Positions 1 to 43,179 of a stretch of DNA of 43,179 nucleotides are shown here, in pieces. The stretch is from Clostridia bacterium (lineage in GTDB: Bacteria > Bacillota > Clostridia > Oscillospirales > CAG-272): contig JAFTOI010000037.1 of NCBI GenBank assembly GCA_017463865.1, forward strand, positions 1 to 43,179. Reading direction: 5' to 3'. The notes under the pieces were generated by a model. The model did not search any database. It had not been told where the DNA came from and saw only the letters and a program-made list of their open reading frames with translations. The position numbers and the translations under genes are program-made. The first letter of the stretch is position 1. Every line of letters starts with the position of its first letter.

Positions 1-355
1 CGTGAATGTGGTTTCTGATCAGGAGATTGCGGAAGCGCCCTATGGTATCGCCGTCCGGAATCTGGTTACTGGACTCTACTTCACAGAAATCCGAAAAAGC
101 CCGGCTGTCAATGATTTCGTACCGGGTTCCTTCGTCGGACAGGTCGTACAGGTTCTGGAGAAGGTGGATTCTCAGCATCAGCATAAGATCGTAGGGCTTA
201 TTCCCGCGCACTCCTTCATAATAGCACGGCTTGACCAGCTCATACAGCTGCTCCCACGGCATGATAGCATCCATCTTTTCAAGAAATTCCCGTTTGTGCG
301 TTTTTACTTCTTTTAATTCGTCGTATATGAACGACAGACTCAGTTGTTTGTTCAT
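1..355 (-). CDS. IS5-family transposase, N-terminal part (cut by window edge)
   Basis: Read on the minus strand from the ATG at 353-355, the frame is open to the window edge (118 codons). The translation begins MNKQLSLSFIYDELKEVKTH, then has FLEKMDAIMPW, LMLMLRIHLLQNLYDLSDEG and IPDGDTIGRFRNLL. These match the DUF772-type N-terminal domain of IS5/IS1182-like transposases, which precedes the DDE catalytic domain (outside the window). Established: such proteins mobilise their own insertion sequence. A TATAAT lies just upstream of the ATG and there is no strong Shine-Dalgarno sequence, as is common for IS genes. Base composition is visibly more AT-rich than the neighbouring genes, which suits acquired DNA. 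Whether the element is intact cannot be seen. Confidence 0.8.
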   Translation of the reverse strand, partial: MNKQLSLSFIYDELKEVKTHKREFLEKMDAIMPWEQLYELVKPCYYEGVRGNKPYDLMLMLRIHLLQNLYDLSDEGTRYEIIDSRAFSDFCEVESSNQIPDGDTIGRFRNLLIRNHIH

Positions 356-440
356 GTGTTTATTATAACCATTATTTTGTGAAGGTTTCTACCGCTTTTT
401 GTGCGGTGGTGCCTAAAGTAAAATTATCTCTCAAAACCCC
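356..440. mobile_element. Probable terminal region of the IS element
   Basis: This AT-rich strip lies between the transposase start and the next gene's promoter. It holds a short inverted repeat (CCGC at 392-395, GCGG at 403-406) and the sequence GGTGGTGCC at about 405-413, a plausible terminal inverted repeat end. The other end of the element is outside the window, so neither the repeat nor a target-site duplication can be confirmed. Confidence 0.35.
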
Positions 441-469
441 TTGCAAATCCCCCCACATTCCTGTATAAT
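441..469 (+). promoter_or_regulatory. Sigma-A-type promoter of the SGNH hydrolase gene
   Basis: TTGCAA (441-446), 17-nt spacer, TATAAT (464-469). It is the same TTGCAA-N17-TATAAT arrangement seen before dnaA, recA, parA and the GpsA-like gene. Confidence 0.7.
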
Positions 470-511
470 GGACACAAACACCACCGCGCGCAGCGCACGA
501 AAGGAACAGCT

Positions 512-1315
512 ATGGATCTCACCCCCTATCTTCCCATTGAAAACGAAAAACCCCTTGACCGCATCGTCGACGACGGCGGCCTCTGTGCCATCTTCCGCAC
601 CATCGCCTGCATCGGCGACTCGCTCTCCTCCGGCGAGTTCGAGTCGACCAAGGCCGACGGCACCAAGGGTTATCACGACTACTACGAATACTCCTGGGGT
701 CAGTACATCGCCCGCATGACCGGCGCCAAAGTCTACAATTTCTCCAAGGGCGGCATGACGGCCAAGGAATATCTGGATTCCTTCGCCGACCGCCGCGGGC
801 TCTGGGCCGAGGAAAAGGCGTCGCAGGCCTACATCATGGCGCTGGGCGTCAACGATCTGCACAACAAGAAGCAGCCGCTGGGGCAAATCGGCGACATCGT
901 CGACGGCGACTGGCGCGCCAGTGCGGCGGCGGGCACCTTCGCCGGCTGGTACGGTGCGATCATCCAGCGCTACCGCGCCATCCAGCCGAAGAGCCGCTTC
1001 TTCTTTGTGACCATGCCCCGCAGCGGCAACCCCGAGCGGGACGCAATGAGCGCCGCCCACGCCGAACTGCTGTATCAGCTGGCGGAGAAGTTCGACTTCG
1101 CCTATGTCATTGACCTGCACAAGTACGCGCCGGTGTACGATGCCGAGTTCAAGCGGCTCTTCTACCTCGGCAACCACATGAACGCGGCGGGGTATCTGCT
1201 CACGGCGCGGATGGTGGCGTCGTATATTGACTATATTGTGCGGAACAAGCCCGAGGATTTCACGCAGGTCGGGTTCATCGGGACGCCGCATCATAATGCG
1301 TTCGCGAAGTGGTGA
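512..1315 (+). CDS. SGNH/GDSL-type hydrolase
   Basis: A 267-residue cytoplasmic protein (no signal peptide) with SGNH-hydrolase blocks: IACIGDSLSSG with the nucleophile Ser in GDS (residues 35-37), a Gly/Asn block GVND near residue 110, and NHMNAAGY near the C-terminus supplying the catalytic His. The usual DxxH Asp is not in its expected place (LGNH), so a Ser-His dyad or an Asp elsewhere must be assumed. Family members deacylate or deacetylate carbohydrates and lipids; the substrate here is unknown. The start has AAAGGAAC about 7 nt upstream and a strong promoter at 441-469. It heads a run of same-strand genes for sugar and nucleoside-type substrates, which suggests carbohydrate-ester hydrolysis (inference). 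Confidence 0.8.
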   Translation: MDLTPYLPIENEKPLDRIVDDGGLCAIFRTIACIGDSLSSGEFESTKADGTKGYHDYYEYSWGQYIARMTGAKVYNFSKGGMTAKEYLDSFADRRGLWAEEKASQAYIMALGVNDLHNKKQPLGQIGDIVDGDWRASAAAGTFAGWYGAIIQRYRAIQPKSRFFFVTMPRSGNPERDAMSAAHAELLYQLAEKFDFAYVIDLHKYAPVYDAEFKRLFYLGNHMNAAGYLLTARMVASYIDYIVRNKPEDFTQVGFIGTPHHNAFAKW

Positions 1316-1319
1316 TCTC

Positions 1320-1450
1320 ACGGCGGACTCCTTCCGTCACGGCGTCCCGCCGTGCCACCTTCCTCGGAGAGGGAGGCTAAGTTACTTTGTGGCTCCCTCC
1401 CCGAGGGAGCTGTCAGCGAAGCTGACTGAGGGAGTCCACCACACAGCCAA
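1320..1450. repeat. GC-rich intergenic repeat with hairpins
   Basis: The gap after the SGNH gene holds two perfect hairpins: GCTCCCTC/GAGGGAGC (about 1392-1410) and GTCAGC/GCTGAC (1412-1426). A related GTCAGC-type hairpin recurs at about 11069-11083 ahead of the GpsA-like gene, so this is a dispersed element. It may terminate or stabilise transcripts, but there is no T-run. Confidence 0.5.
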
Positions 1451-1529
1451 CCTTTATTTCACCCTACAATCCGTTTGTGCACTTCTGCACTGACGCACAC
1501 TTCAACGATTTGCCAAAGGAGAATACGTT

Positions 1530-3314
1530 ATGAACCTCACCCGCGAGACCCTCTACGACAAGATCTACGCCTGCTGGGCGGGCAAGAACATCGGCGGCAC
1601 GCTGGGCGCGCCGGTCGAGGGCAAGATGGAGGCCCTCAACCTCACCTTCTTCCCCGAGATCCCCGACGGGCAGGCGCTCCCCAACGATGACCTCGATCTG
1701 CAGCTGGTCAACCTCCACGCCGCCGAGCAGTACGGCGTGGGCCTTGGCACCGAGCAGATCGGCCGCGAGTGGCTCGAGCACGTCCGTTTCCAGTACGACG
1801 AGTACGGCTACGCCCAGACGGCCCTCCGCGCAGGCTTCATTCCGCCCTTCGCCGGCAAGTGGGACAATCCCTTTGTGAACTGCATGGGATCCCCCATCCG
1901 CTCCGAGATCTGGGCCTGCGCCGCCCCCGGCCGGCCCGACATTGCCGCCTATTTCGCCTGGCAGGACGCCGCCGTCGACCACGCCGGCGGTGAGGGCGTC
2001 TTCGGTGAGATCTTCAACGCCGCTATCGAGGCGCTGGCCTTCACCTGGGAGGGAACGCTGGTCGACCTTGTGAAAAAGGCGCTGACCTTCATCCCCGCCT
2101 CCTGCCGAACCGCGAAGGCCGTCGCTGAAACCCTCGACTGCTACGCCGCCGGGCTCCCGCTATCCGAGGCGCGGGAGCGCATCCTCGCGCACCACGGCTG
2201 CCCCAACTTCACCGACGCGCCGCAGAATATCGCCTTCACCGTTGCCGGCATTCTCTGGGGCAAGGATTTCGAGGATGTGCTCCTCAAGACCGTCAACCTC
2301 GGCTACGACACCGACTGCACCGTCGCCACCGCCGGCTCGCTGTGGGGCATCCTCTACGGCACGGCGTCCATCCCCGAGAAGTGGAGCGCCCCCGTTGGCG
2401 ACGGCATCGTGCTCTCGGCCGCCGTCCGCGGCTTTACGCCGCCCCCGACGCTCGATGATCTGACCAAACGCACCATGCGCCTCGGCGACAAGCTGGCCCT
2501 CGAAGACCCCTACCGCTTCGTCATGCCCGAGACCGAGCAAACCGACTTCTCGGTGCAGCGCTGGACGCTGCCCGCCGAGGCCGACCGCCGCTATGCGTTC
2601 TGCATCGAGCTGCGCTATGCGAACGACCGCCCCTCCGTCGCCCCCGGCGCGCCGGTCGAGCTGCGCTTTACCTTCATCAACAACGCCGCCGATCGCTGGG
2701 CGGTTGTGCCCACGCTCGAGCTGCCCTGCGGCCTCAGCTATGCCGCATGCGGCGACGAGATCGTGCTGATGCCGGGTGAGCGAACCGAGTGGACGGCAAC
2801 GGTCAGCTCGAACGGCCGTATTGCGCCCGTGAGCGCCTGCCGTCTGAAGCTGGCGCGCATCAATGACTTCGCGCTCTGGAACGAGTTTACGGTCAACTTC
2901 CCAATCCTCCGCGCGTCGACCTGGGTGGTCGACGGCAAGCTGACACCGGTCGACGGCACCCTCGTCTCCTTCCCCGCCAAGCGTGAGGATAACACCTACA
3001 CCGCCGCCGCCATCCTGAACGTCCCCACTACCCGCACGACGACGCTGATCTGCGCCTCCCGCTCGTCCGTGACCGTGACGCTCGACGGCGAAAAGGTGAT
3101 CGAAAGCGGCCCCCACAGCCACGACATGCCCGCCTACCACCGTGCGCACAAGGATCAGCGCGTGACGCTGGAGCTTGCCGCCGGGCGGCATGCGGTGACC
3201 GTCGTCGTCCGTGATGCTGAACAGGTGCCCGAATTTCGCTTCGCCGCCGTCAAGGGCGGCAAGCCGACCGAGCCGGGCAGCTGCTATCGGTTCGTTGATG
3301 ATGTGATCGAGTAA
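1530..3314 (+). CDS. ADP-ribosylglycohydrolase-family protein with C-terminal beta domain
   Basis: A 594-residue protein. The N-terminal half is an ADP-ribosylglycohydrolase (DraG/ARH) fold: CWAGKNIGGTLGAPVEGK (residues 15-32), an acidic NDDLDLQL metal-site motif near 51-58, and GYDTDCTVATAG near 257-268, equivalent to the GxDTDxxxxxxG metal-binding motif of the family. From about residue 330 onward there is a beta-rich region with no recognised domain, probably a carbohydrate-binding or accessory module. Family members remove ADP-ribose or hydrolyse related N-glycosidic bonds with a dinuclear Mg centre. The fused beta domain and the glycosidase neighbours suggest a ribosyl- or nucleoside-like glycoside as substrate (inference). 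AAAGGAG lies 9 nt before the ATG. No signal peptide. Confidence 0.82.
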   Translation: MNLTRETLYDKIYACWAGKNIGGTLGAPVEGKMEALNLTFFPEIPDGQALPNDDLDLQLVNLHAAEQYGVGLGTEQIGREWLEHVRFQYDEYGYAQTALRAGFIPPFAGKWDNPFVNCMGSPIRSEIWACAAPGRPDIAAYFAWQDAAVDHAGGEGVFGEIFNAAIEALAFTWEGTLVDLVKKALTFIPASCRTAKAVAETLDCYAAGLPLSEARERILAHHGCPNFTDAPQNIAFTVAGILWGKDFEDVLLKTVNLGYDTDCTVATAGSLWGILYGTASIPEKWSAPVGDGIVLSAAVRGFTPPPTLDDLTKRTMRLGDKLALEDPYRFVMPETEQTDFSVQRWTLPAEADRRYAFCIELRYANDRPSVAPGAPVELRFTFINNAADRWAVVPTLELPCGLSYAACGDEIVLMPGERTEWTATVSSNGRIAPVSACRLKLARINDFALWNEFTVNFPILRASTWVVDGKLTPVDGTLVSFPAKREDNTYTAAAILNVPTTRTTTLICASRSSVTVTLDGEKVIESGPHSHDMPAYHRAHKDQRVTLELAAGRHAVTVVVRDAEQVPEFRFAAVKGGKPTEPGSCYRFVDDVIE

Positions 3315-3334
3315 GCGAGAATTTGCGGGGGCGC

Positions 3335-3425
3335 TGCCCCCACACCCCCGCCGGGGGAGGACCATCTCAAACGCCGAAGTTCCTCCCCTCCTCCCCCTAC
3401 CGCCCGGGAGGGCGGAAAAATCTGA
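3335..3425 (+). repeat. B-module repeat, degenerate copy
   Basis: It contains the B core ACCATCTCAAACGCCGAAGTT-like sequence at about 3361-3381, flanked by GGGGGAGGA and TCCTCCCC arms, then the CGCCCGGGAGGGCG tail hairpin and AAAAATCTGATA. It fills most of the gap between the ADP-ribosylglycohydrolase-family and PHP genes. Confidence 0.7.
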
Positions 3426-3463
3426 TAGAACCTAAATATCTTTAGATATACGGAGGACATCCC

Positions 3464-4414
3464 ATGAAAATCACCCACGACATCCACACCCACACCCTCT
3501 ACTCGCTCTGCTGCTACGACCCCGAGGCCACCGTGCAGGCCTACGTCCGCCGCGCGGCCGAGCTGGGCCACACCGTCTTCGGCATCTCCAACCACCTCTG
3601 GGACGAGAAGGTCCCCGGCGCCAACGACTGGTATCAGAAGCAGATGATCAACTACGGCCTCGCCGCCCGCGACTCTGTCCCCGCCGACACCTGCGGCATG
3701 CGGGTCATGATTGGCGCCGAAACCGAGTACTACGCCATGACCGACACCCTCGGCATGCTCGCCGACACCGCACAGCGCTTTGACTACATCCTCGTTCCCC
3801 ACTCCCACGTCCACATGAAGGGCAAGGTCTGCCCCGACCCCGACGACGTGCAGACCCGCCGCGCTGCCATGGCCCGCAAGATCGCTGAGTCGATGCCCTA
3901 CCTCAGCGAAGCGCAGGCCAAAAAGATGGCCGGCACCCTCTCCGTCACTGACCTCGAGGCACTGGTCTACGCCGAGCCGACCGACCTCGCGAAGTTCTAC
4001 TCCGAGCAGATGATCAACTCCTTCGAGGCCCTGATGAACAACCCCGAGTTTATCAAAATGGCCGCCCGCGTACCCACCTCGGTCGCGCACCCGATGCACG
4101 CCTGCTGCATCCCGCGCGAGCAGACCGTCGCCGCCAACTGGGCACTGCCCGAGGCCGACCTGCGCCGCTGCTTCGAGATGGCCAAAAAGCTGGGCGTCGG
4201 CATCGAGATCAACACCAGCTGCTTCAACCCCGCCGACGACTACGCGAACGAGGCCAACATCCGCACGATGAAGATCGCGAAGGACGTGGGCTGCAAGTTC
4301 ACCTTCGGCACCGACACGCACAGCCTCAAGGGGCTTGACTCGATCCGCAAGGGCGACCGCATCTCCGAGCTGGTCGGCATCACCGAGGATGATCTTCTGG
4401 ATGTGGCGAAGTAA
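3464..4414 (+). CDS. PHP-domain phosphoesterase, histidinol-phosphatase-like
   Basis: A 316-residue protein beginning MKITHDIHTHTLYS, the HxH metal motif of PHP-superfamily phosphoesterases. Further metal-site candidates are IGAETEYY (near 82-89), VPHSHVH (near 110) and TFGTDTHS near the C-terminus (Asp-x-His). Length and motif order fit HisK-type histidinol phosphatases, but PHP proteins also act on other phosphomonoesters or on nucleoside 5',3'-phosphates, and no histidine-biosynthesis gene is nearby. The genes around it point to phosphorylated sugar or nucleoside turnover (inference). GGAGG lies 8 nt before the ATG. A strong terminator follows directly. Confidence 0.75.
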   Translation: MKITHDIHTHTLYSLCCYDPEATVQAYVRRAAELGHTVFGISNHLWDEKVPGANDWYQKQMINYGLAARDSVPADTCGMRVMIGAETEYYAMTDTLGMLADTAQRFDYILVPHSHVHMKGKVCPDPDDVQTRRAAMARKIAESMPYLSEAQAKKMAGTLSVTDLEALVYAEPTDLAKFYSEQMINSFEALMNNPEFIKMAARVPTSVAHPMHACCIPREQTVAANWALPEADLRRCFEMAKKLGVGIEINTSCFNPADDYANEANIRTMKIAKDVGCKFTFGTDTHSLKGLDSIRKGDRISELVGITEDDLLDVAK

Positions 4415-4427
4415 GCATAAGCATAAC

Positions 4428-4455
4428 AAAAGGACACGCTGCGGCGTGTCCTTTT
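4428..4455 (+). terminator. Rho-independent terminator after the PHP gene
   Basis: Perfect 12-bp stem AAAAGGACACGC / GCGTGTCCTTTT with a 4-nt loop, 14 nt after the stop codon. The stem itself ends in T4. Confidence 0.85.
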
Positions 4456-4544
4456 GGATTGTTGGGTCAAACTCAATTTATCAAAAACGCTCCCCCCGTG
4501 AAGCCTCCGCCGCAAATCCAGAAAACTTTTCTGTCCATCCCCCA

Positions 4545-4573
4545 TTGACATCTCGCCTGCGGCATGCTACAAT
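4545..4573 (+). promoter_or_regulatory. Promoter of the MFS transporter gene
   Basis: TTGACA (4545-4550), 17-nt spacer, TACAAT (4568-4573), 30 nt before the ATG. Confidence 0.65.
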
Positions 4574-4603
4574 GGCCCCATCACCATAGAAAGCCGAGCC
4601 ATC

Positions 4604-5869
4604 ATGCCACAGGACATCGAAAGCCAAAACCGCCGCAGCCGCGGCTTCATCATCGCCGAGGCCGCCGTTGAATACTTCATCGCCCTCTGCGTCACCTCCA
4701 CCTTCCTCACCGCCATCCTCAATCACATGGAGGTCTCTTCCGCGCATCAGGGCGTCATCGCCTCCATCTCGCAGCTGGCCTGCGGCGTGCAGCTGCTCGC
4801 CGTCTTCGGCGTGCGGCGCACCTACCCCTGCCGGCGCTGGGTGTCGATCCTCAACCTCGTCAACCAGCTGCTCTTCGCCCTGCTTTATCTCGTGCCGCTG
4901 ACCCCGCTGCCGCAGGCCGTCAAGCTGGCCGCCTTCGTCGTCATGCTGCTCTGCGCCTACTTCTGCCAGCATTACCTCACGCCCTCCCGCACCCAGTGGC
5001 ACATGTCGCTGGTCGACGACCACCACCGCGGCATCTTCACCGCCAACAAGGAGATCATTTCCCTCGTCGGCGGCATGATCTTTTCCCAGTCGGCGGGCAT
5101 CCTCTTCGACCACCTCAAGGCGGCGGGCCGCACCGAAGCCGCCTTCGTCGTGTTCGCCGCCGCCATCACCATCATGGCGATCGGCCACTTCGCCCTTATG
5201 CTCACGATCCGCGAGCCCGAGCCGCCCCACGCCGTTCCCCCCAAGCGCTTCGGCGAGATTGTCCGCACCGTTTTCGGCGACCGCCAGCTGCGGACGGTGA
5301 TTGTCTTCGACGCGCTCTTCTCGATTACGCTCGTTCCCGCCCATTTTTCGGCGGTCTATCTGACCCGCACTATCGGGTTTTCGTACACCGTTGTCACCCT
5401 CTTCTCGGTGGTGCAGGCGGCGGTGCGTGCTGTTGCCTCCCGCCCGCTCGGGCGGTACGCCGACGGGCGCTCGTGGGTGTCGATGCTGCGGCTGTGCATG
5501 ACGGTATCGGCGGCGGGGTGCCTGTTCTACGCCTTCTGCACACCGGCGACGCCGCTGTTTTACGCGCTGTACACCGTCTGCCACGCCTTCTCGCTGGGCG
5601 GCACCAACTCGGGGCGGACGAATCTGTGTTTCGACTACGTCGCGCCTGACGACCGGCGTTATGTGCTGGGTGTCAAGGCAGCGATCAGCGGTATTGTGAA
5701 TTTTATTGTGACGCTGCTGGCCGCGCGGGTGGTGGATGCCATTGAGGCAAATGGCAATGCGGTTTTCGGTGTTGCGGTGTACCCGCAGCAGGTGCTGTTC
5801 GCCGCAAATGCGGTGCTGCTCGGCGCGCTGGTGTTGTGGTTTTTGCCGCGGTTGAGGAAGAAGGATTGA
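4604..5869 (+). CDS. Major facilitator superfamily transporter
   Basis: A 421-residue polytopic membrane protein with about 12 hydrophobic segments, for example residues 14-36, 49-68, 77-100 and 105-125, and a long central loop around residue 200-215 (EPEPPHAVPPKRFGE). The paired six-helix pattern fits the MFS. Nothing reveals the substrate; the glycosidase and hydrolases on either side make a sugar or nucleoside cargo plausible. It has its own promoter (4545-4573) and lies between a terminator and a large hairpin, so it is probably monocistronic. The start is chosen because it follows the promoter at a normal distance and opens with a short polar N-terminus before the first helix; the SD is weak (GAAAGCCGAG). 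Confidence 0.8.
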   Translation: MPQDIESQNRRSRGFIIAEAAVEYFIALCVTSTFLTAILNHMEVSSAHQGVIASISQLACGVQLLAVFGVRRTYPCRRWVSILNLVNQLLFALLYLVPLTPLPQAVKLAAFVVMLLCAYFCQHYLTPSRTQWHMSLVDDHHRGIFTANKEIISLVGGMIFSQSAGILFDHLKAAGRTEAAFVVFAAAITIMAIGHFALMLTIREPEPPHAVPPKRFGEIVRTVFGDRQLRTVIVFDALFSITLVPAHFSAVYLTRTIGFSYTVVTLFSVVQAAVRAVASRPLGRYADGRSWVSMLRLCMTVSAAGCLFYAFCTPATPLFYALYTVCHAFSLGGTNSGRTNLCFDYVAPDDRRYVLGVKAAISGIVNFIVTLLAARVVDAIEANGNAVFGVAVYPQQVLFAANAVLLGALVLWFLPRLRKKD

Positions 5870-5873
5870 GTGG

Positions 5874-5986
5874 TTGGTCAGCTTAACTTTTCGTGCGGAT
5901 GTGAATCGGAGGGGAGAGGGGCGGCTTACGCCGCACTCCCCTCTCCTCTCCCGACAACAGCCGCACAAAATCATCCTGCTGACCAA
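5874..5986. repeat. Large nested inverted repeat between MFS and GH39 genes
   Basis: Four nested arm pairs share one axis: TTGGTCAGC (5874-5882) with GCTGACCAA (5978-5986), GTGCGG (5893-5898) with CCGCAC (5961-5966), GGAGAGGGG with CCCCTCTCC, and GCGGC/GCCGC around a TTAC loop (5921-5934). This would form a ~110-nt stem-loop. It starts 4 nt after the MFS stop. It could end that transcript or be a small hairpin-type mobile repeat; there is no T-run. Confidence 0.65.
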
Positions 5987-6028
5987 TCCCATATATATTT
6001 ATTAAAAATAAAAGAAAGGACCACCACA

Positions 6029-7372
6029 ATGGACAACATCCGCATCGACTTCACCGCGCCCGTGGGCGCCGTCAAACCCCTCCACGCGGTGAACAACGCC
6101 CCTGTCTACAAATTTGCCGCCGACCAGCGGATCACCAACCTCGAGCCGTGGAAGGCCGCCGGCATCCCCTACGGCCGCACCCACGATGCATCCTTCTACG
6201 CCACCTATGGCGGCGAGCACACCGTCGACGTCAACATGATCTTCACCGACTTCTCCCGTGACCCCGACGATCCCGACGCCTACGACTTCGTCCTCACCGA
6301 CGAGTACCTCGACATGATGGCCGCCGGCGGCACCGAATGCTTCTACCGCCTCGGCTCCAAGATCGAGCACTGGCAGAAAAAATATAACACCCTCCCCCCC
6401 GCCGACTTCGGGAAGTGGGCCCGTGTCTGCGAGCATATCATCCGCCACTGCAACGAGGGCTGGGCGAACGGCCACCACCGCGGCATTAAATATTGGGAGA
6501 TTTGGAACGAGCCCGACCTCGACCCCGACGATTCCACCCACAAGCGCTGCTGGGGCGGCACGGCGGCTGAGTTCTACCGCCTCTATGACGTCACCGCCAA
6601 GCACCTCAAGGCCTGCTTCCCCGACCTGAAGATCGGCGGCCCCGCCTGCGCCTCGGTCAGGGAGGAGTGGTGGAAGGGATTTTTCGCCAACGTCAGCACC
6701 CAGCCCGACTTCTTCTCCTGGCACGTCTACTCGGCCACCGTCGAGAAGATCCGCGATAAGATTCACATGGCGCGCAAGCTGCTCGACGACAACGGCTGGC
6801 AGTCGACCGAGAGCATCCTCAACGAGTGGAACTACGTCCGCTCCTTCCGGGGCGAGGACTGGTACTACTCGCTCAAGCAGGAGAAAAGCCTCAAGGGCGC
6901 GGCCTTCATCGTCGCCACCATGTGCATGGCGCAGTATGAGCCGCTCGACATGCTGATGTACTATGACGCCCGGCCCGGCGGCATGAACGGCATGTTCTGC
7001 ACCGACCGCGTCTGCGAGATTCTCAAGGGCTACTGGCCCTTCTACATGTTCAACCACCTCTATCGCCTAGGCGAAGCCGTGGCCGTCGAGCGCGGCAGCG
7101 CCGATGTGTGGGCCGCCGCCGCCCGCGGCGCGGACGGGCAGGCCGTGATGCTCAGCTACTTCAACGATGATGACGCATCACCGGCGAAGGAGGTCAGGGT
7201 GGAGCTTGTGAACGTCGCCAACCCGAACGGCGTGCGGGTCGAGTATTACCTCCTCGACGAAACCCACGACTGCAAGCTCGTCCGCGAGGAGATCTTCACC
7301 GCCGAGCATTTCGCCGCTTACCTGACCATGACGCTGAACAGCAGTTATCTCATCAAAATCACCGCCCTGTAA
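6029..7372 (+). CDS. Glycoside hydrolase, GH39-like (clan GH-A)
   Basis: A 447-residue cytoplasmic enzyme. IKYWEIWNEPDL holds the presumed acid/base Glu161 in the Asn-Glu-Pro motif, SILNEWNYV holds the presumed nucleophile Glu266, and FFSWHVYS (229-235) is a typical barrel strand. This spacing fits clan GH-A, closest in appearance to GH39 beta-xylosidases and alpha-iduronidases. The frame is open upstream, but the ATG at 6029 is preferred because AAAGAAAGGA lies about 8 nt upstream. With no signal peptide, it would act on imported oligosaccharides, plausibly delivered by the MFS protein upstream. A strong bidirectional terminator follows. Substrate specificity cannot be told from the sequence. 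Confidence 0.78.
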   Translation: MDNIRIDFTAPVGAVKPLHAVNNAPVYKFAADQRITNLEPWKAAGIPYGRTHDASFYATYGGEHTVDVNMIFTDFSRDPDDPDAYDFVLTDEYLDMMAAGGTECFYRLGSKIEHWQKKYNTLPPADFGKWARVCEHIIRHCNEGWANGHHRGIKYWEIWNEPDLDPDDSTHKRCWGGTAAEFYRLYDVTAKHLKACFPDLKIGGPACASVREEWWKGFFANVSTQPDFFSWHVYSATVEKIRDKIHMARKLLDDNGWQSTESILNEWNYVRSFRGEDWYYSLKQEKSLKGAAFIVATMCMAQYEPLDMLMYYDARPGGMNGMFCTDRVCEILKGYWPFYMFNHLYRLGEAVAVERGSADVWAAAARGADGQAVMLSYFNDDDASPAKEVRVELVNVANPNGVRVEYYLLDETHDCKLVREEIFTAEHFAAYLTMTLNSSYLIKITAL

Positions 7373-7377
7373 CACGA

Positions 7378-7413
7378 AAAAATATCGCCCCGACACGTCG
7401 GGGCGATATTTTT
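7378..7413. terminator. Bidirectional terminator
   Basis: Near-perfect stem: AAAAATATCGCCCCGA paired with TCGGGGCGATATTTTT around a 4-nt loop. It lies between the convergent GH39-like and HMGL-family genes and carries A- and T-tracts on both sides, so it can serve both. Confidence 0.9.
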
Positions 7414-7470
7414 GTTTGATGGAAGCACCAGCCCAGCCAAGGAGGGTGGGCAAGAGGGGAGAGCATCCCC

Positions 7471-8910
7471 TTAGTCGTGATGCTTCAAATGAATGCGCGA
7501 CAGCCGCGTATACTCCTCATAATCCACTGCCATGAGCATATTCTCCAGCTCGCCGTCACCCATGACGGTGTTACGGCCGGCTGCGTACTCGGCGTCAACC
7601 CGCTCCTTCATCGCGGCTACCACCGGCGAGCGCTTGTCGATGCAATCGTCGCCCGTCAGGCGGAAGAAGCCGTTGATCCAGTGCGCGATGCCCGCCAGAC
7701 CCGAGTGCGAGTCGACGGCGACGGCCGCCGGGCGGCCGAGCAGCTTCGCGGTGTTGAAGATGTTGTAGATCTCCTCATCCTTGAGCAGCCCGTCCGCATG
7801 GATGCCCGCACGGGTGACGTTGAAGTTGCGCCCCGTGAACGGCGTGCGCGGCGGGATCTCGTAGCCGATCTCCTGCTCAAAATAGTTCGCGATCTCGGTG
7901 ATGGTCGGCAGATCCATCCCGTCGGTCGTGCCGCGCAGCGACGCATACTCAACCACCATCGCCTCCAGCGGGCAGTTGCCGGTGCGCTCGCCGATGCCCA
8001 GCATCGAGCAGTTGACGCCCGACGCGCCGTACAGCCACGCCGTCGTCGCGTTGGTGACCACCTTATAGAAGTCGTTGTGCCCGTGCCACTCGAGCATGTC
8101 GCTCGTCACGCCGGCATACTGCTGCAGGCCGTAGATGATGCCCGGCACCGAGCGGGGCAGCGCCGCACCCGGGTAGGTGACGCCATAGCCCATCGTGTCG
8201 CAGGCGCGGATGCGGATCGGGCAGCCGTACTCCTCACCCAGACGCACCAGCGCCTCGGCAAAGGGCACGACGAAGCCGTAATAGTCGGCGCGGGTGATGT
8301 CCTCGAAGTGGCAGCGGGGGCGGATGCCCTGCTCAAGCACCTGGCGGACGACGCCGAGGTATTTATCCATGGCCGACTTGCGGGTCAGGCCCATCTTATT
8401 GTAAATATGATAGTCCGAGCAGGAGACCAGCACGCCGGTCTCCTTGATGCCCAGCGACTTGACCAGCGCGAAATCCTTCTCGTTGGCGCGGATCCAGCTG
8501 GTCACCTCGGGGAACTCGTAGCCCAGCGCCATGCACTCCTCGACGGCGCGGCGGTCCTTCTCGGTGTAGACGAAGAACTCGCTCTGGCGGATCAACCCCT
8601 TCGGGCCGCCCAGCTTGTGCAGCAGCTTGAACAGATGCACGATCTGCTCGACGGTGAAGGGAGAAGTCGACTGCTGACCGTCGCGGAAGGTGGTGTCGGT
8701 GATCCAGATGTCGGCCGGCATCTTCATCGGCACGACGCGGTGGTTGAAGGACACCTTCGGGATCGAGTCGTACTCGTAGAGATAGCGGTAAAGGTTGGGC
8801 GTGTCGCGCTCCTGCAGGCTATAGTGGAAAGACGACTGCTCGATGAGGTTGGTCGTCGTTGAAAATTCGATTTTGGTATCAGCAATGCTCTTTTTGGTGT
8901 TTTTTTGCAT
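7471..8910 (-). CDS. HMGL-family acyltransferase, probable Re-citrate synthase
   Basis: A 479-residue protein of the 2-isopropylmalate/homocitrate synthase superfamily. ITDTTFRDGQQ (70-80) carries the catalytic Arg-Asp pair, EWHGHND gives the His-x-His metal ligands, and GIGERTGN is the conserved Gly-rich loop. The ~60-residue N-terminal extension and the motifs LGGPKGLIRQSEFF and RPRCHFEDITRADYYG are, from memory, typical of the clade that holds the anaerobe (Re)-citrate synthases rather than LeuA. No C-terminal LeuA regulatory domain and no leu genes are present. The likely reaction is acetyl-CoA + oxaloacetate to citrate, feeding glutamate synthesis. The start is supported by GGAGAC and a promoter at 8964-8992. 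Homocitrate or isopropylmalate synthase remain alternatives. Confidence 0.72.
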   Translation of the reverse strand: MQKNTKKSIADTKIEFSTTTNLIEQSSFHYSLQERDTPNLYRYLYEYDSIPKVSFNHRVVPMKMPADIWITDTTFRDGQQSTSPFTVEQIVHLFKLLHKLGGPKGLIRQSEFFVYTEKDRRAVEECMALGYEFPEVTSWIRANEKDFALVKSLGIKETGVLVSCSDYHIYNKMGLTRKSAMDKYLGVVRQVLEQGIRPRCHFEDITRADYYGFVVPFAEALVRLGEEYGCPIRIRACDTMGYGVTYPGAALPRSVPGIIYGLQQYAGVTSDMLEWHGHNDFYKVVTNATTAWLYGASGVNCSMLGIGERTGNCPLEAMVVEYASLRGTTDGMDLPTITEIANYFEQEIGYEIPPRTPFTGRNFNVTRAGIHADGLLKDEEIYNIFNTAKLLGRPAAVAVDSHSGLAGIAHWINGFFRLTGDDCIDKRSPVVAAMKERVDAEYAAGRNTVMGDGELENMLMAVDYEEYTRLSRIHLKHHD

Positions 8911-8963
8911 GTTTCGGTCTCCTCGGTTTCATTTTCGGTCGATCAAAGCGGATAGTAACCCTT

Positions 8964-8992
8964 ATTATACCGCATTTCATGCATAAATGCAA
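8964..8992 (-). promoter_or_regulatory. Promoter of the HMGL-family gene
   Basis: On the minus strand: TTGCAT (8987-8992), 17-nt spacer, TATAAT (8964-8969). It leaves a ~50-nt leader. The rest of the 366-bp divergent gap to 9276 shows only the opposing promoter and no further gene. Confidence 0.7.
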
Positions 8993-9196
8993 GTATTTTT
9001 TTGCAAATTTCCGATTTTTTTCGCCCACATGGTGCACAGCCGTCCCAAGGGGCGGTTCGAGGCGAGGATTGAACAGATTTATTGTGCGTTTCAAGCTGAG
9101 GAGCGAATAAAGCGATGACGTGCCATGAAAAATTATGATCGGGTTTGCAAAAGTTTCTGCAAATTCATGACTATTTTTCAATCGTGCCGCCACCTC

Positions 9197-9225
9197 TTGC
9201 ACACGGTTAGATTTTGTGATACACT
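9197..9225 (+). promoter_or_regulatory. Promoter of the solute-binding lipoprotein gene
   Basis: TTGCAC (9197-9202), 17-nt spacer ending TTTTGTGA, TACACT (9220-9225). Confidence 0.6.
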
Positions 9226-9276
9226 ATTCTTGTAAACCTGTATTTTATACAGTAAAATTGAAAGGAAGTACCGCAA

Positions 9277-10776
9277 ATGAAGAAGAATTTTCTCCGTACG
9301 CTTGCGCTTTCGCTCTGCCTGCTGACGCTGGCCGGCACCGCGACTGCCTGTGCATCCTCCGATGACGCCGGCAGCAACTCCCCAACCACGACGGCCTCCT
9401 CCGGCGGCGAGGCAGCGACCACGCCCGCCGTGACCGAGCCGGTCGAGATCACCCGCGAAAACTATCCTGACTCACTGCCGGCCGACCTGAAGTTCGACGG
9501 CCGCACCTTCACGATGATGGTGCGCGGCGACAGCGGCCGCCGCGACGAGTTCATCGCCGAGACCCTGTCGGGCGAGATCATCAACGACGCCACCATCCAG
9601 CGTGAGCAGACCGTCGAAGATCGTTTCGGCATCCAGATTGAGTGGCTTGAGGTCAAGCATGCTGACGTTGTCACCACCGTCCGTAACTCGCTTAACGCCA
9701 ATCTCGTGGACTTTGACCTGCTGGCCTCCGAGACCGACCACATCGTGTCTCTGGGCGCAGAAGGCCTGTTCATGAACTGGATCGACGCCCCCTACATCGA
9801 CTTTGAAAAACCCTGGTGGAACCCCGATTCCAACATGGTCGATTCGCTTTCCATCAACGGCAAGCTGTACGGCATCACCGGCGACCTCTCCCGTCTCTTT
9901 GTCCAGAAGCACTTCGTCTGCTACTTCAACAAGGCCATCATGGAGAACTACCCGGACATCCCAAACCTCTATGATCTCGTCACCGAGGGCAAGTGGACGC
10001 TGGACAAGATGACCGAGTACGGTGCGCTGGTCAAGGAGGATCTCAACGGTAACCAGCAGATGGACGAAGAGGACCGCTTTGGCTTCGCCAGCTACTATGC
10101 GACCCCCTTTGACAACTGGATCATCGCGCTTGGTCAGAACGTCGCCGTCAAGAACGCCGAGGGCGAGGTGCAGTTCAAGCTGGACGACCCCGCCATGCTC
10201 GACCTGTGCGAGCTGCTGACTACCCTCTACAACAGCGACACCACCTGCCTCAGCCCCGGCAACCGGGCAAATACCACCAAGTTCTTCGCTGAGAACCACG
10301 CCCTCTTCACGGTCGGCGGCTTCGAGTGGGCTGACGGCATGCGCGAGATGACCAACGACTTCGGCATGATCCCCTATCCGAAGCTCAACGAGGCCCAGGA
10401 GGGCTACTACACCGGCTACTCTGACGTCGGTGCGTCCTGCTTCGCCATTGCCGAGGCACACGAGGACTACGAGTTCGCCTGCGCCGTAACCGAGGCTCTT
10501 GCTGCCGAGTCCTACCGCAAGGTGACCACTGCTTACTTTGAGACTGCACTCAAGGAGAAGTACTCCCGCGACAGCCAGTCCTCCCAGATGCTCGACCTCA
10601 TCCGTGAGGGCGTCGTCTTCGACTTCGGTTTCTACTACAACTCTCAGCTCAACAACTGCGCTACCATGATGCGTTCTGTCATCTCCGGCGGCAAGAATAA
10701 CTACTCCTCCTATTACTCCATGCTCTCCAAGATCTACAGCAAAAAGCTGACCGAACTGCTGGAGAAGTACGAGTAA
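9277..10776 (+). CDS. ABC-type extracellular solute-binding lipoprotein (family 1-like)
   Basis: A 499-residue exported protein: basic N-terminus, hydrophobic core LALSLCLLTLAG and a lipobox-like ATAC with the lipidated Cys at residue 25, then a Ser/Thr/Gly-rich linker to about residue 48. The mature part carries KPWWNPD, SINGKLYGITGDLS and GKWTLDKM, typical of large carbohydrate-binding family 1 solute-binding proteins of gut Clostridia. It should sit on the outer face of the membrane and deliver sugars to an ABC permease, but no permease or ATPase gene is adjacent. GAAAGGAAG precedes the ATG by about 7 nt. The promoter is at 9197-9225. An A-module repeat begins just after the stop. Confidence 0.82.
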   Translation: MKKNFLRTLALSLCLLTLAGTATACASSDDAGSNSPTTTASSGGEAATTPAVTEPVEITRENYPDSLPADLKFDGRTFTMMVRGDSGRRDEFIAETLSGEIINDATIQREQTVEDRFGIQIEWLEVKHADVVTTVRNSLNANLVDFDLLASETDHIVSLGAEGLFMNWIDAPYIDFEKPWWNPDSNMVDSLSINGKLYGITGDLSRLFVQKHFVCYFNKAIMENYPDIPNLYDLVTEGKWTLDKMTEYGALVKEDLNGNQQMDEEDRFGFASYYATPFDNWIIALGQNVAVKNAEGEVQFKLDDPAMLDLCELLTTLYNSDTTCLSPGNRANTTKFFAENHALFTVGGFEWADGMREMTNDFGMIPYPKLNEAQEGYYTGYSDVGASCFAIAEAHEDYEFACAVTEALAAESYRKVTTAYFETALKEKYSRDSQSSQMLDLIREGVVFDFGFYYNSQLNNCATMMRSVISGGKNNYSSYYSMLSKIYSKKLTELLEKYE

Positions 10777-10780
10777 AGAC

Positions 10781-10955
10781 CTTGGGATGCTGTCCCAAAC
10801 CCTGCTTAGGGGGCTTTTCGAGAACCGAACTGCCCAAAGGGCAGTTCCCAGGGAGATTGCCTTTGGCAATCTCGGAAGCCCCCCTAAGCACCCGCAAAGG
10901 CTTTCACGCACGCTTTTGACAAGACTTCCTGCTGGGCCGGCGACTGGTCAGCGAA
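10781..10955 (+). repeat. A-module repeat (full copy)
   Basis: The outer arms GCTTAGGGGGCTT (10804-10816) and AAGCCCCCCTAAGC (10876-10889) enclose two conserved hairpins, GAACTGCCC/GGGCAGTTC and GAGATTGCC/GGCAATCTC. The conserved tail AAGACTTCCTGCTG follows. It starts 5 nt after the stop of the solute-binding protein gene. Confidence 0.85.
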
Positions 10956-10985
10956 CAAATTACTTGAGAAAAAACTTTCAATGTC

Positions 10986-11014
10986 TTGCAAATTCTTTCG
11001 TTTTGTGCTATAAT
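10986..11014 (+). promoter_or_regulatory. Promoter of the GpsA-like gene
   Basis: TTGCAA (10986-10991), 17-nt spacer ending TTTTGTGC, TATAAT (11009-11014). It leaves a leader of about 150 nt that contains a GTCAGC/GCTGAC hairpin related to the repeat at 1412-1426. I do not recognise a riboswitch in it. Confidence 0.75.
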
Positions 11015-11172
11015 GAAAGAACACAATAAGACTTTTCCTCGATACTGAGTGAAGTTCAGCCGGAAGCATGTCAGCGCAGCTGACTGATGAGGTGACCACG
11101 CGGCAGCGCGGATCCCCGACTTCCCATATCCCTATCGTTTTCAAAAAATCTACATAAAGAAGGTACACACCA

Positions 11173-12222
11173 ATGGCTATCATTACTGTAATCGGCTGCG
11201 GCATGATGGGCTCGGCTATCACCTGGCCGGCCATCCACAACGGCCACACCATCCGCTACGTCGGCTCTCCGCTTGACCGTGAGATCATCGACCACGCAAA
11301 GGCCACCGGCGAGCATCTGACTCTGAAGCGCCCCTTCCCGAAGGGTGACCTTCACTTCTATCAGATTGAGGATCTGGCTGACGCCATGAAGGGCGCTGAT
11401 ATGCTGCTCTGCGGCGTTTCGTCCTTCGGTCTGGACTGGTTCCTCGACACCATCATTCCCCAGATTCCCGACAACACCATTGTTCTGTCCATCACCAAGG
11501 GCATGGTCAACCTCGAGGACGGCTCAATGATCTCCTATCCCGAGGTCATGGAGCAGCGCGCGGCTGAGCTGGGCAAGAAGAACATCGACTTCAACGCGGT
11601 TGGCGGTCCCTGCACCTCTTACGAGCTGGCAGACCTTGACCCGACCGAGGTCACCTTCTGCGGCCGCAAGCCCGAGACCCTGCGCTGGCTGAAGTCGCTG
11701 TTTGAGCAGGACTACTACAATGTCAGCCTGTCGACCGACGTGCGCGGTGTTGAGTGCGCAGTCGCGCTCAAGAACGCATATGCCCTCGGCGTCACCCTGG
11801 CCATCGGCATGTCCTACAAGCGCGAGGGCCGTGAGTTTGAGCATTACAACTCTCAGGCTGCCATCTTCGGCCAGGCTGTTCGCGAGATGACCCACCTGCT
11901 TGCCCTCTGCGGCGGCAAGCCTGAGCAGCTGCCGCTTGGCGCCGGCGACCTGTACGTCACCGTATACGGCGGCCGCACCCGCAAGATCGGTACCCTGCTG
12001 GGCACCGGCATGTCCTTCGACGAGGCCATGGAGACCCTGAAGGGCACCACCCTCGAGTCGATCGTCATCTCGACCCGCACCGCAGCTGCCGTGAACAAGC
12101 TCATCGAGCGCGGCGTTGTCAAAGCTGAGGAGTTCCCGCTCCTGCTGCACATCGACTCGCTGGTCAACGGCGGCCAGACCGTCAACGTGCCGTGGAAGGC
12201 ATTCGAGCGCGAGGATTTCTAA
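11173..12222 (+). CDS. Divergent NAD(P)-dependent glycerol-3-phosphate dehydrogenase-like protein
   Basis: A 349-residue protein with an N-terminal Rossmann motif, VIGCGMMGSA (residues 6-15). It keeps GpsA landmarks: SITKGM (near 102-107), VALKNAYALG with the catalytic-type Lys, and GAGDLYVTVYGGRTRKIG, equivalent to GxGDLxxTxxxxRNxxxG. The usual GPSxAxEV motif is replaced by GGPCTSYELA, so the substrate pocket may differ. Expected chemistry is NAD(P)H-linked reduction of dihydroxyacetone phosphate or a similar sugar phosphate. A good SD (AGAAGG) precedes the ATG. The gene is monocistronic between its own promoter and a 15-bp terminator. It may be a paralogue of the housekeeping gpsA, which is not in the window. 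Confidence 0.7.
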   Translation: MAIITVIGCGMMGSAITWPAIHNGHTIRYVGSPLDREIIDHAKATGEHLTLKRPFPKGDLHFYQIEDLADAMKGADMLLCGVSSFGLDWFLDTIIPQIPDNTIVLSITKGMVNLEDGSMISYPEVMEQRAAELGKKNIDFNAVGGPCTSYELADLDPTEVTFCGRKPETLRWLKSLFEQDYYNVSLSTDVRGVECAVALKNAYALGVTLAIGMSYKREGREFEHYNSQAAIFGQAVREMTHLLALCGGKPEQLPLGAGDLYVTVYGGRTRKIGTLLGTGMSFDEAMETLKGTTLESIVISTRTAAAVNKLIERGVVKAEEFPLLLHIDSLVNGGQTVNVPWKAFEREDF

Positions 12223-12241
12223 GAAGCGCGTAAACGCATGG

Positions 12242-12275
12242 AAAAAGGCAGATTCCGGATGGAATCTGCCTTTTT
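12242..12275. terminator. Bidirectional terminator
   Basis: Perfect 15-bp stem AAAAAGGCAGATTCC / GGAATCTGCCTTTTT with a GGAT loop. It lies between the GpsA-like gene and the convergent DUF6809 gene. Confidence 0.9.
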
Positions 12276-12282
12276 GTTTGGA

Positions 12283-12579
12283 TCAAGATTGATTTTCCGA
12301 TTTGAACTGACCTTGATACTCTCCAATTGCAGCAAGAAGCAGGCGAACGCCGAGCTGAAAGCCCGAGATAAAGGCGTCTTCTGTTTCAATGGAGCACATT
12401 TTATTTTTCAGAATATCGAATTGATCAAAATGCTTCTGATCGTCGGGCGACAGATTTATTTTGAAGTATTCGTATTCGTGGTGCAGACACTTGGTCAGCC
12501 TGTCATATTCGCTGCCGTCAACAATGGTTCGCAAATCGGTATTGATCCTGCCTCTGTACAGCGCTTCCAGAATGTGCAT
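12283..12579 (-). CDS. DUF6809-like small protein
   Basis: A 98-residue, mostly helical, charged protein beginning MHILEALYRGRI, with EYDRLTKCLHHEYEYFKINL and ending SGFQLGVRLLLAAIGE. The N-terminal LEALYRG and C-terminal FxxGFxLGxRLLLA pattern fits DUF6809, a family of unknown function common in gut Clostridia. The start is set at 12579 rather than the upstream ATG at 12600 because AAAGGGGGTG lies 5-8 nt before it. It has its own promoter at 12605-12633. It sits directly downstream of the PBECR4 gene on the same strand, but a palindromic repeat and this promoter separate them. No function is proposed. Confidence 0.72.
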   Translation of the reverse strand: MHILEALYRGRINTDLRTIVDGSEYDRLTKCLHHEYEYFKINLSPDDQKHFDQFDILKNKMCSIETEDAFISGFQLGVRLLLAAIGEYQGQFKSENQS

Positions 12580-12604
12580 GTTCGCACCCCCTTTCGACAA
12601 TATG

Positions 12605-12633
12605 ATTATAGCATATTTTGCCCATGCTGTCGG
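12605..12633 (-). promoter_or_regulatory. Promoter of the DUF6809 gene
   Basis: On the minus strand: CCGACA (12628-12633), 17-nt spacer ending ATGC, TATAAT (12605-12610). The -35 is weak and the -10 perfect. Confidence 0.6.
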
Positions 12634-12702
12634 TTGGGAAAGTGAGACAGGTTAATTTTTCAGCAAAAAACATGCGCAAATTTCTGCGCACGGACGAAAC
12701 AA

Positions 12703-12780
12703 GTCTGTCATTCTGAGGAACGACGCGACGAATAATCTTTGACGGAGGAAAAGATCCTTCGCTTCGCTCAGGATGACACG
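12703..12780. repeat. Dispersed ~75-bp palindromic repeat, copy 1
   Basis: It begins GTCTGTCATTCTGAGG and ends CTCAGGATGACA. The two halves are imperfect inverted repeats able to fold into one long hairpin. A second copy is at 28115-28191. Translated, it gives the CHPERSEGSF-type peptide often mis-annotated as a gene. Confidence 0.85.
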
Positions 12781-12847
12781 GTGAACCGTTCAGCTGTGAA
12801 ATGTTTCGTTTGATTTCAAGTAAATTTATATACATCTTTCATAATGA

Positions 12848-13438
12848 TTAAATCGGAACTTTTTCAGATAATTTTTGATATTGTACTTGCCTCTCTCCAG
12901 TACGCTTGTTCACTTTTTCTTTATAAAGCAAGGTAAGCCTCATCTGTCCATTCGCATAGTCTGTCTTTCCCTTTTCAAAAAAGGACTTGCAAAACTGCCT
13001 ATTCCCGCCATGCCGCCGTTCTGTAAACAAATAGAAGGTTTTGTCATGATGCTCTGTTTGCAGCAAATAGTCCGCAATGATTGTGGAGTAAGCCTGCATC
13101 GTATGTAAATTGCAGCGGAACACTGACCTATTATCATCCAAAATTGCTTCAAGCTGATCAAAATCAGCAAACCTGCTGCCAAGCTCATCAAAAAATTCGC
13201 TCTTCATCAGCATTTTATCGGTGATTTTTCCTTTCAGACAATCCACGAAAATAGATGCCGCTGAACGTTTTAATTCCCGCAAGTCACGCATTTTATGCAG
13301 TCCGATCAAATGCAAAAAATCATCCCTGTCAAAATCAAGCACAAATTCATACAGCACATTTTTTCTTCCAAGACGGATGATGTATTGATAATCCAATAAC
13401 CGCCGAAAAGCGACTGCACTCCGCTGTATCTGATCCAT
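12848..13438 (-). CDS. PBECR4-domain putative RNase-like protein (toxin candidate)
   Basis: A 196-residue soluble protein. The segment YEFVLDFDRDDFLHLIGLHKMRDL (about residues 30-53) and the layout after it fit the PBECR4 domain (phage Barnase-EndoU-ColicinE5/D-RelE-like nuclease). That family is defined from phage and conjugative-element conflict proteins; its biochemistry is mostly predicted. Candidate polar residues include His43, His48, Lys49 and the C-terminal TERRHGGNRQFCKSFF region. The start at 13438 is set by GAGGTGG on the minus strand about 6 nt upstream; the longer frame would read through a terminator. Directly upstream are a structured RNA and a Rho-independent terminator behind one consensus promoter, so expression depends on terminator read-through. 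That layout matches type III toxin-antitoxin loci. Confidence 0.72.
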   Translation of the reverse strand: MDQIQRSAVAFRRLLDYQYIIRLGRKNVLYEFVLDFDRDDFLHLIGLHKMRDLRELKRSAASIFVDCLKGKITDKMLMKSEFFDELGSRFADFDQLEAILDDNRSVFRCNLHTMQAYSTIIADYLLQTEHHDKTFYLFTERRHGGNRQFCKSFFEKGKTDYANGQMRLTLLYKEKVNKRTGERQVQYQKLSEKVPI

Positions 13439-13450
13439 ATCAACCACCTC

Positions 13451-13484
13451 AAAAAGAAAAGCTCTGCCGGGGAGGCAGAGCCTT
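13451..13484 (-). terminator. Rho-independent terminator between the RNA and the PBECR4 gene
   Basis: On the minus strand: stem GCTCTGCC / GGCAGAGC (extended by G.T and A-T pairs) with a TCCCC loop, followed by TTTTCTTTTT. It ends about 12 nt before the PBECR4 start codon and only just upstream of its ribosome binding site. Confidence 0.85.
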
Positions 13485-13624
13485 GTATGTTTTCTGTCTG
13501 CACGTCCTGCGTGCATAAGTCAGCTTGAGGTTCACATACAACCCTTCGAAGGCTAATACGGCACGGCACGCTGACGCAACACCGTATCTCAACGCCTGAC
13601 GGCCACTCGAGTTGACCGTCTTAC
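13452..13624 (-). ncRNA. Structured RNA upstream of the PBECR4 gene (candidate RNA antitoxin or leader)
   Basis: A ~170-nt transcript is predicted from a perfect promoter to a terminator. Visible pairings, 5' to 3': GACGG with CCGTC and, interleaved, TCAAC with GTTGA, which together would form an H-type pseudoknot. Then ATACGG with CCGTAT; the palindrome CCTTCGAAGG; and TTGTATGT with ACATACAA enclosing a GCACG/CGTGC hairpin. GTCAGC and GCTGAC offer a further long-range pair. There is no convincing small open frame and no clear tandem repeat. It could be an RNA antitoxin, a cis-acting attenuator or an unrecognised riboswitch. I do not match it to a known RNA family. Confidence 0.6.
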
Positions 13625-13630
13625 ATTATT

Positions 13631-13659
13631 ATTATACACGATGGACGCCGATATGTCAA
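13631..13659 (-). promoter_or_regulatory. Perfect consensus promoter of the RNA-PBECR4 unit
   Basis: On the minus strand: TTGACA (13654-13659), exactly 17 nt, TATAAT (13631-13636). It is the only perfect consensus promoter seen in the window. It starts 15 nt past the stop codon of the MBL-fold gene. Confidence 0.85.
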
Positions 13660-13674
13660 GTATGCAAAGCAAAT

Positions 13675-14664
13675 TTACGACAGCCAGCTTCCCTTGATCC
13701 CACCGTCAGCGGCAATCTCGAGCACATAGCTGCGGTCGCCGCAGGCGATGATCTCGGGCATGGTGCCGCCGTCTTCGGCGATGACCTCGCGCAGCGCCTC
13801 GGGCGCGGTGGGCTGGCTGTGGGTGACGATAACACGCTTAGGCTGGAACTTCAGCATGCCGCGCGCCGCTTTGTCGCGCGCGACGCCGTGGTGGAGGTAC
13901 TTGAGCACATCGACCTGCCCGATCTCGGCCCCCCAGAGGGCGTACATGGTGTCAAAGGCCTCGGCGTCGAGCTTTGCCTTGCGCTTCATCGTATCGCCCG
14001 TGAAGAGGCACTGACGGCCGCCGTAGCGGATGCCCATCCACTGGCTGCACGCGTTGACGGCGGCGACAGCGATGTTGGGCTTCTCCCAGTTGCCGTCGTA
14101 ATAGTTGTCGACCATGTAAGCGAGATTCTCCTCCAGCCCCCAGTCGCGGTCGGGCGGATAGATGGTGATCTCGCCGCCGTCGCCGTAGGGGATGACCAGC
14201 TTGGCGTCGTGGCCGAAGCCGACGTCGATGACCGTCGCCTGCGGCTGCATGCGGGCGATCAGCTCAGCCGTGATGCCGCGGTACTTGTTGTCGCCGTTGT
14301 CGGGGTATTTCGGGTCGATGGCCGAGCGGGGCGGGAGGTAGATGCGGTCGAACTCGATCCGGCGGTCGCGGATGACGTAGTCGAGCGTCGCACCGATGTG
14401 ATCCTGATGGAAGTGCGAGACGACCCAGTTGATGCGCAGCGGCGCATGCGTGCCGGCCGGCGCGCGGTCAAGCAGGGCGGCGCGGAGGCGGATGAGGTAT
14501 TCGTAGGTGCCCGTGTTGGCGGTCATGCCGCCGTCGATGAGGTAATACTCGCCATCGAGGGCGATGAGGAAGGCGTCAGCCTTCGGCGTGACCGGGCCGT
14601 GGGCGATGAGGTGGAGGCGAAGCACACCGTCATGTGCAGCATAGTCGTTGGCGTAAATGGGCAT
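13675..14664 (-). CDS. Metallo-beta-lactamase-fold hydrolase
   Basis: A 329-residue protein. LIDGGM (42-47) and HFHQDH (84-89) are the strand and HxHxDH zinc-binding motif of the MBL fold. Further His residues lie at YLHHGVARD and in VIVTHSQPT near the C-terminus. Length and the LHLIAHGPVTPKADAFLI opening resemble ComEC/Rec2-like or phosphonate/phosphodiester-type MBL hydrolases, but no specific substrate can be assigned. No signal peptide. GGAGCTCC lies 4-6 nt before the ATG. No terminator is visible after the stop, so transcripts could run into the downstream PBECR4 RNA. Confidence 0.78.
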   Translation of the reverse strand: MPIYANDYAAHDGVLRLHLIAHGPVTPKADAFLIALDGEYYLIDGGMTANTGTYEYLIRLRAALLDRAPAGTHAPLRINWVVSHFHQDHIGATLDYVIRDRRIEFDRIYLPPRSAIDPKYPDNGDNKYRGITAELIARMQPQATVIDVGFGHDAKLVIPYGDGGEITIYPPDRDWGLEENLAYMVDNYYDGNWEKPNIAVAAVNACSQWMGIRYGGRQCLFTGDTMKRKAKLDAEAFDTMYALWGAEIGQVDVLKYLHHGVARDKAARGMLKFQPKRVIVTHSQPTAPEALREVIAEDGGTMPEIIACGDRSYVLEIAADGGIKGSWLS

Positions 14665-14695
14665 GGTGGAGCTCCTTTGTGTTCGTTGTGATAGG

Positions 14696-14724
14696 ATTAT
14701 ATCACGCAGAATCGGAATTGTCTT
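14696..14724 (-). promoter_or_regulatory. Weak promoter candidate of the MBL-fold gene
   Basis: On the minus strand: AAGACA (14719-14724), 17 nt, TATAAT (14696-14701), ending 31 nt before the ATG. The -10 is perfect and the -35 poor. Confidence 0.45.
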
Positions 14725-14805
14725 GCGTTAAATTGATAAAACATGTGCTGGATTTGATGTATTTAATGGAATGGCAATAGGAGAGCATCCCTTGCCCAAC
14801 CAACA

Positions 14806-15576
14806 TCACACCAACGCGCGGCCCTCCCACTCCTTCACGGGCGGGACGCCCAGCAGGGCGGCAACGGTGGGGGCGATATCCTTGATCGTGACGCCATCCA
14901 GCGCCGTGTCGGGGGCGAAAGCGGGACCGCAGAGGCAGATCGGGATGGTCATGTCCTCGGGTCTGTCCGAGCCGTGGCTGCGGTCATGGCCGCCATGATC
15001 GGCGGTGGTGATGAGCGTGTACCCCTCGGGCAGCGCGTTGTAGACCCGCTCGATGCAGACCCAGGCGTCGTGGACGACCTTGAGATAGCCCTCGCTCATC
15101 CAGCCCTGGCTGTGGCCGCCGACCTCGTCGGTCTCGCCGAGGTAGAGGAAGAGGAAGTCGGGCTCCTCGCGGCGGATGTAGTCGATGGCGGCGTCGGTGA
15201 TCTTCGCGTCGGCGCCGTCATTTCGATGGAGGTTAATGCACATTGAGGTGTGCAAATGATCGGGCCGGGTCAGGTCGCGCAGCTCCTCCCAGGTGTAGAA
15301 AAAGGCGCACTTTTTGTCGTACTTCGCGAGCTGATCGACCAGACCAACGATGGGGCGCACCTGCGGAACGTAGGTGTTGGAGAGGATGCCGTGCCGGTCA
15401 GGGTCGACGCTGTGAAAGAGTGACATGTGGCAGGGCAGCGTGACCGAGGGCATGACGGTCTGCGCGTCGAGCGCGTGGGCGGAGAGGGTCGGGAAGCGAT
15501 CGGCGAAGGGGTGACCGCAGGCGCGCTGGCCGTCAGGCCGCATGCCGTCGACGAGGATGAGGATAACTTTGTTCAT
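14806..15576 (-). CDS. Alkaline-phosphatase-superfamily phosphodiesterase/pyrophosphatase-like
   Basis: A 256-residue protein. VILILVDGMRPD (4-15) gives the first metal-binding Asp, SVTLPCH (44-50) the nucleophile Thr46, YLGETDEVGGHSQG a second metal site, and TTADHGGHDRSHG the Asp-His pair. This is the nucleotide pyrophosphatase/phosphodiesterase (type I phosphodiesterase) branch of the alkaline phosphatase superfamily. It is shorter than most and has no signal peptide, so it probably acts in the cytoplasm on a nucleotide or sugar-phosphodiester substrate. The start at 15576 is fixed by GGAGGT 6 nt upstream; the longer frame has no such site. The gene diverges from the dnaA region. Confidence 0.78.
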   Translation of the reverse strand: MNKVILILVDGMRPDGQRACGHPFADRFPTLSAHALDAQTVMPSVTLPCHMSLFHSVDPDRHGILSNTYVPQVRPIVGLVDQLAKYDKKCAFFYTWEELRDLTRPDHLHTSMCINLHRNDGADAKITDAAIDYIRREEPDFLFLYLGETDEVGGHSQGWMSEGYLKVVHDAWVCIERVYNALPEGYTLITTADHGGHDRSHGSDRPEDMTIPICLCGPAFAPDTALDGVTIKDIAPTVAALLGVPPVKEWEGRALV

Positions 15577-15695
15577 GGGTGACCTCCGAAAAATGGTGTT
15601 GAGTTGATTGTAGCATGTTTCGGCGGGGAAGTCAAGGGGGTGGTTGACGCAAACGCAAAAACGTGTACTGCTGCCGTGGATTTCGATTATATCTC

Positions 15696-15816
15696 TTGAC
15701 AGATTCCCTCGGATATTAAACTTGCTCATTGAATCATGTGAGGCCCCAAGCCTCGCATCGCAGCGGCTGGTTACCCGCTGCACGCGCCGGACTGACTATC
15801 CGGCGCTTTCTTTTTT
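15696..15816 (+). ncRNA. Candidate small RNA or leader upstream of dnaA
   Basis: Three hairpins follow one another: GAGGC/GCCTC (15740-15754), GCAGCGG/CCGCTGC (15760-15781), and GCGCCGG/CCGGCGC (15784-15806) followed by TTTCTTTTTT, a good terminator. TTGACA at 15696-15701 could be a -35, but the best -10 (TAAACT, 15-nt spacer) is poor. I compared it by eye with SRP RNA and common riboswitches and found no match. Confidence 0.45.
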
Positions 15817-15844
15817 GCCGGGGCTATTATTTTCCGCATATCCC

Positions 15845-15873
15845 TTGCAAAATCGGCCGTTTTGTGGTATAAT
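15845..15873 (+). promoter_or_regulatory. dnaA promoter
   Basis: TTGCAA (15845-15850), 17-nt spacer ending TTTTGTGG, TATAAT (15868-15873). No DnaA box is evident between it and the start codon. Confidence 0.8.
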
Positions 15874-15933
15874 ATATATAATTATAATTAGTACAAAAAA
15901 TTCGCCGCCAGCGCGGCGAGGAAAGGACTTTCC

Positions 15934-17325
15934 ATGCCCATCAACGACGATCTTTCCGCCCTCTGGGATACGGTAAAGGACGCCATGCTCGACAAGTTCC
16001 CCCGCACGTCGGTCGACCTGTGGTTCGGCAGCTTCACGCTGACCGACTTTGACGGCAGCAGCGCCACGCTTGTCACCGACAGCGATTTCAAATACCGCAT
16101 TGTGCGCGAGCGATACATCGACGACATTCGCCGCTATTTTGAGCTTGTGGGCGGCTACCCGGTGGACGTGACGCTGCTCTGCTCCGTCCCAGGGGCGGCT
16201 GAGCCGGCCGCTCAGCCGCCGGTACAAGCGGCCGCACCCTCTCCGGCGCAGGCCGAGCCCGAGCCGGAGCCGCAGAAACCGACAGAGACCATCATCGGGG
16301 GCACCATTCCCCCCTTTAATTTTTCCTACACCTTCGACAACTTCGTCGTCGGCAACTCGAACAAGTTTGCCTTCGCGGCCGCGTCTGCGGTGGCGAACAA
16401 CCCTGCCTACCGCTACAACCCGCTCTTCATCCACGGCCCGTCGGGGCTGGGCAAGACGCATCTGATGTACGCCATCACCAACGCCTACAAGCAGAAGAAC
16501 CCGCGGGCGAACATCATCTACATCAAGAGTGAGGACTTCACCAACCAGCTGATCGAGTCGATCTCGCGAGGCGCGGTGAGCAACTTCCGCAACAAGTACC
16601 GCTTCTGCGACATGCTGCTGATCGACGACATCCAGTTCATCGCGGGCAAGGAGTCGACGCAGGAGGAGTTCTTCCACACCTTCAACACGCTGGTGGAGAG
16701 CAACCGGCAGGTCATTCTGGCCTCCGACCGCCCACCGTCCGAGATCAAGCGTCTGGAGGAGCGGCTGAAGTCCCGCTTTGAGCAGGGCCTTCTGGCCGAC
16801 ATTCAGCCGCCGGACCTTGAGCTGCGGACGGCCATTGTGAAGAACAAGGCGGAGTCGGTGAATCTTGACCTTCCCGACGATGTGGTGAACTTCCTCGCCG
16901 AGAATCTGCGCTCGAACATCCGCCAGATCGAGGGCGCGATCAAGAAGCTCGGCGCGATGTCCTTCGTCTCGGGCAAGCCGATCACGATGGAGCTGGCGCG
17001 GACGTCGATCAACGACCTCCTCGGCGGCGCCGAGCCTGTCTCGGTGACCGTGGACAAGATCTTCACCTCGGTCTGCCGCAAGTACGGCGTTACCCGCTCC
17101 GACCTCGAGTCAACCTCCCGCAAAAAGGAGCTCGCCCAGCCCCGCCACCTCTGCATCTACCTCATCCGCGAGGTCACCGGCATGTCCCTCCCCCAGATCG
17201 GCAAAATCTTCAACCGCGACCACTCCACCGTCATCAACTCCGTCAACGCCATCGAAAAAAAATTCCGCGAAAGCCACGCGTTCGAGGTGGAGGTCAAGGA
17301 GATGATCAAGGAGTTCAGAGGGTAG
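15934..17325 (+). CDS. dnaA: Chromosomal replication initiator DnaA
   Basis: A 463-residue initiator. Domain I (1-80) is followed by a Pro/Ala/Glu-rich domain II linker (about 85-125). The AAA+ domain III has Walker A GPSGLGKT (168-175) and Walker B LLIDDIQ (228-234). Domain IV ends with the DnaA-box-binding helix-turn-helix, including MSLPQIGKIFNRDHSTV. It binds DnaA boxes at oriC and opens the duplex in its ATP form. GAGGAAAGGAC precedes the ATG. Its own promoter lies at 15845-15873. The 937-bp gap downstream to dnaN holds the probable origin. The usual divergent rpmH-rnpA neighbours are missing: the gene upstream is a divergent phosphodiesterase. Confidence 0.98.
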   Translation: MPINDDLSALWDTVKDAMLDKFPRTSVDLWFGSFTLTDFDGSSATLVTDSDFKYRIVRERYIDDIRRYFELVGGYPVDVTLLCSVPGAAEPAAQPPVQAAAPSPAQAEPEPEPQKPTETIIGGTIPPFNFSYTFDNFVVGNSNKFAFAAASAVANNPAYRYNPLFIHGPSGLGKTHLMYAITNAYKQKNPRANIIYIKSEDFTNQLIESISRGAVSNFRNKYRFCDMLLIDDIQFIAGKESTQEEFFHTFNTLVESNRQVILASDRPPSEIKRLEERLKSRFEQGLLADIQPPDLELRTAIVKNKAESVNLDLPDDVVNFLAENLRSNIRQIEGAIKKLGAMSFVSGKPITMELARTSINDLLGGAEPVSVTVDKIFTSVCRKYGVTRSDLESTSRKKELAQPRHLCIYLIREVTGMSLPQIGKIFNRDHSTVINSVNAIEKKFRESHAFEVEVKEMIKEFRG

Positions 17326-17327
17326 GA

Positions 17328-17510
17328 AAGACCTTGGGGCTTTGCCCCAAACCCCACCAGAACCCTTTTTCGAGAACCGAACTGCCCTTTGGGCAGTTCC
17401 CAGGGAGATTGCCTACGGCAATCTCGGAAAGGCGTTCTGGACTCCCCAAAAGCTTTCCAACACGCTTTTTGATAAGACTTCCTGCTGAGCCGGCTTAGGG
17501 TGGCGAAGCG
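17328..17510 (+). repeat. A-module repeat (full copy) after dnaA
   Basis: It starts at AAGACCTTGGGGC just after the dnaA stop. The outer arms CCAGAACCCTTT (17357 on) and AAAGGCGTTCTGG (17428-17440) pair with a bulge around the two conserved hairpins. The tail AAGACTTCCTGCTG and GGCTTAGGGTGGCG follow. Confidence 0.85.
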
Positions 17511-17514
17511 CACC

Positions 17515-17690
17515 AGCCAAGGATGTGGGGTGGGTGAATTGCCGCCGACGGCGGCAAGAGGGCGGGGAGGGAACCGGAGACCGGCGCAGCCGGGCTCTGC
17601 TGTTTGGCGAAGCCAAACCGGCTCGGTCGTTTGAGATGGTTTCTCCCCGCCCTACCGCCCGGGAGGGCGGAAAAAATCCGCTGACACCTT
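17515..17690 (+). repeat. B-module repeat with internal insertion
   Basis: AGCCAAGGATG, then GAATTGCCGCC/GGCGGCAA hairpin, then arms GGGCGGGGAGG and CTCCCCGCCC. Only part of the B core (GTTTGAGATGGTT, about 17629-17641) remains, because a ~50-bp GC-rich sequence replaces its first half. The CGCCCGGGAGGGCG tail closes it. Confidence 0.7.
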
Positions 17691-17694
17691 GTGT

Positions 17695-18062
17695 TGAAAA
17701 CTTCTCCACTTTTCCACACCCTGTTCAAAACTCGGTGGAAAACTATGTTTACAGAATACGGAAAACCATGTGTACCCGCTGTTGACAAAAATCGGCGATT
17801 TTTGCCCCAAAAAATCCCCTGTTGACGCACTGTGGACGAAAAAACGGGGTTATCCACGTCATGTCGTACCGGACAAACCCAAGCGGGACAGGGATTTCCG
17901 CACTTTCCACAGATTACACAGGGATTACTCCTACTACTACGAATAAGGTCTTTCGATTCATTCATTCTTTCACTCCCGCGTGCGCGCGCAGGCGCGTGTG
18001 CATAACGCAGTACGACACGCCGCTGTGGATTGTCGTACGACACACAAAGTCACTTTCCACGC
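17695..18062. other. oriC: Probable chromosomal replication origin (oriC)
   Basis: A cluster of DnaA-box-like 9-mers lies between dnaA and dnaN: TTTTCCACA (17710-17718), GGTGGAAAA (17734-17742), TGTGGACGA (17831-17839), TTATCCACG (17850-17858), CTTTCCACA (17903-17911), TGTGGATTG (18024-18032) and CTTTCCACG (about 18053-18061). Between them is a more AT-rich stretch with a small palindrome, AAAAATC/GATTTTT (17787-17803), a possible unwinding region. None is a perfect TTATCCACA. The dnaA-dnaN position and box density make an origin likely; GC skew would settle it. Confidence 0.75.
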
Positions 18063-18250
18063 TGACCGGTCGCCGACTCCGTCGGGTGCCGATTGATGCG
18101 TTGCTTATCTCTATGAACCAACCCCCACCCAAAGCCCTGATTGCAAGTTTTTGGAGAGTCCAGAGGACTTTTTTACAAAAAAGTCCTCTGGTGGGGTTTC
18201 GCTTTGGCGGCATACCGCCAAAGCCGCAATGCCCCAAGGTCTTCCCATAG
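18063..18250 (+). repeat. C module plus short reverse A module upstream of dnaN
   Basis: GACCGGTCGCCGACTCCG...GATTGATGCG (18062 on) is a C module. The A-type hairpin has perfect 15-bp arms, CCAGAGGACTTTTTT (18160-18174) and AAAAAAGTCCTCTGG (18177-18191), but lacks the two inner hairpins. It ends CCCCAAGGTCTTCC, immediately before the dnaN ribosome binding site. Confidence 0.8.
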
Positions 18251-18262
18251 AAAGGAACTATT

Positions 18263-19426
18263 ATGCGAATTATCTTCAACCGATCTACCGTCATTGCTGC
18301 TGTCGCACCGCTGATGTGTGCGTCTTCGACGAAGAATACGCTGCCTGCCATTGAGGGTATCCTCATGCGGGCGGAGGGCGAGGTGGTCGAGATGACGACC
18401 TTCGACCTTGAGAAGGGCGTCCGCGTGCACTGCGAGGCGCAGGTGCTGGAGGAGGGCTATGTCATCCTCAACGCGCAGAAGTTCAACGCCATCATCCGCG
18501 CCATGGGCGGGGATGAGGTGGAGGTCATCGTCGACAAGAATCTTGGGACGACAATCCTCTCGGGCTCGTCGTCCTACCAGATGCAGGCCATGCGGGGCGA
18601 GGACTTCCCCGGCCTGCCCCTGCTTGAGAGCGAGCGCTCCTTCATGCTGCCCGAGGGCATTCTCCGGGCACTGATCGGCCAGACCTCTTTTGCTGTTGCG
18701 TCCAACGACCAGCGCGCGGCGCTCAACGGCGCGTTTTTTCAGGTCACCGAGGGGCAGCTGCTCCTTGTCGGCTGCGACTCCTTCCGCCTCGCCCGATGCT
18801 CGGCTGCGCTCGACATCGAGAACAAGTGCACCGACGACCGCGCGCTCGACTTCTCCTTTATCGTCCCCGGCAAGACCCTGGCCGAGCTGACCCGCTTCCT
18901 CGACGGCGACGTTGAGGGCGAGGATCTGCCCCAGGTGCGCTGCTACCTCACCCGCAAGCATATCATCTTCCGCTTCCCCACCATGACCCTCTTCTCGCGC
19001 ATCATCGACAGCGAGTACCTCGACTACAACCGCGTCATCTCGGGCACCGATTCCAACCACGCCACCGTCGACCGCGCCGCCCTGCTCGGGGCGCTTGAGC
19101 GCGCGACGCTGGTCACCGAGGAGAAGGTCGTCGGTCAGGTGCGCTCCTGGGTCAAGCTCTCCTTCGGCGGCCCGAAGGTGGAGGTCTCGTCCATTTCGGC
19201 CACCGGCAAGATCTACGACGAGGTCGACGCCGCATACACCGGCGACAACATCGAGATCGGCTTCAACAACCGTTACCTCATCGACACCCTCCGCGCCTGC
19301 ACGGCAGACCGTGTCACCCTCTCCCTCACCTCCCCCCTCATGCGCATGATTATCCGCCCCGCTGAGGGCGAGGAGACGCTGACTGAGCAGCTCTTCATGG
19401 TCGTGCCGGTCCGCATGCGCGACTGA
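18263..19426 (+). CDS. dnaN: DNA polymerase III beta subunit (sliding clamp)
   Basis: A 387-residue protein beginning MRIIFNRSTVIAAVAPLMCASSTKNTLPAIEGIL, as expected for clamp domain 1. Three repeated clamp domains follow, and the C-terminus MVVPVRMRD is equivalent to the conserved MPxR/MPM end that lies by the hydrophobic pocket. The dimeric ring tethers polymerase III to DNA. AGAAAGGAAC lies 7 nt before the ATG. The stop overlaps the recF start by one base (TGATG), so recF is translationally coupled. Hairpin repeats fill the gap upstream; no separate promoter is evident, and transcripts may come from dnaA through the origin region. Confidence 0.97.
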   Translation: MRIIFNRSTVIAAVAPLMCASSTKNTLPAIEGILMRAEGEVVEMTTFDLEKGVRVHCEAQVLEEGYVILNAQKFNAIIRAMGGDEVEVIVDKNLGTTILSGSSSYQMQAMRGEDFPGLPLLESERSFMLPEGILRALIGQTSFAVASNDQRAALNGAFFQVTEGQLLLVGCDSFRLARCSAALDIENKCTDDRALDFSFIVPGKTLAELTRFLDGDVEGEDLPQVRCYLTRKHIIFRFPTMTLFSRIIDSEYLDYNRVISGTDSNHATVDRAALLGALERATLVTEEKVVGQVRSWVKLSFGGPKVEVSSISATGKIYDEVDAAYTGDNIEIGFNNRYLIDTLRACTADRVTLSLTSPLMRMIIRPAEGEETLTEQLFMVVPVRMRD

Positions 19427-20529
19427 TGCTCGTCCGCGCCGTCGCCCTGCGCGACTACCGGAACATCGGCGAAGCCGATGTTCGCTTCACCGAGGGGGTC
19501 AACCTCCTCGTCGGCGACAACGCGCAGGGCAAGACCAACCTGCTCGAGGGCATCTACCTCTTCGCGCTGGGAAAGTCCTTCCGCGGTGCGAAGGAGGCGG
19601 AGCTGGTGCGGTTCGGTGCCGATATCGCCTCGCTTCGGCTCAATTTTGCGGCCGGCGGCCGTGAGCAGTCGGCGACGCTGCGTTTTGCCAAGGGAAAGCG
19701 GGCTGTCGAGCTGAACCGCGTGAAGCTGGACCGCATGAGCGAGCTGATCGGCGCGTTCCGGGCGGTGCTGTTCTGCCCCGAGCACCTGTCGCTCATCAAG
19801 GAGGGCCCGGCGGTGCGCCGCGCCTACCTCGACATCGCCATCTCGCAGCTGCGGCCGGTTTACCTCCGCGCGCTGCAGCGCTACAACGCCGTCCTGCGCG
19901 AGCGGAACAAGCTGCTCAAGACGGCCGACGAGCAGCCCCGCGTCTTCCGCGACACCATCGAGCTGTGGTCAGCCCAGCTGGCCGAGCAGGCGGCTGTGAT
20001 CGCGCCGGCGCGGCGCGAGTACGTCGAGGCCGTGCAGGCTGCTGCGGCCGACATCTTCGCCGACATGACCGGCTCGCGCGAGTCGCCCACCTTCACCTAC
20101 GCGCCCGGCTTTCACCTTGAGCCCGACCGCTGCGCCGACCCGGGCGCAGTACGGGAGCAGATGATGCGCCTGCTGACGAGCCACCTCGACCGCGAGAAGG
20201 CCGCAGGAGCCACGCTGTGGGGCGTCCACAAGGACGACGTGCAGATCAGCCTCAACGGTCGTTCAGCGCGTCTGTACGGCTCACAGGGCCAGCAGCGCTC
20301 GCTCGCGCTGGCCATGAAGCTGGCCGAGGGCGAGATCTGCGCCGCCCAGACGGGCGAGCGCCCGGTCTTCCTCTTCGACGACGTCCTCAGCGAGCTCGAC
20401 GCCGCCCGCCGCGCCTACCTCACCCGCGAATTCGCAGGCCGCCAGGTCATCATGACCACCTGCGAACGCGCCGTCTTCCCCGATGAAGCGAATGTGATCG
20501 GGGTTAGGGAGGGAAGTTACATGCAGTGA
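19426..20529 (+). CDS. recF: DNA replication and repair protein RecF
   Basis: A 367-residue ABC/SMC-type ATPase. Walker A is GDNAQGKT (30-37); the signature motif lies in YGSQGQQRSLALAMKLAEG and Walker B in VFLFDDVLSELD. It loads RecA at gaps together with RecO and RecR. It overlaps dnaN by 1 nt, so the start needs no SD of its own. An A-module repeat follows within a few bases of the stop. Length and order are standard for the dnaA-dnaN-recF operon. Confidence 0.96.
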   Translation: MLVRAVALRDYRNIGEADVRFTEGVNLLVGDNAQGKTNLLEGIYLFALGKSFRGAKEAELVRFGADIASLRLNFAAGGREQSATLRFAKGKRAVELNRVKLDRMSELIGAFRAVLFCPEHLSLIKEGPAVRRAYLDIAISQLRPVYLRALQRYNAVLRERNKLLKTADEQPRVFRDTIELWSAQLAEQAAVIAPARREYVEAVQAAAADIFADMTGSRESPTFTYAPGFHLEPDRCADPGAVREQMMRLLTSHLDREKAAGATLWGVHKDDVQISLNGRSARLYGSQGQQRSLALAMKLAEGEICAAQTGERPVFLFDDVLSELDAARRAYLTREFAGRQVIMTTCERAVFPDEANVIGVREGSYMQ

Positions 20530-20830
20530 GGCTCTGGGCGCTGCCCCGGACCCCGCCAGAACCCTTTTTCGAGAACCGAACTGCCCTTTGGGCAGTTCCC
20601 AGGGAGATTGCCTACGGCAATCTCGGAAAGGCGTTCTGGACTCCCAAAAAGCTTTCAAACACGCTTTTTGATAAGACTTCCTGCTAATTTGGCTTAGGGT
20701 GGCGGCAGATCACAGCTCGTATATGCGCATCAATTGGCAGCCGGCCGAGACACCGAATGTCGGCGAAGCCGACTTCGTGCTTTGGCGAAGCCAAAGCTGG
20801 CGACGTCGGTCAGCGCACAATGTAACAGAA
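20530..20830 (+). repeat. A module plus C module composite
   Basis: The A module has inner hairpins GAACTGCCC/GGGCAGTTC and GAGATTGCC/GGCAATCTC, outer arms CCAGAAC and GTTCTGG, then AAGACTTCCTGCT. The C module reads ATGCGCATCAATTGGCAGCCGG..., with an internal CTTTGGCGAAGCCAAAG palindrome and GGTCAGCGCACAATGTAAC at its end. No gene is visible here. Confidence 0.8.
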
Positions 20831-20847
20831 GAAATGGAGGCCTTGCG

Positions 20848-21099
20848 ATGTATCTTCATGCAGGCAATGGCCGCACGATACGGCGGCGCGATATTATCGG
20901 CATTTTCGATATGGACAACGCGACGGTCTCGTCCATCACGCGCAAGATGCTCAGCGATATGCAGAAGCAGGGCCGCGTTGAATCGGCAGCGGAGGAGCTG
21001 CCGAAGGCGTTTATCCTGTATCGCGACGGCGATACCACAAAATTATGTTTGTCACCGTTGTCATCGTCGGCGCTGCGCGGACGATGCGACGAAATATAA
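20848..21099 (+). CDS. remB: Extracellular matrix regulator RemB-like (DUF370 / YaaB)
   Basis: An 83-residue protein beginning MYLHAGNGRTIRRRDIIGIFDMD and ending with LCLSPLSSSALRGR, the pattern of YaaB/RemB (DUF370), which sits between recF and gyrB in Bacillus. RemA and RemB activate extracellular-matrix genes in Bacillus subtilis; the role in Clostridia is unknown. The start at 20848 is set by GGAGG 8 nt upstream rather than the in-frame ATG at 20734, which lies in repeat DNA. The C-terminal half is slightly longer and more charged than the Bacillus protein. Confidence 0.82.
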   Translation: MYLHAGNGRTIRRRDIIGIFDMDNATVSSITRKMLSDMQKQGRVESAAEELPKAFILYRDGDTTKLCLSPLSSSALRGRCDEI

Positions 21100-21114
21100 A
21101 TCAATTCCAAAGTC

Positions 21115-23225
<2,111 letters not shown>

Positions 23226-23600
23226 GAAAGACCCCCTGCTTAAGGGACTTTTTCGAGAAAAAGTCCCTTAAGAATCCTCAAAAAGCTTCCCAATCATGCT
23301 CTTGACAAGACTTCCTGCTGACCCGGCTTAGGGTGGCGACGCATCACAGCTCCCATCTGCACATCAATTGGCAGCCGGCCGAGCCGGCGACCGGTCAGCG
23401 CACAAAGTTACTTTGACTGAAGGGGCGCCACCCCGGAGGGGTGGCAGAATTCTCAGCCAAGGAGGGAGAGAAGGGGTGAGAAAGTCGCCGACGGCGACTT
23501 TCGAGGGGAGGAGAGGGAAACTTCGGCGTATGAGATGGTGCCCTCTCATCCCCTATCGCCCGGGAGGGCGAAAAAATCTGATAAAACCAAAATCATTGAG
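23226..23600 (+). repeat. Complete A-C-B composite repeat
   Basis: Three modules run in order after gyrB. A: perfect 15-bp hairpin CTTAAGGGACTTTTT (23239-23253) / AAAAAGTCCCTTAAG (23258-23272), then AAGACTTCCTGCTG. C: CATCAATTGGCAGCCGG...GACCGGTCAGCGCAC and AAAGTTACTTT. B: AGCCAAGGAGG, AACTTCGGCGTATGAGATGGT (about 23520-23540) between GGAGAGGG and CCCTCTC arms, and CGCCCGGGAGGGCG. There is no gene in this 381-bp gap. Confidence 0.85.
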
Positions 23601-23606
23601 ATAACG

Positions 23607-24572
23607 ATGAAAATAGCCATATTAAACCTTAACCCCGGCGTGGATCGCGTCATCTACCTCCCCGCGCCGCTCGCCCCCGGCACGATGAACCGCGCGTCCC
23701 GCACCGTTTTCTGCCAGGGCAGCAAGGCCGCCAACCAGGCGATCCTGCTCTCAACGCTGGGCGGAGCCGATGTCCACTTCTACACCTTCACTGGCGGCCC
23801 CCTCGGCGCCGCGTGCGACGCCTTCACTGCCCTGCCGGGCATCACGACACACGCCATCCCAACCGCCGCCGGCGTCCGCGTCAACACCAAGGTCATCGAC
23901 AGCGACGGCACCGCCACCGAGCTCAACGAGCGGGGCGGCCCGGTCACGCCGGAGGAGCTGGAACAGTTGATATCCGCCCTGCGCGCCGGCTGTGGAGATG
24001 TGGACATCCTCTCAATTGCCGGAAGTATTCCACAGGGTGTGGAAAAGTCTGTGTACAAATCCATTCTCGAGGCGAATATTGCCCCCCGCGTCATCCTCGA
24101 CTGCGACGGCGAGCAGCTGACGCAGGCAATTTCGGCCTGTCCGTACCTTATCAAGCCCAACCGGCGGGAGCTCGGCGGGCTGTGTGCAAGCCTTGGTTTG
24201 TCCGGGTTTTCCACAGATCTGACCGAGTTCGGCGACGTCGTCGCCACCTGTGGACTTGTCCGCGCAAAAACCGGGGAAAAGACCAACATCATCTGCACCC
24301 TCGACGCCGCCGGCTCGGTCTATGTCGGTGAGGAGGGGGTCTGGCGGGTGAACGCGCCCACCGTGCCCTTCCGCGGCTTCTCGGGGGCGGGGGACACCTA
24401 CCTCGCCGCCTTCACCCATGCGCGCTTCGCTGTCGGGCAGGATGTGCCCGACGCCCTGCGCTTCGCTGCAGCGGCTGCCTCGGCGAAGGTCGCCATCGAG
24501 GGGACGAACCTGCCGTCGCGCGGCGAGATCGAATATCTCCTCGACCGCGTAACGATCGAAAAACTATCGTAA
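23607..24572 (+). CDS. PfkB-family sugar (phosphate) kinase, 1-phosphofructokinase-like
   Basis: A 321-residue ribokinase-fold kinase. LNPGVDRVIYLP (8-19) and the Gly-rich QGSKAANQA (37-45) form the sugar-site lid region, and GFSGAGDTYLAAF holds the anion hole and catalytic Asp (near residue 263). NxNPxxDR and the length fit the FruK/LacC (hexose-phosphate kinase) branch, although the usual GGKGxNVA reads GSKAANQA. It would phosphorylate a sugar or sugar phosphate with ATP in the cytoplasm. The start at 23607 is chosen because the protein aligns from MKIAILNLNPG; the SD is weak. Its position between gyrB and gyrA is unusual. No fru-type PTS gene is near. Confidence 0.78.
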   Translation: MKIAILNLNPGVDRVIYLPAPLAPGTMNRASRTVFCQGSKAANQAILLSTLGGADVHFYTFTGGPLGAACDAFTALPGITTHAIPTAAGVRVNTKVIDSDGTATELNERGGPVTPEELEQLISALRAGCGDVDILSIAGSIPQGVEKSVYKSILEANIAPRVILDCDGEQLTQAISACPYLIKPNRRELGGLCASLGLSGFSTDLTEFGDVVATCGLVRAKTGEKTNIICTLDAAGSVYVGEEGVWRVNAPTVPFRGFSGAGDTYLAAFTHARFAVGQDVPDALRFAAAAASAKVAIEGTNLPSRGEIEYLLDRVTIEKLS

Positions 24573-24599
24573 CCAACCCCCATTACAGATAAACGAAAC

Positions 24600-24745
24600 A
24601 ATTACCACTCACCCCCCTGCCCCAAAGGTTTTCGCGGGAAGGGGGCGTGGGGGAAAATCCCTCAGAGAATGCCAAAGGCATTCTCCTAAGGAACTGACCG
24701 CAGGTCAGTTCGATTTTGACAAAAAGGGGTTTCCCCCCACAGAAA
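24600..24745 (+). repeat. Variant A-type repeat upstream of gyrA
   Basis: It keeps the nested-hairpin plan with different sequences: GAGAATGCC/GGCATTCTC and GAACTGACC/GGTCAGTTC replace the standard inner hairpins. GGGGGAAAATCCC-type and TTTCCCCCC arms flank them. It ends about 10 nt before the gyrA start region. Confidence 0.7.
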
Positions 24746-24756
24746 GGCCATAAACC

Positions 24757-27213
<2,457 letters not shown>

Positions 27214-27224
27214 TATCAGTTTAA

Positions 27225-27455
27225 TCAAATTTTTTCGCGCTCTCGCGCGAGTTGGGGGCAGAAACCATCTCAAACGCCGAAGTTTTCCGCCCCCAACACC
27301 CCCACCTTCCTTGGCTGGGCGTACCGTCGTTCAGTCACCGAGGGATGCCCAGCCAAGGAGGCGGGGTGGGTGAATTGCCGCCGACGGCGGCAAGAGGGCG
27401 GGGAGGAAACTTCGGCGTCTGAGATGGTTCCTCCCCGCCCTCCCCCCGAACGATA
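27225..27455. repeat. Two B modules, head to head
   Basis: The first copy reads forward (CTCTCGCGCGAG, arms GTTGGGGGC/GCCCCCAAC, core at about 27264-27284). The second is inverted (core ACTTCGGCGTCTGAGATGGT at about 27410-27429, arms GGGCGGGGAGGA and TCCTCCCCGCCC). Between them, CTTGGCTGGGC (about 27313-27323) and GCCCAGCCAAG (27348-27358) are also inverted, so the whole block is a large palindrome. Confidence 0.85.
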
Positions 27456-27480
27456 AGATCAATCTATACCGAGGTATGCT

Positions 27481-28086
27481 ATGAAAAAACTACTCGCTAT
27501 CCTCACCCTTGTGCTCATCCTCACCGTATCCACAGCCTGCAGCAGCCCGCCGGACGCCGCAGAGATCCGCCCGGCCGCCGAGGCGCTGATCGAGGCCTCC
27601 TACGAGATCAACAACATCTTCTTCGGCGAGGGCCTGCCCGCCATCGAGCGCGACAGCGAATTCGCCATCGAGAACCACGTCTACTACATGGACGAGGAGG
27701 GCAACTACGACTACATCGCCGAGGACTGCCCCTACCAGACCACCGACCAGATCAAGGCCGCAGCCGAGCAGGTCTACTCGGCCGATTACCTCGCGTCTCT
27801 CTACGAGACAATGTTCGTCGGCGTCGCCGACGAGCACGCCGGCATGCTCTACGCCCGCTATCTCGACACCGACGAGGGGCTGAAGAAGAGCAACATCCAC
27901 GAGTCGATGATTGCGGCGAAGCGGGTGTATGATTACGACAGCATGACCATCGTCAAGCCGTCGAACAGCAAGTTCGTCAACGTCGAGTTCGATACCCACC
28001 TCGAGGGCGAGAGCGAGATCATGCGCGTGCGGCTGACCCTCGTCAAAGAGGAGAGCGGCTGGCGGCTCGATTCGCCGACGTATTGA
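27481..28086 (+). CDS. Small predicted lipoprotein, unknown function
   Basis: A 201-residue exported protein. MKKLLAILTLVLILTVSTAC is a lipoprotein signal peptide with lipobox STAC and the lipidated Cys at residue 20. The mature part is acidic and of mixed helix and strand. It ends with EGESEIMRVRLTLVKEESGWRLDSPTY, a strand pattern seen at the end of NTF2-like or DUF4878-type folds (inference). It should be anchored on the outer face of the membrane. GAGGT lies 5 nt before the ATG. No partner gene is evident: gyrA lies upstream behind a repeat, and the recA promoter lies downstream. Confidence 0.75.
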   Translation: MKKLLAILTLVLILTVSTACSSPPDAAEIRPAAEALIEASYEINNIFFGEGLPAIERDSEFAIENHVYYMDEEGNYDYIAEDCPYQTTDQIKAAAEQVYSADYLASLYETMFVGVADEHAGMLYARYLDTDEGLKKSNIHESMIAAKRVYDYDSMTIVKPSNSKFVNVEFDTHLEGESEIMRVRLTLVKEESGWRLDSPTY

Positions 28087-28114
28087 AGCGAAAAAAGAGA
28101 GCAGAAGCCTGATA

Positions 28115-28191
28115 AGTCTGTCATTCTGAGGAGCAAAGCGACGAAGAATCTTTGTCGAAGGAAAAGATTCTTCGCTGCGCTCAGAATGACA
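28115..28191. repeat. Dispersed ~75-bp palindromic repeat, copy 2
   Basis: The ends are TGTCATTCTGAG and CTCAGAATGACA, a perfect 12-bp inverted pair, and most of the interior (GAAGAATCTTT...AAAGATTCTTCG) is also self-complementary. It is the sister of the copy at 12703-12780. It lies between the lipoprotein gene and the recA promoter. Confidence 0.88.
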
Positions 28192-28267
28192 TGGCTGAGC
28201 GTTTGCGCATGAAATCCTAAATTTTATTGGATTGTTCCAAAAACGGAAAAATATTTTTTCAAACCCC

Positions 28268-28296
28268 TTGCAATCCCCGCAAATATCCGCTATAAT
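28268..28296 (+). promoter_or_regulatory. recA promoter
   Basis: TTGCAA (28268-28273), 17-nt spacer, TATAAT (28291-28296). I looked for a LexA box (Clostridia/Bacillus type GAACN4GTTC) around it and saw none. Confidence 0.75.
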
Positions 28297-28329
28297 ATAT
28301 CCATAAACAGAATTATGGAGGATCACCAC

Positions 28330-29463
28330 ATGGCATCGAAGAACAACAAGAAACCCCTCGCACCTGTTGCGCCCGTCGCGGACGAGGATCGCGCGAAAGC
28401 GCTGGAGATGGCAAAGTCCCAGCTGACCAAAAAGTTTGGCGACGGCATCATCATGAAGCTGGGCGAGAATACCCACATGAACGTCCAGGCCGTCCACACC
28501 GGCTCGATCGCGCTTGACATGGCGCTGGGCATCGGCGGCGTGCCGAAGGGGCGTATCATCGAGATCTACGGTCCGGAGTCGTCGGGTAAGACCACCCTCG
28601 CGCTCCACATCCTCGCCGAAGTGCAGAAGGACGGCGGTGAGGCCGCTTTTATCGACGCTGAGCACGCGCTCGATCCCACCTATGCCAAGGCCATCGGCGT
28701 CGACATCGACAATCTGCTCGTCTCTCAGCCCGACTCGGGTGAGGACGCGCTCGAGGTCACCGAGGTGCTCGTCCGCTCGGGCGCCATCGCTGCCATCGTC
28801 GTCGACTCGGTCGCCGCGCTGACCCCTCAGCAGGAGATCGAGGGCGACATGGGCTCGACCCACGTCGGCCTGCAGGCGCGACTCATGTCGCAGGCCATGC
28901 GTAAGCTGTCCTCGGTCGTCTCGAAGTCGCAGTGCATCGTCATTTTCATCAACCAGATCCGCGAGAAAGTCGGCGTCATTTACGGCAATCCCGAGGTCAC
29001 GCCCGGCGGACGCGCATTAAAGTTCTATTCTTCCGTCCGCATCGAGGTGCGCAAGGGTGAGCCAATCAAGGACGGCGCTGAGGTCATCGGCTCGCGCACC
29101 AAGGCGAAGGTCGTCAAGAACAAGTGCGCGCCCCCCTTCCGCTCCTGCGAGTTCGACATGCTCTACGGACAGGGCATTTCCCGCTCGGGCGAGTTGATTG
29201 ACATCGGCGTCCAGCTGGAGATTATCAAAAAGTCGGGCGCGTGGTTCTCCTACAACGGCGAGCGCCTGGGCCAGGGCAAGGACAACACCCGCGCCGCCCT
29301 CGAGGCCAATCCCGAGCTCTACGCCGAGATCGAAGCCAAGATCCGCTCCATGCAGGAGCAGATCCCGGTCATGGAGGAGGAGTTCGAGATGGTCGACGAC
29401 GAGGAAGGCGACGACGATTTCGACATCCGCTCGCTCAAGCTCGACGAAGCGGGCGACGAATAA
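28330..29463 (+). CDS. recA: Recombinase RecA
   Basis: A 377-residue protein from the ATG at 28330. The in-frame ATG at 28315 is rejected because ATGGAGG contains the ribosome binding site (GGAGG) for the later start. Walker A is GPESSGKT (81-88). [10 protein letters not shown] and the LexA/DNA loop region follow, and the C-terminus is a long acidic tail ([15 protein letters not shown]). It forms filaments on single-stranded DNA, drives strand exchange and stimulates LexA self-cleavage. recX starts 3 nt after its stop, so the two form an operon from the promoter at 28268-28296. Confidence 0.98.
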
Positions 29464-29466
29464 GCC

Positions 29467-30123
29467 GTGGACTGCTCGATCGACCACATCACCCCCGTCC
29501 GGGGCGGCAGTGCTCTGTGTGTGGCGCTGACCATCACCAGCGGGGGTGAGACGGAGTCCCGCTCGGTCACCATCGCCGCCGAGTCCTACGCTGAGATGCG
29601 CTTCCTGCATCCCTATCAGAAGGCCGCCGGCCGCACCCTTGCGGTCGAGCAGATCGACCTCCTCGACGAGGCCGCCGAGCAATTCGCCGCCATCGAGCAG
29701 GGCCTGCGCCTGCTCAGCTACGGCGACTCCACCGAGGCCGCACTCGCCCGTAAGCTCCGCGAGCGCGGATACGCGCCCGATACGGCGGCGGCCGCCGCCG
29801 CCCAGCTGCGGGAGCGGGGCTACATCGATGAAACCGCCCAGATCGAGCGCTTCCTGCGCGACGAACTGCGCAAAGGCCGCGGAAAGACCCGCATCCTCGC
29901 CGCTGCACGCGAAAAGCGCTACGGCGACGCCGCCATCACCCACCTCCGCGACCGCCTGTCCCAAGTCGACTTCGTCGAGATCTGCGCCGCCGTCATCGAG
30001 AAAAAGTACGGAGAATTCCCCACCGACCCGGCCGCCCGCCAAAAAGCCGCCGCCGCCCTGATGCGTCTCGGCTTCAGCTGGGGGGAGATCAAGGCTGCCG
30101 CCAGCCAAGGAAGTGAGGGGTGA
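29467..30123 (+). CDS. recX: Regulatory protein RecX
   Basis: A 218-residue protein made of RecX-type three-helix repeats: ALARKLRERGYAPDTAAAAAAQL, YIDETAQIERFLRDEL and the KGRGKTRILAAAREK segment match RecX. The GTG start lies 3 nt after the recA stop, implying translational coupling; no separate SD is needed. RecX caps and destabilises RecA filaments. The C-terminus (AAASQGSEG) runs into the AGCCAAGGAAG start of a B module, so the last residues are encoded by repeat DNA. Confidence 0.88.
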   Translation: MDCSIDHITPVRGGSALCVALTITSGGETESRSVTIAAESYAEMRFLHPYQKAAGRTLAVEQIDLLDEAAEQFAAIEQGLRLLSYGDSTEAALARKLRERGYAPDTAAAAAAQLRERGYIDETAQIERFLRDELRKGRGKTRILAAAREKRYGDAAITHLRDRLSQVDFVEICAAVIEKKYGEFPTDPAARQKAAAALMRLGFSWGEIKAAASQGSEG

Positions 30124-30225
30124 ATTGCCCCGCTGTGCGGGGCAAGAGGGGGGCGAAAACTTCGGCGTCTGAGATGGTTTCGCCCCCCTCACCGCGCGGG
30201 AGCGCGGAAAAGTTAGATAAAAACA
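30102..30225 (+). repeat. B module overlapping the recX 3' end
   Basis: AGCCAAGGAAG lies inside the end of recX. It is followed by GGTGAATTGCCCCGC/GCGGGGCAA hairpin, arms GAGGGGGGCGAAA and TTTCGCCCCCCTC around the core AACTTCGGCGTCTGAGATGG (about 30159-30178), and CCGCGCGGGAGCGCGG. Confidence 0.85.
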
Positions 30226-30267
30226 AAAATTCAGCCAGTTTGCACCGCAAACAAGAAAGGCCAACCC

Positions 30268-31602
30268 ATGAAAATCGGATTCGTATCCCTCGGCTGCCCC
30301 AAGAATCAGCTCGACACCGAGGTCATGCTTCACGAGCTGCTTGCCGCCGGCTTTGAGGTCACCCCCGAGGAGACCGAGGCGGACATCATCATCATCAACA
30401 CCTGTGCCTTCATCGAAAGCGCAAAGAAGGAGTCGATCGACAACATCCTCGACATCGCGTGGCTCAAAGAGAACCACACCCTCAAGGGCATCGTCGTCAC
30501 CGGCTGCCTTGCCGAGCGCTACCGCGACGAGCTCTTCACCGAGCTGCCCGAGATTGATGCCGCCCTCGGCGTCGGCTCGATCCACTCGATCGTCGACGCC
30601 GTCAAGTCGGTCGCCGCAGGCAAGCGCTTCAGCGAATACGCCCCCGCCGACGAGGTCCGCCTCGGCGGCGACCGCGTGCTGACCACCCCCGACTACTCTG
30701 CCTACCTTAAGATTGCCGAGGGCTGTGACAACCGCTGCGCCTACTGTGCCATCCCCGCCATCCGCGGCCGCTTCCGCTCCCGCACCATCGAGGACATTGT
30801 CACCGAGGCGAAGGAAATGGAAGCGCTGGGTGTCCGCGAGCTCTGTGTCATCGCGCAGGACATCACCCGCTACGGACAGGACATCTACGGTGAGTACAGC
30901 CTCGCGAAGCTCCTGCGCGCCATCACCGACGCGACGACGATTCCTTGGATTCGCCTGCTCTACTGCTACCCCGATAAGATCACCGACGAGCTGATCGCCG
31001 AGATCCGCGGCAACGACCGGATCCTCAAATACATTGATCTGCCCGTCCAGCACGCGACCGACCACATGCTGAAGGCCATGAACCGCCACGGCGACCGCGC
31101 GCTGATTGACTCAGTTATCGACAAGCTGCGCCGGGAGATCCCTGGCATCGTCATCCGCACGACCTTTATCGTCGGCTTCCCGGGCGAGACCGAGGAGGAC
31201 TTCCAGGCGCTGTGCGAATTCGTGCGCGAGAAAAAGTTCGAGCATGCCGGCGCCTTCCCCTACTCCCGCGAGGAGGGGACGCCAGCCTACGACTTCCCCG
31301 ACCAGATCGACGAGCAGGTTAAGCTCGACCGCGCCGACATCCTGATGCGCGAGCAGCAGGCTGTTGTGGACGAGTACCTCGCGTCGAAGGTCGGGCAGAC
31401 GATTGACGTACTGGTCGAAGATTTCGACCCTGTCTCCGAAGCCCACTATGGCCGTTCGGTTGCCGACGCACCTGAGATCGACGGCAAGGTCTTCTTCGTT
31501 TCCCCCATGCGCATCGCGCCTGGCTCCTTTGTGAAGGTGGAGATCACCGAGGTGCAGGATTATGACCTTGTGGGCAAGGCGATTATTCCAAAGAAAAAAT
31601 AA
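30268..31602 (+). CDS. rimO: Ribosomal protein uS12 methylthiotransferase RimO
   Basis: A 444-residue radical-SAM enzyme. The N-terminal MTTase domain has Cys10 (SLGCPKNQLDTE), Cys46 (NTCAFI) and Cys80 (TGCLAERY), which bind the auxiliary 4Fe-4S cluster. The radical-SAM motif CDNRCAYC gives Cys153, Cys157 and Cys160. The C-terminal ~65 residues form the TRAM domain. CPKN and CAFIESAKKESID favour RimO over MiaB. It methylthiolates the conserved Asp of ribosomal protein S12. AAGAAAGGCC lies 8-9 nt before the ATG. The B repeat upstream separates it from recX. Confidence 0.94.
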   Translation: MKIGFVSLGCPKNQLDTEVMLHELLAAGFEVTPEETEADIIIINTCAFIESAKKESIDNILDIAWLKENHTLKGIVVTGCLAERYRDELFTELPEIDAALGVGSIHSIVDAVKSVAAGKRFSEYAPADEVRLGGDRVLTTPDYSAYLKIAEGCDNRCAYCAIPAIRGRFRSRTIEDIVTEAKEMEALGVRELCVIAQDITRYGQDIYGEYSLAKLLRAITDATTIPWIRLLYCYPDKITDELIAEIRGNDRILKYIDLPVQHATDHMLKAMNRHGDRALIDSVIDKLRREIPGIVIRTTFIVGFPGETEEDFQALCEFVREKKFEHAGAFPYSREEGTPAYDFPDQIDEQVKLDRADILMREQQAVVDEYLASKVGQTIDVLVEDFDPVSEAHYGRSVADAPEIDGKVFFVSPMRIAPGSFVKVEITEVQDYDLVGKAIIPKKK

Positions 31603-31604
31603 GA

Positions 31605-31848
31605 GCTGTCCGGTCGCCGTGCTTTGCGCGGCTGCCAATTGATGCGCAGATATGAAAGATGAAATTCGTCACCCTAAGCCAGCTTAGCAGGAAGTCCTGT
31701 CAAAAGCGTGTTTGAAAGCTTTTGAGGATTTCTAAGGGGACTTCCGAGATTGCCGAAGGCAATCTCCCTGGGAACTGCCCTTTGGGCAGTTCGGTTCTCG
31801 AAAAGTCCCTTAGGTGGGGGTCTGGGGGCAAAGCCCCCATCAATTATG
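31605..31848 (-). repeat. C module plus reverse A module upstream of pgsA
   Basis: CCGGTCGCCGTG...GCTGCCAATTGATGCGCAG (C), then AGCAGGAAGTCCTGTC, then A with outer arms CTAAGGGGACTT (31732-31743) and AAGTCCCTTAG (31803-31813) around the two inner hairpins. It ends GGGGGCAAAGCCCCC, close to the pgsA ribosome binding site (GGAGG). Confidence 0.85.
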
Positions 31849-31859
31849 GAGGATAGAAT

Positions 31860-32438
31860 ATGAAATTGAATTTACCAAATAAACTAACTGTTCTGCGCAT
31901 GATTTTGGTGCCGGTGTTTATGATCGTGGTGCTTTTGCCAATCGACGGCGTCTGGCCGGCGGTGATCGGATGTGCGATCTTCATTCTGACGTCGCTGACC
32001 GACATGCTGGACGGTATGATTGCGCGGCGGTGCAATTTAATTACGGATTTTGGCAAATTTTTGGATCCGCTTGCGGATAAATTTCTCGTATTTGGTGCAA
32101 TGCTGGCAATACTGTGTAAATATGACGATATTCGCCCGGTGTTTGTTTGGGTGGCGACGATTGTCATTCTGCGTGAGCTGGCGGTGACGTCGATGCGGTT
32201 GATTGCCAACCAGAAGTCAGGTGCTGTTGTGGCAGCCAGTTGGCTGGGCAAGATCAAGACGGTTTCGCAGATGCTGGCGATCATTGTAATTTTGCTCGAG
32301 GATGTGATCCTACCGCCCGAGATTGCGGCGATGAATATTGCGTCGTATGTGATGATGACGGTAATGACGATATTTACCGTTTGGTCGGGTGTGAATTATA
32401 TCAAGGGTATGTGGTGCTACCTTGATCCGGAGAAGTAA
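31860..32438 (+). CDS. pgsA: CDP-diacylglycerol--glycerol-3-phosphate 3-phosphatidyltransferase
   Basis: A 192-residue integral membrane protein with the full CDP-alcohol phosphotransferase signature near residues 44-69: DMLDGMIAR, eight residues, then GKFLDPLAD (DxxDGxxARx8GxxxDxxxD). About five or six hydrophobic helices surround it. It makes phosphatidylglycerophosphate, the precursor of phosphatidylglycerol. TTATGGAGGATAGAAT gives a strong SD 7 nt before the ATG. The gene is noticeably less GC-rich than its neighbours at third positions. A 13-bp terminator follows, closing the plus-strand block. Confidence 0.93.
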   Translation: MKLNLPNKLTVLRMILVPVFMIVVLLPIDGVWPAVIGCAIFILTSLTDMLDGMIARRCNLITDFGKFLDPLADKFLVFGAMLAILCKYDDIRPVFVWVATIVILRELAVTSMRLIANQKSGAVVAASWLGKIKTVSQMLAIIVILLEDVILPPEIAAMNIASYVMMTVMTIFTVWSGVNYIKGMWCYLDPEK

Positions 32439-32452
32439 TCAACGAAATGTGG

Positions 32453-32488
32453 AAAACCCCTGTCATGCGTTGGCGTGACAGGGGTTTT
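32453..32488 (+). terminator. Rho-independent terminator after pgsA
   Basis: Stem AAAACCCCTGTCA / TGACAGGGGTTTT, extended inward to a GTTG loop and followed by TTTTTG, 15 nt after the stop. Confidence 0.9.
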
Positions 32489-32534
32489 TGTGTGGGGTTT
32501 TGCACGGGTTTGTGGAAAAGTGTTTGGCTTATGC

Positions 32535-32625
32535 GGGGCGTTTCGCGCTCCCGCGCGAGCCGGAGGGGGAAACCATCTCAAACGCCGAAGTTTTCCCCCT
32601 CCGGCACCACCCTCTTCCTTGGCTG
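32535..32625 (+). repeat. B module
   Basis: CGCTCCCGCGCGAG, then perfectly complementary arms GCCGGAGGGGGAAA and TTTTCCCCCTCCGGC around the core ACCATCTCAAACGCCGAAGT (about 32571-32590), then TTCCTTGGCTGAGG. Confidence 0.88.
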
Positions 32626-32679
32626 AGGATATGTGATATTCCTTCGCCTGCGCAGGGAACGAAACAATCAAGCCAGACC

Positions 32680-32780
32680 CAATGCGTGAAAGTTTTCGCG
32701 GGTGGTGGGTAAAATGCGGTGCCGCAGGCAACCGCATGAGGGAGGAGGGAGCCTTTCTCAAAAGGCTCCCTCCTCCCTCA
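32680..32780. terminator. A-like variant ending in a perfect 20-bp hairpin
   Basis: The arms at 32737-32756 and 32761-32780 are perfect 20-bp reverse complements around a CTCA loop. A second hairpin, ATGCGGT/ACCGCAT, lies just before. It abuts the 3' end of the minus-strand MORN gene (stop at 32792) and probably terminates it, although there is no long T-run. Confidence 0.7.
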
Positions 32781-32791
32781 CTTAGTCTATG

Positions 32792-33805
32792 TTACTCTGC
32801 CGTTCCCCCATCATTCCGCACGATCTTTCCGTTTTGGAAGTAGCCGGAGTAGGTGCGGCCGGAGGGCCAGGTGTAGGTGCCTTCGCCGTTGAGGTTGTTG
32901 GCAGAGAAGGTGCCGGTGTAGGTCTCGCCGTTGGCCCAGACATAGGTGCCCTGGCCGGCGCGCTGGTCGGCGACGTATTCGCCTTCGTAGCGGTCGCCCG
33001 ACGCAAAGGTGAAGACGCCAGAGCCTTCCTTGAGGTTGTTCACATACTCGCCCTCGTAGCGCGAGCCGTCGGCCCAGACCATCACGCCGTGGCCGTTGCG
33101 CAGGTTGGCCGAGAAGCCACCCGTGTAGCTCGAGCCGTCGGCCCAGGTGTAGGTGCCCTGCCCCTCCTTCATGCGGTTGACCAGGTCGCCCTCGTAAACG
33201 TCGCCCGAGACGAACTCAAATCGGCCGCGGCCGGTGATCTCGTCATAGTAGAAATCGCCCTCGTAGCGGTCGCCGTTCTCGTAGAGCAGAACGCCCTTGC
33301 CGTGACGGCGCAGGTCGAGCAGGTCGCCCTCGTAGACCGAGCCGTCCGAGTAGGTGACGGTGCCCTTGTCAAGATCGACCTCGGCGCGCAGGCCGTCCGA
33401 GTAGTAGAGCTTGCCGGTGAGGGGATGCTTATCCTCGTCCACCTTGCCGACGAACTTGATGACCGTGCCGTCGTCACACTCGATCTTCTGGTAGCGGATG
33501 CCCGAGAGGAAGATGGCGCCGACAATCACCACCGCGGTAATGGCCGCAATGAGGAGGATCATCAGCATCACCATGCCGAAGCTGCGGTGCTTGGTCGGCT
33601 TGCGGCGGCGATTGCCGCTGTGGTTTTGCCCGTTCTGGGGGCGAGGCGAGTAGCCGTTGCCGCCGTTATAGCTGCCGCCGCCCTGCGGGCGCTGCTGCTG
33701 CGGGCGCTGTTGTGCCCCGGGGACGCGCTGGTAGCCGCCGGCCGGGTAGCCGTAGGGGCGCTGGGGCTGTTGATTTGTGGGGCGGCCTTGCGGTGATTGG
33801 TTCAT
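32792..33805 (-). CDS. MORN-repeat membrane protein
   Basis: A 337-residue protein. Residues 1-75 are a Pro/Gln/Gly/Asn-rich, basic, probably disordered cytoplasmic tail. One membrane helix lies at about 77-99 (MVMLMILLIAAITAVVIVGAIFL). About nine MORN repeats then follow, each like GDRYEGEYVNNLKEGSGVF, running from about residue 130 to 325. The start at 33805 is set by AAAGGAAA 6 nt upstream. MORN arrays bind proteins, lipids or glycans; here they would sit outside the membrane if the tail is inside (inference). It is the last gene of the minus-strand block. No specific function is claimed. Confidence 0.85.
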   Translation of the reverse strand: MNQSPQGRPTNQQPQRPYGYPAGGYQRVPGAQQRPQQQRPQGGGSYNGGNGYSPRPQNGQNHSGNRRRKPTKHRSFGMVMLMILLIAAITAVVIVGAIFLSGIRYQKIECDDGTVIKFVGKVDEDKHPLTGKLYYSDGLRAEVDLDKGTVTYSDGSVYEGDLLDLRRHGKGVLLYENGDRYEGDFYYDEITGRGRFEFVSGDVYEGDLVNRMKEGQGTYTWADGSSYTGGFSANLRNGHGVMVWADGSRYEGEYVNNLKEGSGVFTFASGDRYEGEYVADQRAGQGTYVWANGETYTGTFSANNLNGEGTYTWPSGRTYSGYFQNGKIVRNDGGTAE

Positions 33806-33894
33806 TTTATTTTCCTTTCGCGTTGCGTGCGGTGATTTTCTCGGTTTGATCAAATTTATTCGCTCTCACGGGGGTAGCGCACTCTTAGAGTGGA

Positions 33895-34157
33895 GATATG
33901 CAAAAGATACTTTGTACACTGACCGGTCGCCGGCTCGGCCGGCTGCCAATTGATGCGCAGATGTGAGCTGTGATGCTTCGCCACCATAAGCCGGGTCAGC
34001 AGGAGGTGTTGTCAAGAGCGTGGTTGGGAAGCTTTTGGGGATTCCTAAGACCTTTCCGAGATTGCCGGAGGCAATCTCCCTGGGAACTGCCCTTTGGGCA
34101 GTTCGGTTCTCGAAAAAGGTCTTAGGTGGGGTTTGGGGCGGCGCCCCAAGGTCTTCC
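33895..34157 (-). repeat. C module plus reverse A module
   Basis: C: GACCGGTCGCCGGC...GCTGCCAATTGATGCGCAG, then AGCAGGAGGTGTTGTC. A: perfect 12-bp outer arms CCTAAGACCTTT (34044-34055) and AAAGGTCTTAGG (34115-34126) around the two inner hairpins. It ends GCCCCAAGGTCTTCC, next to the stop of the two-TM protein gene. There is no gene in this 352-bp gap. Confidence 0.87.
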
Positions 34158-34838
34158 TCACATCAAGATCTTCCCCTCGGGCTTGACCATGTTGATGAAG
34201 TTGTCGAGGAGTTGGAAAATGTCGGGCATGAGCTTAAAGAGGAGGGAGACGAGAATCAGGCAGAGGACGATGACGCCGAGGAGGGAGAGCCAGTTGGTTC
34301 CCTTTTTCTCGTAGCGGATCTCGGCGGTGTAGATCTCGGCCTGGGGGATGTAGAAGTGGGCGGCGTTCAGGTCGGTGCGGCCTGCGCCGGGCGCACCCTC
34401 CACAAGGGGCACGTCGCCGTAGAGCTCGGCAATGCCGGGGCGGAGCGGGATGCCCGCCTCCAAGTCGGCGCGGTCGTCTTCGACGCAGCGCACCGCGCGT
34501 CGAAGCGAGCCGTTCCGCTTCAGCGCCGAGCGGACCGCACTGTTCTTGAGAAAGCCCAGCTGCTCGAGAGTCATCGCCTTCTCAGGGGACGTCGCGCTCT
34601 CGCGCGAGATGGCGCGCACAAAGTCCCCCAGCACCCGCTTGTTGAAGATGGCCAGCACCGACGCCAGTACAATGCCAATAAACATGCAGATAATGATCGA
34701 GGCCGGCGAGAAGAAGGCCGACGAGCCGACGTCAATGTTGTCGTAAACGCCGTATTCGATGGAGAAGTATTTGTTCACGAAGTAGTCCCAAAGTTCGCTG
34801 AGGAGACCAGGCTCCTCGGAGGTCAGGTAAAAAAACAT
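34158..34838 (-). CDS. Conserved-looking two-TM protein of unknown function, parB-adjacent
   Basis: A 226-residue protein with membrane helices at about 46-66 (ASIIICMFIGIVLASVLAIF) and 184-203 (LSLLGVIVLCLILVSLLFKL). Between them lies a ~115-residue soluble domain rich in Arg and Glu (LEQLGFLKNSAVRSALKRNGSLRRAVR). The N-terminus and C-terminus are short and probably on the same side. The start at 34838 is set by AAAGGAGG 7 nt upstream; the longer frame would overlap parB. It lies 37 nt after the parB stop on the same strand, so the two are probably co-transcribed. I recognise no domain. A link to chromosome segregation is only suggested by position. Confidence 0.7.
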   Translation of the reverse strand: MFFYLTSEEPGLLSELWDYFVNKYFSIEYGVYDNIDVGSSAFFSPASIIICMFIGIVLASVLAIFNKRVLGDFVRAISRESATSPEKAMTLEQLGFLKNSAVRSALKRNGSLRRAVRCVEDDRADLEAGIPLRPGIAELYGDVPLVEGAPGAGRTDLNAAHFYIPQAEIYTAEIRYEKKGTNWLSLLGVIVLCLILVSLLFKLMPDIFQLLDNFINMVKPEGKILM

Positions 34839-34875
34839 GTTTGTCCTCCTTTTGTGGGATGTGATGGTTGAACGG

Positions 34876-35766
34876 TCAAGCCTCCGGCTCGGCGAAAATC
34901 TCGTCGCCGCAGAGCTTGGCAAGAATGGCCTCGAGATCGCGATCGTCCTCGTAGGTGAGCTCGATCACGCGCTTTTTCGGTGTGTGCGCAATCTTCACCC
35001 GACGGCCCAGCAGAGCCATCGACTTGCGTTCCAGCTCGGCAAAATAGTCGACAATCACCTCGCGGGCCGGCTCAATCTCCTCCTCGGTCGGACGGGCGTT
35101 GATCGTGCGTACCGCGTCCTCAACCGCCCGCACCGACAGATCGCGCGCCACAATCTTCTCGGCCAGCGCGTCGATCTCACTCTTGTCACGCAGACCCAGC
35201 AGCGCCCGCGCATGCCCCGCCGAGATCTCACCAGACCGCAGCAGCGCCAGCGTGCCTTCCGGCAGATCGAGCAGACGCAGCATGTTCGTCACCGCCGAAC
35301 GGCTCTTGCCCACCTTCGCGGCCACCTGCTCCTGCGTCAGACCAAACTGATTGATCAACCGTCGATATCCAAACGCCTCTTCAACTGCGTTCAGATCGGC
35401 GCGCTGTACATTCTCGATCAGCGCAATTTCCGCTGCCTTCAGATCGTCGCTGTCCAGCACAATAACCGGCACCTCGATCAGTCCCGCCATCTTGGCCGCG
35501 CGCCAGCGGCGCTCACCGGCGATGATCTCGTAGAATCCACTGCCCGGTACACTCTCGCGCACCAAAATCGGCTGCAGCACACCGTGCGCCGCAATCGAAT
35601 CGGCCAACTGGGTCAGCGCCTCCGCCGAAAAATCCTTGCGCGGCTGATCCGCTCGCGGCTCGATCTCGGACAGGCGAAGCGTGGATACCGTGTTTTTTGT
35701 TACAATGAGGCTTTCATCCAACAACGCGTCAAACGACGTGCCAAGCCCCGAATTTTTCTTTGCCAT
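34876..35766 (-). CDS. parB: Chromosome-partitioning protein ParB (Spo0J)
   Basis: A 296-residue protein. The N-terminal CTPase domain has QPRKDF (41-46), LQPILVR and the canonical GERRWRA (84-90). The central helix-turn-helix, TQEQVAAKVGKSRSAVTNMLRLL, reads parS, and the C-terminal dimer domain ends SLEAILAKL-like. It loads at parS, slides as a CTP clamp and recruits condensin. Transcription runs parA, then a 193-bp gap with a short A module, then parB. The SD is weak (AGGAATTT). Three parS sites lie upstream of parA. Confidence 0.95.
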   Translation of the reverse strand: MAKKNSGLGTSFDALLDESLIVTKNTVSTLRLSEIEPRADQPRKDFSAEALTQLADSIAAHGVLQPILVRESVPGSGFYEIIAGERRWRAAKMAGLIEVPVIVLDSDDLKAAEIALIENVQRADLNAVEEAFGYRRLINQFGLTQEQVAAKVGKSRSAVTNMLRLLDLPEGTLALLRSGEISAGHARALLGLRDKSEIDALAEKIVARDLSVRAVEDAVRTINARPTEEEIEPAREVIVDYFAELERKSMALLGRRVKIAHTPKKRVIELTYEDDRDLEAILAKLCGDEIFAEPEA

Positions 35767-35869
35767 TTTGTAAATTCCTATATCCTAATTGATGTTGAAT
35801 TGATACTGAACCCCAGTCGAACCGCACCAGAACGGCTATCCAACGTGATAAATCCGCACGAAATCTTGT

Positions 35870-35958
35870 CAATACATCTGCTGGAAAGCTTTTGGGGATT
35901 CCTAAGGGACTTTTCTCGAAATGTCCCTTAGGCGGGGTTTGGGGCAGAGCCCCAAGGT
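35870..35958 (-). repeat. Short A module inside the parA-parB gap
   Basis: Hairpin CCTAAGGGACTTTT (35901-35914) / AAATGTCCCTTAGG (35919-35932) with one mismatch, preceded by AAGCTTTTGGGGATT and followed by GGCGGGGTTTGGGGC and CCCCAAGGTCTT, which abuts the parA stop codon. Confidence 0.85.
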
Positions 35959-35959
35959 C

Positions 35960-36727
35960 TTAAATCCTCAGCACTAACTCCTTCGCCACGTCCAGGTATT
36001 CCTGCGCACCTTTGGAGTGTTTGTCGTGGTAGAAGACGGGCATGCCAAAGCCGGGAGCTTCGGTCAAGCGGACGTTGCGGGAGATGGTCGTTTTGAACAG
36101 CTTGTCGCCGTAGTGCTTCTTCAGCTCGCTCATGACCTGCAGGGAGAGAACCAGGCGGCCGTTGTACATCGTCACAAGGATGCCGGCTACCATCAGGTTC
36201 TCGTTGCAGAGCTTCTTGATTCGGCTAATGGTCACCATCAGCTGGGAGAGCCCCTCCAGCGCGTAAAACTCGCACTGCATCGGGATGATGACCCCGTCTG
36301 CGGCCGTCAGACCATTCATGGTCAGCATGCCCAGCGACGGCGGACAGTCGAGGATGATGTAGTCGTACTCGTTCCCCTCGCGGAGCGGCTTCAGCGCGTC
36401 GCGGAGCTTGTACTCGGCGCGCTCGCCCGAGTAAAGCTCGAACTCGGCGCCGGCCAGGGCGATGTTGGTCGGGATGACCGACAGGTTGGCAAACTGCGTC
36501 GCGACCACGGCGTCCTTCGCCTCGGCCTGCCCGAGGATCACCTCGTTGGTCGAGCAGCGCAGCGCCTTTTTGGATACGCCGACGCCGCTGGTGGTGTTGC
36601 CCTGCGGGTCGAGATCGACCAGCAGCACTCGCTTGCCAAGCTGTCCGAGCGACGCCGCGACGTTGACGGCCGATGTTGTCTTGCCAACACCGCCCTTCTG
36701 GTTCGCAAACGCGATGATCTTCCCCAT
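35960..36727 (-). CDS. parA: Chromosome-partitioning ATPase ParA (Soj)
   Basis: A 255-residue P-loop ATPase. It has the deviant Walker A KGGVGKTT (11-18) with the signature Lys, DLDPQGN (38-44) and YIILDCPPSLG (Walker B). The length fits chromosomal Soj without an N-terminal DNA-binding extension. ATP-bound dimers bind DNA and drive ParB-parS segregation and, in Bacillus, regulate DnaA. AAAGGAGAC lies 6 nt before the ATG. It has its own promoter at 36762-36790. A perfect parS site lies about 30 bp upstream of the -35, so ParB spreading could repress it (inference). Confidence 0.96.
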   Translation of the reverse strand: MGKIIAFANQKGGVGKTTSAVNVAASLGQLGKRVLLVDLDPQGNTTSGVGVSKKALRCSTNEVILGQAEAKDAVVATQFANLSVIPTNIALAGAEFELYSGERAEYKLRDALKPLREGNEYDYIILDCPPSLGMLTMNGLTAADGVIIPMQCEFYALEGLSQLMVTISRIKKLCNENLMVAGILVTMYNGRLVLSLQVMSELKKHYGDKLFKTTISRNVRLTEAPGFGMPVFYHDKHSKGAQEYLDVAKELVLRI

Positions 36728-36761
36728 GTCGTGTCTCCTTTGTAGATGGTTTTACCTCTAT

Positions 36762-36790
36762 ATTATAGCACAAAGCGGGGACGATTGCAA
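36762..36790 (-). promoter_or_regulatory. parA promoter
   Basis: On the minus strand: TTGCAA (36785-36790), 17-nt spacer ending TTTGTGC, TATAAT (36762-36767). Confidence 0.78.
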
Positions 36791-36821
36791 CGGCTGGGGC
36801 GAAATTTACAGATAATTCTCA

Positions 36822-36837
36822 TGTTTCACGTGAAACA
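36822..36837. promoter_or_regulatory. parS: parS site 1 (perfect)
   Basis: TGTTTCACGTGAAACA, the full 16-bp palindromic consensus bound by ParB. It lies between the parA promoter and a B module. Confidence 0.95.
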
Positions 36838-36960
36838 GGGGCTTTTCGCGCTTTCGCGCGAGTGGAGGGGGAGGAGGGACCATCTCAGACGCCGAAGTTC
36901 CCTCCTCCCCCTCTTTTCGCCTGTCGGCGAAAATTCACCCCTACCACCTCCTTGGCTGGC
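36838..36960 (+). repeat. B module between parS sites
   Basis: CGCTTTCGCGCGAG, then arms GAGGGGGAGGAGGGA and TCCCTCCTCCCCCTC, complementary over 15 bp, around the core CCATCTCAGACGCCGAAGT (about 36880-36898). The end is CCTCCTTGGCTGGC. A CCCGAAACA/TGTTTCGGGG hairpin with T4 (about 36984-37008) follows. Confidence 0.87.
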
Positions 36961-37025
36961 GCGCTGTCCGATAGTAAATAAGCCCCGAAACAAATGTTTC
37001 GGGGCATTTTCATCATTCGTGCAAA

Positions 37026-37122
37026 CTTCGGCGTAGCCAAGGATGAAGGGGGGTGTCGGGGGGAGAAAACTTCGGCGTATGAGATGGTTTCTCCCCCCGA
37101 CTCGCGCGGGAGCGCGAAAAGA
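37026..37122 (-). repeat. B module, inverted relative to the previous one
   Basis: AGCCAAGGATG, then arms GTCGGGGGGAGAAA and TTTCTCCCCCCGAC around AACTTCGGCGTATGAGATGG (about 37067-37086), then CGCGCGGGAGCGCG and AAAAGATAA. With the copy at 36838-36960 it makes a second head-to-head B pair. Confidence 0.87.
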
Positions 37123-37125
37123 TAA

Positions 37126-37141
37126 TGTTCCACGTGAAACA
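37126..37141. promoter_or_regulatory. parS: parS site 2
   Basis: TGTTCCACGTGAAACA: one base from the perfect palindrome, at the position that varies among natural parS sites. It ends exactly next to the noc stop codon. Confidence 0.9.
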
Positions 37142-37918
37142 TTACACCGCGCTCCCGATGGTTTCACGTGAAACACGAATCACCACTGTCACGCCGTCGT
37201 CGCTCTCTTCCCGATCAATCGTCGCCGCGATGCCGGCTTCGTGCAGAAAGGCCAGTGCGCGGTCGATCGAGTTGTAGAAGATCCCAATATCCCGGATCGC
37301 GCCCCGCCCGGCCGGGCGGCGCACCGGCCGCCGCATCTGCTCAATCAGCGCTTCGGTCGCCGCCACCGTCAGCCCGTTCTGCTCGATCTGCGCGATTACC
37401 TCCCCTCGCCGCTCGGCGGGGAGGGCGAGCAGCGCCCGCGCGTGGCGTTCGCTCAGCTCCAGCCGCTCGATTACGGCACGCTCGTCCGGGGTCAGCTTCA
37501 GCAGCCGCAGCTTGTTTGCCACCGTCGACTGCGATACCCCCAGCCGCGACGCCGCCTCCTGCTGCGTCCACCCTCTCCGCGCAATAATCTCGGCCAGCCG
37601 CTCGGCCTGATCGAACATCGTCCCCTCCAGCCGAACCGGCGCGTCATCGGCCGATTCGAGTACGCAGGGCAGACTGCTCAGCCCGCAGGCCCGCGCCGCT
37701 GCCAGCCGCCGTGCGCCGTCAATCACCATAAAGTGCCCTTCCCCGCCGTCGGCTCGTACCACCAGCGGGTGTGTCACCCCGTATCGCGTTACTGCGTCGC
37801 ACAGCCGCCGCTGGTAGTTGTCGCTCGGCACCCGCCGCCCGACCAGCGACGCCGCGTCAAGCTGCATTACCGCCCGCGTGTCCTCCACCGGCGCCCGCCG
37901 GCCTGCCTTATTCCCCAT
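37142..37918 (-). CDS. noc: Noc-like ParB-family nucleoid-occlusion/partition protein
   Basis: A 258-residue ParB/Spo0J-family protein at the noc position (rsmG-noc-parA-parB). It has an N-terminal ParB-like domain, the helix-turn-helix TQQEAASRLGVSQSTVANKLRLL and a C-terminal dimer region. The CTP-binding box, normally GERRxRA, reads GARRLAA (68-74), while the true parB here keeps GERRWRA. The start at 37918 is preferred over the ATG two codons earlier because GGAGG is 8 nt away rather than 2. In Bacillus, Noc binds its own sites and blocks division over the nucleoid. I saw no Noc-box (ATTTCCCGGGAAAT) in the window. It could equally be a second ParB. Confidence 0.8.
   Translation of the reverse strand: MGNKAGRRAPVEDTRAVMQLDAASLVGRRVPSDNYQRRLCDAVTRYGVTHPLVVRADGGEGHFMVIDGARRLAAARACGLSSLPCVLESADDAPVRLEGTMFDQAERLAEIIARRGWTQQEAASRLGVSQSTVANKLRLLKLTPDERAVIERLELSERHARALLALPAERRGEVIAQIEQNGLTVAATEALIEQMRRPVRRPAGRGAIRDIGIFYNSIDRALAFLHEAGIAATIDREESDDGVTVVIRVSRETIGSAV
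37160..37175. promoter_or_regulatory. parS: parS site 3, inside the 3' end of noc
   Basis: GGTTTCACGTGAAACA: one base from consensus, with the inner 14 bp (GTTTCACGTGAAAC) perfect. It lies within the coding sequence for the last residues of the noc-like protein (near VSRETIGSAV). Confidence 0.88.
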
Positions 37919-37949
37919 GGTCATTTCCTCCGTTCGTTGTGATGAGGAT

Positions 37950-37980
37950 AGTATAGCACGTCCAGTGTGCCGAAAGCGTC
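37950..37980 (-). promoter_or_regulatory. Possible extended -10 promoter of noc
   Basis: On the minus strand: TGCTATACT (extended -10; TATACT at 37950-37955) about 30 nt before the noc start. No good -35 is seen. Confidence 0.45.
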
Positions 37981-38119
37981 GCAATGGGGTGGTGGATTAT
38001 AGCGGTTCGTGGCACGGCGCGGGCAATTTTGCGGGCAAATCGCGAGGGAGGGCGGCAAATTGCTTGCTTTGGGTAAATTTGCGGTAAAAAAAGAGACGCC
38101 CGGGCGGCGTCTCTTTGAC

Positions 38120-38851
38120 TCAAAGCGGTTTTTTCTTCATCTGCGCAAAATCGCGCGGATAAAGCGGCGGCGTGGGGTTCAGCTTGCGGACCGAGATCAC
38201 CACGCGCGTCAGCGGCTCGGGCTCGTTCGGCGAGGTGAGGATGCGCTCCTCGAGGGTGACGTCGCCGCCGCCGAGAGTGCGGATCGCTTTCGATGCCGTC
38301 ACCAGCTCCGCCTCGGCCTCGCGCGATTTCATCGCGAGGAAGAGGCCGCCGACCTTGACGTAGGGCAGGCAAAGCTCGCTCAAAATGGGCATCGCGGCGA
38401 CGGCGCGGGCTGTGGCGACGTCAAATTTGCCCCGCATGGCAGGATCCTTCGCGCCAGCCTCGGCGCGGAGTGTGAGGGCGGTGAAGTTGTCGATCCCCAG
38501 CAGCTCGGCCGTCTCCTGCATGTAGCGGACGCGCTTGCCGGTGCCGTCGATGGCGGTGACGCGCAGGTCGGGTCGGGCGATGGCCAGCGGCAGCGCCGGA
38601 AAGCCGGCGCCCGAGCCGATGTCGGCGACCGACGCACCCGCCGGGATAAGGTCGGCGAGGACAAGCGAGTCGGCGTAGTGGCGGAGGATGACGGCCTCCG
38701 GCTCGGTAATCGCGGTGAGGTTAAGGTGCTCGTTGACGGCGAGCATGCGCTCGGTGAGGGCGAAGAGGGCTTCGCCGCAGGCGGTGTATTTGGCGAGGTT
38801 GTTTTGTGCGAAGATTTCGCTCAGGAGAGCGAGAAAGTCTTGTTTTATCAT
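38120..38851 (-). CDS. rsmG: 16S rRNA (guanine527-N7)-methyltransferase RsmG
   Basis: A 243-residue SAM-dependent methyltransferase. HLNLTAITEPEAVILRHYADSL (42-63) is the RsmG signature, DIGSGAGFPALPLA (77-90) is motif I for SAM, and FDVATARAVAAM follows. It methylates G527 of 16S rRNA, and its loss gives low-level streptomycin resistance in many bacteria. The start at 38851 is set by AGGAG 7-8 nt upstream; the longer open frame is repeat DNA. It sits between mnmG and noc, in the standard order. Confidence 0.95.
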   Translation of the reverse strand: MIKQDFLALLSEIFAQNNLAKYTACGEALFALTERMLAVNEHLNLTAITEPEAVILRHYADSLVLADLIPAGASVADIGSGAGFPALPLAIARPDLRVTAIDGTGKRVRYMQETAELLGIDNFTALTLRAEAGAKDPAMRGKFDVATARAVAAMPILSELCLPYVKVGGLFLAMKSREAEAELVTASKAIRTLGGGDVTLEERILTSPNEPEPLTRVVISVRKLNPTPPLYPRDFAQMKKKPL

Positions 38852-38874
38852 GATATACTCCTGATTTAACGTAA

Positions 38875-38970
38875 TCGGTGGGCTTTTCGCGCTCCCGCGC
38901 GAGTCGGAGGGGGTGACCATCTCAGACGCCGAAGTTCTCCCCCTCCGACACCACCCCCAACCCTTGGCTA
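38875..38970 (+). repeat. B module upstream of rsmG
   Basis: CGCTCCCGCGCGAG, then arms GTCGGAGGGGG and CCCCCTCCGAC around the core ACCATCTCAGACGCCGAAGT (about 38917-38936). A CCCCTCCGGGGGG hairpin (about 38984-38997) follows. Confidence 0.87.
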
Positions 38971-39044
38971 ACGGTTTCGCTACCCCCTCCGGGGGGTAGC
39001 TCCCCCTCAAGAAAAAATTTGCACCGCACAAACGCCAATACAAA

Positions 39045-39126
39045 TTTGTGAAAGCTTTTGAAAGGTTCTTAGGGGACTTTTCTCGAAAAGTCCCCTAAGC
39101 GGGGTTTTGGGCGGCGCCCCAAGGTC
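39045..39126 (-). repeat. Short A module after mnmG
   Basis: Perfect 14-bp hairpin CTTAGGGGACTTTT (39068-39081) / AAAAGTCCCCTAAG (39086-39099), preceded by AAGCTTTTGAAAGGTT and followed by CGGGGTTTTGGGCGGCGCCCCAAGGTCTT, which abuts the mnmG stop. Confidence 0.87.
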
Positions 39127-41007
39127 TTATTTGATCCCCAAATAAATCATCAGCACCCCAATGTCGGCCGGGCTGACGCCGCTGATGCGGGTGGCCTGTC
39201 CCAGGGTGAGGGGGCGGAGGCGGGTGAGCTTCTGCGCGGCTTCGATGCGGAGGCCGGAGATGGCGGTGTAGTCGAGATCGGCGGGCAGGCGGTATTCCTC
39301 CCGCTTCTCGATCCGCTTGACCTCGGCCAGCTGGCGCTTGATGTAGCCGGCGTATTTGATGTTGACCTCGACGCTGGTCACGACGGCGCGCGGCAACGCC
39401 TGGCGTGCCGGGTCGAGGGGGGCGAGAGCCGCATAGTCGATACCCGGGCGGCGGAGCAGGTCGGCGAGCGAGATGCCGGTCGTGAGCGCGGGCTGGCCGA
39501 GAGTCTCGAGGATGGCGTTGTTCGATTCGTTCGGCGAGAGGTGGGTCGACTCAAGCCGGGCGCACTCGGCGGTGATCTGCGCCTGCTTGGCCTCGTAGGC
39601 TGCCCAGCGCGCGTCGGAAATGAGGCCGACTTCCCGCCCGATGGGCGTCAGGCGCGCGTCGGCGTTATCCTGCCGCAGCAGCAGGCGGTACTCCGACCGG
39701 GACGTCATCATGCGGTAGGGCTCGTTCGTCCCCTTCACCACCAGATCGTCGATCAGCGTCCCGATGTAGGAGGACGCGCGGGGGAGGATCATCGGTTCCC
39801 TGCCCTGCAGGCGAAGCGCGGCATTGATACCGGCCACCAGCCCCTGCGCGGCGGCCTCCTCGTAGCCCGACGTGCCGTTGAACTGCCCTGCCCCGTACAG
39901 CCCGCCGACCGTGCGAAAGGCGAGATCAGCCGTCAACTGCGTCGGGTCGGCGCAGTCGTACTCGATGGCGTAGGCGTAGCGCATGATCTCGGCCTCCCCG
40001 AAACCATCCAGCGAGCGCAGCATCGCATGCTGCACATCGGGCGGGAGCGAGGTCGAGAAGCCCTGAATGTACAGCTCGTCGGTGTCGGCCCCCATCGGCT
40101 CGACGAAGAGCTGGTGACGCGGCTTGTCGGCGAAGCGCACCAGCTTGTCCTCGATGGACGGGCAGTAGCGCGGCCCGGTGCCGTGGATCTGCCCCGAGTA
40201 CATGGCCGAGCGGCCGATGTTCTCGCGGATGACGCAGTGGGTCTCGGCGTTGGTGTAGACGATGTGGCAGGGCAGCTGGCCGAGGTCGTCGAAGGCGTCC
40301 TCGGGCGTGTCGGCGCTGTAGGGCGTCGGGCACTCCTCGCCGGGCTGCAGCTCGAGCACCGACAGATCGACCGACTGCCGCTTGACCCGCGCCGGTGTGC
40401 CGGTCTTGAAGCGCATCAGCGTAATGCCCAGCGCCCGGAGCGAGTCGGACAGCCCCTGCGCGGGCAGCAGCCCGTCGGGGCCGGCGGCGTAATTGCGGTC
40501 GCCGACAAACACCCGCCCGTCAAGGTAGGTGCCGGTCGCGATAATGACCGTCTCGCAGGCCAAGCGCTCGCCGATGCGGGTCACGACCCCACACACGCGG
40601 GGACGTCCGTCGCCGCCCGGCTCGGTCAGGAGCTCGACGACCTCACCCTGCACCAGCCGCAGGCCCGGCGTCCGCTCGAGCGTGCGCTTCATCAGAGCGG
40701 CGTATTTGCGGCGGTCGGCCTGGATGCGCTTGGACTGCACCGCCGCGCCCTTGCCGAGGTTGAGGGTGCGGGACTGAAGCGTCACTGCGTCAGCCGCCCG
40801 CCCCATTTCGCCGCCGAGGGCATCGATCTCGTAGACGAGGTGCCCCTTGCCCGTGCCGCCAATCGAGGGGTTGCAGGGCATGTTCGCGACGGCGTCGAGG
40901 GAAAGCGTGAAGAGGACGGTGTCACAGCCGAGACGCGCCGCAGCCAGCGCCGCCTCGACGCCCGCGTGCCCCGCGCCAATGACGATGATTTGGGTGGAAA
41001 GGTTCAT
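39127..41007 (-). CDS. mnmG: tRNA uridine-5-carboxymethylaminomethyl modification enzyme MnmG (GidA)
   Basis: A 626-residue FAD protein. GAGHAGVEAA (11-20) is the FAD dinucleotide motif; MPCNPSIGGTGKGHLVYEIDALGGEM and YCPSIEDKLVRF are MnmG signatures. The C-terminal helical domain includes the YAGYIKRQ and ISGLRIEAAQKL segments. With MnmE it installs the cmnm5U34 wobble modification. mnmE itself is not in the window. AAAGGACAACAATAATG gives an SD about 9 nt from the start. An A repeat follows the stop immediately. Confidence 0.96.
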   Translation of the reverse strand: MNLSTQIIVIGAGHAGVEAALAAARLGCDTVLFTLSLDAVANMPCNPSIGGTGKGHLVYEIDALGGEMGRAADAVTLQSRTLNLGKGAAVQSKRIQADRRKYAALMKRTLERTPGLRLVQGEVVELLTEPGGDGRPRVCGVVTRIGERLACETVIIATGTYLDGRVFVGDRNYAAGPDGLLPAQGLSDSLRALGITLMRFKTGTPARVKRQSVDLSVLELQPGEECPTPYSADTPEDAFDDLGQLPCHIVYTNAETHCVIRENIGRSAMYSGQIHGTGPRYCPSIEDKLVRFADKPRHQLFVEPMGADTDELYIQGFSTSLPPDVQHAMLRSLDGFGEAEIMRYAYAIEYDCADPTQLTADLAFRTVGGLYGAGQFNGTSGYEEAAAQGLVAGINAALRLQGREPMILPRASSYIGTLIDDLVVKGTNEPYRMMTSRSEYRLLLRQDNADARLTPIGREVGLISDARWAAYEAKQAQITAECARLESTHLSPNESNNAILETLGQPALTTGISLADLLRRPGIDYAALAPLDPARQALPRAVVTSVEVNIKYAGYIKRQLAEVKRIEKREEYRLPADLDYTAISGLRIEAAQKLTRLRPLTLGQATRISGVSPADIGVLMIYLGIK

Positions 41008-41084
41008 TATTGTTGTCCTTTGTGGAATACGATTTGAAATAAAAGTTTATCTATAAACTAATCAAAACAGCAGAATTGTTTCGT

Positions 41085-41355
41085 TACGGAGGGGCGGGGA
41101 CCATCTTAAACAGGCCGCCCGCTTTGGCTTTGCCAAAGCACGTCGGCTGCCAATTGATGCGCAGATGGGAGCTGTGTGCTTCGCCACCCTAAGCCAAATT
41201 AGCAGGAAGTGTTGTTAGATATTTGCCTGAAAGCTTTTGAAGGTTCTTAGGGGACTTCCGAGCTTGCCAAAGGCAATCTCCCTGGGAACTGCCCTTTGGG
41301 CAGTTCGGTTCTCGAAAAGTCCCCTAAGTGGGGTTTGGGGCAAAGCCCAAAGGTC
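41085..41355 (-). repeat. B remnant, C module and reverse A module
   Basis: B remnant: GGGGACCATCTTAAAC only. C: CTTTGGCTTTGCCAAAG palindrome, GGCTGCCAATTGATGCGCAG and AGCAGGAAGTGTTGTT. A: 12-bp outer arms CTTAGGGGACTT (41246-41257) and AAGTCCCCTAAG (41317-41328) with the inner hairpins. It ends at the rarA stop (AAGGTCTTCA). There is no gene in this 349-bp gap. Confidence 0.85.
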
Positions 41356-41356
41356 T

Positions 41357-42586
41357 TCACTCCCCCTTGATCTTCTCCCAATAAGCCTTCGCCGCTTGCT
41401 CCTGCTTGTTTTCGCCCCATTCGTAGTAGTGGGCACCGGCGAGATCGAGGGGGAGGTACTGCTGTTTGACGTAGTGGTTGGGGAAGTCGTGCGGGTACTT
41501 GTAGCCCTTGAAGAGGGGGGAGGCCAGGTGCTCGGGGACGGTGAGCCCCTTCCCTGCTTCGACGTCGGCCATTGCGGCGATGACGGCGTTGTGCGCGGCG
41601 TTCGACTTGGGCGCGGTGGCCAGCAGGATTGTTGCGTTGGCCAGCGGAAGCTTGGCTTCGGGCATGCCGATCTCGCGGGCGGCGGCGCAGCAGGATTGTG
41701 TCACCACCGCGGCCAGCGGGTAGGCGAGGCCGATGTCCTCCGACGCGATGACCTGCAGGCGGCGGCAGACCGACAGCAGCTCGCCCAGCGAGAGCAGCTT
41801 CGCCAGATAGAACACCGCCGCGTCGGGGTCGGAGCCCCGGATCGACTTCTGCAGGCAGGAGAGCAGGTCGTAGTGCGTGTCGTCGTCAAAGTTGCCGATG
41901 CCGGTCGCCGAGAAGGTCTCGAGCGCCTCGGGCGTGATGACGCCGTCCTCGCCGGCGGCGTAGAAGCCGTTCTCGAGGAGGCCGAGCGCCCGGCGCACGT
42001 CGCCCCCGGCGGCGCGCCCGATGAAGGCCGCCGATTCGTCGGGGAGGGTACGCTGCTCGTCCGGCGCGCCCTCGTTTAGGATGCCCAGCGCGCGGTGAAG
42101 CGCGGGCGCAAGCTCCTCCCCCCGCACTGGCTTGAACTCGAAGAGCGAGCAGCGCGAGATGAGGGCGTTGTAGAGGCAGAAGTGGGGGTTCTCGGTGGTC
42201 GACGCGATCAGCGTGATGCGGCCGTCCTCAATGTACTCGAGCAGCGACTGCTGCTGCTTGCGGTTGAAGTACTGGATCTCGTCCAGATACAGCAGCACGC
42301 CGCCCGAGCCGAAGAGCCCCTGCGTCTCGGCGGCGGCCGCTTTGATGTCGGCCAGGCTCGCCGTGGTGGCGTTGAGCCGGATCAGCCGCTTGTCCGACGA
42401 CGCGGCGATGATCGACGCGGCCGTCGTCTTGCCGACGCCGGGCGGCCCGAAGAAGATCATGTTCGGGATCCGCCCCGCCGCGACCATCCGCCGCAGCACG
42501 CCGCGCTCGCCGAACAGGTGCGCCTGCCCGACCATTTCGTCCAGCGACCGCGGCCTGACGCGGTCGGCAAGAGGTTGTGTTTGCAT
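41357..42586 (-). CDS. rarA: Replication-associated recombination protein A (RarA/MgsA), AAA+ ATPase
   Basis: A 409-residue AAA+ clamp-loader-like ATPase. DRVRPRSLDEMVGQ (8-21) is the family opening, GPPGVGKT (47-54) is Walker A and LLYLDEIQYF (98-107) carries Walker B. IASTTENPHFCLYNALISRC and the C-terminal KGYKYPHDFPNHYVKQQYLP are RarA signatures. It acts at stalled forks with SSB and polymerase III. The start at 42586 is set by GGAGG 6 nt upstream. It faces the same way as mnmG; a repeat block separates them. Confidence 0.93.
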   Translation of the reverse strand: MQTQPLADRVRPRSLDEMVGQAHLFGERGVLRRMVAAGRIPNMIFFGPPGVGKTTAASIIAASSDKRLIRLNATTASLADIKAAAAETQGLFGSGGVLLYLDEIQYFNRKQQQSLLEYIEDGRITLIASTTENPHFCLYNALISRCSLFEFKPVRGEELAPALHRALGILNEGAPDEQRTLPDESAAFIGRAAGGDVRRALGLLENGFYAAGEDGVITPEALETFSATGIGNFDDDTHYDLLSCLQKSIRGSDPDAAVFYLAKLLSLGELLSVCRRLQVIASEDIGLAYPLAAVVTQSCCAAAREIGMPEAKLPLANATILLATAPKSNAAHNAVIAAMADVEAGKGLTVPEHLASPLFKGYKYPHDFPNHYVKQQYLPLDLAGAHYYEWGENKQEQAAKAYWEKIKGE

Positions 42587-42604
42587 GTGTACCTCCGTGG
42601 GGCG

Positions 42605-42905
42605 CGAGTGAGGGGGACTTTGTCCCCCTGACCCCCTACCAGGGCTGCCCTTTGAGAAGGGCACCCTGGACCCCGCCTAAACTTTCTAACAAATTTGATT
42701 TATGGGTTGCGGACAGGCCGCACATACGCATCAGCGGTAGCCGACTTCGCGCTTTGGCGAAGCCAAAGCTGGCGACATCGGTCAGCGCTTGAAGTTACAT
42801 TGACGCAGGAACTTCGGCGTTAGCCAAGGAGGGTGGGGGCGTCGGGGGCGGGAAACTTCGGCGTTTGAGATGGTTCCTGCCCCCGACTCGCCCGGGAGGG
42901 CGAAA
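42605..42905 (+). repeat. A-like variant, C module and B module
   Basis: A-like: GGGGGAC/GTCCCCC hairpin (about 42612-42627) and CAGGGCTGCCCTTTGAGAAGGGCACCCTG. C: ATACGCATCAGCGGTAGCCG, palindrome CTTTGGCGAAGCCAAAG and GGTCAGCGC. B: AGCCAAGGAGG, arms GTCGGGGGC and GCCCCCGAC around AACTTCGGCGTTTGAGATGG (about 42854-42873), then CGCCCGGGAGGGCG. There is no gene in this 322-bp gap. Confidence 0.8.
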
Positions 42906-42908
42906 AGA

Positions 42909-43179
42909 TCAGATCAAGCCTGCCGCATATGCGGAAAAAACCGCCCCGCCAAGCAAAATGCGGTATATACCAAACGCGGCAAAGCCGCGCCGCCGCACGA
43001 AATCCATCAAAAACCGGATCGCCGCCCGCGACACCGCATAGGCGGCCACCGCCGCGACGGCGAGCATCACCCACTCGCCGGCGGTCGTGGCGACCTCGCC
43101 CCGCGCCAGCGCGAGCCCCAGCTTCGCGCCCTTCAGCCCCGCCGCGGCCAGCATCGGCGGCATCGCCAGCAGAAACGAA
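42909..43179 (-). CDS. uppP: Undecaprenyl-diphosphatase UppP (BacA), C-terminal part
   Basis: About 89 codons at the C-terminus are present; the rest lies beyond the window edge. The reading SFLLAMPPMLAAAGLKG, a helix AVAAVAAYAVSRAAIRFLMDFVRR and FAAFGIYRILLGG match the last three helices of UppP, including the FxxYRIxLG end motif. The enzyme dephosphorylates undecaprenyl pyrophosphate to recycle the peptidoglycan carrier lipid, and extra copies confer bacitracin resistance. The catalytic motifs lie upstream and cannot be checked. Confidence 0.85.
   Translation of the reverse strand, partial: SFLLAMPPMLAAAGLKGAKLGLALARGEVATTAGEWVMLAVAAVAAYAVSRAAIRFLMDFVRRRGFAAFGIYRILLGGAVFSAYAAGLI

Follow-up and report, generated by a model that had tools for sequence, protein, structure and literature searches.

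Drum RNAs Upstream of PBECR4 Genes: A Candidate Type III-Like Toxin–Antitoxin Module

Introduction

The structured RNA drum and the gene for the predicted RNase PBECR4 form one module, which is quite probably a type III-like toxin–antitoxin system, with the RNA as candidate antitoxin and the protein as candidate toxin. The pair recurs in numerous gut bacteria and on plasmids, and some phage sequences have drum alone. As read from sequence, the module would function in a type III-like manner, and no claim is made for membership in ToxIN, CptIN or TenpIN. The locus was analyzed within a contig of 43,179 nt from a Clostridia bacterium (JAFTOI010000037.1), referred to here as the window, for which the original prediction had proposed a type III-like module on the basis of a promoter, a possibly pseudoknotted RNA, a terminator and a PBECR4-like gene. 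This proposal holds in part: it is favored by the conservation of the RNA, a sister clade with repeat RNAs, plasmid copies and phage drums that lack PBECR4, and disfavored by the absence of a detectable relation to ToxN and by a weak small pseudoknot (PK1). Further points against it are that drum lacks tandem repeats, that PBECR4 has no significant PDB match, that 11 of 24 drums in the class have no PBECR4 match behind them and that four PBECR4 leaders belong to neither RNA class.

Organization of the Locus

On the minus strand of the window the promoter, the structured RNA, the terminator, the ribosome binding site and the PBECR4 gene follow each other at close spacing (Table 1), so that the general layout of type III systems, with one promoter, an RNA, an intrinsic terminator and a toxin gene, is present at the level of sequence. 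The perfect promoter and the Rho-independent terminator that had been predicted are both found, as is the predicted PBECR4-like gene, which matches Pfam PF18813 and has its own ribosome binding site (GAGGTGG, 5 nt ahead of the ATG at 13438). The RNA was identified as drum (Rfam RF02958; 13482-13597, minus strand) at 74.9 bits (gathering score 43) and over model positions 1-112 of 112, whereas promoter and P0 lie beyond the boundaries of the Rfam model. A riboswitch or another known leader was considered and rejected, since the sole Rfam match at gathering scores in the window is drum, which is typed in Rfam as an sRNA gene. The source genome (67% complete) contains a single drum and a single PBECR4 match, both at this locus. 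Downstream of PBECR4 lies a DUF6809 gene (12283-12600, minus strand), and the stretch between the two (12660-12780) resembles a dispersed REP-type repeat by eye.

Table 1. Positions of the module and of the RNA elements in the window.
Feature	Position	Strand	Details
Sigma-70 consensus promoter, TTGACA-N17-TATAAT	13631..13659	minus	12 of 12 consensus matches
Predicted drum transcript, candidate RNA antitoxin, ~176 nt	13448..13623	minus	ends inferred from promoter and terminator
P0, 5' hairpin	13598..13620 (13620-13614 with 13604-13598)	minus	upstream of the Rfam drum model
PK1, small pseudoknot	13591..13613 (13613-13611 AAC with 13593-13591 GUU)	minus	weak
P1	13550..13597 (13597-13594 with 13553-13550)	minus	encloses P2
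P2, hairpin	13587-13576 with 13567-13556	minus	inside P1
PK2, pseudoknot	13519..13575 (P2 loop GUCAGC, 13575-13570, with GCUGAC, 13524-13519)	minus
P3	13485..13539 (13539-13534 with 13490-13485)	minus	variable hairpin P4 inside
P4, variable hairpin	13514-13500	minus	observed in a few relatives besides the window
Intrinsic terminator in the RNA–gene interval	13448..13484	minus	stem 13484-13458, 11 pairs, then TCTTTTT
PBECR4 gene, candidate toxin, predicted BECR-fold RNase	12848..13438	minus	196 aa

The same elements recur at other loci. Across 79 distinct regions upstream of drums, the promoter agrees with the consensus at 12 of 12 positions in 39 and at 10 or more in 57, while the best score was 9 in a control with one letter shuffle per region. 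As a crude test for terminators, TTTT was found in 67 of 75 homologous RNA–gene spacers. Strong promoters together with a terminator before the gene fit an excess of the RNA over the toxin mRNA.

Structure of the Drum RNA

The fold of the 176-nt transcript has a z-score of -2.77, with 3 of 200 shuffled sequences folding equally well. An extended drum model, termed R1 and built from 20 sequences, scores the window RNA, one of its training sequences, at 109.1 bits, in a comparison that covered 75 chosen sources. Covariation was counted in 82 matches aligned to R1 (80 distinct sequences), using a corrected P1, which is one column off in R1. P2 is paired in 92.1% of cells and shows double changes in 12 of 12 pairs; the corresponding values are 95.3% and 3 of 4 pairs for P1, and 74.8% and 6 of 6 pairs for P3. 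The 6-bp PK2 is paired in 89.1% of cells, with double changes in 6 of 6 pairs, and it is this interaction that makes drum a pseudoknotted RNA as known from type III systems. The H-type pseudoknot of the original prediction fared unevenly: its GACGG/CCGTC helix (P0) stands, with 93.1% of cells paired and double changes in 7 of 7 pairs among the 80 distinct sequences, while its TCAAC/GTTGA loop pairing (PK1) exists in the window sequence but is weakly supported, with 73.1% of cells paired and double changes in 1 of 3 pairs. PK1 and PK2 were absent from the alignment model, so that the alignment does not favor these pairs, unlike P0, P2 and P3, which were part of it. For the whole structure, covariation reaches 0.600; shuffles give 0.269, and sliding the structure gives no more than 0.145. 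Tandem repeats as in type III antitoxins were not found in the window RNA, whose self-alignment stays below the maximum of the shuffles, in agreement with the predicted lack of clear repeats.

The k-turn of drum has been shown to fold with magnesium and to bind L7Ae in vitro (PMC8191799). In addition, drum has served to illustrate structure prediction (PMC7657543; PMC11974997) and the Rfam families obtained from metagenomes (PMC7779021), and the available portions of these four papers state no function for it. Likewise, no publication linking drum with PBECR4 was found in the accessible text of open-licence PMC papers.

The PBECR4 Protein

The product of the window gene matches PF18813 over profile positions 1-187 of 188 (E=1.4e-35), scoring 123.8 bits against a curated cut-off of 27; it has no match in NCBIfam or PADLOC, and a PDB sequence search with PBECR4 returned nothing significant (best E 0.98). 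PBECR domains of phages and mobile elements are described as predicted RNases with a BECR fold, which occur mainly within polyvalent proteins, with solo versions in phages being mentioned (PMC5512222); in the main text of that paper, as available, the strings “PBECR4” and “noncoding RNA” are absent. Among 65 aligned PBECR4 relatives F36, H43, G46, D52 and S80 are invariant, and the matching stretch of the repeat group likewise has an invariant histidine, in 8 of 8 proteins. PHROG 3446, a family of unknown function, matches 59 of the 65 relatives; L076, which carries a stop codon, and the plasmid rows were left out of A5. PBECR4 is not detectably homologous to ToxN: hhalign gave 1.3% against 13 Pfam ToxN_toxin relatives, compared with 97.1% in the positive control, namely the drum clade and the repeat clade of PBECR4 against each other, which are homologous.

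Conservation of the Drum–PBECR4 Pair

A scan of genome contigs with the single window protein yielded no relative; relatives were later found with the PBECR4 alignment A1, and the best 80 of 146 were taken as a protein-first set, in which the loci are not independent, several being contigs of the class survey or of R1 training and some being near-copies. R1 matches at 76 of these 80 loci (weakest match 38.6 bits), and at 75 of them drum is located 36-139 nt before PBECR4 on the same strand, with a median spacing of 49 nt and 64 of the 75 at 42-62 nt, so that the conservation of the RNA upstream of PBECR4 homologues, on which the original prediction hinged, is borne out. At the 76th locus (L105) drum lies 1526 nt from PBECR4, with a transposase-like gene in between. 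By eye, the four loci without drum (L071, L098, L111 and L115) lack the N-terminus, have a broken frame or abut the end of a contig, and no protein-selected locus combines a clearly intact PBECR4 with the absence of drum. Treponema, which belongs to another phylum and in which several drums are low-scoring, accounts for many of the 80. Among 38 other loci, L160 is alone in having a drum-model match at E <0.01.

In an RNA-first set of 391 genomes of the class, 19 genomes hold a total of 24 drums and 29 genomes a total of 31 PBECR4 matches. Thirteen of the 24 drums directly precede PBECR4, for which the chance expectation is, by our own arithmetic, far below one; these include G181, where the drum is just below the gathering score and PBECR4 is only a fragment, and G197, where the reading frame starts late. 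In 398 genomes of the phylum, a set overlapping with that of the class, drum is present in 3 and PBECR4 in 4, with one further pair (G419). Of the 31 PBECR4 matches in the class, 13 have drum and 8 have direct repeats. Weaker drum matches precede PBECR4 in G087 (at the gathering score) and in G080 and G342 (E ~0.01), and the leaders of G131 and G360 are homologous to those of the latter two. The PBECR4 of G305 is truncated and without RNA, and the copy on G016:C39 has two stops and no locus. Four leaders, those of G217, G168 and G386 in the class and that of G683 in the phylum set, match neither RNA class; the leader of G683 lacks a drum match and appears promoter-led, structured and terminated. 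By eye, all four leaders are structured and terminated (L035 1180-1458, L050 1200-1473, L052 1200-1482 and L150).

Protein identity and RNA identity correlate with a Spearman coefficient of 0.76, against a permutation maximum of 0.34, in 44 pairs (44 of 65 proteins, those with an RNA in alignment A4). This correlated divergence shows co-inheritance and says nothing of binding. Strict pairing and co-inheritance would also suit a drum that acts as an activating scaffold or guide in a drum–PBECR4 ribonucleoprotein effector against foreign RNA, and so would a large conserved RNA whose k-turn folds in vitro (PMC8191799). Such a role is nonetheless improbable: no variable guide segment is evident among 30 aligned drums viewed out of 82, drums without PBECR4 exist, and loss of an activator should be tolerated, so that the lack of a clearly intact drumless PBECR4 at the 80 loci counts against it.

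A Sister Clade With Tandem-Repeat RNAs

In G097, G199, G340, G371, G016:C33, G051:C12 and G268, the PBECR4 leader contains two direct repeats with a period of 52-65 nt and repeat scores of 30-67, while 20 block shuffles reach 21-26 at most; the PBECR4 of G268 is a broken copy. The leader of G295 carries a marginal 32-nt repeat (23 versus a shuffle maximum of 21), a drum leader is also marginal in this respect (G349, 23 versus 22), and no repeat was scored in the leader of G217. The repeat of L034 was missed by TRF and found by pairwise self-alignment. A similar repeat array, followed by a terminator and then the gene, is seen by eye in Erysipelothrix phage phi1605. In all seven repeat leaders checked, 5-8 base pairs of differing sequence form a closing helix, a count in which two of the seven are near-copies and which has no shuffle control. 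A tblastn search with a repeat-clade protein found no plasmid.

In a 34-row tree, the repeat group together with G217 splits off at 100/100. When drum-like RNAs are pooled into drum and three rows with unassigned RNA are omitted, the RNA class changes once on this tree; when the four labels are kept apart, five changes are needed. Long branches were flagged by the tree tool for G168, G386 and G087. Since type III antitoxins consist of tandem repeats (PMC5086642), a feature which the sister clade shares with its two 52-65-nt repeats, this clade is the strongest link of PBECR4 modules to type III systems. One could also imagine drum to be an sRNA gene of no relation to PBECR4 that happens to travel in the same mobile cassette, as the drums without PBECR4 might suggest; this is hardly credible, given that 75 of the 80 loci, in two phyla, agree in order and strand and have a median spacing of 49 nt, and that the RNA class tracks the protein tree.

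Drums Without PBECR4 and Phage-Borne Copies

Eleven of the 24 drums of the class survey are not ahead of a PBECR4 match. Two of these (G223 and G306) are followed by what appear by eye to be broken PBECR4 remnants. The drum of G016:C14 and four similar copies in G239 sit past the 3' end of one gene type, which in G016:C14 matches phage endolysins, and the drum of G048 sits after a homing endonuclease gene; those of G239:C83, G217 and G035, with no PBECR4 behind them, fall into none of these groups. Three drums, two of them strong and one weak (37.5 bits), are set among the tRNA genes of viral contig G391 (104,556 nt), which also has genes for an RNA ligase, a terminase, a portal protein and an integrase. 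A PBECR4 match is absent from this record, which may be a fragment. On the minus strand of this contig (L063, 6524-6616 and 9598-11897), a Skipping-rope RNA and the tRNA array are interleaved with the drums, and the RNA ligase belongs to phrog_968. In contig G775 the drum is cut by the contig end and a PBECR4 match is absent. By contrast, viral contig L147 has both drum and PBECR4, L148 has PBECR4 with a weak drum match (22.7 bits), and the prophage-like contigs L214-L216, found by a DNA pattern, have drums of 77.7-92.4 bits followed, by eye, by a PBECR4-like gene that is full length in L216 and shortened or broken in L214 and L215.

A tblastn search with the window protein found no phage record. 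The viral pattern match L056 was rejected as a drum, being inside a coding sequence and without a model match, and the Clostridioides difficile phages phiCDIF1296T and AR1086-1 were not counted as carriers at only 21.6 bits. In the latter two (L191 and L192, 2968-3055) a short, weak drum-like stretch follows soon after tail-region genes, and a phage-labelled fecal record (L193, 2901-3046) has a drum-like RNA of 43.1 bits before a partial ORF that looks AlbA_2-type by eye.

The pattern is one-sided: drum occurs without PBECR4, and a clearly intact PBECR4 without drum does not occur at the 80 protein-selected loci. Free-standing copies are to be expected of decoys or relics, unlike of a leader, which bears on the idea that drum is a cis-acting leader sensing a ligand, a protein or a stress and setting read-through of the terminator, with no need to bind PBECR4. 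A cis-regulatory role predicts much of the same pattern, as the order of RNA, terminator and gene is constant, the spacing is close and the RNA is complex and pseudoknotted. We consider it unlikely, because drums without PBECR4 are found among phage tRNA genes and after endolysin-like genes, because Rfam types drum as an sRNA gene and because a tandem-repeat RNA replaces drum in the sister clade.

Plasmid Copies and Neighboring Genes

PBECR4 is present in 20 plasmid records, 19 from Enterococcus and one from Streptococcus suis, and in 5 of 5 inspected records, which represent only about three distinct RNAs, a drum above the gathering score lies just upstream of it. On plasmids, PBECR4 copies were seen next to an AbiH-annotated gene and next to genes annotated as TIR-domain, DUF6414 and AAA-ATPase proteins (L058 3305-4492 and L061 1-2272), a neighborhood that resembles defence islands. 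At another locus, an ORF resembling a ToxN/AbiQ toxin by eye (L122, 4188-4748) adjoins two tandem drum–PBECR4 modules, the second of which has a broken frame.

Comparison With Known Systems

The abiF and drum motifs both reportedly stem from the same 2017 survey. This survey is cited in a study showing that the abiF RNA motif upstream of AbiF is an RNA antitoxin (PMC12373285). In this C. difficile system, AbiF/RCd22 (abiF RNA motif RF03085), a short main transcript is likewise followed by a terminator and the toxin gene, and RCd22 acts in cis and in trans by binding the AbiF protein, according to the available text (PMC12373285). The partners are different, however: AbiF belongs to the Abi_2/HEPN proteins and is paired with an RNA of two 36-37-nt motifs, whereas PBECR4 is preceded by a single drum of ~145 nt.

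ToxIN, CptIN and TenpIN resemble drum–PBECR4 in having one promoter, an RNA, a Rho-independent terminator and a nuclease gene, as well as a pseudoknotted RNA, as described in the accessible part of PMC5086642. Unlike their antitoxins, drum is single-copy and larger, and it contains a k-turn as well as a loop pseudoknot that covaries. Another system called type III, AvcID, comes near to drum in RNA size, with a minimum of ~171 nt for AvcI, and the word “repeat” does not occur in the available main text; yet AvcD is a deoxycytidylate deaminase and no terminator is predicted before it (PMC10511110), in which drum–PBECR4 differs. A precedent for phage-borne antitoxin RNAs is the pseudo-ToxI of phage TE escape mutants, which silences a host type III toxin, as set out in the available text (PMC5086642). 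These mutants are spontaneous, whereas the free-standing drums occur in natural phage or prophage-like sequences and would be decoys by inference.

Proposed Mechanism and Implications

For the type III-like reading, we infer an abundant RNA, a toxic protein with RNase activity, binding between the two, a trigger and a decoy role, as follows. From the very strong promoter, a highly folded drum RNA would be made in abundance; most transcripts would stop at the intrinsic terminator, and the rare ones that read through would supply PBECR4, a predicted metal-independent RNase, which the drum RNA would bind and keep inactive. When drum synthesis stops, for example upon phage shut-off of host transcription or plasmid loss, PBECR4 would become free, cut RNA and stop growth. 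Phages with drum copies of their own may then provide the antidote in trans.

It is an even call whether drum–PBECR4 represents a new toxin–antitoxin superfamily of Bacillota, Spirochaetota, plasmids and phages, with a switch between tandem-repeat and single-copy k-turn antitoxins and with natural phage drum decoys that disarm it, located among tRNA genes and behind lysis genes. If the type III-like reading is correct, a structured RNA for which the accessible text states no role would gain a concrete and quickly testable function, and a candidate toxin family would be added to the RNA–antitoxin systems. One toxin tree would unite repeat and single-copy antitoxins, and phages would be predicted to carry ready-made RNA antidotes.
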